Shown here: piece by piece, positions 1-62,737 of the stretch
How the letters are laid out: each line of letters opens with the position of its first letter
How positions within the stretch are numbered: position 1 is the first letter of the stretch
From: Melioribacteraceae bacterium
Lineage (GTDB): Bacteria > Bacteroidota > Ignavibacteria > Ignavibacteriales > Melioribacteraceae
Length of the DNA: 62,737 bases
Assembly (NCBI GenBank): GCA_021647785.1
Contig: JAKIUC010000024.1
Span: 1 to 62,737 of the forward strand
Direction: 5' to 3'
Translations under genes and position numbers: made by a program
The notes under the pieces: generated by a model
Told to the model about the DNA's origin: nothing
Seen by the model: only the letters and a program-made list of their open reading frames with translations
Databases searched by the model: none

Positions 1-181
1 TATCAAGTTAATAAAGAGATATGACTATTATATTCTTAGCCACACATTTTTGCGTCTATTTAGCTAATTCCGTTGCCACAATTGGGGTTCGCGGGTTTTT
101 ATTCAGAATTTACTCGGAACTTCCGTTGAAGAGAACAATTGCGAATATATTTTTGGCGAAACATTTTACTCGGTTGAAAAA

Positions 182-1033
182 ATGACCCTAAAGATTATTG
201 ACTACCAACCGCATGGGATAATAGTGAGAAGCGGTAAAGTTACAAGAGAAGCAATTACATATTGCAAGAATCTAAAAATTATAAGTAAGCATGGCGTAGG
301 TGTTGATAACATTGATGTTAAAGCAGCAACCGAAATGGGTATCCCTGTAACTAATACTCCCAAAGCCAATTTTGAATCCGTAGCTGAACTTACAGTTGGT
401 TTTATTTATGCTCTTGCAAGATCAATCCCTTTGGAAGACAAGCGTGTAAAAAATGGAATTTGGGATAAAAAAAAATATCCCGGAGTTCATATTAGTGGTA
501 AAACTCTTGGGTTAATTGGGTTTGGACGAATTGGTGTTAGAGTAGCTGAATTGGTAAATTCCTTAAATTTAAATATTATTATTTACGACCCATTTTTGAA
601 GATAGAGAATCTTCCTGATGCTACAACATTGAGCAGTAATATTGATGAACTATTGAGTCTATCAGACTTTGTTAGTCTGCACTGCCCACTTACCACTGAA
701 AATAAACATCTGATTAATAAAGAAAAACTTGCACTAATGAAACCAACTGCATTTCTAATAAATACTGCGAGAGGTGGATTGATTGATGAAACAGAATTAG
801 CAAAAGCATTGGAGGATGGCAAATTAAGTGGAGCAGCAATTGATGCATTTGAACAAGAACCACCCAACCCAGACAATCCGCTATTTAAATTGGATAACGT
901 AATTGCTTCAACACATGTGGGAGGTGCATCGGATAAATCTTTTATTAATATGGGTACTGGTGCAGTTGCCAACTTGCTAAAGGGGCTTGCCTCAGAAAAA
1001 CCAGACAGAGATTGCTGGATAAATCCAATTTAA
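182..1033 (+). CDS. D-isomer-specific 2-hydroxyacid dehydrogenase (phosphoglycerate dehydrogenase-like), 5' end damaged
   Basis: This is an NAD(P)-dependent dehydrogenase of the D-2-hydroxyacid family, which interconverts 2-keto and D-2-hydroxy acids. Visible features are the Rossmann motif GFGRIG, the catalytic Arg in NTARGG, the Glu in FEQEPP and the catalytic His in STHVGG. The first ATG leaves 283 residues, about 35-40 short of the family. The same frame stays open back to position 68 and its translation (VEENNCEYIFGETFYSVEK just before the ATG) looks like the missing N-terminal segment, yet that stretch has no ATG, GTG or TTG. The 5' end is therefore probably frameshifted or truncated. 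It lies 33 bp upstream of the TctC-like gene on the same strand and may share its transcript. The substrate is unknown; a sugar-acid derivative is plausible from context. Confidence 0.85.
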   Translation: MTLKIIDYQPHGIIVRSGKVTREAITYCKNLKIISKHGVGVDNIDVKAATEMGIPVTNTPKANFESVAELTVGFIYALARSIPLEDKRVKNGIWDKKKYPGVHISGKTLGLIGFGRIGVRVAELVNSLNLNIIIYDPFLKIENLPDATTLSSNIDELLSLSDFVSLHCPLTTENKHLINKEKLALMKPTAFLINTARGGLIDETELAKALEDGKLSGAAIDAFEQEPPNPDNPLFKLDNVIASTHVGGASDKSFINMGTGAVANLLKGLASEKPDRDCWINPI

Positions 1034-1066
1034 AAACAAATATTAAACTAATACGAATAATTTAAA

Positions 1067-2014
1067 ATGCTTATAACATACATACTTATAGCTTTGATAG
1101 GATTTTTCCAACCTGCTGATGATACGTATCCTACAGATAATTCAATAAAGGTCATTGTTCATGTGCCTCCGGGAGGTGGTACGGATAATATGGCGAGGTT
1201 GGTATTGCAATATGCAGGCAAGGTTTTAAAAACAGATTTTGTTATTGAAAATCACAAAGGAGCTGGCGGACAAGTGGGTTATTCGGTTTTGGCAAGATCA
1301 CATCCTGATGGTTATACGATTGGAACCATTACAACGATGAGTATCGTTACACATGAGCTAACGAGAAAAAATGTATCCTACAAAATTGAAGAAGATTTTA
1401 TCCCAATTGCCAGGGTTGTAATGGACCCTTCCGCTTTGTTTGTGCTTGCTTCTGATTCTATCTCGTCTTTTAAAGAGTTACTTGAAATAGCAAAGGATAG
1501 AGAGAAGAAAATCAATTGTGCCGGAACTGCATATTGGGGTTCAGATTATGTACACTTGAAGAGATTAGAAAACCTATCGGATGTAGAATTTAACTACATC
1601 CCTTTTGATGGTGTTTCTGAAGTAAGAAATATGCTGCTTGGTGGGCATGTTAGGATAGCTTCCGGAGGACTGGCTAATTTCAGATCACTAATTGATGCAG
1701 GGAAAGTTAAACCATTAGTGGTAGCAAGCGAAAAGCGACTCCATTTATTTCCTGATGTTCCGACCTACAGCGAATTGGGTTATCCGCTGGTAACTGGCTC
1801 AAGTAGAGGATTCGCATTTCCAAAAGATACACCGAAGGAATATGTGGACTTATTATCAAATACAATTTTGGAAGTACTTAAAGACCCTGCGTTTTTAGTT
1901 CAAGCAAAAAAGATGGGATTTAAAGAATTTATTGCCCCGCTTAATTCTGCTGAATTCAAAAAGCTGCTGTTAGAATTACGTGATGTAATGAGTGAATTAG
2001 TAAGAGAAAATTGA
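1067..2014 (+). CDS. tctC: Tripartite tricarboxylate transporter substrate-binding protein (TctC/Bug family)
   Basis: This is an extracytoplasmic binding protein for a TTT-type secondary transporter of organic acids. It begins with a short hydrophobic segment that serves as signal peptide (about residues 1-17). The family hallmark VPPGGGTDNMAR and the ENHKGAGGQVGY loop that contacts the ligand carboxylate follow. The length of 315 residues is normal. The stop overlaps the first possible start of the next gene, and the two membrane subunits follow directly, so the three-gene operon is intact. The ligand cannot be read from the sequence; the neighbouring aldolase and hydroxyacid dehydrogenases suggest a sugar-derived acid. 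Confidence 0.9.
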   Translation: MLITYILIALIGFFQPADDTYPTDNSIKVIVHVPPGGGTDNMARLVLQYAGKVLKTDFVIENHKGAGGQVGYSVLARSHPDGYTIGTITTMSIVTHELTRKNVSYKIEEDFIPIARVVMDPSALFVLASDSISSFKELLEIAKDREKKINCAGTAYWGSDYVHLKRLENLSDVEFNYIPFDGVSEVRNMLLGGHVRIASGGLANFRSLIDAGKVKPLVVASEKRLHLFPDVPTYSELGYPLVTGSSRGFAFPKDTPKEYVDLLSNTILEVLKDPAFLVQAKKMGFKEFIAPLNSAEFKKLLLELRDVMSELVREN

Positions 2015-2022
2015 AACTAAAT

Positions 2023-2490
2023 ATGAATAAACTTTTGAAAAATATTAAGCCCGATATGATTAGCGGCGGATTGATTTTAAGTTTCAGTCTTTTCATAATC
2101 TTACAAAGTATAGAGTTAAGGGCTGATGCGAGGTTGATACCATTAATTACAGCACTTCTCATCATGGTATTTTCGGTTACAATAATTATTGGGAGTTTTA
2201 AATCGAAAAATAGTGAATCATTTTCTGTTGCAATACTTAAAAAGAATATGGATAAGCCGCTTCTCTTCATTATTCTATTAACTCTTTTGTATGTTTTTAT
2301 ACTTCCAATAATAGGATTTGAAATAACATCATTCTGTTATTTGATAATTGTTATGGCAATTATTGAAAGAGAACTTTTCTGGTCGCGGGTTTTGATATCA
2401 GGAATTGTTACGCTTACACTGGTCTTCATTTTTTCTTTCGGTTTAAATCTTCGTATTCCACTTTTATTTTCTAAATTTTTTAATATATGA
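2023..2490 (+). CDS. tctB: TTT transporter small membrane subunit (TctB)
   Basis: This is the small integral membrane subunit of a tripartite tricarboxylate transporter. Four hydrophobic helices can be read (for example GGLILSFSLFIILQS and the LLFIILLTLLYVFILPIIGF region), with the family's usual length of about 155 residues. An in-frame TTG at 2011 would overlap the tctC stop; the ATG at 2023 is preferred here, although neither start has a strong ribosome-binding site. It lies between tctC and tctA, as in known operons of this kind. TctB sequences diverge strongly, so the call rests on topology and position. Confidence 0.8.
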   Translation: MNKLLKNIKPDMISGGLILSFSLFIILQSIELRADARLIPLITALLIMVFSVTIIIGSFKSKNSESFSVAILKKNMDKPLLFIILLTLLYVFILPIIGFEITSFCYLIIVMAIIERELFWSRVLISGIVTLTLVFIFSFGLNLRIPLLFSKFFNI

Positions 2491-2494
2491 TGCT

Positions 2495-3985
2495 ATGATT
2501 ATTGAAAGTTTTATACATTTAATCAGCAGCCCTGAGACAATAACTTTTATGATATTTGGCGTTGCCTTTGGTGTATTCCTTGGGGCATTGCCCGGCTTTG
2601 GTGCTACACTTGGTATAGCAATGCTTATTCCATTCACTTTTGGAATGGACCCAAACGTAGCATTACCAATGCTGGCAGGTATCTACTCCGGTGCAATTTA
2701 TGGCGGAGGCATCACGGCAATAATGGTGGGCATTCCGGGAACATCCGCTGCAGCAGCCACAGTATTGGATGGCTTTGCTATGACGCAAAATGGGCAGAGT
2801 ACTAAAGCCCTAACTACCTCAGCAGTTTCATCAGCCTTTGGAGGGTTTGTTGGTGGTTTTTCTCTTTTACTACTCGCACCTATTCTTGCCAGATTTACAT
2901 TATGGTTTGGTCCTGCAGAATATTTTATGTTAGCCATTTTTGGATTAACAATTATAGCTACTGTTGTTGGCAAGTCGATGCTTAAAGGAATAATTGCTGG
3001 TCTGTTGGGTCTCTCCCTTAGTCTGATTGGGCTTGACCCTATTACCGGTGAACCCCGATATGTGTTTGGTGAGATACTCCTTTTGGACGGACTTCCACTA
3101 ATACCAGTGATATTAGGGTTATTTGCATTTCCGCAATCACTTAAAATGATTAATGATGCTCTCTCTGGAAAATCGGGAACTCTAAGCGGTAGAAAAGGAA
3201 TGAGTACCGGACCAGCCGTTAAGATTAAAGAATTATTAGCCAACTGGAAAACTATGCTTAGGTCAGGTATCCTTGGTACGCTTATTGGAATTATCCCAGG
3301 AGCAGGTGCAAACATCGCTTGCTGGATTGGAGTCTCTGAAGCTAAACGAGCATCCAAACACCCGGAGAAATTTGGTACAGGAATTACTGAAGGAGTAATT
3401 GCAGCAGAAGCGGCAAACAATGCAACCGAAGGTGGTTCACTTATTCCAATGCTAACACTATCGATTCCAGGTTCTGGAGCCTCTGCGGTTATGTTCGGTG
3501 CTTTGATGATTCACGGAATGGTTCCAGGACCAGACCTCTTCACAAAGTATGCTGCTGTTACTTACAATTATATTTGGGCAATTATAATCAATAGTGTTTT
3601 TCTACTTTTTATTGGATACTATGGAAGCAGAATTTTTGCAAGAATGGCAAATATACCTGTAAAATTCCTTGCTCCGGTTATGATAGTTATAACACTACTT
3701 GGAGCATTTGCAACCAGACAGCTAAACTTTGATATTGGGATTACAATTATAATTGGTACTATAACATATTTACTACTAACCAATGGATTTTCTGCACCCC
3801 CTATTTTACTGGGTTTTATTTTAGGACCTATTGCTGAAAAAGGATTTAGAAGAGCCTTGTTAATTAGTCAAGGAGATTATTCAGTGTTTTTCACACGTCC
3901 AATTAGTTTGGTAATTCTGGCATTAACCATCTTGTCAATTTATTCAGTACTCAGACTATCAAAAATGAAAGAAGATTCTTCATAG
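2495..3985 (+). CDS. tctA: TTT transporter large membrane subunit (TctA)
   Basis: This is the large channel-forming subunit of a tripartite tricarboxylate transporter, 496 residues with about 12 hydrophobic segments. The two family signatures are visible: the Gly-rich GALPGFGATLGIAMLIPFTF near residues 30-49 and IPGAGANIACWIG in the second half, together with YGGGITAIMVGIPGTSAAA. It starts 4 bp after tctB. With the binding protein it should import an organic acid using the ion gradient. A 230 bp spacer with a repeat element separates it from the aldolase gene. Confidence 0.93.
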   Translation: MIIESFIHLISSPETITFMIFGVAFGVFLGALPGFGATLGIAMLIPFTFGMDPNVALPMLAGIYSGAIYGGGITAIMVGIPGTSAAAATVLDGFAMTQNGQSTKALTTSAVSSAFGGFVGGFSLLLLAPILARFTLWFGPAEYFMLAIFGLTIIATVVGKSMLKGIIAGLLGLSLSLIGLDPITGEPRYVFGEILLLDGLPLIPVILGLFAFPQSLKMINDALSGKSGTLSGRKGMSTGPAVKIKELLANWKTMLRSGILGTLIGIIPGAGANIACWIGVSEAKRASKHPEKFGTGITEGVIAAEAANNATEGGSLIPMLTLSIPGSGASAVMFGALMIHGMVPGPDLFTKYAAVTYNYIWAIIINSVFLLFIGYYGSRIFARMANIPVKFLAPVMIVITLLGAFATRQLNFDIGITIIIGTITYLLLTNGFSAPPILLGFILGPIAEKGFRRALLISQGDYSVFFTRPISLVILALTILSIYSVLRLSKMKEDSS

Positions 3986-4215
3986 ATTATAAATATGAAA
4001 CTTATGTTATTGTGTAAAAAATAATACATGTATAATTCTATATAAAAACAATAGAACGCTGATTACACGGATTACGCAGATAAGCACAGATTAAAAATAT
4101 TTTTAAAACAATCCGTGTCATCTGTGCCTGCAGGTAGGCAGGTTCTATTTAAGCTTTTGGAAAAAATATAAAAATGTGAAAATGTGAAAATCAAATAAAC
4201 AAAAAAGGAATTACA
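3986..4215. repeat. Hairpin-forming dispersed-type repeat (core 4051-4148) in the tctA-aldolase spacer
   Basis: The element at 4051-4148 is bounded by ATAGAAC (4051-4057) and its exact inverse GTTCTAT (4142-4148). Inside are ACACGGATT (4065-4073) with AATCCGTGT (4110-4118), GCACAGAT (4084-4091) with ATCTGTGC (4120-4127), and a central AT palindrome (4091-4106). The arms are pseudo-symmetric, so the unit is a 98 bp hairpin-like element of REP/MITE type. It has no coding potential. The aldolase ribosome-binding site AAGGAA lies downstream at about 4206. Confidence 0.7.
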
Positions 4216-5001
4216 ATGATTAGAAAACCTAACAAAGTTCGTGAAAAATTAGAGAGAGGTGAAACTGTAATTGGTACAGTAACCTATGCTTGGAGTCCAA
4301 CAATAGTTGAAGTAGCCGGTTTGGCTGGTCTAGATTTTATTCGCATAGATTGCGAACACTCTTGGCGGCAGGATGGAATGGCAGACAATTTAATACGTGC
4401 AGCAGCCATCAGCGATATTGTACCACTAATGAGAATTGACGGAGGCAGCCCCTATCTGCCAATGAAAGCATTTGAAATAGGTGCCGGAGGAATTATTGCA
4501 ATTGATATTAATTCCCCAGAAGAAGCAGAAGAAGTTGTGAGGCAAGCCAAATTTCCACCCACTGGTATTCGGGGTTATAGCGGACAATGCTGGTCTGGCG
4601 GTTGGGGTACAATGGCAGGTAAAGAATGGGTGGAATGGGCTGACCGTGAACAGCTTGTTGGTGTGATGATAGAAAGTTCCACAGCAATTAAACAAGTGGA
4701 AGAGATTTTAGCGGTTGAAGGAGTGGACTATGCCTTGTTTGGACCTGCCGATTTTTCAATGTCAATTGGATTGAGGGGTCCTCAAAAAAATCATCCGGAA
4801 ATAGTGGACGGATTAAAAGCAACCATCGCTGCAGCTCACAAATACAATAAAGGCATTATGCTTGGTGTTGGTAGCAACATAGAGCAGATTAAGAAGTACA
4901 AGGAGATGGGTGTAAATATGTTTGAACTTGGCAGCGATATAGCTGTACTTAAAAATGTTTGGAGCAAAACGAAAGAGAATCTTTTGGAATTAAATAAATG
5001 A
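4216..5001 (+). CDS. HpcH/HpaI-family class II aldolase (2-keto-3-deoxy sugar-acid aldolase-like)
   Basis: This is a metal-dependent retro-aldolase expected to split a 2-keto-3-deoxy acid into pyruvate and an aldehyde, as GarL, RhmA or HpaI do. Residues in the family's key positions are present: His48 in DCEHSW, Arg73 in LMRIDG, Glu153 in VMIESS and Asp179 in FGPADF, all matching metal and pyruvate sites of GarL-type enzymes. The length of 261 is typical. AAGGAA supports the ATG. A dehydrogenase gene follows after 10 bp and the organic-acid transporter precedes it. The natural substrate is not determinable; hydroxy-keto acids from deoxy or uronic sugars are the likely class. Confidence 0.88.
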   Translation: MIRKPNKVREKLERGETVIGTVTYAWSPTIVEVAGLAGLDFIRIDCEHSWRQDGMADNLIRAAAISDIVPLMRIDGGSPYLPMKAFEIGAGGIIAIDINSPEEAEEVVRQAKFPPTGIRGYSGQCWSGGWGTMAGKEWVEWADREQLVGVMIESSTAIKQVEEILAVEGVDYALFGPADFSMSIGLRGPQKNHPEIVDGLKATIAAAHKYNKGIMLGVGSNIEQIKKYKEMGVNMFELGSDIAVLKNVWSKTKENLLELNK

Positions 5002-5011
5002 AAAGGAAAAT

Positions 5012-5962
5012 ATGAAAATTATATTTTTAGATGAATCGACAATCAATTTGAATGGTGATATGGATTACTCGGAACTTCAGTCAATGGCAGAATTTATTAC
5101 ATATAAATCTTCTGCATCCGAGGAGGAGACAATTGAGAATGCAAAAAATGCTATACACTTAATTGTAAACAAAGTACCAATAACTGAAAAAGTGATAAAC
5201 GCTTTACCAAATTTAGAGCATGTAGCAGTTATTGCCACAGGGTATAATAATATTGATTTAGGAGCAGCAGCAAAAAATGGAGTTCGAGTTTCAAACGTGC
5301 CTGGATATGCCAAAGACTGTGTGCCTCAGCATGTATTCTCGCTTATCCTAAATTTAGCTACAAGTATCCATCGGTATAATGAAGATATCCGGCAGGGTGA
5401 ATGGCAAAAATCTCAGAACTTTACTTTGTTGAAATATCCAACATTCGAATTGGCTGGAAAAACAATTGGGATTATCGGCTTTGGGGCAATAGGGAAAGGG
5501 GTTGCAAAAATAGCTGATGGTTTCGGAATGGATATTTTGGTTTATGATATTGGTGATGTTGCAGATGGATTTAAACAATGTTCCTTAGATGAGATTTTGG
5601 AGAAGGCTGATGTGATTTCACTTAATTGCCCTTTAACAGTAGAGAATAAATATATGATAAATGCAGCAGCGTTAAAAAAAATGAAATCAACTGCACTATT
5701 AATTAATACAGCAAGAGGTCCTTTAGTAAATCAGCAAGACCTTGCCGAAGCATTAAACAATGGAGAGATAGGTGGTGCTGGTATTGATGTGCTGGATGAA
5801 GAACCTCCTGTAAATAATCCGCTGCTTGGAAATGTAAAGAACTTAATCCTTACACCACATTCAGCATGGTCAACAGTTGAGGCAAGGCAAAGATTGATTG
5901 ACGGTGTGGCGGATAATATTAAAGCGGCTATTGGCGGTGAAAGAAGAAACATTGTGAACTAA
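5012..5962 (+). CDS. D-2-hydroxyacid dehydrogenase (glycerate dehydrogenase-like)
   Basis: This is a complete 316-residue NAD-dependent D-2-hydroxyacid dehydrogenase. It shows IGFGAIG in the nucleotide-binding fold, the substrate Arg in NTARGPLV, Glu in LDEEPP and the catalytic His in TPHSAW. The order and spacing fit HprA/glycerate-dehydrogenase-like enzymes. AAGGAAA precedes the ATG and the gene follows the aldolase after 10 bp, so the two are surely one operon. It could reduce the aldehyde-acid or hydroxypyruvate produced by the pathway; the substrate is inferred, not shown. A hairpin terminator follows at 5986. Confidence 0.9.
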   Translation: MKIIFLDESTINLNGDMDYSELQSMAEFITYKSSASEEETIENAKNAIHLIVNKVPITEKVINALPNLEHVAVIATGYNNIDLGAAAKNGVRVSNVPGYAKDCVPQHVFSLILNLATSIHRYNEDIRQGEWQKSQNFTLLKYPTFELAGKTIGIIGFGAIGKGVAKIADGFGMDILVYDIGDVADGFKQCSLDEILEKADVISLNCPLTVENKYMINAAALKKMKSTALLINTARGPLVNQQDLAEALNNGEIGGAGIDVLDEEPPVNNPLLGNVKNLILTPHSAWSTVEARQRLIDGVADNIKAAIGGERRNIVN

Positions 5963-5985
5963 TTTTCATCTTAATATTTTAGAAA

Positions 5986-6026
5986 CTTGGGAGCTACACT
6001 TTGTATGTAATGCTCCCAAGGTTTTT
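5986..6026 (+). terminator. Intrinsic terminator after the aldolase-dehydrogenase operon
   Basis: A perfect 9 bp stem, CTTGGGAGC (5986-5994) with GCTCCCAAG (6012-6020), has a 17 nt loop and is followed by GTTTTT. It lies 24 bp after the dehydrogenase stop codon and closes the + strand operon before the convergent beta-helix gene. Confidence 0.75.
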
Positions 6027-6049
6027 GATAATTTGTGAAAAATGGAATT

Positions 6050-6170
6050 CACACCTTCTAAGAAGGAGATTTTTATTTTGTCCGCATAGGGAGCTTTTCA
6101 CCGAATATCGAACAAGGAATGTTGAAGTTCGCAAGTTCTGAAATCGTAATTCGTTAATCGATATTCATCA
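6050..6170. repeat. Inverted-repeat intergenic element
   Basis: The stretch holds a short palindrome CCTTCT-A-AGAAGG near 6054-6066. It also holds a 9 bp inverted repeat, GAATATCGA (6103-6111) with TCGATATTC (6158-6166). It is non-coding and resembles dispersed intergenic repeats of Bacteroidota-type genomes. A function in transcription termination of the convergent genes is possible. Confidence 0.45.
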
Positions 6171-6214
6171 TTCATTTTTTTTCAACAAACAAAAAGACAT
6201 TGCCAAATAACTAA

Positions 6215-7846
6215 CTATCGTAAGTATGACATTTTAATAGTCTTAACATTTTTCCCGGCTTGAATGCGTAACAAATATGTTCCGCTCGCTACACCTTGCC
6301 CGTAGCTATCCACAGCATTCCATGATAATTTGTGAGTACCTGCTGCACGATATTCATTTACCAACTCTATTACTTTTCTACCAAGAATATCATATACTAC
6401 AATACCTACATTTCCCGATTCTACTAAATCGTATTGGATAACCGTACTTGGGTTAAAAGGATTGGGATAATTTGCTAACTTAAATTCACTCGGTATTAGT
6501 CCGGAGTTATCAGCTATTACATCCACCGACTCATCATAAAACTCAAATGCGTTTATATCTATTGCACTTCCAAAGTAAGGAAGCCCAACATCCATGCCTG
6601 CATCAATAAGATCACTCCCTGCAACAAGCCACAAGAAAGTAGAATCGGGGTAACTACCATCTGCCAATCGCTGACCAAAGACACCTGCATCATTCACGCT
6701 TACAAAATCATCAGCTGATATTTCTATGCTGATTGTGTTATCCCAAGAGTTATGACTGTTCCAAGTGAGGTCTGGGTCAACTTCAGGATAATCAACATTT
6801 TCTGCATTATTACTATATTCCCAACTGTTATAAATTTCGTGCTTGTTGCCATCTGTATAATCAAACCCAAAAGCTCTATTTCCGTATGATACAGAATTGA
6901 GAATTTTCGCCGGACCTAAATTCATGTGGAAGCCAGCAGCATTATTACTCCATGAAAGGGTACGCTCTACATAATGATTCACATTATCTTGATTGTAGCC
7001 GAGCTTAATACCATTACCCCATAACAAATTACTTGGATCAAGTATAGGCATTTGGTTATTGGGTACTCCAGTTATTGAACCGAGAGAGTCATCCCTTCCG
7101 GCATAGGCAGATAAACAATTAATTATTTCTATTGGGTTATCAAAGCCATAAAAATCGTAATTGTCGTCCAGGTTATTCCAGCCTCTGCAGCCCACAAACT
7201 TAATGTTGCTGCCGTTAAAAATCCGCCAGCCATCTCCATGCTGGTATTGGTTTGCCTCTTGATTTTCACCGCTCTTCCAAAGATGATTGGCATTATGGTG
7301 GGCATCAGAGTTTTTAAATAAAATATTATCCCCACTCCAAACCATAAATCCATGTCCCGCCCGCGATGCACGTTTTCCATTGTAGCTGCTTTCGATAAGA
7401 TCGAATTCCAGATAATTACTCCCCTCTACATAAATACCTGCACCACGACCATTGGTTACAACTAACGGACCGATAATCTTCCAGTACTTTGCATTACTAA
7501 ATGACCATGTTTTTGTAGAGCCAGAATTAATGTTGCCATCAGGAAGGTTCTCTGCATCAATTACTGGTACTTCCCCAGGATAACTACTTAGCACAATGTA
7601 GGCATTTGCATTTCCATCTCTTGTAAATCTGGTTTGATTTTCAGGGAAGTACGACCCGCCACGTACATATATAGTATCTCCAGCAACAACACTATCATGC
7701 GCCTTTTGAATTGTTGCAAATGGATTTTCTATATTTCCAGAATTGCTGTCATCTCCATCTGGCGAAACGTAGTAAGTTGAAGAAAAGATTAGTGTGCTAT
7801 TAATAAAAAGTAATGTGGTAAATATATACATTATAATATTTTTCAT
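6215..7846 (-). CDS. Secreted parallel beta-helix protein with T9SS C-terminal sorting domain
   Basis: The 543-residue protein has a signal peptide (residues 1 to about 23) followed by YYVSPDGDDSNSG and NPFATIQKAHDSV, the typical entry into a right-handed parallel beta-helix of pectate-lyase-like or DUF1565 type. The body contains many N-rich helix turns. The C-terminus carries NYPNPFNPSTVIQY, VYDILGRKV and a terminal basic-hydrophobic segment, the type A sorting domain recognised by the type IX secretion system. AGGAA precedes the ATG. It is probably a cell-surface or secreted polysaccharide lyase or binding protein; catalytic residues cannot be assigned from sequence alone. Confidence 0.85.
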   Translation of the reverse strand: MKNIIMYIFTTLLFINSTLIFSSTYYVSPDGDDSNSGNIENPFATIQKAHDSVVAGDTIYVRGGSYFPENQTRFTRDGNANAYIVLSSYPGEVPVIDAENLPDGNINSGSTKTWSFSNAKYWKIIGPLVVTNGRGAGIYVEGSNYLEFDLIESSYNGKRASRAGHGFMVWSGDNILFKNSDAHHNANHLWKSGENQEANQYQHGDGWRIFNGSNIKFVGCRGWNNLDDNYDFYGFDNPIEIINCLSAYAGRDDSLGSITGVPNNQMPILDPSNLLWGNGIKLGYNQDNVNHYVERTLSWSNNAAGFHMNLGPAKILNSVSYGNRAFGFDYTDGNKHEIYNSWEYSNNAENVDYPEVDPDLTWNSHNSWDNTISIEISADDFVSVNDAGVFGQRLADGSYPDSTFLWLVAGSDLIDAGMDVGLPYFGSAIDINAFEFYDESVDVIADNSGLIPSEFKLANYPNPFNPSTVIQYDLVESGNVGIVVYDILGRKVIELVNEYRAAGTHKLSWNAVDSYGQGVASGTYLLRIQAGKNVKTIKMSYLR

Positions 7847-7961
7847 AAAGTGGTTCCTGTATTTTAATGTTAATAAAAGTTATTACTGCTTAATTGGTTT
7901 TGTTAATATTATAATTGTTACTGTAAAAAAGTTGTAGTTAAAACTGCCTTTCAATAAAATT

Positions 7962-9530
7962 TCATTCCAAATTATTGATCTTCCAAGTATCAGTTCTGAA
8001 AGGGGCAGCAGGCAAACCTTCTTTGTTATGTAGATTTGGTACAGATTTAATGCTAAAGCTAAATCTTACTGCTTCTGGTTCTTGAACATTCTCGCTGTAA
8101 ACGACAACTGTTGAATCTTCAATTGAAGCATTGGCTTTATAGAATTCTTTATTTTTACCAGCTATTGAAAAATTTATTAATTCGTTTCCTTTTATAGTTA
8201 AGCCAGTACCAGTATAATCAAAATAGATACGAACTTTATTTCCTTCAATGTTCATCGACTTATAAAGCGGTCCAGAACAAACTACATTTTCAAAACCATA
8301 CGTTTTTGCTAATGCCCACAACGCTAATCTTTTTCCAACGTCCAACTTATTCTTTGGATGAATATCGTTTATATCTCCAATGTCCGCCGTTACTACCATT
8401 CCAGTGTTAGTAACCTTCATTGCAATTGTTTGGGCTTCTCTAAGTAATGAAGCTTTAATATTTTCCGAGCCATAATCATACGCTGCAATCTGAACGTAAT
8501 AAAACGGGAAGTTGCCTAAATTCCATTTTGTTCTCCAATCAGAAATTAACAATGGGAATAATTTTCTATATTCTTTCGGGCGGTTAGTTTGGTTTTCTAA
8601 TTTATCCCACCTGCTTACATTGTTCTCCCCTTGATACCAGAGCACCCCCTTTATTGTGTAGGAAATTATTGGGGCAATCATTGCATTGTATAAAAAGCCC
8701 GGTCTTCTATGATGCCTTCTATCTATATCATCCACAAGTGGAGGCAGTTTGGGCTTAGTAATATTTTTTGAAGAACCATCCTTTGCTTCTGCCTTTTCCC
8801 ATTCACTAAGTTCAAGAAGATATTCTTTTTTCATTCTTGGATAGGCAGTTTCTTTCTCTTCCCACATCTCAAAAACAGTATGGATATTTTTATTAGCCGC
8901 AAGAGTTTCTTCATCAATCCAGGCTTCTATAGGCGAACCACCTTTACTTGCACTAATTAAACCTACTGGTACATTTAGTTTTTTATAAATATCCCTTCCA
9001 AAATAATATGCAGAAGCAGAGAATTTTTTAACAGACTCAGGGCTGCACTTTATCCACTTACCAATAAAATCGTCCTGCGGTTTATCGGCAGAATTTCGTT
9101 CAACATGGAATAAACGAATTTCAGAATAGTTTGCATTTGCAATGTCGTTCTCGCTATTTTCAGAATTCTTAAGTGCAAAAGCCATATTGGATTGCCCCGA
9201 TGCAAGCCATACTTCGCCGGCTAATACATCTTTTATTACAATTTTATTTTCACCCTCAATCACAATTTCATAACTACCACCGGCTTTTGGTGAAATTAAA
9301 GTTACAATCCATTTACCTTGCTTGTCAGTTATTGTACTTACAGCTTCTTCTTGCCAGCTTCCTCTTACATTTATAACCTCACCAACATTTGCCCAGCCCC
9401 AAATATTAACATTACTGTTTTGCTGAATTACCATCTGGTTACTAATTATATTAGGCAGCCTAATAGCAGCCTCTATTGCTGCAAGATTAAGAGTAAAGAA
9501 TACTAAAATTATTAAATTAAATTTTTTCAT
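7962..9530 (-). CDS. Sialate O-acetylesterase-like SGNH hydrolase
   Basis: This secreted 522-residue carbohydrate esterase has a signal peptide at residues 1-20 and an N-terminal beta-sandwich region (about 25-105). The SGNH hydrolase domain opens with GEVWLASGQSNM, whose Ser114 is the likely nucleophile. The block LWYQGENN and the late DINDIHPKNK (Asp-x-x-His) complete the expected catalytic set. The family removes O-acetyl groups from sialic acid or from acetylated plant and algal polysaccharides such as xylan and pectin; the latter fits the neighbouring beta-helix proteins. No T9SS domain is present, so it is likely periplasmic. Confidence 0.87.
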   Translation of the reverse strand: MKKFNLIILVFFTLNLAAIEAAIRLPNIISNQMVIQQNSNVNIWGWANVGEVINVRGSWQEEAVSTITDKQGKWIVTLISPKAGGSYEIVIEGENKIVIKDVLAGEVWLASGQSNMAFALKNSENSENDIANANYSEIRLFHVERNSADKPQDDFIGKWIKCSPESVKKFSASAYYFGRDIYKKLNVPVGLISASKGGSPIEAWIDEETLAANKNIHTVFEMWEEKETAYPRMKKEYLLELSEWEKAEAKDGSSKNITKPKLPPLVDDIDRRHHRRPGFLYNAMIAPIISYTIKGVLWYQGENNVSRWDKLENQTNRPKEYRKLFPLLISDWRTKWNLGNFPFYYVQIAAYDYGSENIKASLLREAQTIAMKVTNTGMVVTADIGDINDIHPKNKLDVGKRLALWALAKTYGFENVVCSGPLYKSMNIEGNKVRIYFDYTGTGLTIKGNELINFSIAGKNKEFYKANASIEDSTVVVYSENVQEPEAVRFSFSIKSVPNLHNKEGLPAAPFRTDTWKINNLE

Positions 9531-9579
9531 ATTATATTTTCAGCTAATATTTTGCCTTACTAGATTTTTGAATGAAATA

Positions 9580-9891
9580 TTAATACTCCAAGTTTTTATA
9601 AAACTCAATTTTTACTTGCTTAAAAAATGGGGATTGTTTTTCAAATAATAATTCATGTGCTTTATCTTCACTAAAGAAATCTAATGCCTCATATGCAGAG
9701 TTAATATCTGAGAATTCAGATTCCCATATTAGTGTGTTGCATGGTTCAGTAGCAGAAATTATTTGCATTCTTTTTCCATTTGGGTAATCTGCTCTGTTAG
9801 CTTCAAGTTCTGCAAATTTCTTTTCCAAATCCATAAACTCTTTTTCTTTTGTTATATCAAATTGTTGAAGAATTCGCATTGTAATACTCAT
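9580..9891 (-). CDS. Small dimeric alpha/beta-barrel protein, function unknown
   Basis: This is a 103-residue cytoplasmic protein without a signal peptide. The pattern of an opening beta-strand (MRILQQFDI), a charged helix (FMDLEKKFAELEANR), a strand with NTLIWESEF, then helix and strand (FFKQVKIEFYKN) matches ferredoxin-like dimeric alpha/beta-barrel proteins such as mutarotase or monooxygenase-like families. AAAGGAG gives a clear start. It lies 3 bp after the PfkB kinase and is surely cotranscribed with it, which suggests a role in the same sugar pathway. No specific function is claimed. Confidence 0.7.
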   Translation of the reverse strand: MSITMRILQQFDITKEKEFMDLEKKFAELEANRADYPNGKRMQIISATEPCNTLIWESEFSDINSAYEALDFFSEDKAHELLFEKQSPFFKQVKIEFYKNLEY

Positions 9892-9894
9892 AGT

Positions 9895-10941
9895 TTACTC
9901 CTTTATTAAATTTTGGACATTTTCACTTATTTGTAAATGATTCGATTGTTCCGCTAATTTGTTAATTGTATTTTTATCAAGATTTTTATTGATTGCATTG
10001 GGCGAAGTAACTGCTACCCCACCTGCTAATGTACCAAGTTGTTGAGCTTCTTTCAATGAAAGACCTGCAGTCAATCCAACAATTAATCCTGAAAGGAACG
10101 CATCACCTGCTCCTGCGGTAGTCATTACTTTAACCTTACATGATGGCAAATTTGTAATTGAATCACCATCCCAAATCCAACTTCCATTTCTACCATTTGT
10201 GATAGATACCAGTATGTTTTTATTTTTACTTCTAAACTTCTTTATAGCAGTTTCAACAATATTAGCAGCACTATTTTCATCAATCTGAAGTTCAACAGCA
10301 GCTGCAGCTTCATCAAGATTTATAGATAAAAGATCAACACTATTTAAAATATCTGATTCACATGCACTAAAAATCTCTTCAGATAAAAATGAGGCTGCAC
10401 GGAAATAATTATTTTCTGTAGCTAATTCAAGCAGTTTCATGCGTGCTTCCATCGATACTTCAGGAGCAGCAAGAGCCACACCTTCATTTTTAAAGCGAGC
10501 AAATTCAGGTTCAGCATTCGCAACAGATTTGGTGTCCACTTGTGAAGATGCGGAATCACTGGTGAACAAGTTTCCACCGCTGCCATCGGGATATACGAAA
10601 CAGAATGCATAGAGAGTTGAACTATCTTTGGATTGTTTCATAAAATTTAACTCAAGCCCAGCTTCAGACATTTCCTCTATCAGTTTTGATCCTGCATCAT
10701 CTTCACCAACTTTACTTATTGGAGTAACCTTAAATTCTGCCCCAGCCAAAGTTTTTACATAGTGTGCAATAATATGGAGTTTACAATAATCTTTTTGACC
10801 TAAATAATGTCCGCTTCTACTCTCTTCTCTACCTAGAGTGTGACTGCCACTAAGTTTAAAAAAAGTTCCGGTACCTACAGCCCCAACGCCTATCATAGTT
10901 TTATAACGTAAATTGCTTTTATCAATATTCAATGATTTCAA
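9895..10941 (-). CDS. PfkB-family carbohydrate kinase
   Basis: This is an ATP-dependent sugar or nucleoside kinase of the ribokinase/PfkB fold, 348 residues. The C-terminal signature TTAGAGDAFLSGL (about residues 274-286) includes the anion hole and the catalytic base Asp280. The N-terminal half has the early GAVGTGTFFKL strand and KVGEDDAGSKL. The start is a TTG supported by AGGTGA 7 nt upstream; the alternative internal ATG (residue 16) would cut the first strand. It follows the NagB-like gene and precedes the small barrel gene in a compact operon. The phosphorylated sugar is unknown; a keto-deoxy or amino sugar is plausible. Confidence 0.88.
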   Translation of the reverse strand: MKSLNIDKSNLRYKTMIGVGAVGTGTFFKLSGSHTLGREESRSGHYLGQKDYCKLHIIAHYVKTLAGAEFKVTPISKVGEDDAGSKLIEEMSEAGLELNFMKQSKDSSTLYAFCFVYPDGSGGNLFTSDSASSQVDTKSVANAEPEFARFKNEGVALAAPEVSMEARMKLLELATENNYFRAASFLSEEIFSACESDILNSVDLLSINLDEAAAAVELQIDENSAANIVETAIKKFRSKNKNILVSITNGRNGSWIWDGDSITNLPSCKVKVMTTAGAGDAFLSGLIVGLTAGLSLKEAQQLGTLAGGVAVTSPNAINKNLDKNTINKLAEQSNHLQISENVQNLIKE

Positions 10942-10988
10942 TATAGTTCACCTATTTTATTATCTGTTAATTAGTAAAGTTATTGTTA

Positions 10989-11879
10989 TTAAATTCCCAA
11001 GTCCCACTGTGGGTTTTCACTAATTGGATGTGTTGCAGTATCAATTGTTGCTGTTAGTAAAGCATCAGAGTGTTCCTGCAGCAACGTCATTGGATACTCT
11101 GGTGTAATAGGGCTAAATAAAGCAACTCGCAGTGCAGTTTGTTTCCATGCCCCGGTGTTACTAAATAACCTAACTTTTTTTGCGGAGAGACATTCTTTAA
11201 CTCCAAGTGTTACAGACATTGGAGGAACAAATTGGTACGCTGTTCCAAATGTGCGTTGGGCTAAAGCAATAATTGTATCAATATTATTTTCCTGAATCCG
11301 AATTGTTGAATTTCGTACATCATCAATTGTTACATGACTAAAGGGATGCCGCCGTGCTTGATTATAAGCAACATGTCCATCCTGTCCCCAGCCACCATAG
11401 GTAATATCTATGGGTGCTTCCGATATTTTTGCTTTTATCTCTTCCACATTTGCTGCATTCAGCCAGTATCTATGTTCTTCAGCTACAGACAATTCAGCGT
11501 CAATAGGAGCATAGAAATGTTCAAGCATAAAACCCTTAAAATTATATGGATGCTTTAACGGAAGTTCCATGCCCTGCCAATCAAGGCATTCATCCATATG
11601 AAACACAACAAAATTTTTGAGACTTACTCTTTCTTCATTAACCAAATCGGTGAATGGTTTATACCAACAGCTTGGTCCACAAGGAATTATTGCCCTTGTA
11701 GTTTTGCCACCTTTATTATTTATTTCAATTTCATCTACTAACTCCCGTGCCATCAACTCTCCCATAGCATCAGCATCATCGCACAAACGAAAAGGTACTT
11801 TTAAATCCTTATGATTTTCCAATTCTGCTACTGGTATTTTACACCATTCATAAAGTTGTTCCGGTGTTGTATAACTCAT
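10989..11879 (-). CDS. NagB-like glucosamine-6-phosphate isomerase/deaminase homologue with altered active site
   Basis: This is a NagB/RpiA-fold protein of 296 residues. It keeps the NagB blocks FHMDECLD (Asp96, the position of the proton-transferring Asp72 in E. coli NagB) and GGWGQDGHVAYN (Asp167 and His169, the positions of Asp141 and His143). The residue after Asn173 is Gln174, where NagB has Glu148 of the His-Asp-Glu relay. It may therefore isomerise another sugar phosphate, or deaminate weakly. GAGGAG precedes the ATG. Position between an AraD epimerase and a PfkB kinase supports a sugar-phosphate role. Confidence 0.85.
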   Translation of the reverse strand: MSYTTPEQLYEWCKIPVAELENHKDLKVPFRLCDDADAMGELMARELVDEIEINNKGGKTTRAIIPCGPSCWYKPFTDLVNEERVSLKNFVVFHMDECLDWQGMELPLKHPYNFKGFMLEHFYAPIDAELSVAEEHRYWLNAANVEEIKAKISEAPIDITYGGWGQDGHVAYNQARRHPFSHVTIDDVRNSTIRIQENNIDTIIALAQRTFGTAYQFVPPMSVTLGVKECLSAKKVRLFSNTGAWKQTALRVALFSPITPEYPMTLLQEHSDALLTATIDTATHPISENPQWDLGI

Positions 11880-12134
11880 ATTTTTATCTCCTCTGTAATA
11901 TTTATACTGTAATTCAATATTTATAAGTAAGAATCAATCCAGCAACTGCCTGACAATAATTAAGACGAAAACTTTATTCTTGGTTAATCTTACTCTTAGT
12001 TCTTACTCTTAATCCTTGTATGTTAAAAGATGACATTCCACAGAATGTCTCTACGTTTTTTCTTAATCTGCTTCTATAATTATCTGCCAAATAACTGCAA
12101 TATTTTTCGAGAATATTTTGCTTTAATAGCATCC
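11880..12134. repeat. Intergenic repeat: hexamer-like tract and hairpin
   Basis: A low-complexity tract of TTACTCTTA-type repeats (11985-12014) recalls the AGTAAG repeats at 30741. Next to it is a 7 bp stem, GACATTC (12033-12039) with GAATGTC (12044-12050), a 4 nt loop and a downstream T-run. The hairpin may end transcription of DNA read on the + strand. No gene was found here. Confidence 0.5.
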
Positions 12135-12830
12135 TTATTTTTGACCATAATAAGCCGATTCCCCATGTTTACGTTTATAGTGTTTATCCATTAACGATTT
12201 ATTAATATTTTTTGCTTCAGGATTAATTTGTTTTGTAAAGAGTGCCATCTTACTAATTTCTTCAAGTAAAATACTATTTTTGAGTGCTGCTTCGGGCGAT
12301 TTTCCCCAAGTGAATGGACCATGATTTGCAACAAGAACCATTTCAATTTCTTGTGATGATAAATTTTCAAATTTTCGTGTTATTACTTTTCCAGTCTCAG
12401 TTTCATAGTCCCCATTAATTTGTTCATTCGTTAGTTCATCAGTGCATGGTATTTCACCATAATTATGGTCTGCATGGGTAGTTCCGAAACACGGAATAGG
12501 ATTTTTTGCCTGTGCCCATGCTGTAGCATATGGAGAATGTGTATGAACTATACCTCCAATTTTTGGAAAGGATTTATATAGCAATGAATGTGTTTTGCTA
12601 TCTGAAGAAGGGTTTAATTCTCCTTCAACAATTCTATTTTCTAAATCAACTATTACAATATCGTCTGGTGTAAGAGATTCATAGGAAATACCACTTGGCT
12701 TAATAGCAAAAATTCCTTTCGCTCGGTCAATGCCGCTCAAATTTCCAAATGTTTGGATTACTAAACCAGACTCATACAATTTTAGATTCAGTAAACAAAC
12801 TTTTTCTTTTAGTTCTTTATACAAACTCAT
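12135..12830 (-). CDS. araD: L-ribulose-5-phosphate 4-epimerase (AraD-like class II aldolase fold)
   Basis: This zinc-dependent enzyme interconverts L-ribulose-5-phosphate and D-xylulose-5-phosphate, feeding pentoses into the pentose phosphate pathway. It has 231 residues, the same length as E. coli AraD. It shows TFGNLSG and KPSGISYE (phosphate binding), SSDSKTH (Asp77), the zinc ligands His96 and His98 in HTHSPYATAW, GTTHADHNYG, and the third histidine near residue 170 in VANHGPFTWG. AAAGG precedes the ATG. It is the first gene of the - strand sugar operon (12830 down to 6215). Close relatives such as UlaF or SgbE act on ascorbate-derived sugars, so the exact physiological role is open. Confidence 0.92.
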   Translation of the reverse strand: MSLYKELKEKVCLLNLKLYESGLVIQTFGNLSGIDRAKGIFAIKPSGISYESLTPDDIVIVDLENRIVEGELNPSSDSKTHSLLYKSFPKIGGIVHTHSPYATAWAQAKNPIPCFGTTHADHNYGEIPCTDELTNEQINGDYETETGKVITRKFENLSSQEIEMVLVANHGPFTWGKSPEAALKNSILLEEISKMALFTKQINPEAKNINKSLMDKHYKRKHGESAYYGQK

Positions 12831-12887
12831 GTTAACCTTTTCGGTAATACTAAATTAATTTATCCTCCAAATATACATCCAGACCAA

Positions 12888-12912
12888 CCGGGATAAATCG
12901 GGACAAGTCCTA
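12888..12912. repeat. Diverged copy of the 63-bp array repeat
   Basis: CCGGGATAAATCGGGAC followed by AAGTCCTA matches the segment CCCCGATAAAACGGGAC, TGTCCTA of the tandem units at 21291-21479 except for a few bases. It lies in the 167 bp spacer between araD and the BNR-repeat gene, where nothing else is evident. Confidence 0.5.
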
Positions 12913-12997
12913 TACTACATTGATTATGTTCTCTTTTTTGCATGCTCATTTTATCTGCCACAGCGGCTTATTGCATAATTATGGTATAACGGTTCGC

Positions 12998-15187
12998 TCA
13001 CTTACTCTTAATAAACAAACTATCTATATGAAGATTATCCAACCTCTCCATGTTATGGTTCCAAGAATAGACACGCCCTGGAACCCCGCCATAGACAAAA
13101 CCACGTGGCTGATAATTCTGGTGTGAGCCGTGAATAGATATCCAAGTCTTACCGCCATCACTACTTCGCATTATACCTTGCCCGCCATCGCGGGTTGCCA
13201 TCAACATTACGTTGGGATAGTTGGGTTCAATATAAAGTGCGAAACCATCATACGCACCAAGAGTTTCCCATGTATTACCACCATCAACAGTCTTTAATAA
13301 CTTTCCTTTTCCTTCATCCTTGTGCTTTCTATTGCGTTCATACTTCGGTAGCACTCTCGCAGTTGCCCAAGCATGGCTGAATGATCCTTCATTGGCATAA
13401 ACTATATCATCATTATTAGGATGCACAACAAAATCATGCACCATACCGTCATAAATCATTTCAAAACTTTTGCCATTATCTGTGCTACGATAAAGCCCTT
13501 TGGAATCCCATGTGCAGATAAATACTGTTCCGCTATCGGTAACTTCCAACTGCCACGGACGTACCAACGCCAATACCCGGCGGAAGTTATGCCCACCATC
13601 TTCAGACATATATAAGCCATCACTTGCCCGGTGTGTGGCAAAGATGCGCTGTGAGTTTGTTGGGTCAACAATTAGTCTGCCAATCCAACCACTATAGAAA
13701 GATGGATCTTTTTCCGACCTTCTTCTGAAGTCCGGCATAGGAATATTTGAAATTTTTTTCCAAGTTACACCTCCGTCAGTTGATTTATGAACCGAACCTC
13801 TGTCGTTTCTTCCATATAATTTATACCAGACTTGTGGATTATTAGGGTCTTGATCAATTCCGTCAACATTACCCATTCGGTTCTCCGCAGTTTTCCAACT
13901 CACACCACCATCTGTAGTATAATAATGACCAATATCACCAGCACCAATATGGATAACATCCGGATTAGTTACATCAACTACAGGTGGCGAATATACACAA
14001 ATAATATCCACTCCTTTAGAATACCCAAACCATGATGCACCATTATCATGACTTTCTTTAACTAACATACCATCAACAAAGTACCACTTGCCTGTAACAG
14101 GAGAGACAGTTAATTTGTTACACTTAAATAGTCCTTCATTTGTAGATCTATTACTAAAAATATAATCTCCGGGGTCCCACTTAGGCTCATCTTCCTTAAC
14201 AACTTCAAAAGTTTTTCCACCATCAGTACTAAATCCCATTTCCCATCGTCCAATAGCCATCACATAATCATTTTTATTAATAGCAATACTACCATAGAAG
14301 GCTGGCCACATTTTCCAAGCATAATAGGAATTTGAAATTTTTTGCACAGTCTCGAAATTATTACCTCCATCAGCAGAGCGGAAGATTCTGCCATCTTGTT
14401 CAAGTGCCATAATCAATCCGGGAGTAGTTGGCGAGCTAGCAACATCCATAATCTGTTCACCCTTAAGTCTTTGAGTCCAAGAGTTTCCCATATCTTCAGA
14501 AATAAAAATACCAGTTCCGTTGTAGCGGTCACCTATAATCACCTTATTATCTATTGTAACATATATAAATATCCGCACTCTTCTTCGCCAGTCGTAATCA
14601 TCACCATTGTAAAAAGTTGGTACATCAGGTTTGGTCTGCCAGGTTTCACCTTTATCAGTTGAGACATAAAGTTTTCTATGTTTTACACCATAAATAACGC
14701 CGTTATAATCAACAACAATTGCACCAGGAGCCAGATCCGGTGAGCCTGGTATTTTAAACCAACTCTCTCCGCCATCAATAGATTTATAAAGACCTGGTGT
14801 GGTATAAATGCCGCCATCCATTGCCCAATACATAATATTAGGATTAGAAAGGTCATAAACCAATTCGTGGTCAGTATTTCTCATCCATTCAAATAGGAGT
14901 TCTTCTTTTTCAACAGAACCACCCATACGCCTATAAGTAACACCACCATCGGTGGACTTGAAAATGCCAGTAAGGTCTGTAACCACCCAAACTACATTGG
15001 AATCTGTGGGGTGGCATATAACATCAACAAGAACTCCACCGCCACCTTGCCCCACTACACTCCAATCTGCTTTAATCTGTGTACTTTTTTGTCTCTCTTT
15101 TGTATCACCTGCAAGTATAGAGGTAATCATGAGTAGTACTGCCAAGTATTTTATAGGTTTCAGAATTATTTTTAGGTTATTTTTCAT
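12998..15187 (-). CDS. Secreted BNR/sortilin-type beta-propeller protein (GH74-like)
   Basis: The 729-residue protein has a signal peptide (residues 1 to about 27, ending ITSILAG). It contains at least eight repeats of the Asp-box or BNR type, such as GIFKSTDGGVTYRRMGG, LYVSTDKGETWQ, GLYMSEDGGHNFRR and IMRSSDGGKTWISIHG. This layout builds two seven-bladed propellers as in GH74 xyloglucanases and sortilin-like proteins. No T9SS domain is present. GH74 catalytic aspartates cannot be assigned with certainty. It may be an endo-acting glucanase or a carbohydrate-binding surface protein; context in a polysaccharide locus favours a hydrolytic role. Confidence 0.75.
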   Translation of the reverse strand: MKNNLKIILKPIKYLAVLLMITSILAGDTKERQKSTQIKADWSVVGQGGGGVLVDVICHPTDSNVVWVVTDLTGIFKSTDGGVTYRRMGGSVEKEELLFEWMRNTDHELVYDLSNPNIMYWAMDGGIYTTPGLYKSIDGGESWFKIPGSPDLAPGAIVVDYNGVIYGVKHRKLYVSTDKGETWQTKPDVPTFYNGDDYDWRRRVRIFIYVTIDNKVIIGDRYNGTGIFISEDMGNSWTQRLKGEQIMDVASSPTTPGLIMALEQDGRIFRSADGGNNFETVQKISNSYYAWKMWPAFYGSIAINKNDYVMAIGRWEMGFSTDGGKTFEVVKEDEPKWDPGDYIFSNRSTNEGLFKCNKLTVSPVTGKWYFVDGMLVKESHDNGASWFGYSKGVDIICVYSPPVVDVTNPDVIHIGAGDIGHYYTTDGGVSWKTAENRMGNVDGIDQDPNNPQVWYKLYGRNDRGSVHKSTDGGVTWKKISNIPMPDFRRRSEKDPSFYSGWIGRLIVDPTNSQRIFATHRASDGLYMSEDGGHNFRRVLALVRPWQLEVTDSGTVFICTWDSKGLYRSTDNGKSFEMIYDGMVHDFVVHPNNDDIVYANEGSFSHAWATARVLPKYERNRKHKDEGKGKLLKTVDGGNTWETLGAYDGFALYIEPNYPNVMLMATRDGGQGIMRSSDGGKTWISIHGSHQNYQPRGFVYGGVPGRVYSWNHNMERLDNLHIDSLFIKSK

Positions 15188-15247
15188 AATTGTTTTTCCA
15201 CTAATAGTTTTTTCAAAATAAAACAGAACAAATGCTCGAACACCCCT

Positions 15248-17314
15248 TTAACGTAACAGAACCATTTTTTTTACTTCCCTTGCAGTAAAATCTTTTCCTT
15301 CAACAGAAAAGCTATAAAAATAGATTCCACTTGATACATTATCACCAGCTCTATTCTTTGAATCCCATATTGCTTGATGAGTACCTGCAGATTTTATCTC
15401 CTCCACTAGTGTTATCAATTTTCTTCCTAGAGTATCAAAAATTTCTAACCGAACATTTGCTTTTTCATCCAAGTTATATTCAATCATTGTTGACGGATTA
15501 AATGGGTTAGGATAATTCTGCAGCAACTTATATGACTCTATTGAGCCAACTTTACGCGATTCTTTTATGTCTGTTATTAGTCCATATTCAAAAGCTCCCA
15601 AGTCTGGACCATCTCCCGCATAATCAAAATATATTTTATCACCCTGTTGCCACGAGGTGTTTTGATCTATGGTGATTTTGTTTGCTTCATAATCAATGTT
15701 TAAAATTTTAACTCGTTCAGAATTTATACGAATTATATCTGGAGCCACTATACCATAACCATTAGTAAAATAGAGGGCATCTTCAACAGTAATAATTGTG
15801 CCTGCTCCAGCAGATGTAGTTTTAGTTAAAGCCATACCCTTATCAATAACTGGGCTACCTTCTTTTAGTTCAAAATCCCCATCATCTGGGTCAACAAACT
15901 GCGGGTCAACTTCAATATTATCCGTTGCCCAATCTGGATATTGTTGTTCAAATTCAAGAAGTGTAAAGTTCCTTAAGACAGAAGGATTTTGAGAAGGACC
16001 ATCAACAAAATAGACTACATCCGAGCCAATTGAACCGCTGTAAAAATTATTCGAATAATATCTGCCAAACTCTGGTGTAGCATTCCAATCGAAAGCTAAT
16101 TGAGTTGTGCTTGAAGAACTTGATTGAAAAGTATTTGCATTCTTATACAAAATATTATTAACCATAATGTTATCGCCATACGCAACATCATCATGTCCTT
16201 CAACTGGTGGGTTAAATAGATTTGTTAAATACGTTACACCATATCCTGAACTCGATACAGTTCCGGCAACACTTATGCCATCTAATTTATTATCTTCAAT
16301 AATAGCATTAACAATATTATTTGAACCACATTCAGCAATAACATTATTGTAAAATCGATTATGCTCATTATGCCAAGCTTCAGGTCCTCTAACACTCCCT
16401 AAATAATTTGACCAGTCCATACCCTTTATACTATGCCTGAAAACATTCTTCCTTATAATAGAATTATTACCAGCATATTGAATACTATTCACAGGGGAGA
16501 AATCGAAATAATTGTTTTCTATTAAATTATACTTTGATAAAGCATAGGGTTCATGTCGCTGACTTTCCACCTCCATGGTACGCCATAAACGATTCAGCAT
16601 AACATTGTTGCGTACAACCGACCGTTGCACACCCAATAGCACAAGCCCAGTATGCGAAGCATCTCCAAAGAAGTTACCCTCAACGAGATGACCGGACCCA
16701 CCATCGAGGCTTACCAAATCTGTGCCTCCAGTAAAGTGGTTATTTCTTATTCGCATTCCATCGCCAATATCTTCAAATCGGCAATTAATCCAGCCTGAAC
16801 CATTTTCAAAATAACCATTTTCTAATGTGATATGGTGACTTCGTTCCCCCATCACCCATCGTTTTACATTCTCTACTTTAATGCCATCTATGGCAATATA
16901 GGATTTATCATTTATAAAAATAGATACTGCTCCACGCGACCCGGTAATCGCATTCATATTTGTAAAAAGAGCTAAGTGTTTATTTGCTGCACGGTAAGTT
17001 ATATATGCGCCCTTCGTTCCAGAATTAACTGGAGCAATTGGAGTAGCGGTATATATTCCATCCAAAAGAATTGCAGTTTCTCCTGGAAGTAGAGAGCTAT
17101 TAGCTTTTTCTATATTCCAGGGTGATGCTTCAGTACCATCGTTACTTGACAAACCATCTGGTGCAACAAAAAATTGACTCTCCATTGATGCTGCACCAAT
17201 TTTTGCTTGCCGTGGCTGGCTAATAATAAAAGTACTTTGGATTGAAAAAAATATTATTGTTAGGAATAAAAAAACGTTTAATTTTGTTATTGGTTTTTTA
17301 TGTGAATTATTCAT
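15248..17314 (-). CDS. Secreted PL6/chondroitinase-B-like beta-helix protein with T9SS domain
   Basis: This is a 688-residue secreted protein. After the signal peptide (about residues 1-33) it reads FFVAPDGLSSNDGTEASPW and later ISIFIN-like helix turns, for example SHHITLENGYFENGSG, IRNNHFTGGTDLVSLDGG and SVVRNNVMLNRLWR. These are features of right-handed beta-helix lyases similar to chondroitinase B or PL6 alginate lyases. The C-terminus has NYPNPFNPSTMIEY, FDTLGRKL and a final KKMVLLR, a type A T9SS sorting domain. GGAGG lies 8 nt before the ATG. Substrate specificity is not determinable here. Confidence 0.85.
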   Translation of the reverse strand: MNNSHKKPITKLNVFLFLTIIFFSIQSTFIISQPRQAKIGAASMESQFFVAPDGLSSNDGTEASPWNIEKANSSLLPGETAILLDGIYTATPIAPVNSGTKGAYITYRAANKHLALFTNMNAITGSRGAVSIFINDKSYIAIDGIKVENVKRWVMGERSHHITLENGYFENGSGWINCRFEDIGDGMRIRNNHFTGGTDLVSLDGGSGHLVEGNFFGDASHTGLVLLGVQRSVVRNNVMLNRLWRTMEVESQRHEPYALSKYNLIENNYFDFSPVNSIQYAGNNSIIRKNVFRHSIKGMDWSNYLGSVRGPEAWHNEHNRFYNNVIAECGSNNIVNAIIEDNKLDGISVAGTVSSSGYGVTYLTNLFNPPVEGHDDVAYGDNIMVNNILYKNANTFQSSSSSTTQLAFDWNATPEFGRYYSNNFYSGSIGSDVVYFVDGPSQNPSVLRNFTLLEFEQQYPDWATDNIEVDPQFVDPDDGDFELKEGSPVIDKGMALTKTTSAGAGTIITVEDALYFTNGYGIVAPDIIRINSERVKILNIDYEANKITIDQNTSWQQGDKIYFDYAGDGPDLGAFEYGLITDIKESRKVGSIESYKLLQNYPNPFNPSTMIEYNLDEKANVRLEIFDTLGRKLITLVEEIKSAGTHQAIWDSKNRAGDNVSSGIYFYSFSVEGKDFTAREVKKMVLLR

Positions 17315-17500
17315 TTAATTGACCTCCAATGTCATTTATTTTTTTGATATTAATTTCACTAATTTATTTCAGCAGAGCAATTTTTAAGGAATAAGTGGGC
17401 GTGATAAGTAATCAATGGTTTTAAAATCTCACTTATACCTAATTCTATGTGGAATTATTTATAAGTCCAATTATTAACAAATAAGCAAATTGGGGGGGGA

Positions 17501-17527
17501 GATTAGTATTAAACTATAATACTAATC
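17501..17527. promoter_or_regulatory. Inverted repeat next to a G8 tract
   Basis: GATTAGTAT (17501-17509) and ATACTAATC (17519-17527) form a 9 bp stem with a 9 nt loop. It directly follows a run of eight G (17492-17499) downstream of the beta-helix gene on the - strand. The arm ATTAGTAT also occurs in the 30 bp palindrome at 21221. It could be a terminator arm or a regulator site. Confidence 0.45.
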
Positions 17528-17585
17528 TGTTCTAAAATTTTTTGGATATGAACACTTCAAAAATTTCGAGTTATTTGACTATAGA

Positions 17586-19181
17586 TTATTTAATAAATTC
17601 AAAAGCTCCAATATCCCAGTTTAATGTATCTGGGCGTTTAGTTCCTGAAAAATCAAATTTTATATCAATACCATATAGTTCAAAAAATTTATTATATGTA
17701 GTATGCGAAACACCTTTATTAATAGCTGCACTGTTGGGGAGCAAATTAAAATTATTTCTCGATACATCCTCAAAATATGGATTCTCTATCAAGTTATTAA
17801 CGCCTCCTAAAAATTCGTTAAAATCAGAAGTCGATTTCATTATGAACTCACTCCCCCATTTAATAAAAACCGGAGCATCTTTCTGCCAAAACAAATTATT
17901 GTTTAACTCGGATACTCCCGCTATTTTGTTACTTGGAACATTCAGTTGGGAGGCGTGATTATTTCCTTTAATATTAGCAAAAATATTATTGAAAACGTGA
18001 ATACGGAACGTTTCCTTATCTACTCTTAATTGATCAATTGCAACATCTACATTATATATTGTGTTATTAATGATGTATAAATCTTCACTCTTCTTCTCTA
18101 ACGATATTGCAAAACCATCAATATTATAAATTACATTTCCAATAATCCAGGCACTATCAGTATCTTCATTTCTGATGCCATTTCGTGAATCATATATTTC
18201 ATTAAAAATTACCCATGAACGATTTGGCATTCCATCACTTCCAAGAACAACTACACTCCCATCAGAGGTTGTTGCATTTTTATATCCATACATTTTATTC
18301 TGTGAGATTATTATATCACTTGCGTATTTTAAATCAACTGCATTTTCACGATCCTCGTGTAAAATATTCATTCCAATGTAAATGAACTGTGGATGGGGGT
18401 CACAAGAATGGCATGCTTGAATTGCATCTCCACTATTATTATTAATTTCATTCTCTAAAATCCATACTCTTTTTGCTGATACGCCTGGATTAACTCCATG
18501 GCAATCACCTCCCTTTTTAGGATCGTTTGTTACATTGTGATGAATGTGATTTTTGTAAATAACAATATCGCTACCTTGGGCTAATATCGCTGCACCGAAA
18601 TCTATAATCTTACCAATTGGGTTGTGAATTTCACAATTTCTGATGGTTAGATGATTTGAGGTTTCAAGAGTATGGAGATAAGAATCATCATAAAATTCTA
18701 AATTTTCAATAATTAAATATTGTCCATCCAATTTCACATGGGCATTTAATAATTGCGGAATAGATGTGGAGTTTTCACCACGGATAAATACTGGTTTTTC
18801 CTTAGTGCCATTACCTATCCAACGAGAATTAAATCCCAAATTATATGGACCCCCTTTAATTAACACAACACTTCCTTCTGGAAGAATCATCTCTTCCGGG
18901 ATACTCATTCTTGGTTTTGTACTACTACCATTTGGGTTATTTTCATCCGTAGCATGGGGATTTGTATTATCGATATAATGCGTATAGTAATTGTTTGAAC
19001 CATATATTGATTCTACGGATTCGTTGATGCCAAAATATGGTACAGGAATACCTATGGGAGGCTGGTATTCCTGACTCAATCCGTCTTGAGTAAATACAAT
19101 TAAGGTAAAAAATAACAATAGCAGAGTAATTCTCTTCTCCTTAATGTATAAATAACGGTTTTTAATATTCTTTTGAATCAT
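17586..19181 (-). CDS. Secreted right-handed beta-helix protein
   Basis: This is a 531-residue beta-helix protein without a sorting domain. The signal peptide is KRITLLLLFFTLIVFTQDGLSQ. Helix turns such as YLIIENLEFYDDSYLH, LTIRNCEIHNPIGK and IVIYKNHIHHNV are clear, and it ends in the family-typical DWDIGAFEF-like tail (NWDIGAFEFIK). A TTG at 19226 would extend it by 15 residues, but these repeat the KYLYIKE motif seen again at RYLYIKE and have no ribosome-binding site, so the ATG at 19181 is used. It follows the TolB-like gene almost directly. It is probably periplasmic or anchored and acts on polysaccharide. Confidence 0.8.
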   Translation of the reverse strand: MIQKNIKNRYLYIKEKRITLLLLFFTLIVFTQDGLSQEYQPPIGIPVPYFGINESVESIYGSNNYYTHYIDNTNPHATDENNPNGSSTKPRMSIPEEMILPEGSVVLIKGGPYNLGFNSRWIGNGTKEKPVFIRGENSTSIPQLLNAHVKLDGQYLIIENLEFYDDSYLHTLETSNHLTIRNCEIHNPIGKIIDFGAAILAQGSDIVIYKNHIHHNVTNDPKKGGDCHGVNPGVSAKRVWILENEINNNSGDAIQACHSCDPHPQFIYIGMNILHEDRENAVDLKYASDIIISQNKMYGYKNATTSDGSVVVLGSDGMPNRSWVIFNEIYDSRNGIRNEDTDSAWIIGNVIYNIDGFAISLEKKSEDLYIINNTIYNVDVAIDQLRVDKETFRIHVFNNIFANIKGNNHASQLNVPSNKIAGVSELNNNLFWQKDAPVFIKWGSEFIMKSTSDFNEFLGGVNNLIENPYFEDVSRNNFNLLPNSAAINKGVSHTTYNKFFELYGIDIKFDFSGTKRPDTLNWDIGAFEFIK

Positions 19182-19226
19182 CTCTTTAATATATAAGTAT
19201 TTTGCAATTATTGGGTTAGAACTCAA

Positions 19227-20255
19227 TTAGAAATTTGGATATTGATCCCAATTAGGATTATTTGTTAAATTAACCCTCTCTCCACTATTTATGTCAACTC
19301 TGTATATCTCACTATTATCGACTCTTATTGAATTAAAAATTATTGATTTTCCATCTGGGGTTAAGAGTGTATTTTGATTAATATAATTTAAACTATCTGT
19401 AAGATTTATAAACTGCTCACCATCAATATCAATAATAGATACATCGCTATATTTACCACCTCTATCTCTCGAGTTAAAAACTAATCTTTTTGCATCAGGT
19501 GTAAAATATATTTTTGAATCAACAACTTTACCAGATAGAATATTCTCAATATTTCCACCATCCGAACTAATAATTGATAATCTGGGAACATTATCTATAT
19601 AATTAACAAAAGCAATCTCATCATTATTTGGAGAGAAAGTAGGTTTACTTAACTTTCCTTTTTGTTGTACTAAAGTTTTCCGTTCGGTTGCATCTATATT
19701 CATTACACTTAAATTATAATTGCCATTTCCTTTTGATATAAAAACTATTTTACTACCATCCGAAGAGAACGATGCGTCATACTCTTCAAACTTAGGATTG
19801 GACAATGTTTTTAATTCTGTACCATCAATATTAATGATATTGATTTGTTTTTTAGAGTTAATTTTACTTAAGAACAGTATCTTATCTCCTTTGGGAGAAA
19901 ACACCGCTTTAGCGTTATCATAATTAGCTCGAGTTAAAGTTGTGCTTGTTCGGTTTTCTATATTTATTAACCTTAAATCTTTTTCTCTATTGGAACTTAG
20001 GTATAAAATACTTTTGCCATCTGGTGAAAGTTGGGGGTTAGAAAGGGTATTAATTAAATCAATATCAGTAGTAATATTTGTCTGATTGCTACCATCCGGA
20101 TTCATTAAGAAAATATCAAATTCACGAGATGGTGCTTCACGATTTGATAAAAATATAATTTTGGAAACCTTCTTAAAGTTTTTATCAGAAATATCTGAAC
20201 ATCCAAAAAACAAGAATATTAATAATATATATATTAGACTACGTAAAACTTTCAT
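19227..20255 (-). CDS. TolB-like WD40/PD40 beta-propeller lipoprotein
   Basis: This 342-residue protein has a lipoprotein signal peptide with lipobox LFFGC (Cys19). About six PD40 repeats follow, each with a core like NPQLSPDGKSILYLSS, KAVFSPKGDKILFLS, DASFSSDGSKIVFIS or PTFSPNNDEIAFVN. Such propellers occur in TolB and in surface proteins and bind proteins or glycans. It sits between an outer-membrane protein gene and a beta-helix gene in one operon with gaps of 12 bp or less upstream, so it probably acts with them at the outer membrane. No enzymatic residues are recognised. Confidence 0.82.
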   Translation of the reverse strand: MKVLRSLIYILLIFLFFGCSDISDKNFKKVSKIIFLSNREAPSREFDIFLMNPDGSNQTNITTDIDLINTLSNPQLSPDGKSILYLSSNREKDLRLINIENRTSTTLTRANYDNAKAVFSPKGDKILFLSKINSKKQINIINIDGTELKTLSNPKFEEYDASFSSDGSKIVFISKGNGNYNLSVMNIDATERKTLVQQKGKLSKPTFSPNNDEIAFVNYIDNVPRLSIISSDGGNIENILSGKVVDSKIYFTPDAKRLVFNSRDRGGKYSDVSIIDIDGEQFINLTDSLNYINQNTLLTPDGKSIIFNSIRVDNSEIYRVDINSGERVNLTNNPNWDQYPNF

Positions 20256-20267
20256 TTTTCACCATTT

Positions 20268-21035
20268 TTATAATTCTATTCCAAGTGTTAATGTAAACAT
20301 AGATATAGATCTTTCCTCAGCAATTATATCACTTTTAACATCAAATATTTTGGGAAAATAAATAGGATTTAGTTCTCTCGTACCCCTATAACGCGGAGTA
20401 CCACCGTTAAAATAACTAAATGCTATATTATAGGTTTTATTGTATATAATGCCAATACTTAATTCTACAGAATAATCGGTTACAAATTCATAATTGGTCT
20501 TTTCTATTGTTACACTCCCTTCTGTGGCAATAAAAGAGGGTGCCTTAGAAAAATTTGCTCCTCCTTGTGCCAGACCATAAAATTCAAAATTATTAAACAA
20601 ATTAAAAGTGTATTTTAATCCAGTCATTAAAGGTAGATTTATCCAATTTCCAACATCTAATTCCACATTCACTGAATCGTCCCATTGCGAACGGTATATC
20701 GATTGAATTTCCGTACTATTTGTAGGATTTATTAAAATTTTAGCACTTACAATCCAATTCATCCCCTCCGTCCAAACTGGAGTATTTAGCTCTGCTCCAA
20801 TTCCAAAACCGGTTTCAGCCAATCCTATCTTATCTCCAATTTTAAGACCAATCCTATTTGTGCGTGAAGTTTTATTATCGCTTAACGTACCAAAAGAACT
20901 ATTAGGAAATGAAAGAATTCCGTGAACATTAAAAGTTAACTCTTCATTATCTGTTAAAGGTGCATCACCATCTTGTGCATGTATGGCACTTATTAATAAG
21001 ATAAATATTAGTATTAATGAGAGTCTGTAATTCAT
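20268..21035 (-). CDS. Outer-membrane beta-barrel protein, hypothetical
   Basis: The 255-residue protein has a signal peptide (residues 1-20, ending SAIHA). Alternating hydrophobic and polar strands follow (for example LPLMTGLKYTFNLF, FEFYGLAQGGANF, YNIAFSYFNGG), and it ends SMFTLTLGIEL, a typical terminal strand for outer-membrane insertion. AAGGT lies upstream of the ATG. It is the first gene of a three-gene operon with the TolB-like lipoprotein and a beta-helix protein. A role as channel or assembly partner is inferred from position only. Confidence 0.7.
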   Translation of the reverse strand: MNYRLSLILIFILLISAIHAQDGDAPLTDNEELTFNVHGILSFPNSSFGTLSDNKTSRTNRIGLKIGDKIGLAETGFGIGAELNTPVWTEGMNWIVSAKILINPTNSTEIQSIYRSQWDDSVNVELDVGNWINLPLMTGLKYTFNLFNNFEFYGLAQGGANFSKAPSFIATEGSVTIEKTNYEFVTDYSVELSIGIIYNKTYNIAFSYFNGGTPRYRGTRELNPIYFPKIFDVKSDIIAEERSISMFTLTLGIEL

Positions 21036-21070
21036 AATGGTTTACCTTTTACTTATTGTATTCATTTTTG

Positions 21071-21118
21071 AAACACTTAAAAGTGTTTGGATACATACTT
21101 GCAATATATTGTAAGTAT
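21071..21118. promoter_or_regulatory. Two palindromes upstream of the outer-membrane protein operon
   Basis: AAACACTT (21071-21078) and AAGTGTTT (21081-21088) form an 8 bp stem. The 24 bp stretch 21095-21118 is a near-perfect palindrome with outer half ATACTTGCAAT and one mismatched pair. Both lie 36-83 bp before the start of the - strand operon, where operators would be expected. Confidence 0.5.
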
Positions 21119-21170
21119 AAAAGTTATGCTCTGTAAGAAATAATAATTTTTCTATAACAACTTTTAGATA

Positions 21171-21201
21171 TTCAACCCTATTAAATAATAATAGGGTTGA
21201 A
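21171..21201. terminator. Strong hairpin, possible terminator
   Basis: TTCAACCCTATT (21171-21182) and AATAGGGTTGAA (21190-21201) form a perfect 12 bp stem with a 7 nt loop. On the + side TAATATTCTTTT follows. It lies in the spacer behind the T9SS beta-helix gene and before the next - strand operon. Confidence 0.6.
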
Positions 21202-21220
21202 TAATATTCTTTTAACTATT

Positions 21221-21250
21221 TTTAATTAGTATCATATGATACTAATTAAA
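21221..21250. promoter_or_regulatory. Perfect 30-bp palindrome
   Basis: TTTAATTAGTATCAT (21221-21235) is followed with no spacer by its exact inverse ATGATACTAATTAAA (21236-21250). A perfect loop-less palindrome fits a dimeric regulator site better than an RNA hairpin, although a hairpin with a distorted tip is possible. It sits in the 442 bp spacer between the tandem array and the outer-membrane protein operon. Confidence 0.6.
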
Positions 21251-21290
21251 TTATAACCATGCTACTTGTGTAGCAGCCTAAGGGATTACT

Positions 21291-21493
21291 ATTTCAGCAG
21301 CAGCCCCGCTAAAACGGGACTGTCCTAAAATAAACCAAGACTTCGTCTTGTTTATTTCAGCAGCAGCCCCGCTAAAACGGGACTGTCCTAAAATAAACCA
21401 AGACTTCGTCTTGTTTATTTCAGCAGCAGCCCCGATAAAACGGGACTGTCCTAAAATAAATCAAGACTTCGTCTTGTTTATTTCAGCAGCAGC
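21291..21493 (-). repeat. Tandem array of three 63-bp units plus partial fourth at the 3' end of a T9SS cargo gene
   Basis: Units begin at 21291, 21354 and 21417, each exactly 63 bp. The first two are identical; the third differs at two bases. A partial fourth copy (14 bp from 21480) is the actual end of the beta-helix gene. Read on the - strand every unit repeats CTGCTGCTGAAATAA (Leu-Leu-Leu-Lys-stop), then a hairpin CAAGAC-GAA-GTCTTG with a T-rich tail, then GGAC-A-GTCC and CCCG-CGGG hairpins. The array thus looks like a repeated gene tail plus terminator. Confidence 0.9.
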
Positions 21494-23103
21494 ATTTTTT
21501 TAGTTTGAACAAAATTATCTGTGTTTATTGAATAAAAATAAATTCCTGATGATAATAATGAAGCGTCAAACTGATAAGTGTAAGCTCCGGCAACTAACTC
21601 TTCATTTACAAGTTCAGTAACTATTTCGCCTAATGAGTTATATACTTTAAGTGAAACCATTCCTTCCGTAGGAATACTAAAGTTAATAGTTGTAGTTGGA
21701 TTAAATGGATTAGGATAATTTTGCTCTAAGCTAAAATTAGATGGTATAGAACCTTGGTTATTTGGTTTAACAGATACTACATAATCAGGAAACCAATTTA
21801 GATCTCCAACCGGTGCACCATTCATACCATGTGTATAAGCGGCAAAAGTTGTAGCGTATGAAAAATCAAATTCATTATCTGTAAGACCAAAAGTTTCCGG
21901 ATTATCGGCTAATGTACCAATACCATTTCTATCTGCACGGATATCAATAAGGTTATCCATTTTACCGTCATTGTCGTAACGATCTTTTGCATAGGCAACA
22001 AGCAAGTTAATATCAGGTGCATCTGTAAAAATTACAGATTCTTCTATATTATTTTCTGCACTCATTCCATCATACATACTAAACAATGCGTTAGTAGATG
22101 GTCCATGAAAATCGAAAAGTTTTACAGTGTCATTTCGTGTAGCAATATAATCTTTTACTTCTTGAGACCATCCATAAACATTATTACCAAAGTATATGTT
22201 ACGTTCAGCATCTGTTGCAATAGTATCTGCATACAAGGAATCTATTGGCCATATATCTCTATATTCATATTCATCAGCAGGAAGATTTCTGTAACCTTCA
22301 ATAGAAATATCCATAAAGAGGTTATTAGTAACAGTTAAATTAATTGTTCTACCAGACATAAAATTTCCAGTATGAACACTACCGGATTGTGCAAATGTAT
22401 TGTGGTTAAAAATTACATTATGCATTACACCACCATATGAATGCCAAAAACGACTTGAGGCAACAAAAAACGTACTATTTTCAACAAATATAGTATCTTG
22501 ATAACCTCCACGAGAAGCAATCATTATTCCTTCGTAAGGATTATTTACTGTAGCTGAACTTCTAAAAATACTATTTGTTATATATAATTTTTGACTTGGT
22601 GCATTAGCACGAATAAATGCTTGTCTGTCATGATCTAAAAACATTTTATCAAGAATATATCTGCTTCCTTCACCTTCAAACCTAAACATGTTTTTGCCAC
22701 CTGTACCACCCAAATCATTTATACCTGAAATATAAAGGTCAACATATTCTGCATCACCAGTTGGTCTAGAAAATCTGGGGGCTGAACCAACATCAGGCAA
22801 AACAACAGGAATAATTATTGGTTTATGTCCTTCACCTTTAGCAGCAACAATTCTTAACGGAGAGCCTTTGGCAGATCTTAGTGCTTCAGTTATAAGATAC
22901 CACCCACCTCTTTCTAAACGCCAAACTCTGTTAAGATTTAGAGGATCACCATTTGCATCAACATCAGCAATAATGGCACCATCTAAAGTTTGATACCCTT
23001 GAGGTACATCAAGTGTATCTTGTGCAAACGTATTTTGAAAAGCTCCTAATAATAAAATTAGGGCGAAACTTGTAATTATTTTAGTGAGTTTAATTTTTTC
23101 CAT
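21478..23103 (-). CDS. Secreted beta-helix (pectate lyase-like) protein with T9SS domain
   Basis: This is a 541-residue protein with a signal peptide (residues 1-27, ending NTFAQ). The N-terminal part has GGWYLITEALRSAKGSPLRI, followed by beta-helix turns (KLYITNSIFRSSA, DTIFVENSTFFVASS, LTVTNNLFMDIS), similar to chondroitinase-B/pectate-lyase-like proteins. The C-terminus has NYPNPFNPTTTINF, VYNSLGEIV and the final KKMLLLK, a type A T9SS sorting domain. AGGAAG precedes the ATG. Its last codons are repeated in a 63 bp tandem array directly downstream. It follows the TonB receptor gene and may generate that receptor's ligand. Confidence 0.85.
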   Translation of the reverse strand: MEKIKLTKIITSFALILLLGAFQNTFAQDTLDVPQGYQTLDGAIIADVDANGDPLNLNRVWRLERGGWYLITEALRSAKGSPLRIVAAKGEGHKPIIIPVVLPDVGSAPRFSRPTGDAEYVDLYISGINDLGGTGGKNMFRFEGEGSRYILDKMFLDHDRQAFIRANAPSQKLYITNSIFRSSATVNNPYEGIMIASRGGYQDTIFVENSTFFVASSRFWHSYGGVMHNVIFNHNTFAQSGSVHTGNFMSGRTINLTVTNNLFMDISIEGYRNLPADEYEYRDIWPIDSLYADTIATDAERNIYFGNNVYGWSQEVKDYIATRNDTVKLFDFHGPSTNALFSMYDGMSAENNIEESVIFTDAPDINLLVAYAKDRYDNDGKMDNLIDIRADRNGIGTLADNPETFGLTDNEFDFSYATTFAAYTHGMNGAPVGDLNWFPDYVVSVKPNNQGSIPSNFSLEQNYPNPFNPTTTINFSIPTEGMVSLKVYNSLGEIVTELVNEELVAGAYTYQFDASLLSSGIYFYSINTDNFVQTKKMLLLK

Positions 23104-23179
23104 CTGACTTCCTTATTTGTTATTATATCTATCTTTTTAGTCGGTATTAAAACTGCAAGTTTACAGTAATAATCTAAAT

Positions 23180-23207
23180 TTTGATGAAGTGACTAAAGTT
23201 CATCAAA
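23180..23207. promoter_or_regulatory. Inverted repeat between the TonB receptor and beta-helix genes
   Basis: TTTGATGAA (23180-23188) and TTCATCAAA (23199-23207) form a 9 bp inverted repeat with a 10 nt spacer in the 156 bp gap. It may be an operator or an intercistronic stabilising hairpin. Confidence 0.45.
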
Positions 23208-23259
23208 TTATATTAAATCATAAAATATTTACCTCCTTCTAATAAATGTTTAACCCAAA

Positions 23260-26205
23260 TTAGTTTGAAATTCCAATTCCAAAATCAAGTGTATAGCCGT
23301 AATACTGTGAAGAAGTGGGATAATTTCGAGGATTCCCTCTTCCGAATAAATAAGTTGCATCAACTCTATTTGTAATATTGTTTGCAGCAAAAAACAAACT
23401 GATGTTATCTGTTATCCAATATTTAAACGATAGGTCAAACCGTAGTAACTCATCTGTAAAACCATCATCTTCAGGTAAAGATGAAATTGAACTAAGAGTT
23501 GAACCTTGATAAAGCATTGATATTCTTCCGGAAAATCTGCCCAAATCGTAACCTAAGGAGATATTTGCAATAGCATCTGGTTGATTTATCATTCTGCCCG
23601 ATCTAACTGTATCTAATGCAGTTAATTTTCTGAAAGGAAAAGTTGGAATTCTTTCTTCAATTAACCGAGACCTCGGATAATTTGTTTGCGACCAAATTTG
23701 ACTATAATTAAGTGTTAATACAAATCCGTTAAATGGTTTTGGTAAATAGTGAAAGTTAGTTTGCCATTCAATCTCGAAACCTTTTATTATTGTTTTACTT
23801 TCATTATTTTCAGGTCTATTTAAGAACCATCCAACAAAATTTTCAGTCAACCCCTCTTTTTCTGCTGCTTCTGCATTTAAAATGTATTTGTTATTCCTGG
23901 TAAATATTAAATTGCTAATCTCTTTATAAAACCCGCCTAATGTTAAAAGACCTGCTCTATTACCATAAAATGAAAAGAACAAATCATAGTTTGTTGAAAG
24001 CTGTGGTTTAAGGTCCGATTTACCCATAAATATGGTAATCCTATTAGACTCTAATATTTTTCTAGGCAGCATATATTCCATTCGTGGACGAGAAATAGTT
24101 TCAGTATATGCTAATCTCACATCAAACCAATCCACAGGCTTAAAACGTAAATGAATCATTGGAAAGAAATTGCCGTAAGTGTTAATAGCAGTTGTATCAG
24201 ATATCCTACTTTCACGTTCAAAATAGCTATCTTCTATTGAAGTTCCTGTCGATTGCCCCTTTCTTCCAGTTAAATTGTTATTTGTATATTCGTAACGTAC
24301 ACCAGGCAGAAACATGAGGTATTTTCCAATGTTGATTTCTGTCATTACATAACTTGAGGTTACTTCTTCATCCACTTCGTAATCATCTAAATCTTCACGG
24401 ATACTTTTATTGTAAAGCGTATCCCGCATATATGAATCAAACAACCTTGTTAGCTCTTCTCCATCAAGTTCAGGGTAAAATTCATACGCTCCATTAAGGA
24501 AATCATCCAAACTTAAATTATCAGAAAGGTAATTTAATACTGAAGGGTTACCAGTTGAATTTTCATGAAATACAAATCCAGGCTCGCCCCATCTGCTATG
24601 ATAAATTTGTATTTTATTATCTGAAACTAATTGTGTCCAGGCAGGTCTATATAAACTACGGTCGCGTACTCTATTTTTGGCGAAGTATCTACCACCAAAT
24701 TGTAAATAACCAGAGAAAGAATTAGATATTGCAAAGGGAACTTTGAAATTGAGGGTTGCAGTCAAATCACGGTCAAAAGATTCTTCCTGTCTGAAACTAG
24801 AACCAAATAGAGCCAAGTCAGTTAAATCTATAGTAGTAGCTTTAATTATATTGTCCGCAGAGATATCTTCTTGAGGAAGTAGAGCAGCATCAACTGCACC
24901 TTCATCTCTAAAGTTAAACTGACTATCGTATAAAATTCTAGTATTTGAAACATTTCGTGCTAAACGCCAATCAATATCACCAAAGCCAAGTGTATGTAAT
25001 CCACTTAATTGAGTTGTCATTACATCCGATTGAGTTATCCTTTTCCTATAATCGGCTCTGAAGGAGTTGTCTGAATTTGTACCATAGTTAAATCCACTGG
25101 TTCTTATATCTTGATCCTTATCAACTCTTGAAAAGAAATTACTAAAATTGATTACTGAGTTGGAAAATTTGTAATCCATAAAAATACTAAAGCTAGATCT
25201 CTCACGGATATCATCAGTATATATTAGTCTTGGTACAGCAGCATCTATTTTATTATATATCTCTCCTTCGGGTGGAGGACCAACTACCTCATAGTTCGCA
25301 GAAAATCTATCAGAACCACGTTGCACACGAGTACGATTTCCAGTTACCATAAGTCCAAATTTATCATCAGCAAAACGGTTGCTTAAAGATATATAACCAT
25401 TAAACTGATTAAAATCATTACGAATATTATTATACCCGCCCATAGTTCTTATATTATATTTAAAACCAGAAGGGGCATTACTTAATAATAAATTAACTGT
25501 ACCTCCAATTGCATCCGCTTCCATATCTGCTGTTAGTGCTTTTGTTACTTCAATTCCGGCAAGCACTTCGGGGGAGATCATTCCTAAATCGACTCCACGA
25601 TCGTTAAGACTAGTTGATGGAATTTTTTCGCCATTAACAGTGATAGAATTATATGCTGGAGCAAGACCTCTAATAACTACTTGACTTGCTTCACCTCCTG
25701 AGCGGATAATGGAAACACCAGGTAATCTTCCAATAGATTCTGCTGCATTTACATCAGGAAGCGATAATATTCTCTCTTTGGATACAACATTTTTGATTTT
25801 ATTTGATTGGAGTTGTCTATTTATAGCAGCTAATTGTCCCTCCAATTGGGCTGTTACTACAACATCTTCTCCTTGAATAACATCTAAGTTTAATTCTACA
25901 TCTACTGTTAATGTTCTGTTTTCAACAATATTAACAATTAGTAAAGTGTCCTTGTATCCTATGTAAGATATTTTTAGAGTTTGGGAACCAACTGGAATAT
26001 TGGCAATTCTGTATTCACCCTCCATATTAGTTGCTGCCCCCAGTGCTGTGCCTTGTACACTAATATTTGCACCAATCAATTTTTCATCAGTATTAGCGTC
26101 TGTTACTGTACCAACAATTTTACCAGATGGAGCAGCAAATATACTTGAACTGATAGTGAGAAAAGAAAAAACTATAAAACATGTTATAAATATTTTTAGA
26201 TGCAT
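23260..26205 (-). CDS. TonB-dependent receptor with N-terminal carboxypeptidase-regulatory-like domain
   Basis: This is a 981-residue outer-membrane active transporter. After the signal peptide (residues 1 to about 24) comes a CarboxypepD-reg-like domain (about 28-110; GKIVGTVTDANTDEKLIGAN). Then follow the plug (about 115-240; AESIGRLPGVSIIRSGGEAS, VVIRGLAPAYNSITVNGEKI) and a long barrel. The plug sequence resembles the carbohydrate receptors typical of Caulobacter-type families rather than SusC with a SusD partner, and no susD gene is near. Two palindromic operator-like sites lie 74-110 bp upstream. The ligand is probably an oligosaccharide released by the neighbouring beta-helix enzymes. 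Confidence 0.92.
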   Translation of the reverse strand: MHLKIFITCFIVFSFLTISSSIFAAPSGKIVGTVTDANTDEKLIGANISVQGTALGAATNMEGEYRIANIPVGSQTLKISYIGYKDTLLIVNIVENRTLTVDVELNLDVIQGEDVVVTAQLEGQLAAINRQLQSNKIKNVVSKERILSLPDVNAAESIGRLPGVSIIRSGGEASQVVIRGLAPAYNSITVNGEKIPSTSLNDRGVDLGMISPEVLAGIEVTKALTADMEADAIGGTVNLLLSNAPSGFKYNIRTMGGYNNIRNDFNQFNGYISLSNRFADDKFGLMVTGNRTRVQRGSDRFSANYEVVGPPPEGEIYNKIDAAVPRLIYTDDIRERSSFSIFMDYKFSNSVINFSNFFSRVDKDQDIRTSGFNYGTNSDNSFRADYRKRITQSDVMTTQLSGLHTLGFGDIDWRLARNVSNTRILYDSQFNFRDEGAVDAALLPQEDISADNIIKATTIDLTDLALFGSSFRQEESFDRDLTATLNFKVPFAISNSFSGYLQFGGRYFAKNRVRDRSLYRPAWTQLVSDNKIQIYHSRWGEPGFVFHENSTGNPSVLNYLSDNLSLDDFLNGAYEFYPELDGEELTRLFDSYMRDTLYNKSIREDLDDYEVDEEVTSSYVMTEINIGKYLMFLPGVRYEYTNNNLTGRKGQSTGTSIEDSYFERESRISDTTAINTYGNFFPMIHLRFKPVDWFDVRLAYTETISRPRMEYMLPRKILESNRITIFMGKSDLKPQLSTNYDLFFSFYGNRAGLLTLGGFYKEISNLIFTRNNKYILNAEAAEKEGLTENFVGWFLNRPENNESKTIIKGFEIEWQTNFHYLPKPFNGFVLTLNYSQIWSQTNYPRSRLIEERIPTFPFRKLTALDTVRSGRMINQPDAIANISLGYDLGRFSGRISMLYQGSTLSSISSLPEDDGFTDELLRFDLSFKYWITDNISLFFAANNITNRVDATYLFGRGNPRNYPTSSQYYGYTLDFGIGISN

Positions 26206-26278
26206 AATGGTTTTCTTTTGTTTGTTTTTTATTTTTAATTGAATAATATACTATTGTATAAAAGCTAAAAATATAATA

Positions 26279-26315
26279 CTTGTTATTACAAGATGTTTTT
26301 ACTTGTAATGACAAG
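26279..26315. promoter_or_regulatory. Twin CTTGT-N4-ACAAG palindromes upstream of the TonB receptor
   Basis: CTTGTTATTACAAG (26279-26292) and CTTGTAATGACAAG (26302-26315) are two copies of one 14 bp palindrome, 23 bp apart centre to centre. This is close to two helical turns. They lie 74-110 bp upstream of the receptor start. Such pairs are typical of sites for a dimeric regulator (GntR- or LacI-like); no regulator gene is in this region. Confidence 0.6.
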
Positions 26316-26555
26316 ACCACAATACATTATTTTTCATTAAATGGTCATATACATTCCCTAAGCGGTTATATAATGGATTGAACGGTTTTATAATATTTTT
26401 CATTAATACGTTCTTTTTACACACTAAAAAAAGTAAATGGAAAAGAATTACAAAAAGAAAGAATGAGAAAAGGTAACCATAAGTGTTTATTTAAGGGAAA
26501 CTAATAAATATTTACAAAAAGGTAAGTGCCTCATATTTAATATTTATTTTTATAT

Positions 26556-26684
26556 CATTAACCAACGATTTAAGAGGCTTTGTGAAAAGTGCCCTCACGG
26601 ACTAAAGTCCGTTCGGGATAGTTTCTTTTTAACTCAAAAACCAACGACTAAAAGTCGTTGGTTAATGAAATTTAGACTTTTCAC
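26556..26684. repeat. Hairpin-rich repeat element in a 593-bp spacer
   Basis: CATTAACCAACGA (26556-26568) recurs inverted at 26655-26667, and GTGAAAAGT (26582-26590) recurs inverted at 26676-26684. Two compact hairpins lie within: ACGGACT-AA-AGTCCGT (26597-26612) and CCAACGACT-AAA-AGTCGTTGG (26641-26661). The rest of the gap 26206-26798 holds the receptor promoter region, this element and a further hairpin, and no gene. Confidence 0.65.
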
Positions 26685-26728
26685 TTAGTCTGTTATGTGG
26701 TTGGTTAATAAGGAGTTACAAATATTTT

Positions 26729-26748
26729 AATCCCGCAACTGCGGGATT
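26729..26748. terminator. Hairpin before the MazEF-like operon
   Basis: AATCCCGCA (26729-26737) and TGCGGGATT (26740-26748) form a perfect 9 bp stem with a 2 nt loop. It could isolate the toxin-antitoxin operon from upstream transcription. Confidence 0.5.
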
Positions 26749-26798
26749 TATTAATTGAAATTAATTTGACCCCGAATTGCTAAATTTATTAAATATAC

Positions 26799-26829
26799 TT
26801 GTTTTATATACATAATATATATACTTTTG
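26799..26829 (+). promoter_or_regulatory. Probable Bacteroidota-type promoter of the MazEF-like operon
   Basis: A TTG at 26799-26801 and TACTTTTG at 26822-26829 match the TTG / TAnnTTTG (-33/-7) pattern with a 20 bp gap. Transcription would begin about 20 bp before the antitoxin ATG at 26853. Confidence 0.5.
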
Positions 26830-26852
26830 CAGTATTAACTATTAGTATTGTC

Positions 26853-27083
26853 ATGAAAAATATATCATTAAAATTAGACGATTCTGTTTTTGGAGAAACC
26901 GAAGAAATTTTGTCGAGAATAAAAAAGCCTAGGAATAGGTACATAAATGAGGCTCTTGAATTTTATAATGGAATTCAAAAAAGATTATTTCTCGAAAAAA
27001 AACTCAGAAAGGAATCAGATTTAGTAAAATCAGATTCTTTGGACGTATTAAAAGAATTTGAAAACATTGATTATGCAGATTAA
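26853..27083 (+). CDS. Antitoxin of a MazF-type toxin-antitoxin pair
   Basis: This is a 76-residue protein with a likely ribbon-helix-helix N-terminus (MKNISLKLDDSVFGETEEIL), then KKPRNRYINEALEFYNG, the pattern of DNA-binding antitoxins. A charged C-terminal tail follows that would wrap the toxin. An upstream ATG at 26799 would add 18 hydrophobic residues that are not antitoxin-like and would overlap the promoter, so 26853 is used. Its last codons overlap the toxin start by 11 bp, as usual for translational coupling. It should repress its own promoter. Confidence 0.78.
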   Translation: MKNISLKLDDSVFGETEEILSRIKKPRNRYINEALEFYNGIQKRLFLEKKLRKESDLVKSDSLDVLKEFENIDYAD

Positions 27084-27420
27084 ACAATTCGAAATTTGGA
27101 TTGCGAACTTAAATCCTCAAATTGGTACGGAATCGGGTAAGTCGAGACCAATTCTGACTATCCAGACAAATCTATTAAATAAAATTCCTCATCCTTCTAC
27201 AATTATTTGCCCTATTACCACAAGTGTCAAAAAGGATTCTGAAATCTTGCGTGTACATCTTAAAAATGGAATGGGAAATCTAAATCAAAATTGTGATGTT
27301 ATGATAGACCAAATTAGGACAATTGATAATGAAAGACTGACTAAAAAAATTGGAAATTTACCAACAAATTTAATTGATATTGTAAAGACAAATATTAAAA
27401 TAGTAATGGACTTGGAATAA
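27073..27420 (+). CDS. MazF/PemK-family endoribonuclease toxin
   Basis: This toxin is expected to cleave mRNA at short sequences when not bound by its antitoxin. The MazF core is visible: FEIWIANLNPQIGTESGKSRP (opening strand, loop and the conserved Gly-Lys-x-Arg-Pro), then TIICPITTSV and the later MIDQIRTIDNERL. The length of 115 residues from the ATG at 27073 is normal; an ATG at 27058 would add five residues. It overlaps the antitoxin gene in another frame. No sign of inactivation is seen. Confidence 0.88.
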   Translation: MQIKQFEIWIANLNPQIGTESGKSRPILTIQTNLLNKIPHPSTIICPITTSVKKDSEILRVHLKNGMGNLNQNCDVMIDQIRTIDNERLTKKIGNLPTNLIDIVKTNIKIVMDLE

Positions 27421-27681
27421 AATATACGCAGTACAACACTGGCAATAGCTCATTGTGGTTTATCGCCAAACCAAAGTAAAGGAATATTTTAGAAGTAAAA
27501 CAAAAACGAAATCACAATACAAAAATGTAAAACTAATAGAATTATTAAAATCGAAAAATGTTTTTAATGAAAATGATGCGAATGGTTTTTTTTGAATTTG
27601 ATGTTTGAAATTTATTTGATTCTTGTGATATCTCAATCATCTCCGTTTTTCTTTCTATATACTTTCCACTATATTTCGGTT

Positions 27682-28512
27682 ATGAAAAAAATAGGAATAT
27701 CGCTCGGTGCTGGTGGTGCACGAGGGTTAGCACACATCATTATTCTTGAAGCGTTTGAAGAATTAAATATAAAACCCCACATAATTTCCGGCAGTAGTAT
27801 TGGTGCTATTATTGGTGCAGCTTATGCTTCTGGTATGACTACGCAAGAGATGAAAAAATCCGTTGCAGAATTAATACTTTCCAAAAAATTTAAGTTTACA
27901 GAGTTTTACAAAAAGTATGATGTTTTTAAAATTATTGATATGCTTGATGTTTCACTATCAACTACTGGGTTTTTTAAAGGTGATAAATTCATTTCATTCT
28001 ACAAAAAGAAGATTAAGACTTATAATTTTTCAAATCTTGAAATTCCAATTAAAATTGTAGCTACAGAATATTGGAATAAAAAGGAACATCATTTTACTTC
28101 TGGAAATTTAATTGATGCAGTTCGGGCAAGCTATGCTCTTCCAACCCTCTTCACTCCAATGAAATTAGGAGCTGGCTTGTTTATGGATGGCGGAATGGTT
28201 AATCCCCTTCCCTACGATATAATTAAAGATGAATGTGACTATGTTATTGCGGTTGATGTTTCATCAAAAAAAGGAATTAATAACAATGAAATTCCTAATG
28301 CCTTAGATTCCCTTTTTGCTTCATTTCAAATAATGCAAAACTCAATTCTTACTCAAAAGTTAAAATCAACAAAACCAGATCTACTTTTAGAAATTGATAT
28401 TAAAGATGTGCGTATGTTTGAATTTAATAAAGTTAAAGAGATTTGGAAAGAAGCAGAGAAGCAAAAGAAGATTTTAATTGAAGAACTTGAAAAGATAGTG
28501 ATTAACGATTAG
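27682..28512 (+). CDS. Patatin-like phospholipase (RssA/YlbK type)
   Basis: This is a 276-residue hydrolase with a Ser-Asp dyad. It shows the oxyanion loop GAGGARGLAHI near the N-terminus, the nucleophile elbow GSSIGAI (Gly-x-Ser-x-Gly), and the catalytic Asp in FMDGGMVNPLP (Asp-Gly-Gly). The ATG at 27682 is preferred over an upstream start at 27592, whose 30 extra residues are not part of the family. The protein probably deacylates phospholipids in or near the membrane. Its stop codon lies inside an 18 bp perfect hairpin that serves the convergent acs gene too. Confidence 0.88.
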   Translation: MKKIGISLGAGGARGLAHIIILEAFEELNIKPHIISGSSIGAIIGAAYASGMTTQEMKKSVAELILSKKFKFTEFYKKYDVFKIIDMLDVSLSTTGFFKGDKFISFYKKKIKTYNFSNLEIPIKIVATEYWNKKEHHFTSGNLIDAVRASYALPTLFTPMKLGAGLFMDGGMVNPLPYDIIKDECDYVIAVDVSSKKGINNNEIPNALDSLFASFQIMQNSILTQKLKSTKPDLLLEIDIKDVRMFEFNKVKEIWKEAEKQKKILIEELEKIVIND

Positions 28513-28540
28513 TGTTTAATAGTTAAACACTAATCGTTAA
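28502..28540. terminator. 18-bp perfect hairpin between convergent genes
   Basis: TTAACGATTAGTGTTTAA (28502-28519) and its exact inverse (28523-28540) are separated by 3 nt. The left arm contains the last codons and the TAG of the patatin gene, and the acs stop lies 18 bp further on. Bidirectional termination is likely. Confidence 0.7.
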
Positions 28541-28557
28541 ATGGATGGTCACTCTCT

Positions 28558-30453
28558 CTAAGATTCATCCAACGTAGAAATATTACCTGGGTCTTCTCCT
28601 AATTCCTTCGCTTTCAAAACACGACGCATTATTTTTCCACTTCTAGTTTTTGGCAGCGAGTCAACAAATTTAATTGAGTGTGGTTTTGCAATTGGTCCTA
28701 CTTCATGCCCAACATGTTTACGCAATTCTTCACGTAGTGCATCTGATTCAGCAACACCATCGCGGAGAATAACATAAGTATAAATTGCATTTCCTTTAAC
28801 TTCGTGTGGAAGTCCAATTGCAGCAGCTTCTGCAACTGCTGTATGGCTTACTAATGCACTCTCAATTTCTGCTGTACCAAGGCGATAGCCAGAGACTTTA
28901 ATTACATCATCAACACGTCCAATAATCCAAATGTATCCATCTTCATCACGCTTAGCACTATCACCTGTTAAATAGACTCCAGGAAACTTAGTCCAGTACT
29001 GCTCAATATATCTATCGGGGTCATTGTATATTGTTCGCATCATTGCAGGCCATGGAGTTTTAATAACTAAAAATCCTTCTTCATTATCTTTTACCGGGTT
29101 TCCATTTTCATCGTAAATATCCATCTCAATACCTGGGAAAGGTCTTGTGCCAGAACCTGGTTTTAACGAGACAGAAGGCATAGGAGTAATCATAAACATT
29201 CCAGTCTCTGTCTGCCACCAAGTATCCATAATTGGGCATTTTTCATTCCCAACAACTCTATAATACCATTTCCATGCTTCAGGATTTATTGGCTCACCAA
29301 CCGAGCCAAGCAAGCGAAGTGATGATAAATCGTGTCGCTTAACCCAGGCATCACCAAAACGCATTAATCCACGAATTGCAGTAGGGGCAGTGTAAAATAT
29401 ATTTATTCCATAATTTTCAACAAGCTGCCACCATCTGTTAGGGTAGGGATGTGTTGGAGCACCTTCATACATAAATGATGTTGCACCATTTAATAGAGGT
29501 CCATAAACAATGTAACTATGCCCGGTAATCCAGCCAGGGTCAGCCGCACACCAGAATCTATCTTCTTCATGAATATCAAATACATATTTTAATGTGGTAT
29601 AAGTTCCCACCATATAACCACCGTGCGTATGCAAAATTGCTTTTGGTTTTCCAGTAGTTCCCGATGTATAAAGCATAAATAGTGGGTCTTCTGCGTCAGT
29701 CATTTCACAAATACTTTCTTGAGTTGCAACAGGCAAATTCATTAATTCGTGAAGCCACATATCTCGTCCAACTTCCATATTTACTTCTTGCCCTGTTCGC
29801 TTTGCAACTATCACATGTTCAATTCCACCAGCACGCTGTAGGGCTTCATCAGCAATTTCTTTTAGTGGAACAATTTTGCCTCTTAAATATGCACCATCAG
29901 AAACTATGAGTACTTTCGACTTACTATCCTCAATTCTTTCGTGCAAAGCTTCAACAGAAAAACCACCATAAACTACGGAATGAACAGCACCAATGCGGGC
30001 ACAAGCCAACATTGCCATTATAATTTCTGGTGTTCGTCCCATATAGATAGTAACTTTATCACCTTTCACAACTCCCATACTTCTTAAAACATTTGCAAAT
30101 TTACAAGTTTCACGATGGAGTTTATAATAGGAAAACATTTCTTTGTCGCCGTTCTCACCTTCCCAAATTAGTGCAAGTTTATTTCTACGTGCAGTTTTTG
30201 TATGAACATCAAGGCAGTTGTATGAAATATTTGTTTTGCCGCCAGTGAACCATTTGTAAAAAGGTTTTTTCGAGTCATCAATTACCTTATCCCATTTTTG
30301 AAACCAATGAAGTTCCTCAGCTCTCTTTGCCCAGAATCCTAGGTTATCTTCACTAGCTTCTTTCTGTAATGCATCCCAATCAGGAATAATTGCATTATCA
30401 ATCACTTCTTGCGAGGGATGAAAAACATCACCTTGTAGTTCTTTTTGACTCAT
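28558..30453 (-). CDS. acs: Acetyl-CoA synthetase, AMP-forming
   Basis: It activates acetate with ATP to acetyl-AMP and then to acetyl-CoA. The 631-residue protein carries the adenylate-forming motif YTSGTTGKPKAILHTHGGY, the A5 block DTWWQTETGM, the hinge region GRVDDVIKVSGYRLGTAEIE and the C-terminal PKTRSGKIMRR, whose Lys is the usual acetylation switch. AAGGAGA precedes the ATG. It is a single transcription unit, with a shared terminator downstream. Length and motifs are fully typical. Confidence 0.96.
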   Translation of the reverse strand: MSQKELQGDVFHPSQEVIDNAIIPDWDALQKEASEDNLGFWAKRAEELHWFQKWDKVIDDSKKPFYKWFTGGKTNISYNCLDVHTKTARRNKLALIWEGENGDKEMFSYYKLHRETCKFANVLRSMGVVKGDKVTIYMGRTPEIIMAMLACARIGAVHSVVYGGFSVEALHERIEDSKSKVLIVSDGAYLRGKIVPLKEIADEALQRAGGIEHVIVAKRTGQEVNMEVGRDMWLHELMNLPVATQESICEMTDAEDPLFMLYTSGTTGKPKAILHTHGGYMVGTYTTLKYVFDIHEEDRFWCAADPGWITGHSYIVYGPLLNGATSFMYEGAPTHPYPNRWWQLVENYGINIFYTAPTAIRGLMRFGDAWVKRHDLSSLRLLGSVGEPINPEAWKWYYRVVGNEKCPIMDTWWQTETGMFMITPMPSVSLKPGSGTRPFPGIEMDIYDENGNPVKDNEEGFLVIKTPWPAMMRTIYNDPDRYIEQYWTKFPGVYLTGDSAKRDEDGYIWIIGRVDDVIKVSGYRLGTAEIESALVSHTAVAEAAAIGLPHEVKGNAIYTYVILRDGVAESDALREELRKHVGHEVGPIAKPHSIKFVDSLPKTRSGKIMRRVLKAKELGEDPGNISTLDES

Positions 30454-30737
30454 ATTAATTTTCTCCTTTTCTTTTCTCTTGTTTTTGTACGAATTACAAA
30501 GTTAAAACTTCATTCTTAAAATTCAAACATATTTATTATGATAATTTTTTATTATCTAATATTGATACAGTCTAATGAATATTTTACTAATATTTTTGAG
30601 TAGTTAAAATTGAGTTAAATGAAATTTAAGAAACTCTATTTTATAATGAGAGGAATCTATGAAATATTTTGAGTTCTATTTTCGTTGGATATTTAGTATA
30701 GTTATGTGTTAATTTTAGATTATTTCAGATTAAGATT

Positions 30738-31379
30738 ATGAGTAAGAGTAAGAGTAAGAGTAAAAAAAATATAGAAACAATAACAAAAACATCGGAATAC
30801 CAATTCAAAGAGAAAAGGTCTCTCTTTATTGGACAAGCCTTTCCAGTTCAACACAGAAAAGAAGCAGAATTAATTTTAACTGAGATAAGAAAAAGGTATT
30901 ACGATGCAACGCACAACTGCTATGCCTATAGATTTATTGACGAAGAAGAATATAAATACTCGGATGATGGTGAACCCAATGGTACTGCGGGTATTAGGAT
31001 TTTAAATGCAATCAAACATTTCAATTTATCGAATATATTAATTATATCTACACGATATTACGGTGGCACAAAACTTGGAGTTGGTCCACTTGGCAAAGCA
31101 TATTACAACTCAGCCTTTGGTGCAATAGAGAAAGCAACGATTGTAACAAAAGTGAACTACTCAAAAATTCTAATCAATTTTGGATACGATTTTATTAGTG
31201 ATGTTCATCATTTTATAAGTACTTATAAAGTTCAAAGTATTAATAATCTATTTACTCAAAATCCTCAAATTGAATGTTTGATAAAACCTGAATATTTTCA
31301 AAAGTTAGTAGATGAGTTAACACTGGTTTCAAGCGGTAAAATTGAAATAAAGATTTTGGAAGATGATATTTATTTTTAA
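30738..31379 (+). CDS. IMPACT/YigZ-family protein
   Basis: This is a 213-residue member of the YigZ/IMPACT family, with YYDATHNCYAYRF, SDDGEPNGTAGIRILNAI and TRYYGGTKLGVGPLGKAYY as conserved blocks and an RF-like C-terminal domain (about 145-213). IMPACT proteins are linked to translational control and ribosome rescue in some organisms; the bacterial role is unclear. The first codons consist of the repeat AGTAAG (30741-30764), giving Ser-Lys repeats that are not part of the family, so a repeat expansion has lengthened the N-terminus. It converges on the DUF1801 gene with a 14 bp gap. Confidence 0.9.
   Translation: MSKSKSKSKKNIETITKTSEYQFKEKRSLFIGQAFPVQHRKEAELILTEIRKRYYDATHNCYAYRFIDEEEYKYSDDGEPNGTAGIRILNAIKHFNLSNILIISTRYYGGTKLGVGPLGKAYYNSAFGAIEKATIVTKVNYSKILINFGYDFISDVHHFISTYKVQSINNLFTQNPQIECLIKPEYFQKLVDELTLVSSGKIEIKILEDDIYF
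30741..30764 (+). repeat. AGTAAG hexamer microsatellite at a gene start
   Basis: Three AGTAAG units plus AGTAAA directly follow the ATG of the IMPACT-family gene. The unit length keeps the frame, so copy-number changes would vary only the Ser-Lys tail length. Confidence 0.8.
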
Positions 31380-31393
31380 TGTAACCTTTGTTT

Positions 31394-31813
31394 TTATATT
31401 CCCAACATTGGAAGATGCTTTATATTGTGATATGTAAGTGATAGTGCTATACAATGCTTCAACTCATCAATTGGTATTTTATCGTCAAGATTAAATAGAA
31501 TAGCTCTTTTACCTTCAAACTTAAATTTGTTTTTATAGAGTTCTTTGAATGTTTCTACCAACATGGTTTTGCAATTAAAATATATTGCATATTGGTTTGG
31601 CTTTTTTCTTTTCCAATCTATTCTGACAGTACTCCCATTTTTTGTAACGTAGCTTGGTTCTCCCCACTTTAGAGTTTCTTCTATTTCCTTTACTCCATCT
31701 GTTTCCTTTGCAGTATCCAAAACAATCTGACGAAGAGTCATCATTTTTTGACTAATTGATTTAGGATATTTTTTGAATACTTCAGCTACTTTAGTGTTAA
31801 TAAATTTATCCAT
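31394..31813 (-). CDS. DUF1801 (YdhG-like) domain protein
   Basis: This is a 139-residue cytoplasmic protein. The core LRQIVLDTAKETDGVKEIEETLKWGEPSYVTKNG, with the WGEPSY motif, and YAIYFNCKTMLVETFKELY match the DUF1801/YdhG-like fold. The family is widespread and has no assigned biochemical role. It is followed 17 bp away by coaE in the same orientation when read from coaE, so coaE and this gene may share a transcript. Confidence 0.85.
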   Translation of the reverse strand: MDKFINTKVAEVFKKYPKSISQKMMTLRQIVLDTAKETDGVKEIEETLKWGEPSYVTKNGSTVRIDWKRKKPNQYAIYFNCKTMLVETFKELYKNKFKFEGKRAILFNLDDKIPIDELKHCIALSLTYHNIKHLPMLGI

Positions 31814-31830
31814 CTTTTTTCTCTTTGAAA

Positions 31831-32427
31831 TTATTTTTTATTCATTGATTCAAAAAGAGTTAAAAACATTTTTGTTTTCATCTCTAAATCTGTAAGTGAT
31901 GAATTATTTTTAATTGTAAAATCTGCAAGATTCTCTTTCTCGTTTTCAGGTATTTGAAATTTCATTCTATCTCTAATTTCTGTTTCAGATAAATTATCAC
32001 GTTCTCTAATTCTTGATATTCTTATATCTTCATCAGCAGTAACAAGTAGAACATGGTCTAATATGGCATCAACTTCAGCTTCATAAATAAGAGCAGCTTC
32101 AACGAAAACCATTTTACTATTTTTTAATTCATCATTCATTAGTTCATTAATTTTACAAACCATTGGAGGGTGTACTATTGAGTTGAGTTTTAACAGATTA
32201 TCAACTGATGAAAAAGCTTTCCTCGCAATGTGGCTTCTGTTCAATTCTTTATCTTTATACGAATCATACCCAAATGTTGAAATTATTAATTCTTTCACAG
32301 ACTCATCTTCAACCATAATTTGTTTTGCAATATCATCTGCGTTCAAAACTTTGTATCCTTCCTTTTCAATAATTTTAGCCACATACGTTTTACCAGAGCC
32401 TATACCACCTGTTATTCCTATTTTCAT
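31831..32427 (-). CDS. coaE: Dephospho-CoA kinase
   Basis: It phosphorylates the 3'-hydroxyl of dephospho-CoA, the last step of coenzyme A synthesis. The 198 residues carry the P-loop GITGGIGSGKT at the N-terminus, the LNADDIAKQIM acceptor-site block, HPPMVCKI and the RISRIRERD lid region. The length is normal. The gene starts divergently from the HIT gene; a hairpin repeat lies in the spacer. Confidence 0.95.
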   Translation of the reverse strand: MKIGITGGIGSGKTYVAKIIEKEGYKVLNADDIAKQIMVEDESVKELIISTFGYDSYKDKELNRSHIARKAFSSVDNLLKLNSIVHPPMVCKINELMNDELKNSKMVFVEAALIYEAEVDAILDHVLLVTADEDIRISRIRERDNLSETEIRDRMKFQIPENEKENLADFTIKNNSSLTDLEMKTKMFLTLFESMNKK

Positions 32428-32461
32428 TTTTTATATCCTAAGTTTATACAAGCCACGAATT

Positions 32462-32487
32462 CACGAATTGTTTTCAAACAACTCGTG
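32462..32487. repeat. Hairpin in the coaE-hit divergent spacer
   Basis: CACGAATTGTTT (32462-32473) and AAACAACTCGTG (32476-32487) pair over 12 bp with one mismatch and a 2 nt loop. It lies 69-93 bp before the HIT gene and resembles dispersed hairpin repeats. Confidence 0.5.
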
Positions 32488-32555
32488 TAAATTTAACAAA
32501 TCATTCTCTCATTCTTTTCTTATTTTTGTCTCATACATTTTAATTGGAGTAAAAT

Positions 32556-32903
32556 ATGGCAGATACAATTTTCAAAAAAATAATTGATAAAGAAATTCCA
32601 GCAGATATTGTATTTGAATCAGATTCTATTTTGGCATTTCGGGATATCAATCCAAAAGCACCAACTCACATTCTTATAATTCCAAAGGAAGAGATACCAA
32701 CAGTTCGTGAAATTAATGGGAAAGAGCATGGACCGTTACTTGGCGAGATGATAGATGCAGCTAATTCAATTGCAAAAAAAGAAGGAATTTCAGAAGATGG
32801 TTTTCGTCTAGTCTTTAACTGCGGCGATAAAGGTGGACAGGAAGTTTACCATTTACATTTACATCTTCTTGGCGGAAGACAAATGGCATGGCCAGCGGGA
32901 TGA
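32556..32903 (+). CDS. HIT-family (HINT-like) nucleotide hydrolase
   Basis: This 115-residue purine nucleoside phosphoramidase-like protein has IIDKEIPADIVFESDSILAF, HILIIPKEEIPTV and the histidine triad HLHLHLLGG near the C-terminus, followed by the typical MAWPAG end. TGGAG supports the ATG. HINT proteins hydrolyse aminoacyl-AMP-like and other adenylated compounds; the in vivo substrate here is unknown. Confidence 0.94.
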   Translation: MADTIFKKIIDKEIPADIVFESDSILAFRDINPKAPTHILIIPKEEIPTVREINGKEHGPLLGEMIDAANSIAKKEGISEDGFRLVFNCGDKGGQEVYHLHLHLLGGRQMAWPAG

Positions 32904-33029
32904 GCGGATAACTAATGCTGGATTCATAAAATATTTGTTATTCATAATTAGCTTAATTAATTTATAATATTATTATTTATGTAGTTAAATATTTTTTCAA
33001 ATTTTCATTCGTGCATTCGAGGCTAATTT

Positions 33030-34466
33030 TTAAGCTTTATATTCCTTCATTAAATATTCATCAATACTTTCAGCAACATTTCTACCTTCGTTAATTGCTC
33101 TTACAACAAGGGATTGACCAACACGCATATCACCCGCAGTAAATATACCATTGAGGTTAGTCATGTAACCTTTATCCCCTATTACATTGCTTCTTTGGTC
33201 TGTGGCAATTTTTAGTTCATCCAATAAATTGTTTTTTACTGTTCCTAAAAATCCAAGTGCAAGAATTACTAAGTCAGCCTCTATTTCAAATTCAGAATTA
33301 GGAATCTCTGTCATTGACCGCCTTCCAGTTTTTGGATCGGGGAACCCAAACTTAAGTTTAACAATTTTTAATTTTTCTATATTTCCATCCTTTCCCAGAA
33401 ACGCTTTAGTCATAACTGCAAACTCACGTTTACATCCTTCTTCTATTGAGGTAGAGACTCTATCTATTAAAGCCCAATCAGGCCAAGGGTTTCCTTTAGC
33501 ACGCTCGGATGGCAACTGCGGCATCAACTCCAAATTGATTACAGATTTTGCTCCTTGCCGTATCGATGTTCCAATACAATCGGAGCCAGTATCACCACCA
33601 CCAATAACTACAACGTTTTTACCTTTTGCTGATATTTCTTTTTCGATAACATTTCTATTACCATTTCTTCTATTCTGCTGCTTTAAGAAATCCATTGCAA
33701 AATGGATTCCATCCAACTCCCTACCTTCCACTTTTAAATCTCTTGGCTCTTCAGCACCACTGCAAAGAACCACTGCATCAAAATTTTTTTGCAACTCTGA
33801 TAATTTAATATCTTTCCCAATATCACAATTTATTTTAAACTCAACTCCTTCTAATTTCATCAAATTGATTCTTCGCTCAACTATGTTTTTATCTAATTTA
33901 TAATCTGGGATACCAAGTGTTAGGAGACCACCAAGAACTTCATTCTTTTCAAAGAGTGTAACTGAATGACCACGTTTGTTTAATTGGTCTGCCGATGCAA
34001 GCCCAGCAGGACCAGAGCCAACTACAGCCACCTGTTTACCAGTTCTATTTTTAGGAGGATTCGGTTTAATATACCCATCATTAAAGGCTTTCTCGATTAT
34101 CGATTTCTCAATATTCTTGATTGTAACAGCAGGTCTATTAATGCTAACTACACACGAGGTTTCGCAGGGTGCTGGACAAACTCTCCCTGTAAATTCTGGA
34201 AAATTATTTGTGCTTAAAAGTCGCTTTGCTGCATCTTGCCATCTATCTCTGTAAACTAAATCATTCCATTCCGGAATTAGATTATCAATAGGACAACCAG
34301 ATTGGCAAAATGGAATTCCACAATCCATACATCTTGCACCTTGTGTTTTTAGTTCTTCCTCTGTAAGTGGCTGCAAGAACTCATTGTAGTGCGTAATTCT
34401 ATTTTCAACGCTCTCCTTCTTGAGTTCCAGTCTATTGTATTTTAAAAAACCTTTCACTTCACCCAT
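33030..34466 (-). CDS. gltD: Glutamate synthase small subunit
   Basis: It is the NADPH-oxidising flavoprotein subunit of glutamate synthase. The 478 residues start with the Cys-rich region MDCGIPFCQSGCPIDNLIP and GRVCPAPCETSC, which binds two [4Fe-4S] clusters. Then come the FAD fold GSGPAGLASADQL and the NADPH fold GGGDTGSDC, and the FAD-closing block GDMRVGQSLVV. The gene follows gltB by about 100 bp on the same strand. With GltB it makes two glutamates from glutamine and 2-oxoglutarate. Confidence 0.96.
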   Translation of the reverse strand: MGEVKGFLKYNRLELKKESVENRITHYNEFLQPLTEEELKTQGARCMDCGIPFCQSGCPIDNLIPEWNDLVYRDRWQDAAKRLLSTNNFPEFTGRVCPAPCETSCVVSINRPAVTIKNIEKSIIEKAFNDGYIKPNPPKNRTGKQVAVVGSGPAGLASADQLNKRGHSVTLFEKNEVLGGLLTLGIPDYKLDKNIVERRINLMKLEGVEFKINCDIGKDIKLSELQKNFDAVVLCSGAEEPRDLKVEGRELDGIHFAMDFLKQQNRRNGNRNVIEKEISAKGKNVVVIGGGDTGSDCIGTSIRQGAKSVINLELMPQLPSERAKGNPWPDWALIDRVSTSIEEGCKREFAVMTKAFLGKDGNIEKLKIVKLKFGFPDPKTGRRSMTEIPNSEFEIEADLVILALGFLGTVKNNLLDELKIATDQRSNVIGDKGYMTNLNGIFTAGDMRVGQSLVVRAINEGRNVAESIDEYLMKEYKA

Positions 34467-34569
34467 GTGTATTCCATTTATATTTTCTATTTTCTATTTT
34501 TGTTACCATTTTAAAATATCAAACAATCATAAGTTTGAGTTTTACAATTTGTGTCTTGAAATTTATTTG

Positions 34570-37500
34570 TTATTTATAATTTGTCATTTGTGCTTTCTCT
34601 TTTTCAAGTACTCTTTTATAATCAGTAGGATATACTTTAATAAACTGAGGCAAATATTCATCCCAATTTTTTAATATCTTCTCTGCTACACTACTATTTG
34701 TATATTTTTTATGATTTTCAATTATTGATTTTAACTCCGTTATATCTTCATCTTTCTCAACTTTATAGAGTTCTACCATCTCTGAATTATATAGACTTCT
34801 GAAATTCTTCGATTTATCCCAAACATAAGCAATGCCACCACTCATTCCAGCAGCAAAGTTTTTTCCAACATCACCAAGCACAACAACTCTGCCACCAGTC
34901 ATATACTCGCATCCGTGGTCACCAATACCTTCAACTACAGTATTAGCACCACTATTACGCACTGCAAACCTTTCGCCAGCTTCTCCACGAATATACATTT
35001 CTCCTGTAATTGCCCCGTAAAGAATTACGTTCCCTACAATAATATTTTCTTCTGGAGTAAATGTTGAGTCTTCTTGAGGTACAATAATTATTTTACCACC
35101 AGATAATCCTTTACCAACATAGTCGTTACAGTCTCCTTCCAAATGGAAGGTAATTCCGTGAGCTAAAAACGCACCAAAACTCTGTCCGGCAGTTCCAATA
35201 AAATCTATTTGAATTGTATCTTCAGGCAGCCCTTCCATATTATACTTTTTTGCTACATAAGAACTAAGCATTGTTCCAACTGTTCTATTGGTATTGTTAA
35301 TATCAACGCTAAAGCGTACTCTCTCTTTATCACTTAACGATTTACGACATGCTGAAATTAGTTTATTATCCAACGCTAATTCTAATTCATGATTTTGCTT
35401 TTGAGCATGGCGTACCAAAGTATTATGCGGTACATCGGGACGATGAAGTACGGCTGTAACATCAAGTCCCTTAGCCTTCCAATGATTTTCAACCTCAGCA
35501 GTCTCAAGCAAATCAACACGTCCAATCATTTCATCAAAAATTTTGAACCCAAACTCAGCCATTATTTCACGAACTTCTTCAGCAATAAAATTGAAATAAT
35601 TTATAACGTGTGCTGGCTTGCCTTTGAACATTTTTCTTAATTCTGCATCCTGAGTTGCAATTCCCACAGAGCAAGTATTTAAATGACAATTACGCTGCAA
35701 TACACATCCCATAGCAATAAGTGCAGAAGTTGCAAATCCGAATTCATCGGCTCCAAGTAGTGCAGCAATAACAACGTCTCTACCAGTTTTAAGTTGCCCA
35801 TCTGCTTGAATTTTAACACGCTCCCTGAGATTATTCATTATCAAAACTTGCTGTGTCTCTGCAAGCCCAAGCTCTAACGGGAGTCCACTGTTTTTTATTG
35901 ATGTTTGCGGCGATGCACCAGTTCCGCCATCAAATCCGCTAATTAAAATGTGATCTGCTTTACCTTTTGCAACACCAGCAGCAATAGTACCAACACCAAC
36001 TTCTGAAACAAGTTTAACGCTAATATCTGCATCGGGATTTGCATTTTTCAAATCGTGAATCAATTGTTTTAAATCCTCGATGGAATAAATATCATGATGC
36101 GGAGGAGGTGAAATCAATCCAACCCCAGGAGTAGTACCACGAGTTCTTGCAATCTCTTTAGAGACTTTATGACCAGGCAATTGTCCTCCCTCACCAGGCT
36201 TTGCACCTTGAGCCATTTTAATTTGTATTTGGTCAGCATTCACAAGGTATTCTATTGATACTCCAAACCGCCCCTGTGCTACTTGCTTAATTCTACTTCG
36301 TTTCCAATCACCATTTGCCTCCTTTGTAAAGCGGGCTTTATCTTCGCCACCCTCGCCTGTATTGGAGAATCCACCAATTCTGTTCATTGCAATAGCAAGT
36401 GTTTCGTGAGCTTCCTGAGAAATAGAGCCATAACTCATAGCTCCAGTAGCAAATCTTTTTACAATATTTATTACTGGTTCCACATCCCAAATATCAATTG
36501 GTTTTCGTTTTCTAAATTGTAACAAACCTCTTATTGATGAAAGATTTTTTTCGCTGCTATTTAATAAACTTGCGTATTCTTTATATTTAGAATAACTGCT
36601 ACTCCTTACTGCTTGTTGGAGAATTTGAATTGTATCCGGATTCCATTGGTGATACTCACCATCTGCTCTCCATTTATAATTACCACCAGCAGATAAAATT
36701 CCATCGTCAATTTTATTTTTTGGGAATGCAGCAGAATGTCGCCGCAGTGCTTCCTCTGTTAATGTTTTAATTCCAATACCACCAATGCGTGATGGCGTTG
36801 CGGTGAAATATTTTTTAATAAGTTTATCACTTAAACCGACTGCTTCAAATATTTGTGCAGAGCAGTACGATTGGATTGTGGATATTCCCATTTTAGAAGT
36901 AATTTTGAATAACCCTTTGCGAACAGCTTTTAGATAATTTTTCTCTGCTGTTTTATAATCTTCAACTTTAATATTTCCATTTTTGAGTTCATTATTAATT
37001 ATCTCAAAAGCGAGATAAGGGTTAACAGCATTGGCACCATATCCAATTAGTGCAGCAAAGTGGTGCATCTCCCGCACCTCACCAGATTCTACAATTATGC
37101 TTGTTAATGTCCGAGTTCCCTTCCTCGTTAAATAATGATGCAGTCCAGAAGCAGCTAACAGCGAGGGTATTGCAGCCTTATCCTTATCAACCCCGCGGTC
37201 CGAAAGGATAATAATTGAGCATCCATCTTTAATTGCTCTATTAGCTTCTTTGAAAAGTTCTTTAAGGCGTTTTTTAATTCCATTAAATTTATCACTTTTA
37301 TCAAATAAAATTGAAAAAGTTATTGATTTAAATTTACTGTGTGTTACATTTTTAATCTGCTCCAATTCACTATTTGTTATTACTGGACGAGGGATACTCA
37401 GTCGTACCGCTTGCTCTGGGGTCTCTTCCAGTAAATTCCCTTCAGCACCAAGTAAAATTTCCTCTCCCATAACTACCTCCTCACGGATTGGGTCGATAGG

Positions 37501-39093
37501 TGGGTTTGTAACTTGAGCAAATAGTTGTTTAAAATAGTTGAATAGCAACTGAGGTTTCTCACTCAATACTGCTAAGGGAGTATCTGTTCCCATAGAACCA
37601 GTTGCCTCAATTCCATTTTCTATCATCGGAGTTAATATTGTTCTGATATCTTCGTAACTATATCCAAAAGCTTTTTGCTGTTGTAAAATTTCTTCATTAT
37701 TAAATTCAAATTTATCTTCAATTTTTTCTAACGATTCAAGTTCTAACATATTCTCTTTTACCCAAAGCGAATAAGGCTTTTGCGATGAATACTTCTCTTT
37801 TAATTCATCATCTTCAATTATCCTTCCTTCCTCAGTATCTATTAGAAATATTTTCCCTGGCTGAATCCTTCCTTTCTTTTCAATATCTTTGTTTGCAACA
37901 GGTAGTGTTCCTGCTTCAGATGCCATAATAATTCTGCCATCCTTTGTTTTCCAGTACCTTGCAGGGCGTAAGCCATTTCTATCTAAAATTGAACCGATAT
38001 ACCGCCCATCTGTAAAGGCAATAGATGATGGTCCATCCCACGGTTCCATTAGTGATGAATGATATCGGTAGAACCCTTTTTTCTTCGCATCCATATTTTT
38101 ATCACCCTCCCACGCTTCCGGAATCATCATCATTAAAGCGTGTGGTAACGAGCGTCCACTAATAACAAGCAGTTCTAACGCATTATCGAATGTAGCAGAA
38201 TCACTTCTATTTGGGGCAACTATTGGATAAACACTTTTTAATTTATCCCCGAATGATTTACTTTGGAATTGGTGTTCACGTGCATTAAATCTGTTCACAT
38301 TTCCGCGTAAAGTATTTATTTCACCGTTGTGAGCAATCATTCTGTATGGATGGGCAAGCGACCAAGTAGGGAAAGTGTTAGTGCTGTATCGTGAATGAAC
38401 AAGTGCAATTGCAGATTCAACTTCTAAGTTTTGGAAATCGAGAAAATATGTTCTTAATTGAATTGCCCTCAATTGTCCTTTATATATAAGGATTTTATTG
38501 GATAGTGAACAAACATAAAAATATTTTTTCTGTTGAATTTCTGTTTTATTAATTTTTAGCCCAATTTTTTTCCTTATAAAATAGAGTGCTTTTTCAAAAT
38601 CTTCTTTTTTTGTATTTTTACCCCTTGCAATTAAAATCTGTTTCATTACAGGTTCAACCGATTTTGCAGTCTCACCTATTTTACTATTATCGCGAGGCAC
38701 ATCACGCCAACCCAAGAATTTTTGCCCACCCCTATTTACTTCATGCTCAAACATTGTTTCAATTGTGTGCCTATCTTCCGGTAGTTTTGGAAGAAAGATT
38801 AGACCTGTTGCATAGTCCCCTTTTGGAGGTAATTCAATATCGCGATACTCACATTCAGCTCGTATAAATTTATCTGGGATTTGGATTAATATACCAGCCC
38901 CATCACCCGTATTTGGGTCGGAACCTGTAGCACCTCTGTGTTCCATATTTTCTAAAACCGTTATTGCATCAGAAACTATTTGATGAGATGGGTTCCCTTT
39001 AATATCTGCTACAAACCCAACACCGCAACTTTCGTGCTCCATATTTGGATTGTACAATCCTGCTCCCTCTGGGAAGAATTTATCATTCTTCAT
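34570..39093 (-). CDS. gltB: Glutamate synthase large subunit
   Basis: The 1507-residue subunit has an N-terminal glutaminase domain whose nucleophile is Cys23 in MEHESCGVGF, so the first 22 residues are the removable propeptide. It continues with an FMN-binding synthase domain (GFDGGTGASPQTSIKNSG) holding a [3Fe-4S] cluster in CVLQRNCHLNTC, and a C-terminal GXGXG beta-helix domain (about 1260-1450). Ammonia is channelled from the first domain to the FMN site. GGAG precedes the ATG. gltD lies downstream on the same strand, forming a gltBD operon. Confidence 0.97.
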   Translation of the reverse strand: MKNDKFFPEGAGLYNPNMEHESCGVGFVADIKGNPSHQIVSDAITVLENMEHRGATGSDPNTGDGAGILIQIPDKFIRAECEYRDIELPPKGDYATGLIFLPKLPEDRHTIETMFEHEVNRGGQKFLGWRDVPRDNSKIGETAKSVEPVMKQILIARGKNTKKEDFEKALYFIRKKIGLKINKTEIQQKKYFYVCSLSNKILIYKGQLRAIQLRTYFLDFQNLEVESAIALVHSRYSTNTFPTWSLAHPYRMIAHNGEINTLRGNVNRFNAREHQFQSKSFGDKLKSVYPIVAPNRSDSATFDNALELLVISGRSLPHALMMMIPEAWEGDKNMDAKKKGFYRYHSSLMEPWDGPSSIAFTDGRYIGSILDRNGLRPARYWKTKDGRIIMASEAGTLPVANKDIEKKGRIQPGKIFLIDTEEGRIIEDDELKEKYSSQKPYSLWVKENMLELESLEKIEDKFEFNNEEILQQQKAFGYSYEDIRTILTPMIENGIEATGSMGTDTPLAVLSEKPQLLFNYFKQLFAQVTNPPIDPIREEVVMGEEILLGAEGNLLEETPEQAVRLSIPRPVITNSELEQIKNVTHSKFKSITFSILFDKSDKFNGIKKRLKELFKEANRAIKDGCSIIILSDRGVDKDKAAIPSLLAASGLHHYLTRKGTRTLTSIIVESGEVREMHHFAALIGYGANAVNPYLAFEIINNELKNGNIKVEDYKTAEKNYLKAVRKGLFKITSKMGISTIQSYCSAQIFEAVGLSDKLIKKYFTATPSRIGGIGIKTLTEEALRRHSAAFPKNKIDDGILSAGGNYKWRADGEYHQWNPDTIQILQQAVRSSSYSKYKEYASLLNSSEKNLSSIRGLLQFRKRKPIDIWDVEPVINIVKRFATGAMSYGSISQEAHETLAIAMNRIGGFSNTGEGGEDKARFTKEANGDWKRSRIKQVAQGRFGVSIEYLVNADQIQIKMAQGAKPGEGGQLPGHKVSKEIARTRGTTPGVGLISPPPHHDIYSIEDLKQLIHDLKNANPDADISVKLVSEVGVGTIAAGVAKGKADHILISGFDGGTGASPQTSIKNSGLPLELGLAETQQVLIMNNLRERVKIQADGQLKTGRDVVIAALLGADEFGFATSALIAMGCVLQRNCHLNTCSVGIATQDAELRKMFKGKPAHVINYFNFIAEEVREIMAEFGFKIFDEMIGRVDLLETAEVENHWKAKGLDVTAVLHRPDVPHNTLVRHAQKQNHELELALDNKLISACRKSLSDKERVRFSVDINNTNRTVGTMLSSYVAKKYNMEGLPEDTIQIDFIGTAGQSFGAFLAHGITFHLEGDCNDYVGKGLSGGKIIIVPQEDSTFTPEENIIVGNVILYGAITGEMYIRGEAGERFAVRNSGANTVVEGIGDHGCEYMTGGRVVVLGDVGKNFAAGMSGGIAYVWDKSKNFRSLYNSEMVELYKVEKDEDITELKSIIENHKKYTNSSVAEKILKNWDEYLPQFIKVYPTDYKRVLEKEKAQMTNYK

Positions 39094-39431
39094 CTATTTT
39101 CTCCATTAAATTTTATATCGCTTACTTTAATTATCTAACATAAAATAGAATTATTTCTTACTTATGCAACTTTTTTTTGAATATTAACTTATTTCTGTAG
39201 GTTTATTAACATAACTGCCTTATTTTTTATGGATATTTATACAACCTACAAAACTTATTTTATTATCTAAATTAATGGGGGATATTTAATATTATGATAG
39301 GACTTTACAAATTATACATAATCAACCAATCTGGATTATTTAGGGTTTTCATCGCGACATCAAAAAAAAATATTTTACTTAAAAAATTCTTAACTTTACT
39401 TTTTTGAAATTAGATTAGATAGTTAACTGCA
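39094..39431. other. Divergent spacer between gltB and the restriction-modification genes
   Basis: The 338 bp stretch is AT-rich and contains no gene. An 8 bp inverted repeat, TGTAGGTT (39196-39203) with AACCTACA (39243-39250), is the only structure noted. Promoters for gltBD and for the restriction pair must lie here but no clear boxes were found. Confidence 0.5.
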
Positions 39432-40208
39432 ATGGGTAAAAAACAAAAAGTAATAACTGAAATTTTTAATATCTGTAAAGAGCAAGAAAACTACGAATTT
39501 AATAATGATTTAGTGCGAACAATATCAAAACAGATTGGCTTCGGAAATCCTTTTGATGTTACAAAACTTGATAATATTGAAAAATTTCCAAAGATATTAA
39601 AGGAAGAGGATTACTTCATAATACATATTGGTGGTGGGAAACACAAATTCATTAAAGGAATTAGAAACGGATTTCATGATTTTGAAACAATTAGTAAAAA
39701 AAATATTTTTGAATGGAAATACCGACAAAGTATTCTCAACGAATACGATACAAGTGAAAGCAACATCCTATCAGTTGGGTTCAATCAACGAATAATTCAT
39801 GATTTTCTATATGATGATATAGTTGCAAACCCTAAAATGTATGGTTCACGAAGAACGAAAACATCAATAAATTTTAAAGTTGGAAATGATATCATAAATG
39901 CAAGCAACTTGCAAATGGAGATAGATTTAACAACTGAGTATAATGGTATTGTAACTGTTTTTGAGGGAAAAAACAATTTCCCAGGAAACTTTGCCGTTTA
40001 TCAAATATATTTCCCATTTCTATATTATTATAATCTTAAGAGAGCAAAAGAATTAAACATCAACAATATTAACTGTTGTTATCTTTTGCGAAAAAAAGAA
40101 AATGGACAATCAATAACAAGGATATATCAATATACTTTTGAAAACCCATCAGATATGACAAGTATTAAATTAGTAAAGAGTGCTCAATACAATTTAGTTA
40201 AAAGGTAA
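39432..40208 (+). CDS. Putative type II restriction endonuclease
   Basis: This is a 258-residue AT-rich gene directly before a DNA methyltransferase (4 bp gap). The protein has no signal or membrane part. A PD-(D/E)xK-like core is seen in QMEIDLTTEYNGIVTVFEGK, giving Asp165 and Glu178-x-Lys180 on adjacent strands. The helix NFAVYQIYFPFLYYYNLKRA follows. The N-terminal half is probably for DNA recognition. It is not placed in a named restriction family with certainty, and the target is unknown. The tight pairing with the methyltransferase is the main support. Confidence 0.7.
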   Translation: MGKKQKVITEIFNICKEQENYEFNNDLVRTISKQIGFGNPFDVTKLDNIEKFPKILKEEDYFIIHIGGGKHKFIKGIRNGFHDFETISKKNIFEWKYRQSILNEYDTSESNILSVGFNQRIIHDFLYDDIVANPKMYGSRRTKTSINFKVGNDIINASNLQMEIDLTTEYNGIVTVFEGKNNFPGNFAVYQIYFPFLYYYNLKRAKELNINNINCCYLLRKKENGQSITRIYQYTFENPSDMTSIKLVKSAQYNLVKR

Positions 40209-40212
40209 TACA

Positions 40213-41073
40213 ATGATTGACGAAAATTTTATAAATAAAGTATTTAATAAAGATGTAATGAAAGTATTAAAAGAATTACCTGATAATTCGGTTGATATGA
40301 TATATAGTGATCCTGATTACAATGTTGGAATAAATTACTCTGGTAAAAATTACACTAAAAAATGGAATGAATACATTGATTGGTATATTGAACTAATTAG
40401 TGAAAGCATGCGAGTGTTAAAACCTACTGGTAATTTATTTACCATCAATTATCCAAAGCAAAATGCTTATCTTTTAGTTAAATACTTAGACCAAGCTGCT
40501 TATGATGTGTTTGAGTATGTGTGGGTTTATAATACAAATGTTGGTCATAGTCCAAAAAAATTTACAACTGCTCACAGAAGCATATTGCATGCTACAAAGA
40601 CAAAGAATAACTCTTTTTATAAAGAACAAGTTGCACAACCATACCAAAACCCTACTGATAAAAGAATTAAACAAAGAATTGCACAAGGACATAAGGGAAG
40701 AATGCCATATTCGTGGATATACGCAGATTTAGTGAAAAATGTTTCAAAAGATAAAACTTTTCATTCGTGCCAAATACCCCTTACTCTTTTTGAATTATTG
40801 GTAAAGGCAAGTACTAAAGAAAACGATACTGTATTTATTCATTTTGGTGGTAGTGGTTCAGAAATCATTCATGTTAAAAATCTTCAAAGAAGCTATATCA
40901 GTTGTGAAATTCATCCTGATTATCACAAAATGATACTTAATCGATTGAATAATAATGGACATATTTCGTTAGAATATAAATTAGATTTTATAAAAGAGAG
41001 GAATACTAATGGAAGTAGGAAAGCTAAGCTTGAGCCTGCTTTATTTGATAATGTTATTAGTAATTCAGTATAA
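40213..41073 (+). CDS. DNA methyltransferase, beta class (N4-cytosine or N6-adenine)
   Basis: This is a 286-residue amino-methyltransferase whose motif order is IV - recognition region - I, which defines the beta class. Motif IV reads SDPDYNVG with DPDY at 33-36, where DPPY or SPPY is usual. The SAM-binding motif FGGSGS is at 211-216, followed by SCEIHPDYHKMI. RVLKPTGNLF (67-76) is the usual block after motif IV. AAAGGT gives a good start. It should protect host DNA from the endonuclease gene upstream. Methylated base and site cannot be read from sequence. Confidence 0.88.
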   Translation: MIDENFINKVFNKDVMKVLKELPDNSVDMIYSDPDYNVGINYSGKNYTKKWNEYIDWYIELISESMRVLKPTGNLFTINYPKQNAYLLVKYLDQAAYDVFEYVWVYNTNVGHSPKKFTTAHRSILHATKTKNNSFYKEQVAQPYQNPTDKRIKQRIAQGHKGRMPYSWIYADLVKNVSKDKTFHSCQIPLTLFELLVKASTKENDTVFIHFGGSGSEIIHVKNLQRSYISCEIHPDYHKMILNRLNNNGHISLEYKLDFIKERNTNGSRKAKLEPALFDNVISNSV

Positions 41074-41193
41074 TCCTCACCCACAATATGCTTCGTTTAT
41101 GCGAGCATTTTTGCAAACCACAATTTGAATTGATGTTTACTGAAATAGGAACTATTATTTTTCATTCTTTTTCAAAATTTTGCTTATTATCTC

Positions 41194-41224
41194 TTTTTTA
41201 CAAATAGACTTCTTAGTATCTTTG
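41194..41224 (+). promoter_or_regulatory. Possible nqrA promoter
   Basis: TATCTTTG (41217-41224) matches TAnnTTTG with a T-rich stretch about 20 bp upstream; the nqrA ATG follows at 41255. No similar box was found in the 52 bp before nqrB. Confidence 0.35.
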
Positions 41225-41254
41225 TTCTTTATTAATTAAAAAAATAAACACCAC

Positions 41255-42604
41255 ATGGCAAATATTAAGATTAAGAAAGGCTTAGACCTTCCGCTTAATG
41301 GCTCTCCAAAGCAAGAAATTTCAAAAACAATTTTAACAAAAAAGGTAGCTTTACTTGGTGATGACTATGTAGGGATGAAACCTACAATGCTCGTTTCTAT
41401 TGGGGATGAGGTGAAAAAAGGGCAACTCCTTTTTACCGATAAGAAAACACCTGGGGTTAAGTTTACTGCACTTGCTGCTGGAAAAATTGTTGAAATTAAC
41501 CGTGCAGAGAAAAGAGCTTTTAAATCAATTGTAATAGAAAAATCTGGAAGCGAAGAGATTACTTTTAAAAGTTATTCTGAGAATGAACTTACAGAGTTAA
41601 ATAAAAAATCTATAAAAGAAAACTTAATTGAATCTGGATTATGGACCTCACTCCGAGTTCGTCCTTTTTCTAAGGTTGCTAATCCTGCAACAACTCCAAA
41701 TTCTATTTTTGTTACAGCAATGGATACTAATCCACTTGCTCCATCAATTGAAAAGGTTCTTGAAGGGAAAGAGAAAGCATTTGAGAATGGACTAAAAATA
41801 CTTGATAAATTAATTGAAGGAGATATTTTCCTTTGCAAAACTCCAAACTCTAAAATTCCAACTATCAACTCTGATAAATTAAAAGTTGAAGAATTTGAAG
41901 GTCCCCATCCATCAGGCTTGGTTGGAACTCACATCCATTTTCTCAATCCGGTTAGTGCATCAAAAAAAGTCTGGTATATAAATGCTCAGGATGTTGCTGC
42001 AATTGGAAATCTTTTCACTACCGGAAAAATTGATACTGAAAGAGTTATTTCAATAGGTGGTTCACAAGTTAAAAATCCTACATTAATTAAAACAGAAATT
42101 GGAGCCGATTTAACTGAGCTTACAAATGATGCCTTAACTGATGGCGAAAACAGAATCATTTCAGGCTCTGTTCTAACTGGTCATCGTGCTGCCGGGTTTG
42201 TTACATATCTTGGAAGATATCATCAGCAAGTATCTGTTATTGAAGAGGATAGAGAAAAAGAATTCTTTGGATGGGTAAATCCTTTTGGGAATAAATTCTC
42301 GGTAAAATCTGTTTTAATATCTTCACTAATGCCAAAGAAAAAGATGAATTTTTCAACAGCACTTCACGGTGGTGAGCGTGCATTGGTTCCTGTAGGAAGT
42401 TACGAAGCAGTAATGCCGTTGGATATTCTTCCAAATTATTTATTGCGTGCATTAGCTGTAAATGATATTGAAGAAGCAGAGCAACTTGGATGTTTAGAGT
42501 TGGATGAAGAAGATTTAGCACTCTGCACATTTGTGTGTCCGTCAAAAATAAACCACGGTGAAAATTTAAGAAGCAATTTAACTCAAATAGAAAAAGAAGG
42601 TTAA
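41255..42604 (+). CDS. nqrA: Na+-translocating NADH:quinone reductase subunit A
   Basis: NqrA is the peripheral, quinone-associated subunit of the sodium pump. The 449 residues start with IKIKKGLDLPLNGSPKQEIS, then KVALLGDDYVGMKPTMLV, GDEVKKGQLLF and PGVKFTALAAGKI (barrel-sandwich region), and later FEGPHPSGLVGTHIHFL and LTGHRAAGFVTYLGRYHQQVSV. The subunit is normal and intact. The other five subunits lie 2.97 kb downstream, behind a three-gene methyltransferase, DUF262 and HEPN cassette that interrupts the usual contiguous nqrABCDEF order. Confidence 0.95.
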   Translation: MANIKIKKGLDLPLNGSPKQEISKTILTKKVALLGDDYVGMKPTMLVSIGDEVKKGQLLFTDKKTPGVKFTALAAGKIVEINRAEKRAFKSIVIEKSGSEEITFKSYSENELTELNKKSIKENLIESGLWTSLRVRPFSKVANPATTPNSIFVTAMDTNPLAPSIEKVLEGKEKAFENGLKILDKLIEGDIFLCKTPNSKIPTINSDKLKVEEFEGPHPSGLVGTHIHFLNPVSASKKVWYINAQDVAAIGNLFTTGKIDTERVISIGGSQVKNPTLIKTEIGADLTELTNDALTDGENRIISGSVLTGHRAAGFVTYLGRYHQQVSVIEEDREKEFFGWVNPFGNKFSVKSVLISSLMPKKKMNFSTALHGGERALVPVGSYEAVMPLDILPNYLLRALAVNDIEEAEQLGCLELDEEDLALCTFVCPSKINHGENLRSNLTQIEKEG

Positions 42605-42709
42605 GTAAAAGTTTGGAAAAGACTTTGGATAGCAGACAATTATAGGATTCATAAAAACAAAAGAAACAGATTACATCCTTATAATTAATAATTAGGTATT
42701 TTGTAAGTT

Positions 42710-43783
42710 ATGGCAATAGAAGAAAAAATATCAGCAGTTGACATATTTTGTGGAATAGGAGGACTTTCTTATGGATTAGAGAAAGCTGGCATTGATATTA
42801 CTGCTGGTATTGATATTGATGAATCGTGCCGATATACTTTTGAAACAAATTGCAATACGAAATTTATTAATAAGGATATCCAAGAAATAAGTGGTAATGA
42901 ATTAAATTCTTTATATGGCAAAAACGATACAAAAATATTAGTTGGGTGTGCACCTTGCCAACCATTCTCATCTTATACTTATAAAAAGGATAAGGATAAA
43001 GATGATAGGTGGCAATTATTATATGAATTTGCTCGTTTAATAAGGGAATCTGAACCTGTTGTTGTTTCAATGGAAAATGTACCAACCCTTTTAAAATTTA
43101 AAGAGGCTCCTGTATTTTTTGATTTTGTTGATTCATTAAAAGAGTTAGGCTATAATGTTTGGTATAATATAATTTATTCTCCTGACTATGGAATTCCGCA
43201 AAAGAGAAAACGTTTAGTGTTATTAGCATCTAAATTAGGTGAAATTAAAATAATACCACCAACTCATACACCAGAGAATTATATTACAGTTAAAGATGCT
43301 ATTGGACACTTAGAGAAAATAAATTCTGGAGAATATGCTGAAAATGATTTTATACACAAATCATCAGAACTCTCAGATAAGAATATGGAAAGGATTAAGC
43401 AATCTGTACCTGGAGGTAGTTGGAAAAAAGACTGGGATGACGAGTTGAAATTAGCTTGTCATACTTCCGAAAAAGGTAAAACCTATGGTAGTGTTTATGG
43501 TAGAATGAAATGGGACGAACCATCACCAACAATGACAACTTTTTGTACTGGTATTGGGAACGGTCGCTTCGGACACCCTGAACAAGATAGAGCAATTTCG
43601 TTAAGAGAAGCTGCAATTTTACAAAGTTTCCCTGAAGATTATAAGTTTGCTGATAACATCGAAGAACTCAAATTTGGAAAAATATCAAAACACATTGGTA
43701 ATGCCGTACCACCAAAACTTGGGGAAATTATAGGAAAAAGTATAATTGAACATTTAGAGGAATACAATTATGGCAAAAAGTAG
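42710..43783 (+). CDS. DNA (cytosine-5-)-methyltransferase
   Basis: This 357-residue C5 methyltransferase has the motifs in usual order: motif I DIFCGIGGLSYGLEKAG (about 11-27), motif IV with catalytic Cys83 in GCAPCQPFSSY, motif VI MENVP (121-125), motif VIII QKRKRLVLLAS, motif IX REAAILQSFP and motif X IGNAVPP. All catalytic residues are present. The next gene overlaps it by 14 bp in another frame. No restriction endonuclease of classical type accompanies it; a DUF262 and a HEPN protein do. It sits inside the nqr operon, clearly an inserted gene. Confidence 0.94.
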   Translation: MAIEEKISAVDIFCGIGGLSYGLEKAGIDITAGIDIDESCRYTFETNCNTKFINKDIQEISGNELNSLYGKNDTKILVGCAPCQPFSSYTYKKDKDKDDRWQLLYEFARLIRESEPVVVSMENVPTLLKFKEAPVFFDFVDSLKELGYNVWYNIIYSPDYGIPQKRKRLVLLASKLGEIKIIPPTHTPENYITVKDAIGHLEKINSGEYAENDFIHKSSELSDKNMERIKQSVPGGSWKKDWDDELKLACHTSEKGKTYGSVYGRMKWDEPSPTMTTFCTGIGNGRFGHPEQDRAISLREAAILQSFPEDYKFADNIEELKFGKISKHIGNAVPPKLGEIIGKSIIEHLEEYNYGKK

Positions 43784-44846
43784 ATTTTCAGAAGAAGGAC
43801 TTGATGCAATATTAAATCAAGTTAAAGAAAAATCAAGATTATATGATTACAGAACTAAGGATTACCCATTTGAGGTAATTTGCACAAAATATGGTGATGA
43901 AGATAATTTAGGAGCTACTCTATATGTACCCAAATACCAAAGAGAATTTATATGGAAACCTGACAGACAATCTAAATTTATTGAATCTGTTCTTCTTGGA
44001 GTCCCACTTACTCCATTTCTTGTATCGGAAGATGAAGACAGCAGACTTGAAATTATTGATGGTTCACAAAGAATAAGAACATTAATTGCTTTTTTTGAAA
44101 ATAGGCTAAGATTAAGAAAATTAGAAAAACTGACTGAAATAAATAGAGCTAAATTTAGCGACCTACCTATCACAACACAGAATTACATTAAAAATAGAGA
44201 CTTCCGCATTATTGTTGTTGATAATGCCGAAATAGAAATTAGACAAGATATTTTTGAAAGAATAAATACTACTAGCGAAAAATTAACTGACGCTGAAATA
44301 AGAAAAGGTTCATATTCTGGCAAATTTTATGATTTAGTTTTAGAATTAAAAAGCAATACTGATTTTGTTAGTATTTGTCCCATTTCTAAGGAAAAAGAGA
44401 AAAGAGGAGAATATGATGAATTAATATTAAGATTCTTTGCATATATTGATAAATATTTAGAATTTAAGCACGATGTAGCTATTTTCTTAAATGATTATCT
44501 TGAAGAAATGAATGATACTGATTTTGATAAAATTAAATATCAAGATGCTTTTTTATTGATGGTAAAATTTATCCAAAGTAATTTTACTATTGGATTTAGA
44601 AAAGAACAAAATTCTAATAGTACTCCAAGAGTTCGTTTTGAAGCAATATCTGTGGGAACATATTTAGCATTAAATGAAAATCCAGAATTAGGAAAACCTA
44701 ATTTAGAGTGGTTAAATTCAGAAGGTTTTAAAATTCAAACTACTGCTGATTCAAGCAATAATCCTGGCAGATTAAAAAGTAGGATTGAATTTGTACGAGA
44801 TGGACTTTTAGGAAAACTTGATAATAACAGATTGCAAAATGGATAA
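43770..44846 (+). CDS. DUF262 (ParB/Srx-like) protein of a putative defence cassette
   Basis: This is a 358-residue protein with the DUF262 hallmarks: VPKYQREFIW (53-62), DGSQRIRTLIAF with DGSQR at 97-101, and FERINTTSEKLTDAEIRKGSY. DUF262 domains belong to the ParB/sulfiredoxin-like fold and act as nucleotide-dependent nucleases or sensors in modification-dependent systems such as GmrSD and SspE. No DUF1524 HNH domain follows, so the nuclease activity may come from the HEPN partner. It overlaps the methyltransferase gene by 14 bp and the HEPN gene by 8 bp, indicating translational coupling of three products. Confidence 0.88.
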   Translation: MAKSRFSEEGLDAILNQVKEKSRLYDYRTKDYPFEVICTKYGDEDNLGATLYVPKYQREFIWKPDRQSKFIESVLLGVPLTPFLVSEDEDSRLEIIDGSQRIRTLIAFFENRLRLRKLEKLTEINRAKFSDLPITTQNYIKNRDFRIIVVDNAEIEIRQDIFERINTTSEKLTDAEIRKGSYSGKFYDLVLELKSNTDFVSICPISKEKEKRGEYDELILRFFAYIDKYLEFKHDVAIFLNDYLEEMNDTDFDKIKYQDAFLLMVKFIQSNFTIGFRKEQNSNSTPRVRFEAISVGTYLALNENPELGKPNLEWLNSEGFKIQTTADSSNNPGRLKSRIEFVRDGLLGKLDNNRLQNG

Positions 44847-45525
44847 TACAAAACAAGATTTTGAGAATAGAAAATCTGAAATAGAGAATTATTTCAAGTT
44901 CTTATTAATATTTGATGACGATAGCACAAAAATACAATATGAAAAAGATGATAAAATTATAATTAAAAAAATACAACCTCAATTTCAAACAATACTAATT
45001 GCAAATGCTTTTCTTATTTTATATAATTTGATAGAATCAACTGTTAGAAATTCAATAATTGAGATATACATAAAAGTAGAAAATGACGAAATAACTTTTG
45101 ACACACTATCGGGAAATTTGCAAAAAATTTGGATAAAACAAACTACTGATAAATTAAAAGAAAATAATTTCAACCATGAAACTCTTAGAGAATATATTTT
45201 AGTTTTAGCCAATAATATTTTGGAAAAGGAGACCGTGAAACTTTCTAAAGACAAAATGGATTTTTCAGGGAATCTTGATGCTGAAAAAATTAGAATACTT
45301 GCAGACAAAATAGGATTTGATAAGGTAGTAAACGGTAGAAACTTAGTAAAAATTAAAAATAAAAGAAATAGACTTGCCCACGGAGAACAAACATTTTATG
45401 ATGTTGGGAAAGACTTTTCTGTTGGAGAATTGACTGACTTTAAAGATGAAACATTCGTTTATCTTGACGAAATAATTGATAATATTGAAAGATTCATCTC
45501 AGAAAGAAACTATACAAAAAGCTAA
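44839..45525 (+). CDS. HEPN-domain protein (MAE_28990/MAE_18760-like)
   Basis: This is a 228-residue helical protein. It has the HEPN catalytic signature R-x4-H in KNKRNRLAHGE (Arg176 and His181), preceded by a helix with ILIANAFLILYNLIESTVRNSI, as in HEPN nucleases of the MAE_28990/MAE_18760 group. These are metal-independent RNases used as toxins and defence effectors. The ATG at 44839 overlaps the DUF262 stop (ATGGATAA); a TTG at 44818 would add seven residues. It is the last gene of the cassette before nqrB. An abortive-infection effector role is inferred from the family. Confidence 0.82.
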   Translation: MDNTKQDFENRKSEIENYFKFLLIFDDDSTKIQYEKDDKIIIKKIQPQFQTILIANAFLILYNLIESTVRNSIIEIYIKVENDEITFDTLSGNLQKIWIKQTTDKLKENNFNHETLREYILVLANNILEKETVKLSKDKMDFSGNLDAEKIRILADKIGFDKVVNGRNLVKIKNKRNRLAHGEQTFYDVGKDFSVGELTDFKDETFVYLDEIIDNIERFISERNYTKS

Positions 45526-45577
45526 CAATAGAAAACCAAAAATAATAAAGCGACACAATAATAAAGGCTGTTAAAAC

Positions 45578-46777
45578 ATGAAATTTTTGAGAAATATTTT
45601 AGATAAGCAAAGCAATCACTTTGAGGATGGCGGAAAGTTGGCAAAACTATATCCCCTCTACGAAGCGGTGGATACTTTGCTATATACATCTGGCAAGGTT
45701 ACTTCTAAAGGCTCGCATGTTCGTGATGCTTTAGATCTTAAGCGAATGATGCTCACAGTAATTTATGCCCTTATTCCGGCTATCATTATGGCTCTTTACA
45801 ATACTGGCTTTCAATCTAATATTGGAATTGCAAGTATCGCCAACTACGAGCCAACAGGGTGGCAGCAGCAATTTTTCCTTATGCTCGGGCTTACGTTCGA
45901 TTCAACTTCAATTTTAAGCAACATAGTATTGGGTGCTCTTTACTTCCTCCCTATCTATTTTGTTACCCTTGCAGTTGGTGGCTTTTGGGAAGTTCTTTTC
46001 GCAGTTATTAGAAAGCATGAAATAAATGAAGGATTTTTTGTTACAAGTATGCTTTTCCCACTTATCCTTCCTCCGGATATCCCTTACTGGCAAGTTGCTC
46101 TCGGTATTTCATTTGGTGTTGTAATTGGTAAAGAGGTATTTGGTGGTGTTGGGATGAATATTCTTAATCCTGCATTGACCGGAAGAGCGTTTTTGTTCTT
46201 TGCATATCCTGCACAAATATCTGGCGATAAAGTTTGGGCAGCAGTGGATGGGATGAGCCAAGCAACTCCACTTAGCCAGTTTGCTGATAACTCAATGGAA
46301 CTTACTGCTACTTGGTGGAATTCTTTTATTGGTCTTATTCCAGGCTCTATGGGAGAAACATCAGCACTCGCTATTTTAATTGGAGCAGCTATTTTAATCA
46401 TTACCAAAATTGGCTCGTGGCGTATTATGTTAAGTGTGCTTGTGGGTATGGTAATTATGTCGTTTACATTCAATTTAATTGGAAGTGAAACAAATCCGAT
46501 GTTTGCTGTAACTCCAGCCTGGCATTTTGTACTTGGCGGATTTGCATTTGGAGCAGTATTTATGGCAACCGACCCGGTTTCTGCAACATTTACAAACACT
46601 GGAAAATACTATTACGGTTTCTTTATTGGCGTACTTTGTGTTCTCGTAAGAGTTGTGAACCCAGCCTTTCCTGAAGGGATGATGCTTGCAATTCTATTTA
46701 TGAATGTCTTTGCACCAATTATTGATAGATTTGTTATTAAAGGTAACATTAAAAGGAGGCTAGCGAGAAATGCCTAA
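45578..46777 (+). CDS. nqrB: Na+-NQR subunit B
   Basis: This membrane subunit carries covalently bound FMN and riboflavin and takes part in Na+ transport. The 399 residues have about ten hydrophobic segments and the blocks [40 protein letters not shown] and [17 protein letters not shown]. The FMN-carrying Thr is likely Thr230 in [12 protein letters not shown], the position of Thr236 in Vibrio. The motif reads SQAT instead of SGAT. AAGG precedes the ATG 52 bp after the HEPN gene. nqrC overlaps its end by 8 bp. Confidence 0.95.
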
Positions 46778-47567
46778 AAAAGATAGCACTAAAAAGACTT
46801 TGTTAGTTGCTCTTGGAGTTTGCTTTGTGGCTTCAATACTTGTTTCAACTGCTGCAGTTGGGTTAAAACCACTTCAAGAAAAAAACAAAAAGTTAGATTT
46901 ACTGAAAAATATACTTTCTGCCGGCAATTTATACAAAGAAGGTATTGACATTGAAAAAACATTTAACGAAAAAATAACAGCTAAAATTATTGATTTGAAA
47001 ACTGGTGAAACAATTCCGGAAAGTAAATTTGATGATGAATTAAGCATCGAAAAATTTAACATTAATAAACTTGCATCAAGTTCAAAATGGGGTACTGTAA
47101 CACCAAAAAGCAATAATGACCCAGGACTTAAACGAATACCAAAAGTTATGGCAATTTATACAGTAATGAAGAACGATAAAATTGATAAATATATCCTCCC
47201 TATTTATGGTAAAGGACTTTGGTCAACTATGTATGGTTTTATTGCAATAGATAAAGATTTACATACAATAAAAGGTTTTACGTTTTATTTGCATGGTGAA
47301 ACACCTGGACTTGGCGGTGAAGTAGATAACCCTAACTGGAAAAAACAATGGATTGGAAAACAAGCCTACGATAAAGATGGAAATATAAAAATTGAAGTAA
47401 TAAAAGGTATTGTAGATAGAAGTAGCGATAAAGCAAAATTTCAAGTTGATGGAATTGCAGGTTCAACATTAACAGCGAGAGGAGTAAACAACTTGGTAAG
47501 ATTTTGGCTAACTGAAAATGGCTATGCTCCTTTTCTTAATAAGTTGAAAGGAGACAAAAATGGCTAA
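46770..47567 (+). CDS. nqrC: Na+-NQR subunit C
   Basis: NqrC has one N-terminal transmembrane helix (about residues 10-32) and a soluble part with a second covalent FMN. The likely attachment Thr is Thr233 in [14 protein letters not shown], aligned with Thr225 of Vibrio; the motif reads AGST where SGAT is common. [20 protein letters not shown] is the conserved block before it. AAGGAGG precedes the ATG. It overlaps nqrB by 8 bp and nqrD by 8 bp. The length of 265 is normal. Confidence 0.94.
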
Positions 47568-48186
47568 AGTAAAATATAAAGAGATAGTCTTTGACCCAAT
47601 CTTTAAAAATAACCCAATTGCTTTGCAAATGTTGGGTATATGTTCTGCACTTGCAGTTACCACAAAGTTAGAAACATCGTTAGTTATGGCTTTGGCAGTA
47701 ACAGTGGTTATTGCTTTTTCAAATTTGTTTGTAAGTTTAATTAGAAATCACGTTCCAGGTAGTATCAGAATTTTGGTTGAAATGACAATTATTGCATCAC
47801 TTGTTATTATTGCCGATCAAGCAATAAAAGCTTTTGCATACGATGTTAGTAAGCAACTCTCTGTTTATGTTGGTCTTATAATTACAAACTGTATTGTGAT
47901 GGGACGAGCAGAGGCTTACGCATTAAAAAATCCTCCAATGCAAAGTTTTATGGATGGAATTGGAAATGGAATGGGCTATGCAGTTATTCTTTTAATTGTG
48001 GGATTTATGAGAGAACTTATAGGCTCTGGTAAGTTCTTTGGTATCTCGATACTTCCGCTAACTACAGAAGGTGGATGGTATCAGAGTAATGGTTTAATGT
48101 TGCTTGCACCAAGTGCATTCTTCCTTATTGCATTTTTTATTTGGATACTAAGAACATTATACCCTGAACAAGTGGAGGAGAATTAA
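47560..48186 (+). CDS. nqrD: Na+-NQR subunit D
   Basis: This is a 208-residue integral membrane subunit with six hydrophobic helices. It has [20 protein letters not shown] and the half-channel motif [20 protein letters not shown] followed by [16 protein letters not shown], whose Cys is the ligand of the iron centre shared with NqrE. AAAGGAG precedes the ATG. It overlaps nqrC and lies 3 bp before nqrE. Confidence 0.95.
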
Positions 48187-48189
48187 ATT

Positions 48190-48801
48190 ATGTTAGAACA
48201 TTATCTTGGCATATTTATAAAATCCATATTTATTGAAAATATGGCTCTCGCATTTTTTCTTGGAATGTGTACATTTATGGCTGTATCAAAAAAAGTTGAT
48301 ACTGCTATTGGGCTTGGTATTGCAGTTGTTTTTGTTCAGGCAATTACGGTTCCTGTTAATAACCTAATTTATCAAAACGTTCTTAAAGAAGGTGCATTAG
48401 CTTGGGCAGGATTAGAAGCTGTTGATTTAACATTTCTTGGTTTAATTACATACATCGGCGTTATTGCAGCAATGGTACAAATTTTGGAAATGATATTAGA
48501 TAAATTTGTACCTGCACTCTACAATTCACTCGGAATATTTCTTCCGCTCATTACTGTAAACTGTGCAATACTTGGCGGCTCCCTCTTTATGGTTGAAAGA
48601 GATTACAATATTGGTGAATCAGTAGTTTTTGGCTTTGGTTCAGGAATTGGTTTTGCACTCGCAATTATTGCACTTGCTGGTATTCGTGAAAAAATGAAGT
48701 ATAGTAACGTTCCGGAAGGTTTACGCGGACTTGGAATGACTTTCATGATTGCTGGTTTAATGGCAATTGCATTTATGTTATTTTCTGGAATTCAATTATA
48801 A
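48190..48801 (+). CDS. nqrE: Na+-NQR subunit E
   Basis: This 203-residue membrane subunit is homologous to NqrD with inverted topology. It shows [20 protein letters not shown] and [20 protein letters not shown], each with the Cys that helps bind the intramembrane iron centre. GGAGG precedes the ATG. nqrF starts 10 bp downstream. Confidence 0.95.
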
Positions 48802-48811
48802 GGGTTTAAGA

Positions 48812-50047
48812 ATGGATGGTATAAATTTAATCATATTAGGCGTAGTGATGTTTATCGTAATTGTTATTGCCTTAGTATTATTAATATTACTTGCTAAGTC
48901 ACAATTAGTGGCTTCAGGTAATGCTAAAATTGAAATAAACGATGATCCGGAAAAAACAATTGAAGTTCCGGTTGGCAATAAACTTCTTTATGCACTTAGT
49001 GATGCTGGTATTTATCTTCCCTCTGCCTGCGGCGGGCAAGGTACTTGCGGTGAGTGTAAATGTATAGTTTCCGAAGGTGGCGGTGATGTGCTTGCTACAG
49101 AAACTGGACAATTAACACGTGGTGAAATAAAAGAAAGTTACCGTCTTTCCTGCCAAGTTCCTATAAAGAACGATTTAAAACTTGAACTTGAACCAGAAAT
49201 TTTTGATATCCAAAAATGGGAATGTACAGTACGCTCAAATAAGAATGTTGCTACATTTATTAAAGAACTTATATTGGATTTACCCGAAGGAGAAAATGTA
49301 GATTTTCGTGCTGGCGGATATGTACAAATTGAAGCTCCACCTCACACAGTAAAATATTCTGATTTTATAATTGATGAAGAATACAAGGGCGATTGGGACC
49401 ATTTTAATCTTTGGCAATTTGTTTCCAAAGTTGAAGAACCAGTTTTACGTGCATACTCTATGGCTAACTATCCTGAAGAAGTAGGGATGGTAATGTTAAA
49501 CGTGCGTATCGCTTCTCCCCCTCCACGTTTGCCAGATGTACCACCAGGGCAAATGTCTTCCTATATATTTAGCCTTAAACCTGGCGATAAGGTTACTATT
49601 TCTGGTCCTTACGGTGAGTTTTTTGCAAAAGAGACAGATGCAGAAATGGTATTTATTGGCGGCGGTGCTGGAATGGCTCCTATGCGTTCGCACATTTTCG
49701 ACCAATTAAAACGCTTAGATTCTAAGAGAAAAATTTCATTCTGGTATGGAGCACGTAGTAAACGTGAATCTTTTTATGATGATGAATTTAATGAACTTGC
49801 AAGAACACACGAAAATTTTAGCTGGCACTTAGCACTTTCTGAACCTCAACCGGAGGATAATTGGAATGGACTTACCGGATTTATTCATCAAGTACTTTTT
49901 GAAGAATATCTAAAAAATCATCCAGCACCAGAAGATTGCGAATTTTATATGTGCGGTCCTCCAATGATGAACGCAGCAGTAATTAAAATGTTAGAAGACC
50001 TCGGCGTTGAACACGAAAACATTATGCTTGATGATTTTGGCGGATAG
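48812..50047 (+). CDS. nqrF: Na+-NQR subunit F
   Basis: This is the NADH-oxidising subunit, 411 residues. An N-terminal helix anchors it (about 5-28). A plant-type [2Fe-2S] ferredoxin domain follows with Cys73, Cys79, Cys82 and Cys114 ([14 protein letters not shown] and RLSCQV). Then come the FAD domain ([11 protein letters not shown]) and the NADH domain ([12 protein letters not shown], ending with the family-typical MLDDFGG). The ATG at 48812 is preferred to an upstream start because AAGGG precedes it and the helix then starts the protein. No gene of the complex is missing. Confidence 0.95.
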
Positions 50048-50079
50048 ATAGTTTTGTTTGTAGTAGAAAAACTTTCTAA

Positions 50080-50421
50080 ATGATAAAAGAGACTTCAATA
50101 AAATTATTTGAATCAAAAAAAAATAAGAGTCCATTGGGATAATGAATCTGAGAAATGGTATTTTTCGGTAATTGATATAATTGAGACTTTAACCGAGAGT
50201 AATAATCTACGTAGATACTGGAGTGATTTAAAACGAAAACTTACAAAAGAAGGGTTTAATCAGTTGTACGAAATTATCGTACAACTGAAATTAAAAGCAA
50301 CAAACACACAACTGATTGTGCAGACACAGAAGGACTTTTACAGATAATACAATCTATTCCTTCACCAAAAGCCGAACCTTTTAAGGTTTGGTTGGATACG
50401 AAAGAATTGAAGAATAACTAA
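50080..50421 (+). pseudogene. BRO-N (phage antirepressor-like) gene, frameshifted and truncated
   Basis: Read over two frames the remnant gives IKETSIKLFESKK, IRVHWDNESEKWYFSVIDII and, further on, TDCADTEGLLQIIQSIPSP. This is the BRO-N domain of phage antirepressors and related accessory genes. The frame breaks first in a run of nine A (50115-50123), where eight would keep it. It breaks again near 50300-50310. A stop at 50419 then cuts the C-terminal part. The only intact piece is an 79-residue frame starting with TTG at 50108. Confidence 0.8.
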
Positions 50422-50894
50422 TGAAAAGCCAACAAAAATATGGTGCATACCGCAAGCAGTTGTAACATTGAAAGTTAATGAGTGCAATTAAAAGTATTTG
50501 TAGCTTAAAAAATAAATGGTTTAAGATGCGGCACGCACCATATTTAAATCATTCTTCAAAATACTTTATGTATCATTTAGATATTGCTTTCTATCTGCTT
50601 TGTAATAATACATACTATTCACGCTTACAAAGCTTTTCACCAATTATGAGAAATAAACTTTATTTAATTTTATGAATAAATATGCGTTTATTTATAATTT
50701 TTGGAACTTTAAAAGTGAGTAGCTGGAGTTATTAGCCAGACTGCCGTTAACCACAAGCCAAAAGGGAAATAAAGATTGCAAGCCTTTAACTTATGATATG
50801 TTAATAGTTAGGTGCATTATCTATGAACAATTACGAATATTTCAATAGTTAAAATAAATTTGTTATATTTGCATTAACTTATGATATTTTAATA
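50422..50894. repeat. Spacer with inverted repeat and candidate hip operators
   Basis: AATATGGTGCATACCGCA (50437-50454) recurs inverted at 50527-50544 with two mismatches, enclosing a 108 bp element. The right arm belongs to the 27 bp motif 50524-50550. A 22 bp direct repeat beginning TTAACTTATGATAT lies at 50786-50807 and 50874-50895 (one mismatch), each with dyad symmetry. A Bacteroidota-like box TATATTTG is at 50864-50871. No convincing gene is present. Confidence 0.6.
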
Positions 50895-51051
50895 GGAGGC
50901 TTTGCATAACCCCAAAAAAGAGTCCTTGTATTTAAAAAACATATTATTTACCCTCATTTTGTTCTGTTTTTAATGCTACGCCCCTGAGAGTAACAAATAT
51001 GAGAGCTATACTACTCAAAATAGCTACCAAAGTGGGTTATGCAAAGGCTTC
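50895..51051. mobile_element. 157-bp MITE with 18-bp inverted ends and TAATA target duplication
   Basis: The left end GGAGGCTTTGCATAACCC (50895-50912) and the right end 51034-51051 are inverted repeats matching at 16 of 18 bases. The 5 bp TAATA flanks both sides directly (50890-50894 and 51052-51056). The 121 bp between has no open frame of note. It is non-autonomous and must have been moved by a transposase encoded elsewhere; the insertion-sequence family is not assigned. Confidence 0.8.
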
Positions 51052-51075
51052 TAATAGTAAATTAGATAAAATACA

Positions 51076-51095
51076 TTAACTACGTACATTTTAAT
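51076..51095. promoter_or_regulatory. Candidate HipB operator copy nearest the gene
   Basis: TTAACTACGTACATTTTAAT has dyad symmetry around TACGTA. Its outer bases match the two upstream repeats at 50786 and 50874, both of which read TTAAC then TTAAT at the ends. It lies 20 bp before the hipB start and downstream of the MITE. Confidence 0.4.
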
Positions 51096-51114
51096 AATTA
51101 AAAGAAAAAAAGTG

Positions 51115-51432
51115 ATGGATAATTGGTTGTTTTTAACAGAGCAAGAAATCTTAGAAGAAATGGGCAAAAGGCTCAAAAAAATAAGATTACAGCATAATCT
51201 TACTCAAAAAGAAATGAGCAAGGAAGTTGGACTAAGTGTTTCAACAATTAGTCTGATAGAACAAGGGAAATCTACAACGGTTGAAAGTTTAATAAGGATT
51301 TTAATAAGATTAAATCGGATTAAAGATTTAGAATCAGTATTTAGAGTTGGAGAAAACTTAGAGTTGAAGTTGAAATTTGAAAAGGCAAAATTAAAAACAG
51401 AAAGAAAAAGAGCATCTAAAAAAATAAAATAG
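51115..51432 (+). CDS. hipB: HipB-like XRE-family antitoxin
   Basis: This 105-residue DNA-binding protein has a helix-turn-helix of the Cro/XRE type: RLKKIRLQHNLTQKEMSKEVGLSVSTISLIEQG (about residues 17-49). A basic C-terminal tail follows (KAKLKTERKRASKK). The ATG at 51115 is chosen over the GTG one codon earlier. The HipA kinase gene starts 2 bp after the stop, so the pair is one operon. It should neutralise HipA and repress the operon through upstream palindromes. Confidence 0.9.
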   Translation: MDNWLFLTEQEILEEMGKRLKKIRLQHNLTQKEMSKEVGLSVSTISLIEQGKSTTVESLIRILIRLNRIKDLESVFRVGENLELKLKFEKAKLKTERKRASKKIK

Positions 51433-51434
51433 CT

Positions 51435-52721
51435 ATGATAGTTGAAGTTAAGTTATACGGTGAAAAATTAGGTACAATAGAATGGAATGATAGTAAAGGT
51501 AGTTCTACTTTTCAATATAGCGATAGTGCATATTTTAGTGAAATAGAACCTTCTCCAATAATAATGCCTACACAAGAAAGAATATTTGAAACGAATCGGG
51601 ATTATATCAATTTTCATAATTTACCTTACTTATTATCTGATTCAATGCCAGATGATTTTGGTAATATAATGATGAAAGAATGGTTAAAACAAAAGCATTT
51701 ATCTTTTGATGATATAAATCCTGTTGATAGATTAACCTATGTAGGAAAAAGAGGTATGGGTGCTTTAGAGTATGAACCTGTTAACCATAAAGAGAATAAT
51801 AATTTCAATGTAAATGTTAATGAATTATTAGAAGTAACCAGAAAAGTGTTAGAGGGTAAAAAGGAAACTTCTTATAATGATTTAGATAAAGAGAGTTTAT
51901 CCAATATCTTAAGAATAGGAACTTCAGCTGGCGGGGCAAGAGCAAAGGCTTTAATTGCTATTAAAACCGATTCGAATAATAAAATTAAAGATATCAGACC
52001 GGGCGATATTATTCAACCAGAAGGATATTCTTATTGGCTTCTGAAAATTGACGGAGCAAATGAACATATCTTAGGAGAAGGGAAAGGGAAAGGGAAAATA
52101 GAATATGCTTATTATAAATTAGCGAAAGAAGCAGGTATAGATATATCAGAAAGTATTTTATTTGAAGAAAATGACAGGTTCCATTTTTTAACTAAACGGT
52201 TCGATAGAACAAACAATGATGAAAAAATTCATATGCAAACCCTTGGAGCCTTAGCAGGAATTGACTATAAAATTCAAAAAGTTAGTAGTTACGAAACATT
52301 ATTTAGGGTAATGAAAAGACTATTGCTTCCATACTATCAATTTGAACAACAATACAGGCGAGCATTATTTAATGTAATAGCAAGAAATCATGATGATCAT
52401 GTGAAAAACTTCTCCTTTTTAATGAATAAAGATGGGAAATGGGAAATATCCCCCGCTTATGATATTACTTTTCAATATAAAGCTGGTGGAACCTGGACAA
52501 ATGTTCATCAATCATCTATTAACGGTAAATTCGATAATTTTACAAGAAATGATTTACTAAACTTGGGAAAAACATTTGGTATCAAAAAAACAAATCATAT
52601 TTTAGAGGAAGTTATAACAGCAGTAAATCAATGGTCTAAAATAGCTATAGAGATAGATATACCTAAGAAGGAAATTGAAAATATTAGTAACAATCTGAGA
52701 GTTAATAATTTTAATAACTAA
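51435..52721 (+). CDS. hipA: HipA-type serine/threonine kinase toxin
   Basis: This is a 428-residue toxin kinase of the HipA family, which in E. coli phosphorylates glutamyl-tRNA synthetase. It has an N-terminal subdomain (SDSMPDDFGNIMMKEWL), the ATP-loop region GTSAGGARAKALIAI (162-176), FLTKRFDR, the catalytic loop ARNHDDHVKN (316-325) and the metal-binding Asp343 in PAYDITF. All kinase residues appear intact. An in-frame GGGAAA triplet repeat at 52080-52097 encodes Gly-Lys repeats in a loop. The target here is unknown. Confidence 0.93.
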   Translation: MIVEVKLYGEKLGTIEWNDSKGSSTFQYSDSAYFSEIEPSPIIMPTQERIFETNRDYINFHNLPYLLSDSMPDDFGNIMMKEWLKQKHLSFDDINPVDRLTYVGKRGMGALEYEPVNHKENNNFNVNVNELLEVTRKVLEGKKETSYNDLDKESLSNILRIGTSAGGARAKALIAIKTDSNNKIKDIRPGDIIQPEGYSYWLLKIDGANEHILGEGKGKGKIEYAYYKLAKEAGIDISESILFEENDRFHFLTKRFDRTNNDEKIHMQTLGALAGIDYKIQKVSSYETLFRVMKRLLLPYYQFEQQYRRALFNVIARNHDDHVKNFSFLMNKDGKWEISPAYDITFQYKAGGTWTNVHQSSINGKFDNFTRNDLLNLGKTFGIKKTNHILEEVITAVNQWSKIAIEIDIPKKEIENISNNLRVNNFNN

Positions 52722-52858
52722 AGTAAAGAAAATGATTAGAAGAATAATTGCCAGTGCCTAATAAAAAATATAATGCATTTGTAGATAGTACTACAAAAGA
52801 AGATGATAGCAACAAACATAGTACAAAACTAATCATGAAACTTAAGGATGGAGTATCG

Positions 52859-52885
52859 AAATGCCAAACGTACCTTATTTAAACC
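52859..52885 (+). repeat. 27-bp motif copy after hipBA
   Basis: Starting AAATGCCAAACGTACC and ending TTATTTAAACC, it aligns without gaps to 50524-50550 and 54463-54489. It lies in the 233 bp spacer between hipA and the endoglucanase, which otherwise holds a short TTTGTAG/CTACAAA hairpin near 52775-52800 and no gene. Confidence 0.55.
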
Positions 52886-52954
52886 GTTCAACTTCAAACA
52901 CAAATTATTAAACCTTACCCCTTTAAGATGTTGGAACAGGAAAACATTTAGATT

Positions 52955-54439
52955 ATGAATAAAATACTTTTAATACTTTGTCTAACCTTGTTTAGTGTAA
53001 TTTCAAATGCACAAGTACCATTATTGAATGTAGAAAATGGAAGAATTGTAGATACAGATGGAACCGAAATATTATTAAAAGGAGTACAGTTCGAATTTGG
53101 CTCCGCAAGAGGAGATGTACCCTATTTTAACGAAAATGACACTTCCCAAAGTCTGTTTTTAGATAACATGCTAAAACATATTGTTATCGAAGATGATTTT
53201 ATTGATATAAAGAATATGTGTGCCAATACCATTCGTTTATCATTAATTACATATAGGGATTTTGAAAATGACAGACTCCCTTTCACTTATAAAGAGAACA
53301 ATTTTCAACAACTTGACTCGGTTGTGCAATGGGCTAAAAACCACAACATTTATTTAATTATAAGTATGAGACAATCTCCCGGTGGGCATAATACAAGTCC
53401 GCATTCCGGAAATGGAGGACTAAATGAACTTTGGAGTAATAATAGTTTTCAGCAACGGATAGCAACTTTATGGAGAAAAATTGCTGAAAGATATGTAAAT
53501 GAGCCAATTATTGCAGGTTATGATTTATTAAATGAACCGGAGGCTCCGGATTCTGCTTCATTAAATACTGTTTATCAAAGTATTATTGATTCAATAAGAA
53601 GTGTTGATACTACCCATATCTTATTCTTGGAAGGAAATTTATGGGCTCAATATACAAATTGGATTGACCCAAACCTTGATACAAATATGGCTTTAAGTGT
53701 TCATTATTATTTACCAAGTAGTTATGCTGTAAATGGCATTGGTACATACCCTGATGTGGGAATTGGTTTTACCAAAAACGCCCTTTCTGCTACTCTTAAA
53801 GGGAGAATAAATCACGCTGAAAGTCTTAATCTTCCTTGCTATGTGGGTGAGTTTGGTGCAATGACAAGTGCCGGTGGATACCTCGATTATGATAAAGATA
53901 TGATTAGCATTATGGATTCCCTCTCTTTGTCTTGGAACTATTATAACTATAAAAACATAAAAGGTGCTGCAAATACACAAGCCTTTTACTATGCCAATAA
54001 TAGTAATGCATTTGTACAAATGATTGCCTCATTACAAGGAGGAACACTATTTTCTTCATTCTCTCAACTATACGTAGATTCCGTTTTGGCTTCAATTGAA
54101 ACTCCAAATTTATTTATAAAACAAAATCTAATGGATATGTTAACTAATGCAATGTGTCTTCCTCTCAGTGTTTCTGATTACAATAGAAAAAGTAATTTCA
54201 ATATTAAAATTTATCCCAACCCATTTAATACATCAGTTACAATTATATTAAACAAAGAGGTGGTTAATGCTAAATTTTACATATATGATATTGTAGGAAA
54301 TCTAATAAAAACTGGAATTCTTAAAAACAGAAAAGAATTTGTTATAGTGGGTAATGACATTTCTTCTGGTACATATTTTATTTCAGTTGTAGACAATTTT
54401 GAAATTATGGGTCAAGGGAAAATCGTATTATTAAAATAA
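52955..54439 (+). CDS. Secreted GH5-family endoglucanase with T9SS domain
   Basis: The 494-residue protein has a signal peptide (residues 1-19, ending VISNA) and a GH5 catalytic domain (about 30-390). The acid/base is Glu194 in LLNEPEAP and the nucleophile Glu299 in VGEFGAM; the conserved His250-Tyr251 lies between them and NTIRLSL near residue 91. The C-terminus carries IYPNPFNTSVTI and ends KIVLLK, a type A T9SS sorting domain. It is expected to cut beta-1,4-linked glucan or mannan outside the cell. It stands apart from the polysaccharide locus, between accessory modules. Confidence 0.88.
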   Translation: MNKILLILCLTLFSVISNAQVPLLNVENGRIVDTDGTEILLKGVQFEFGSARGDVPYFNENDTSQSLFLDNMLKHIVIEDDFIDIKNMCANTIRLSLITYRDFENDRLPFTYKENNFQQLDSVVQWAKNHNIYLIISMRQSPGGHNTSPHSGNGGLNELWSNNSFQQRIATLWRKIAERYVNEPIIAGYDLLNEPEAPDSASLNTVYQSIIDSIRSVDTTHILFLEGNLWAQYTNWIDPNLDTNMALSVHYYLPSSYAVNGIGTYPDVGIGFTKNALSATLKGRINHAESLNLPCYVGEFGAMTSAGGYLDYDKDMISIMDSLSLSWNYYNYKNIKGAANTQAFYYANNSNAFVQMIASLQGGTLFSSFSQLYVDSVLASIETPNLFIKQNLMDMLTNAMCLPLSVSDYNRKSNFNIKIYPNPFNTSVTIILNKEVVNAKFYIYDIVGNLIKTGILKNRKEFVIVGNDISSGTYFISVVDNFEIMGQGKIVLLK

Positions 54440-54462
54440 GTATCGAATAAATACGAGTGATG

Positions 54463-54489
54463 AAATACGAAACACACCATATTCAAACC
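54463..54489 (+). repeat. 27-bp motif copy after the endoglucanase gene
   Basis: Starting AAATACGAAACACACC and ending ATATTCAAACC, it matches the copies at 50524 and 52859. It lies 24 bp after the GH5 stop. The rest of the 54440-54705 spacer is AT-rich without a clear structure. Confidence 0.55.
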
Positions 54490-54705
54490 GTAGCCTTCAT
54501 CAATATTTATCCACAAAAAAACAATAAATGAATTAAGTTTGTATATGCAAATAGGAAAAAATAATGAATAAATGAATATTTGCTAATTTAATTTGCAAAG
54601 GTATTGAAGAAGAATTTATCCCTAACTTAACTAACAATATTTTTAGATTCATCAGATTTGATGTCTTTAGAAATAAATAGTTTTCTATTATTCGAAATCA
54701 TATTT

Positions 54706-55719
54706 ATGAAGATAAAATATTTAATATTTCCCATATTACTTTTAATTTTCAGTTGCACTAGTCCTATTGAGGATGTTGTTCATTCTATTTCTGGCGAAAC
54801 AATGGGAACAACTTTTTCTGTTAAGTTTACTTCTCAAGAGCATGTAAACCTTGTTGAAATTGAGAATGATGTTAATGCCCTATTAGAAAAAGTAAATCAA
54901 CAGATGTCAACTTATATACCTAATTCTGAAATATCACTTTTTAATAAATCAATTAGTACTGATTGGATTAATGTCTCGTATGATTTAGCTTTTGTAATGA
55001 ATGCAGCAATAAAAATTAGCCAGATATCTAACGGACAGTTTGACATTACTATTGGACCATTAGTTAATCTTTGGGGTTTTGGACCAGAGAATAAACCACT
55101 AAAAGTTCCATCGGATAGTGATATAAAAAATTTACGTAGTTTTGTTGGATATAAAAATATTGATGTAAAACTTAATCCCCCTTCAATCAGAAAACTTAAA
55201 CCGAATGTTTATTGTGATTTATCTGCAATTGCAAAAGGTTTTGGTGTTGATAAAATTTCGGAGTATTTAACTTCCAAAAACTTAAAGAATCACTTAGTTG
55301 AAATTGGTGGAGAACTTAGAGCAAGTGGAACTAAATTTGATAAAAAATGGCAAATAGGAATTTCTGTACCAACTCAATCAATAATAATTCAAGAAACCAT
55401 TTCTCTCGAAAATCAATCAATGGCTACCTCTGGCGATTATTGGAATTATTTTGAAGAGAATGGAGTTAGATATTCGCACACTATTAATCCGATAACAGGT
55501 AAACCAATTACGCATAAATTAGCATCAGTTACAATTGTAGCAGAATCATGTATGGAGGCTGATGCAATAGCAACCGCAATAGATGTGATGGGTGCTGAAG
55601 CCGGATTAAAATTTGCAGAAGATAATGAACTAAAAGTCTATTTTATTGTTAAAGGCGAGGATGATTTTGAAATATTTATCACTCCGCAATTTAACAATTT
55701 AATTTCGAAAGGTAATTAG
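54706..55719 (+). CDS. apbE: FAD:protein FMN transferase (ApbE), lipoprotein
   Basis: ApbE splits FAD and attaches FMN through a phosphoester to Thr of NqrB and NqrC (and related Rnf subunits). The 337-residue protein has a lipobox LIFSC (Cys17), then SGETMGTTFSVKF and QMSTYIPNSEISLFN, LWGFGP, the flavin-binding AIAKGFGVDKISEYL with GGELRASG, and the metal-binding VMGAEAG block after SHTINPITG. The ATG at 54706 is used because the upstream frame only adds residues ahead of the signal peptide. The gene is 4.7 kb from nqrF but surely serves the Nqr complex. Confidence 0.93.
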   Translation: MKIKYLIFPILLLIFSCTSPIEDVVHSISGETMGTTFSVKFTSQEHVNLVEIENDVNALLEKVNQQMSTYIPNSEISLFNKSISTDWINVSYDLAFVMNAAIKISQISNGQFDITIGPLVNLWGFGPENKPLKVPSDSDIKNLRSFVGYKNIDVKLNPPSIRKLKPNVYCDLSAIAKGFGVDKISEYLTSKNLKNHLVEIGGELRASGTKFDKKWQIGISVPTQSIIIQETISLENQSMATSGDYWNYFEENGVRYSHTINPITGKPITHKLASVTIVAESCMEADAIATAIDVMGAEAGLKFAEDNELKVYFIVKGEDDFEIFITPQFNNLISKGN

Positions 55720-55720
55720 T

Positions 55721-55930
55721 ATGGAACAATATATAGTAGTATTCGTATTCTTTTTTATTGCAATGTTGTTAATGTTAGCATCTCTACAATTTAGTAAATA
55801 TAAACAAAGAAAGGATAGTTGTTGCAGTGGTGGTAGTTGTTCAGACAGTGAGCAAAATAACAACGAATGTGAAAAGAGAAAAGGAATAGTGAATAAATTT
55901 GTAATTGATATCAATAAGTTAAAGTTATAA
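55721..55930 (+). CDS. NqrM-like small Cys-rich membrane protein
   Basis: This is a 69-residue protein with one N-terminal transmembrane helix (about 5-24) and a polar tail with Cys34, Cys35, Cys40 and Cys50 (DSCCSGGSC and NNECEKRKG). It starts 2 bp after the apbE stop with AAAGGT as ribosome-binding site. In Nqr-containing bacteria apbE is often followed by nqrM (DUF539), a small Cys-rich membrane protein needed to build the iron centre of NqrD/E. The layout and Cys-x5-Cys content agree, but sequence similarity is weak, so the name is not assigned. No other function is suggested by the sequence. Confidence 0.65.
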   Translation: MEQYIVVFVFFFIAMLLMLASLQFSKYKQRKDSCCSGGSCSDSEQNNNECEKRKGIVNKFVIDINKLKL

Positions 55931-55945
55931 TTCTGGAATAGTTTA

Positions 55946-57289
55946 CTAAAAGGTAATAGTAACAGTTGTTCCCTCTTCCTTTTTGCTTTTAATTACAATA
56001 CTTGCCTGGTTAAGTTCACAGTATTTTTTAACTAAAGCTAAACCCAACCCATTCCCTTCATATTTTCTTGAATAACCTTGTTCTTCTTGAGTGAAAGGCA
56101 TAAATATGTTTGGCATATACTCTTTGCTGATGCCAATACCAGTATCAGTTATTTTAACCTCAACTCTGTTTTTGCTATTAGATTTTACAGAAATTGATAT
56201 TTCCCCTTCATCTGTATATTTAATTGCGTTATCAATAATATTTGCAAATATCTGATGCACTGAGTATTTATCCGCAGAAATTATTGTACTTGGTGAATCA
56301 TTACTAATATTAAAGTCTAACTTATCACTATTAACTTTTTCTTTATATTCGTTAAAAATTGATTTCAAAATACCATCATAAATATCAAACTCAGAACCTG
56401 AATACTTATAAGTTCCTGTTGTTATCTCTGACATATTAAGAATTAATTCAGTTGTTCTTATTATTCGGTTACCGGCATGCTCAATTACATTAAAGTTTGA
56501 ACGTAGATCTTCATCCATTTTTCCTTCAATTTCATCCAGAATTAAACTGGAATAGCTCATTAAAATATGGATAGGAGTTCTAATTTCGTGCGACATTTGT
56601 GCTAAAAATTCAGATTTTAATCTATCAGATTTTTCAGCTTCCTCTTTTGCAATTATGAGTTGTTTGTTCGATTCTTCAAGAGATTTATTAGCTGCAACTT
56701 GACCGTTGAATAATTGTGCATTTCTTATTGCAGTAGCTGCCTGACCAGCTAATATTTCAAACATATTTGTAATTTCTTTAATCTTAACTTTGTGCAGGTG
56801 TTTAGAATCGACATACACAACACCTATTTTCTCTCCCGAAGTTATAAGTGGTGAGCAAAGGATTGTCTGCAAATCTAACATAAAGATTGATTTACTTTTT
56901 CTGTTAGCATTATCACTTTGTGCTGATTCAATAAATTTTGATTCTCCAGTAATAAAAACATCATCAACTACAGATTGACTAATGGAAAATTCCTCTTTTG
57001 ATAGTTTTCCTTCAGTTGAATTCATACCAAGTGTAAATTCTAAAATACCTTCATCATTTTTTAATACAATAAAACCTCGCTCAGTGCCGGTTAAAGAAAT
57101 TGCATTTTTCAATACCAATTCTAAAACATCATCAATTATCAAAGTTTTATTTATTGTGTTAACAATATTTAAGATAATCTCTAAATTACTAGAATTTTGA
57201 TTTGACGAATTTTCTAATGATTTTTTTGTTTCATTTACGATTTTTGTTATCTCACTAAATTCCATATTATCACTATTTTGTTTAAACAA
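55946..57289 (-). CDS. GAF-domain sensor histidine kinase
   Basis: This is a soluble 447-residue kinase. Residues about 40-195 form a GAF sensor domain (LTGTERGFIVL, LCSPLITSGEKIGVVYVDS). A coiled coil (about 200-228) leads to the HisKA domain with His234 in QMSHEIRTP. The ATPase domain follows with the N box (ANIIDNAIKYT), G1 (DTGIGIS), F box (IFMPF) and G2 (GNGLGLAL). No transmembrane helix is seen. It shares strand and neighbourhood with a TPR protein and a Ser/Thr kinase-ATPase-TPR protein, as if the parts of one multi-kinase were separate genes. Confidence 0.93.
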   Translation of the reverse strand: MFKQNSDNMEFSEITKIVNETKKSLENSSNQNSSNLEIILNIVNTINKTLIIDDVLELVLKNAISLTGTERGFIVLKNDEGILEFTLGMNSTEGKLSKEEFSISQSVVDDVFITGESKFIESAQSDNANRKSKSIFMLDLQTILCSPLITSGEKIGVVYVDSKHLHKVKIKEITNMFEILAGQAATAIRNAQLFNGQVAANKSLEESNKQLIIAKEEAEKSDRLKSEFLAQMSHEIRTPIHILMSYSSLILDEIEGKMDEDLRSNFNVIEHAGNRIIRTTELILNMSEITTGTYKYSGSEFDIYDGILKSIFNEYKEKVNSDKLDFNISNDSPSTIISADKYSVHQIFANIIDNAIKYTDEGEISISVKSNSKNRVEVKITDTGIGISKEYMPNIFMPFTQEEQGYSRKYEGNGLGLALVKKYCELNQASIVIKSKKEEGTTVTITF

Positions 57290-57363
57290 AATATTACAAT
57301 TTCACTTATACTTGCGAATCATAAAGTGAAATTATAAATTGAAATTTACGAAAAATAATTTCA

Positions 57364-58581
57364 TTATTTTAGTAAAGATTCTATTTTTTCAACTTCTGAA
57401 ACAGCTTTAATTTTTTTGAAATATTTTAATGCGCTGTTAAGATGTTTAATAGCTTTTTGAGATTGGTTGAGTTCAATATAAAGTAGTCCCAATTCATAAG
57501 AAGTTTCTGAGTGGTTTAATTTATTTCCAAGTTCACTATTAATTCTTAAACTTGTTAACAAATAGCTTTCCGAAAGTTCATAATTATTTGACTTTCGTTC
57601 AATTATGCCCCTAACTTTGTAAACATCAGCAATTGTTAATCTATCATTAAGTTTATTGCTAATCTCCATACCTTTTTCAACAAAATCAGCAGCAAGCTCA
57701 AGTTTATTCATTTCTGTATAGATGTATGCTTTCCCTAAATAAGAAATCGCCAAAGTTAAAAGATTCTTATCTTTAGAAGATACCTTTACACTAATATTAA
57801 ACTGACTTAAAGCCGATTTATAATCTCCTAACTTTGTAAAAAGCATTCCTAAGTTATGGTGTGTTTCTGCAATGCGCCTATTGTCTTCAACTTTTTCAAA
57901 TTTTGAAAGTGCTCTTCTATAATTTTCTTCTGCCTCTTTTGTATTACCAATTATATTATTCAAAATTCCAAGATTTACTAATATCAAAGCATCTAAGTTT
58001 CCACTTTTCTTACCTTTAATCCTTGTTAGTCCTGCTTCAAAATGTTCTTTGGCAGAACTTAGAATTCCTCTTTCAGCATAAAATGTACCTAATAGGTTTT
58101 CACAACTTGCGATACCTTTTATGTCACTTAATTTTTCAAAAATCTTTTTTGCTTTTCTTACATAGCTAAAGCTTTCGTTCCATTTTGCTTGTAAACTGCT
58201 AACCTCACCTAACCCTTTAAAAGCGAAAGCTGTTTCACTTAAGAGGTTATCTAAATTAGTTGTTTTATAAAGAGCTTGGCTGTAAATATCGGAAGATAAA
58301 AAGAGCTCTCCCCGAGAGAGGGAGAGCTTAGCCAGATTTAATAATAAACTGAGGTGTTTTTTAGAGGTAAGACTTTTTTCTGTATATGTAATTATTCTAT
58401 CAATTACAGACCTAATTTTAAAGCTATCGTTAAATGCTGAGTTAGCTTGGTTAGTGCTATTACTCATCAATGAATACCCTGAGAAAACTTGGTTAATCAG
58501 TTCATTTGATTCATGCTTCCCTAGGTATCCTACCAAAATACTTATATATTCTTTTTTTAACTTTTTTAATTCTGCATTCAT
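57364..58581 (-). CDS. Tetratricopeptide repeat protein
   Basis: This is a 405-residue protein built of at least eight TPR units (for example ASCENLLGTFYAERGILSSA, LVNLGILNNIIGNTKEAEEN, ETHHNLGMLFTKLGDYKSAL). It has no signal peptide or catalytic domain. It lies 74 bp before the histidine kinase in the same orientation and is probably cotranscribed, acting as a scaffold or regulator of the kinases. Within the gene at 58296-58328 is a hairpin that resembles an intrinsic terminator on the coding strand. Confidence 0.88.
   Translation of the reverse strand: MNAELKKLKKEYISILVGYLGKHESNELINQVFSGYSLMSNSTNQANSAFNDSFKIRSVIDRIITYTEKSLTSKKHLSLLLNLAKLSLSRGELFLSSDIYSQALYKTTNLDNLLSETAFAFKGLGEVSSLQAKWNESFSYVRKAKKIFEKLSDIKGIASCENLLGTFYAERGILSSAKEHFEAGLTRIKGKKSGNLDALILVNLGILNNIIGNTKEAEENYRRALSKFEKVEDNRRIAETHHNLGMLFTKLGDYKSALSQFNISVKVSSKDKNLLTLAISYLGKAYIYTEMNKLELAADFVEKGMEISNKLNDRLTIADVYKVRGIIERKSNNYELSESYLLTSLRINSELGNKLNHSETSYELGLLYIELNQSQKAIKHLNSALKYFKKIKAVSEVEKIESLLK
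58296..58328 (-). terminator. Terminator-like hairpin inside the TPR gene
   Basis: AGCTCTCCC (58304-58312) and GGGAGAGCT (58320-58328) form a 9 bp GC-rich stem with a 7 nt loop. On the coding (-) strand it is followed by CTTTTTAT. It codes for the LSLSRGELFLSS stretch of the protein. Confidence 0.5.
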
Positions 58582-58619
58582 AGTTTATATTCAAACTTAT
58601 ATTAAAATCTAAATTAAAA

Positions 58620-59156
58620 TTATCTAGTAAATCCATATCTTGAAAAATGATTAATTTTCGCATCATCTACAATAACTTTTTCATCATCTACATCAACTGT
58701 AATACTACCATACTCTATTGGAGATAAATCTCCTCCATTTTCAATAAATTGGAAACTTACATTGTCATCAGTATTTACTTCAACTCCTTCTAGAGATAAG
58801 TTTAACTCTACTGATTTTTCAAACGTCATTGAAGGTCCAAAATCTAATGCTGCATAATCTCCAGCCATAGAAACTGAAATATCTTCTGTTCCGTCAAAGC
58901 TATCTTTCGGGAAAATTATCTCTCCTTTTACTTTAATTTCTCCATCCGCAGATTCAAAATCAATTTCAATAGTTCCACCTTTTTCTCCATCAATACTTTT
59001 TGAAACGGTTGTTTTCATTAGTTGAGAGATAGAATTTGCTTTAAACTTTAACACTCTTTCAGTTTTACTACTATCTGGTGTAGTAATACCAGTGTTTTCG
59101 GAACATGCCCAAAATGCAAAACTAATTAGAGCAAGTAAGATGACGATTTTTTTCAT
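58620..59156 (-). CDS. Hypothetical lipoprotein
   Basis: This is a 178-residue protein with a lipoprotein signal: MKKIVILLALISFAFWAC, with Cys18 as the lipidated residue. The body is acidic and beta-rich (GGTIEIDFESADGEIKVKGE, VELNLSLEGVEVNTDDNVSF), like immunoglobulin-like surface lipoproteins. The upstream frame to 59222 lacks a sensible start region, so the ATG at 59156 is used. It lies between the TPR gene and the kinase gene on the same strand. No family is recognised. Confidence 0.75.
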   Translation of the reverse strand: MKKIVILLALISFAFWACSENTGITTPDSSKTERVLKFKANSISQLMKTTVSKSIDGEKGGTIEIDFESADGEIKVKGEIIFPKDSFDGTEDISVSMAGDYAALDFGPSMTFEKSVELNLSLEGVEVNTDDNVSFQFIENGGDLSPIEYGSITVDVDDEKVIVDDAKINHFSRYGFTR

Positions 59157-59322
59157 TGCGATCCTCGTTATATTATTGAATATTGTATTGGTACTTTTTT
59201 CAAAACACAAAATTTGTGCCAAGAATAAATAGTTGAATTTGGGGTTGTTTTGATAGATAAAAAATCACGGCTAAATAAACACAAGTAGTTTTTACCGGTA
59301 AAAACGTAATACATAGACAACT

Positions 59323-62300
59323 TTACCCCGAAGTTAATATCCTATTAAAATCAGTATTTAGATGAATATATTTTTCTGCTAGTGATAATTCTGTTTTTGA
59401 TTCAATATAATCTACTATGGTTTTACCAATTAGTGCATATTCTTTTGCATTTGTTATATGTCCTCTATCAAAGTAAAAATATGCTAAATCATTAAGTACA
59501 TTTATTGTTAATTCTGAAATAGAACCATTCTGTAAAATAGCATACCCTTTTAATAATAAAAATATTTTAGTGAAACTAGGATCTATTTGATATTGTAATG
59601 GTATTTTACTCAACAAATATAGCCTATTGGCATTATATTTATTATTAAAAGAGGCAACATCAATAATCCTTTTTGAGTTCAGTAGTTTTATAGCTTTTTT
59701 AAATTCCTCATTAATAATTAAACTTTTGGTTAAAATAAATAAAACATCGGTAGCAATTAATTTTTGTTTACTTGAAAATAAATTATCCATCAAACTCTTA
59801 ACAGCAACAAAATTGATCTCTTTCTTTGATGAAAGATCATCTAAAGTTTCAACAAATTTCAATAATAATTCTTCTCGTTTAGTATTTTCACTTTTTAGTG
59901 TTTTTGCTTTCTTAAAATACTCATTTGCCTTTGTAGTATTCTCAACATTTATAAATAAACGAGTAAGTAAAAAATAAACTTCAATTAACTCATCGTTATT
60001 ATTTAATTCTATAAATATTCGTTCTGCAATACTAAGCACTTCAAGAGATTTCTGATATTCACAAATTTCAAGATAAACTTCACCAAGGTTAATATTTACT
60101 AAACCAAAATTCATCTTATTGCCAAGACCTTTAAAAATATTTCCTGCTTTGTTATAAACTTTCATTGCTTTTTCATAATAGGAATGTTCATAATAAAAAA
60201 TGCCGCTGTTTAGTAACACATTAGCTTCTTGTTCAACATTACCAATAGATTGGTTTAACTGCAATGCTTTACTCCAATGTTTTTCAGCCTTTGAGTAGTT
60301 CCCCAAAATGTTTTGAACATTTCCAAGATTAACTTCGCTGCCAGCAATTCGTATAAAATTATTCGATTTTGAATAAGTTTCGTGTGCATTGCTGAAATAT
60401 TTTAGTGTTATATTTAAATCGGATTTGTTATATAAATTTGATATTCCTAATAAGTTTTGTGCACGCCCAATAATTTCTTTCGAATCCGACTCAGCATTAA
60501 TGATCTCTTTACATATTAAATCTGTTTGATTATAATTGTTAATTTCTATGTAAGCACCGGCAATTTCAAGATAAATTTCATTCTTAGAAATAACAGGTGA
60601 ATCAATAATTTTTATTAGCAAATTTATTCCCTCTTTAATCTCTCCAGTTTTAATTAAAACAATTCCTAAGTATTTGTTCTTTAATGTTTTTTGATTCTCA
60701 TCCAATTTTTCATTGCTTAGTTCTTTGTTTAATTTAATAGCTATATTATAATTTCCTAAACTGATTTCAACTGCAATTAACTTTAAAGTTAGATTGATTT
60801 TATCGAACTCATTAAACTCGTATGAGATTTTTTTCTGCAATAATTTTCTTTTAAGCTGCGGAAAGTTTTTGATATTATTTGTATTCAACTCAGAATTAAT
60901 TATTTCATCAGCAATTTCGAATCTTTTGGCTAATTCAAATTGCCTTACCTTGTTAAGCATATTCATATCAGGAAATGATTCCAAAACAACTTTCCCAGCT
61001 TTATAATGCAAATCACAAACACCATTTATTTTAGAATAGATAAACTTCTTAAAACCTTCATTTACAAAATTTGTATTTCGAGTTTGAGCAGTAGGATGAA
61101 GAATATTCTTTACTCTAAGATTATTTACCGTTATCTGAATTTCACTGAAATCAGTTTCTAGAACTGCTGTAATTAAACTACTTGAAATCTCTACTTGAAA
61201 TAATGAAATAATTTCTAAAATTTTAATCTCTTTTACCGATAGATTTTGTAGAATAACTTCAAATATTTTGTTTTGTGATGTTAGCAGTGAAGTAATTTTA
61301 GCATCATCATACTTTACTTCAAATCTATTATTAGAGAACGAAATTATTTTAGCAATTATAAGTTGAGAAAGGAAATCTGAAATAGCAGCAGGCTCTCTTT
61401 CAGAAAAAGAGATGATTAAATTTACCATATCGCTATGAGGAACAAGTTTGTAGAAACTCTGATTAATTACATTTGTTATTTCATAATCGTTAAAAGGTTT
61501 TAAAGTTATAGTTTCTCTTTCAAAATTATCATCAAATTCAATTTTGGAAATATCAGAAATTCCAAGAATTATTTTAATTTGGTTAGCTAATAAGATTGGA
61601 AATAGTTGAAGTAATAGCTCAATATTGTGTGCCTCAAATTTATCGAAGTCATCAATGAGCAATACAAAATTACTATTTGATGCAATTTTAGAGATAATTG
61701 TTTTTAACTCAACAAGTAAATCTTCCGAATTATCATCAATATGTAATGAAACATATTGTATTAAGGAATCATCAACAGATTTAAATACCTTCTCATTGAA
61801 AAGCAATCTGCTAAAAAATTGCTGCCAAAAATTAGATGCTGAAATAAAATTGTTGGTTTTAATGTGAACTAATCTAGGGGAGTTTTCAGTTAAATTCTCA
61901 AGTAAGCAACTCTTTCCACTTCCACGTTTTCCAACTAAGGTACATATTTTACCCCACGTATCACTCTCTGTATAATCGAATAATTTCTTTGATGAATCTT
62001 TCCCATCAAAATAAGTTAGTGCAGTATTTAGGTTTATTTTCTCTTCATAACTAATTTTTAATCCAAGTTTATCAATTATTTCTAAACTTGTGGTATATCT
62101 TTTATTTGGGTTTTTTGAGAGTAATTTTCTAATAATTTTTATAATTTTTGAAGAATATTTGCATGAAGGGAATTGAAACTCCTTTTCAATATGAGCTCTA
62201 TATATTTCTAATTGGCTTCCAGTTCGAAACGGAAATCTTTGATATGCTAAATGATAAAGTAGAATACCGAATGAATAAAAATCGACTCTATAATCGAGTC

Positions 62301-62737
62301 CTTCTTTCTTTAGAATTTCCGGAGCTAAGTATTCTGCACTACCTTTAAAATATTTTCCTTCCAGATTTGGAACATACCGAGCTAAACCAAAATCGATTAA
62401 CTCAACTTTGAGTACACCCGAAATATTTGCAATAAGAATGTTCTCCGGTTTCAAATCGAAGTAGATATAATTTGATTGATGTATATATTGAAGTGCCAGA
62501 CTGATTTGTTTTATAATATTTATTAGTTTCGATTCATCTTTAAGCTCGGAGCATTTGTTAAACTGAACACCATCAATCCTCTCCAATGTCATAAATTTAT
62601 CATTTTCAGAAATCATAAACTTAGATTTATAATCATCATCTAACTTTAATATTGTCCCTTTATCAAATGCAGAAATAATATTTGGATGATTTAAGTTTTT
62701 AATTATTTTAAATTCATTATTGAAAGAATCTATTTCC
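59323..62737 (-). CDS. Serine/threonine protein kinase-ATPase-TPR protein, 5' end beyond the window
   Basis: The frame is open to the right edge, so the N-terminus is missing; at least 1137 residues are encoded. The kinase domain shows FKIIKNLNHPNII (helix C region), YIYFDLKPENILI (catalytic Asp, but Phe replaces the Arg of His-Arg-Asp, a non-RD kinase), ELIDFGLARY and the later SAEYLAPE. An AAA-type ATPase follows with Walker A GKRGSGKSC and Walker B FVLLIDDFDKFE. Many TPR units fill the C-terminal half. Such kinase-ATPase-TPR proteins often continue into GAF-histidine kinase domains; here those domains are separate genes downstream. Confidence 0.9.
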   Translation of the reverse strand, partial: EIDSFNNEFKIIKNLNHPNIISAFDKGTILKLDDDYKSKFMISENDKFMTLERIDGVQFNKCSELKDESKLINIIKQISLALQYIHQSNYIYFDLKPENILIANISGVLKVELIDFGLARYVPNLEGKYFKGSAEYLAPEILKKEGLDYRVDFYSFGILLYHLAYQRFPFRTGSQLEIYRAHIEKEFQFPSCKYSSKIIKIIRKLLSKNPNKRYTTSLEIIDKLGLKISYEEKINLNTALTYFDGKDSSKKLFDYTESDTWGKICTLVGKRGSGKSCLLENLTENSPRLVHIKTNNFISASNFWQQFFSRLLFNEKVFKSVDDSLIQYVSLHIDDNSEDLLVELKTIISKIASNSNFVLLIDDFDKFEAHNIELLLQLFPILLANQIKIILGISDISKIEFDDNFERETITLKPFNDYEITNVINQSFYKLVPHSDMVNLIISFSEREPAAISDFLSQLIIAKIISFSNNRFEVKYDDAKITSLLTSQNKIFEVILQNLSVKEIKILEIISLFQVEISSSLITAVLETDFSEIQITVNNLRVKNILHPTAQTRNTNFVNEGFKKFIYSKINGVCDLHYKAGKVVLESFPDMNMLNKVRQFELAKRFEIADEIINSELNTNNIKNFPQLKRKLLQKKISYEFNEFDKINLTLKLIAVEISLGNYNIAIKLNKELSNEKLDENQKTLKNKYLGIVLIKTGEIKEGINLLIKIIDSPVISKNEIYLEIAGAYIEINNYNQTDLICKEIINAESDSKEIIGRAQNLLGISNLYNKSDLNITLKYFSNAHETYSKSNNFIRIAGSEVNLGNVQNILGNYSKAEKHWSKALQLNQSIGNVEQEANVLLNSGIFYYEHSYYEKAMKVYNKAGNIFKGLGNKMNFGLVNINLGEVYLEICEYQKSLEVLSIAERIFIELNNNDELIEVYFLLTRLFINVENTTKANEYFKKAKTLKSENTKREELLLKFVETLDDLSSKKEINFVAVKSLMDNLFSSKQKLIATDVLFILTKSLIINEEFKKAIKLLNSKRIIDVASFNNKYNANRLYLLSKIPLQYQIDPSFTKIFLLLKGYAILQNGSISELTINVLNDLAYFYFDRGHITNAKEYALIGKTIVDYIESKTELSLAEKYIHLNTDFNRILTSG

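Follow-up and report, generated by a model that had tools for sequence, protein, structure and literature searches.

Introduction

Phages and ICEs that integrate at the 3′ ends of genes bring a sequence that restores the gene end and leave the old end behind as a duplicate. Unlike these, the repeat unit analyzed here (50 to 70 bp) has no visible integrase or cargo, and its targets are dozens of paralogous genes. MITEs are defined by terminal inverted repeats, a target-site duplication, and a parent transposase; the gene-tail copies that flank our units are identical at some loci and different at others, and a parent transposon was sought among Y1 transposases. For REP sequences, spread by gene conversion was reportedly proposed by Higgins in 1988.

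In the accessible parts of two sources on REP/BIME elements and RAYT-linked REPs (PMC3733652, PMC12306157), these elements appear, like our unit, as short palindromes beside stop codons that form tandem and alternating arrays; unlike them, the unit occurs at one gene family, is half coding, and has arms matched to the codons of its host gene. Rickettsia palindromic elements also add coding sequence, but the available text describes them as ∼150 bp long and fused in frame within unrelated metabolic genes (PMC10969869), whereas the unit sits at T9SS tails and replaces the last five codons and the stop. The IS605-type stem loops of Borrelia lipoprotein genes lie at the 3′ ends of a surface-protein family, overlap the last codons, and show RNA-type compensation. 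They derive from an identifiable IS605 and have a fixed sequence, and the available portion of the source reports no stacks of displaced tails (PMC2775950), whereas our unit carries an inverted copy of its own gene tail. Finally, quasipalindrome or template-switch mutation, as presented in the accessible text of PMC8794818, can both generate inverted repeats and correct them, and might in this way maintain the match between the arms; alone, it explains neither a shared TCCCG hairpin nor gene-to-gene spread. Among the papers listed by searches of the openly accessible literature, none was recognized as a description of the element.

Results and discussion

Architecture of the array

The window, i.e., the whole 62,737-nt stretch of DNA that was analyzed, belongs to a fragmented Melioribacteraceae genome of 4.25 Mb in 99 contigs (G000; contamination estimate, 3.5%). 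The tandem 63-bp array reported in the original prediction is real. Positions 21289-21492 (minus strand) are occupied by three units of 63 bp each, together with a tail copy of 15 bp, and TRF returned a period of 63, 3.2 copies, and a 98% match over 21290-21493. The copies at 21290, 21353, and 21416 are 100, 100, and 97% identical over 78 nt; two units are identical to each other, with slight differences in the gene-proximal one. The host is a T9SS cargo gene (21478..23103, minus strand) encoding 541 aa with a type A sorting domain (TIGR04183, 43.1 bits; PF18962, 44.8 bits). It ends in ATG CTG CTG CTG AAA TAA (minus strand), its last five codons plus stop (21478-21492) make the 5′ arm of unit 1, and CTGCTGCTGAAATA(A/G) is found again 48, 111, and 174 nt past the stop.

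Unit 1 (21430..21492, minus strand), at the functional gene end, consists of CTGCTGCTGAAATAA, a stop-codon hairpin, and a TCCCG hairpin, as indicated by TRF, the fold, and a match to the covariance model R1 introduced below (21415-21492; E=3.6e-13). By alignment and fold, its hairpin 1 (21451..21486, minus strand) pairs Leu-Lys-stop with their inverted copy around a GAA loop, and hairpin 2 (21427..21448, minus strand), CAGTCCCG..CGGGGCTG, is the portion commonest across units. Units 2 (21367..21429) and 3 (21304..21366), both on the minus strand, have the same architecture according to R1 matches and copy identity. Behind them, the sequence reads as a displaced tail copy, CTGCTGCTGAAATAG, that terminates in TAG (21289..21303, minus strand), the other three tail copies of the window having TAA. 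Farther downstream, beyond the coordinates of the original prediction, CTGCTACACAAGTAG (21262..21276, minus strand; frame L-L-H-K-stop) is probably an older decayed tail copy, judging from like layering at other loci, and a perfect 15+15 nt palindrome with no assigned strand, TTTAATTAGTATCAT/ATGATACTAATTAAA (21221..21250), is kin to the TAGTATCA(A/T)ATG motif of several T9SS gene ends. A search with this second motif as AAATAGTATCA(A/T)ATG yielded 24 matches at ≤1 mismatch versus 5 for the reversed control. Many of the copies, sometimes perfect palindromes, sit at T9SS stops or displaced tails (window 21221-21250, C62:55878-55901, C59:56723, C85:1322, C91:35957, C54:62225, and others), and the motif may be a decayed older unit type.

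In general terms, the unit reads as the last five codons and stop, a loop, the inverted copy of those codons, and a TCCCG..CGGG hairpin. Three hairpins had been assigned to it, but the fold gives two, a 16-bp stem holding the third Leu codon, the Lys codon, and the stop, followed by CAGTCCCG..CGGGGCTG. The predicted RNA fold has −29.2 kcal/mol versus a shuffled mean of −14.5 (z = −5.3; 1/200 shuffles equally good), and folding as DNA gives z = −5.1. The inverted copy can also pair with the downstream tail copy. That the unit length is a multiple of three is incidental; the eight clearest arrays, including that of the window, have periods of 61, 61, 63, 63, 60, 62, 67, and 65. In-frame readthrough of the window array was discarded because every unit contains a second in-frame stop (TAG) and periods vary modulo 3. 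A phage origin was likewise rejected, its two weak, short Listeria phage matches (E=0.3) being taken as chance, and Rfam families gave no match at gathering score across the whole window. REP palindromes have a GTAG or CGTC tag beside them; in this genome, TCCCG is mostly preceded by ACAG or ACAA, and GTAG stands beside it in the units of relative G001. At L034 (C77, 6598-6813) and L039 (C96, 7310-7431), hairpin 2 is interrupted or replaced by a repeat common to both loci, CCTGCCTGCCCCGTTGTTTTTGCG..TACACGGTGGA.

Occurrence at T9SS gene tails

When the same genome was searched at the DNA level, 32 matches (E up to 10) were obtained, of which the weakest do no better than chance; these matches elsewhere ruled out an array private to the window gene. 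The genome holds at least 150 T9SS sorting-domain matches (150 scored of 201 candidates), and 24 aligned units from the 3′ ends of these 150 genes were used to build R1. All 71 matches returned by R1 at E up to 10 (150 of 4,710 candidates scored) were located at T9SS tails, a count that includes opposite-strand matches to the same palindromes. Two of the matched genes fall outside the listed 150, with 29.1 and 17.8 bits against a family cutoff of 23. R1, like the second model R2, holds coding positions and rewards pairing, and both favor paired T9SS tails. Because R1 contains coding positions, we also used a post-stop pattern, TTTATTTYANNACARTCCCG, whose 38 matches at ≤2 mismatches (one on the opposite strand) all lay 16 to 264 nt beyond the stop of a T9SS gene (30 genes; median, 19 nt); ∼1% of the genome is within 300 nt of such stops, and the reversed control pattern gave 2 matches. 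Downstream of other T9SS genes, where the original prediction suggested looking for it, the unit is thus present, and the refuting condition named there, confinement to this spot, fails. By R1, 31/150 listed T9SS genes carry a unit at first position, and short or decayed versions exist in a few more. On contig C34 (17.6 kb), eight T9SS genes all point the same way, and six have a unit at the tail.

Distribution over the class

At the family level, R1 found units in at least 6/79 genomes (E≤0.02) and, over the class, in at least 24/391 (E≤0.01); R2 raised the class figure to at least 55/294 genomes and 28/151 genera (E≤0.001). The own genome is counted throughout, and the figures are lower bounds, with 59, 12, and 17 candidates scored per genome, respectively. 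The named relatives are Ignavibacteriales/Melioribacteraceae. Of 16 new class loci found with R1, 14 are directly readable as T9SS tails by inspection. The other two are the third unit of a tandem series that follows a T9SS tail and L276, whose sequence lies across from the L288 tail on the other strand and overlaps it. Among 20 new loci found with R2, 19 pass the T9SS sorting-domain cutoff (33 bits or more versus 23), and the remaining one is a 40-aa piece at a contig end with 18.1 bits, below the cutoff. Elsewhere, L180, L181, and L182 are all T9SS tails, of which L180 alone has a unit. The landing site common to cargo genes that had been suggested for this repeat is borne out by all R1 matches returned in the genome and with nearly all class loci inspected, one (L188) being a non-T9SS match. 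Tandem arrays parallel to that of the window occur in other lineages at L269 (G254:C357:1449-1619) and L266 (G222:C4:203255-203434), with periods of 52 and 55.

Displaced tails and probable arrival of units

In the cases compared, the ATG codon precedes the unit and the former last five codons follow it. The new last codons come from the unit, and 3′ of it a copy of the former tail is still present, in some cases in decayed form. A 792-aa T9SS protein gene, for example, has units in G000 and L199 and none in L200 and L201. L199 aligns to its unit-free ortholog L200 with one 62-nt gap, and the L200 tail TTGTTAATTAAATAG with its flank matches the displaced copy TTGCTAATTAAATAG with its flank in L199. 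Similar alignments of a unit-free end with the displaced copy plus flank were obtained in the comparisons of C77 with L200 and L201 and of C34:1160 with C63:2265 and C17:79222. Between unit-free L210/L211 and unit-bearing L213 the flank aligns and the displaced copy is truncated, and the alignment of C54:61991 with the L185 array of G001 (45% identity) is weaker, extending mainly over the motif common at T9SS ends. A loose regex called 69 homolog pairs differing in unit state, of which only 8, the C54:61991 pair among them, aligned well (score of 40 or more); several of the remainder were miscalled or lacked a flank that could be aligned. The window gene has its nearest homologs at 40 to 41% identity (79 family genomes), with no unit by inspection, and thus offers no clean before/after pair.

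The alignment of unit-free gene ends with the displaced copy behind a unit in several homolog pairs indicates that the unit rewrites the tail. The direction of each single case is unproven, because loss of a unit by recombination between tail copies leaves the same empty product; arrival is argued by the several loci taken together with the decay of displaced copies and the codon shifts in unit-bearing genes. A regex search detected 26 displaced copies, with none in 5/31 genes; 11/26 end in TAG and 4/26 have lost the stop. CTG occupies codon −5 in 19/31 unit-bearing genes versus 6/119 others, and the stop is TAA in 28/31 versus 63/119. First and displaced tails are identical in C8, C83, C97, C57:4608, and others, which is what target duplication or local conversion would give, and they differ at other loci. 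The tail of C57:4608, ATTTTGATGAAATAG, which flanks its single unit on both sides, recurs in the paralog C57:7240, where four units precede it and its distance from the stop is 214 nt.

Units do not follow the sorting domain that precedes them. Their similarity is uncorrelated with that of the C-terminal-domain (CTD) coding sequences (Spearman, −0.08; p = 0.10; 465 pairs), with extremes of 95% identical CTD coding with units at 58% and of 61% CTD with units at 90%, even if some close sorting domains share similar units (80% with 98%). This weakens the idea of a unit traveling with the whole sorting domain. The array had also been viewed as a recombination seed for tail exchange, and this holds for the last five codons, which are replaced at each arrival, but not for the sorting domain, which is not exchanged. 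Some recipients, such as C8 (ATGTTG, as in unit-free relatives), appear to retain their own first tail codons; the left junction is therefore not fixed.

Pairing of the hairpin arms

In the alignment of this genome's units (A1), 88.6% of hairpin arm positions are paired, with 57 double-change cells versus 21 in shuffles, the 10 pairs changed on both sides being unexceptional (7.9 in shuffles; 51/500). Pairing reaches 96.5% in the class set (43 double-change cells versus 15 shuffled). The inverted copy tracks the codons of each gene, as shown by comparing own with other genes' arms (within-genome permutation, 0/2000; 46 units, including row L224, which is probably not a true unit), the effect being weaker for the 13 relatives alone (53/2000). 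In other genera, the arm sequence differs and complementarity to the own gene tail is kept. In class alignment A2, whose rows were found by the pairing-rewarding R1, the third base of the Lys codon is in A-T pairs in 17 rows, in G-C pairs in 7, and broken in none; the counts are 15, 7, and 1 (plus 1 gap) for the second base of the stop codon and 16, 2, and 1 (plus 5 gaps) for the third. In 20 loci outside R2 training, the six terminal bases of the gene have an exact reverse complement in 16 cases, and no locus has the reverse complement of a different six bases from another gene; these loci, too, were picked by a pairing model.

Departures from Watson-Crick pairing on the gene strand are of the wobble type, with G-U outnumbering A-C by 19 to 3 and, in a second set, by 11 to 1 (related sequences, so the counts are not independent). 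This bias points to RNA. According to the available text of PMC8794818, template-switch repair can also keep arms paired without selection. One explanation is an RNA element of T9SS mRNAs that is under selection and passed on vertically, a stop-codon stem-loop acting in translation termination, mRNA stability, or regulation, which was lost from most genes and whose tandem copies result from replication slippage. The class-wide presence (at least 55/294 genomes and 28/151 genera), with which simple inheritance plus loss is as compatible as spread, speaks for it, as do the compensated Lys and stop codons, the wobble bias on the sense strand, and the orthologous C77/G002 locus, where the unit is kept with a compensatory arm change. 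We nevertheless regard pure inheritance as rather unlikely given that first-position units occur by R1 in only 31/150 listed T9SS genes and do not track the sorting domain, that displaced old tails suggest arrivals, and that G004 had no R1 match among the 121 candidates scored per genome despite at least 150 T9SS matches.

A model of spread

Our preferred reading, which we hold to be rather probable on the sequence evidence, is that of a dispersed palindromic element of ∼50 to 70 bp at the 3′ ends of Ignavibacteria T9SS genes with type A sorting domains, which would spread by homology among tails and be kept as a stop-codon hairpin in RNA. The donor would contribute two tail copies around the hairpins and the recipient one, copying taking place by gene conversion or replication template switching. 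Homology for this could be provided within the genome, where no fewer than 150 T9SS genes end in a similar ATG-Leu-Leu-x-Lys-stop tail. In stacked arrays, the 5′-most unit would be the most recent. Copying by tail homology would explain the family specificity, the fixed orientation and codon position, and why no transposase matches the unit. We infer that such homology-driven copying is the simplest account of the spread. The excess of G-U over A-C departures suggests that the stop-spanning hairpin is retained at the RNA level, through an effect on translation termination or on mRNA stability.

If so, the repeat lands where a large paralogous family shares a tail and brings a working replacement, and the last residues of many T9SS signals in these bacteria (K-M-L-L-x-K) would be partly element made. 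More tentatively, this might be a mobile element of a new kind: a palindrome that homes to gene tails without its own recombinase, lands on the T9SS family tail, carries a coding tail that keeps the protein secretable, doubles as a stop-codon RNA hairpin, and in one class has rewritten secretion-signal ends many times over. The stacked tails would record successive arrivals in natural layers, against which the spread of palindromes by gene conversion, as proposed for REPs, could be tested. Likewise, an RNA hairpin placed exactly on the stop codons of secreted-protein genes makes effects on termination, mRNA decay, and expression directly testable.

Y1 transposases

Instead of tail homology, a RAYT (Y1) transposase might mobilize the unit as a REP/BIME-type element with a target preference at the ATG-CTG junction. 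The unit is indeed palindromic, dispersed, and tandem, with alternating arms; seven Y1 transposase matches exist in the genome, G001 units have GTAG beside TCCCG, and REPs can supply stop codons, as stated in the accessible part of PMC3733652. REP/BIME elements are nonetheless typically dispersed beside many kinds of genes, whereas the matches returned here (71/71 with R1 and 38/38 with the post-stop pattern) are all at T9SS tails. Another hallmark, a repeat flanking the Y1 gene, was not seen at the five Y1 loci searched with R1 (L137-L141), which gave one weak match (22.2 bits) and no convincing unit. The left boundary also varies within the tail homology. We thus consider RAYT mobilization improbable. 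Two of these loci carry other palindromic repeats of their own, like ordinary RAYT/REP loci: AATCCC..GGGATT at L138 (C52; Y1 gene, 37666-38010) and the AAAAGTTGGGC / AAAAGTTGGGCTTTT type at L140 (C40).

Terminators and the stop codon

The original prediction also raised serial termination, in which the units would be serial (bidirectional) intrinsic terminators of T9SS genes. A GC stem with a T tract exists on both strands of the window array, where a consensus scan made six terminator-like calls, also on both strands (8 in a 4-kb region versus a shuffled mean of 1.7), and the 3′ arm is T-rich (five or more T in eight bases; seven in the window unit) in 9/20 class loci. The remaining 11/20 fall below this threshold, however, and terminator-like sites occur downstream at similar rates in unit-bearing and unit-free genes (10/29, after dropping two of the 31 because of short sequence, versus 34/119). 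Unit-bearing L213 and unit-free L210/L211 also have a terminator-like hairpin in common downstream. Furthermore, with the stop codon inside hairpin 1, ribosomes that terminate there would be expected to cover the hairpin. Serial termination is therefore an improbable explanation of the unit and is at most a local side effect. By analogy with E. coli REPs within 15 nt of the stop, which are reported to stall ribosomes (PMC12306157, accessible part), the stem on the stop codon could act in a similar manner.
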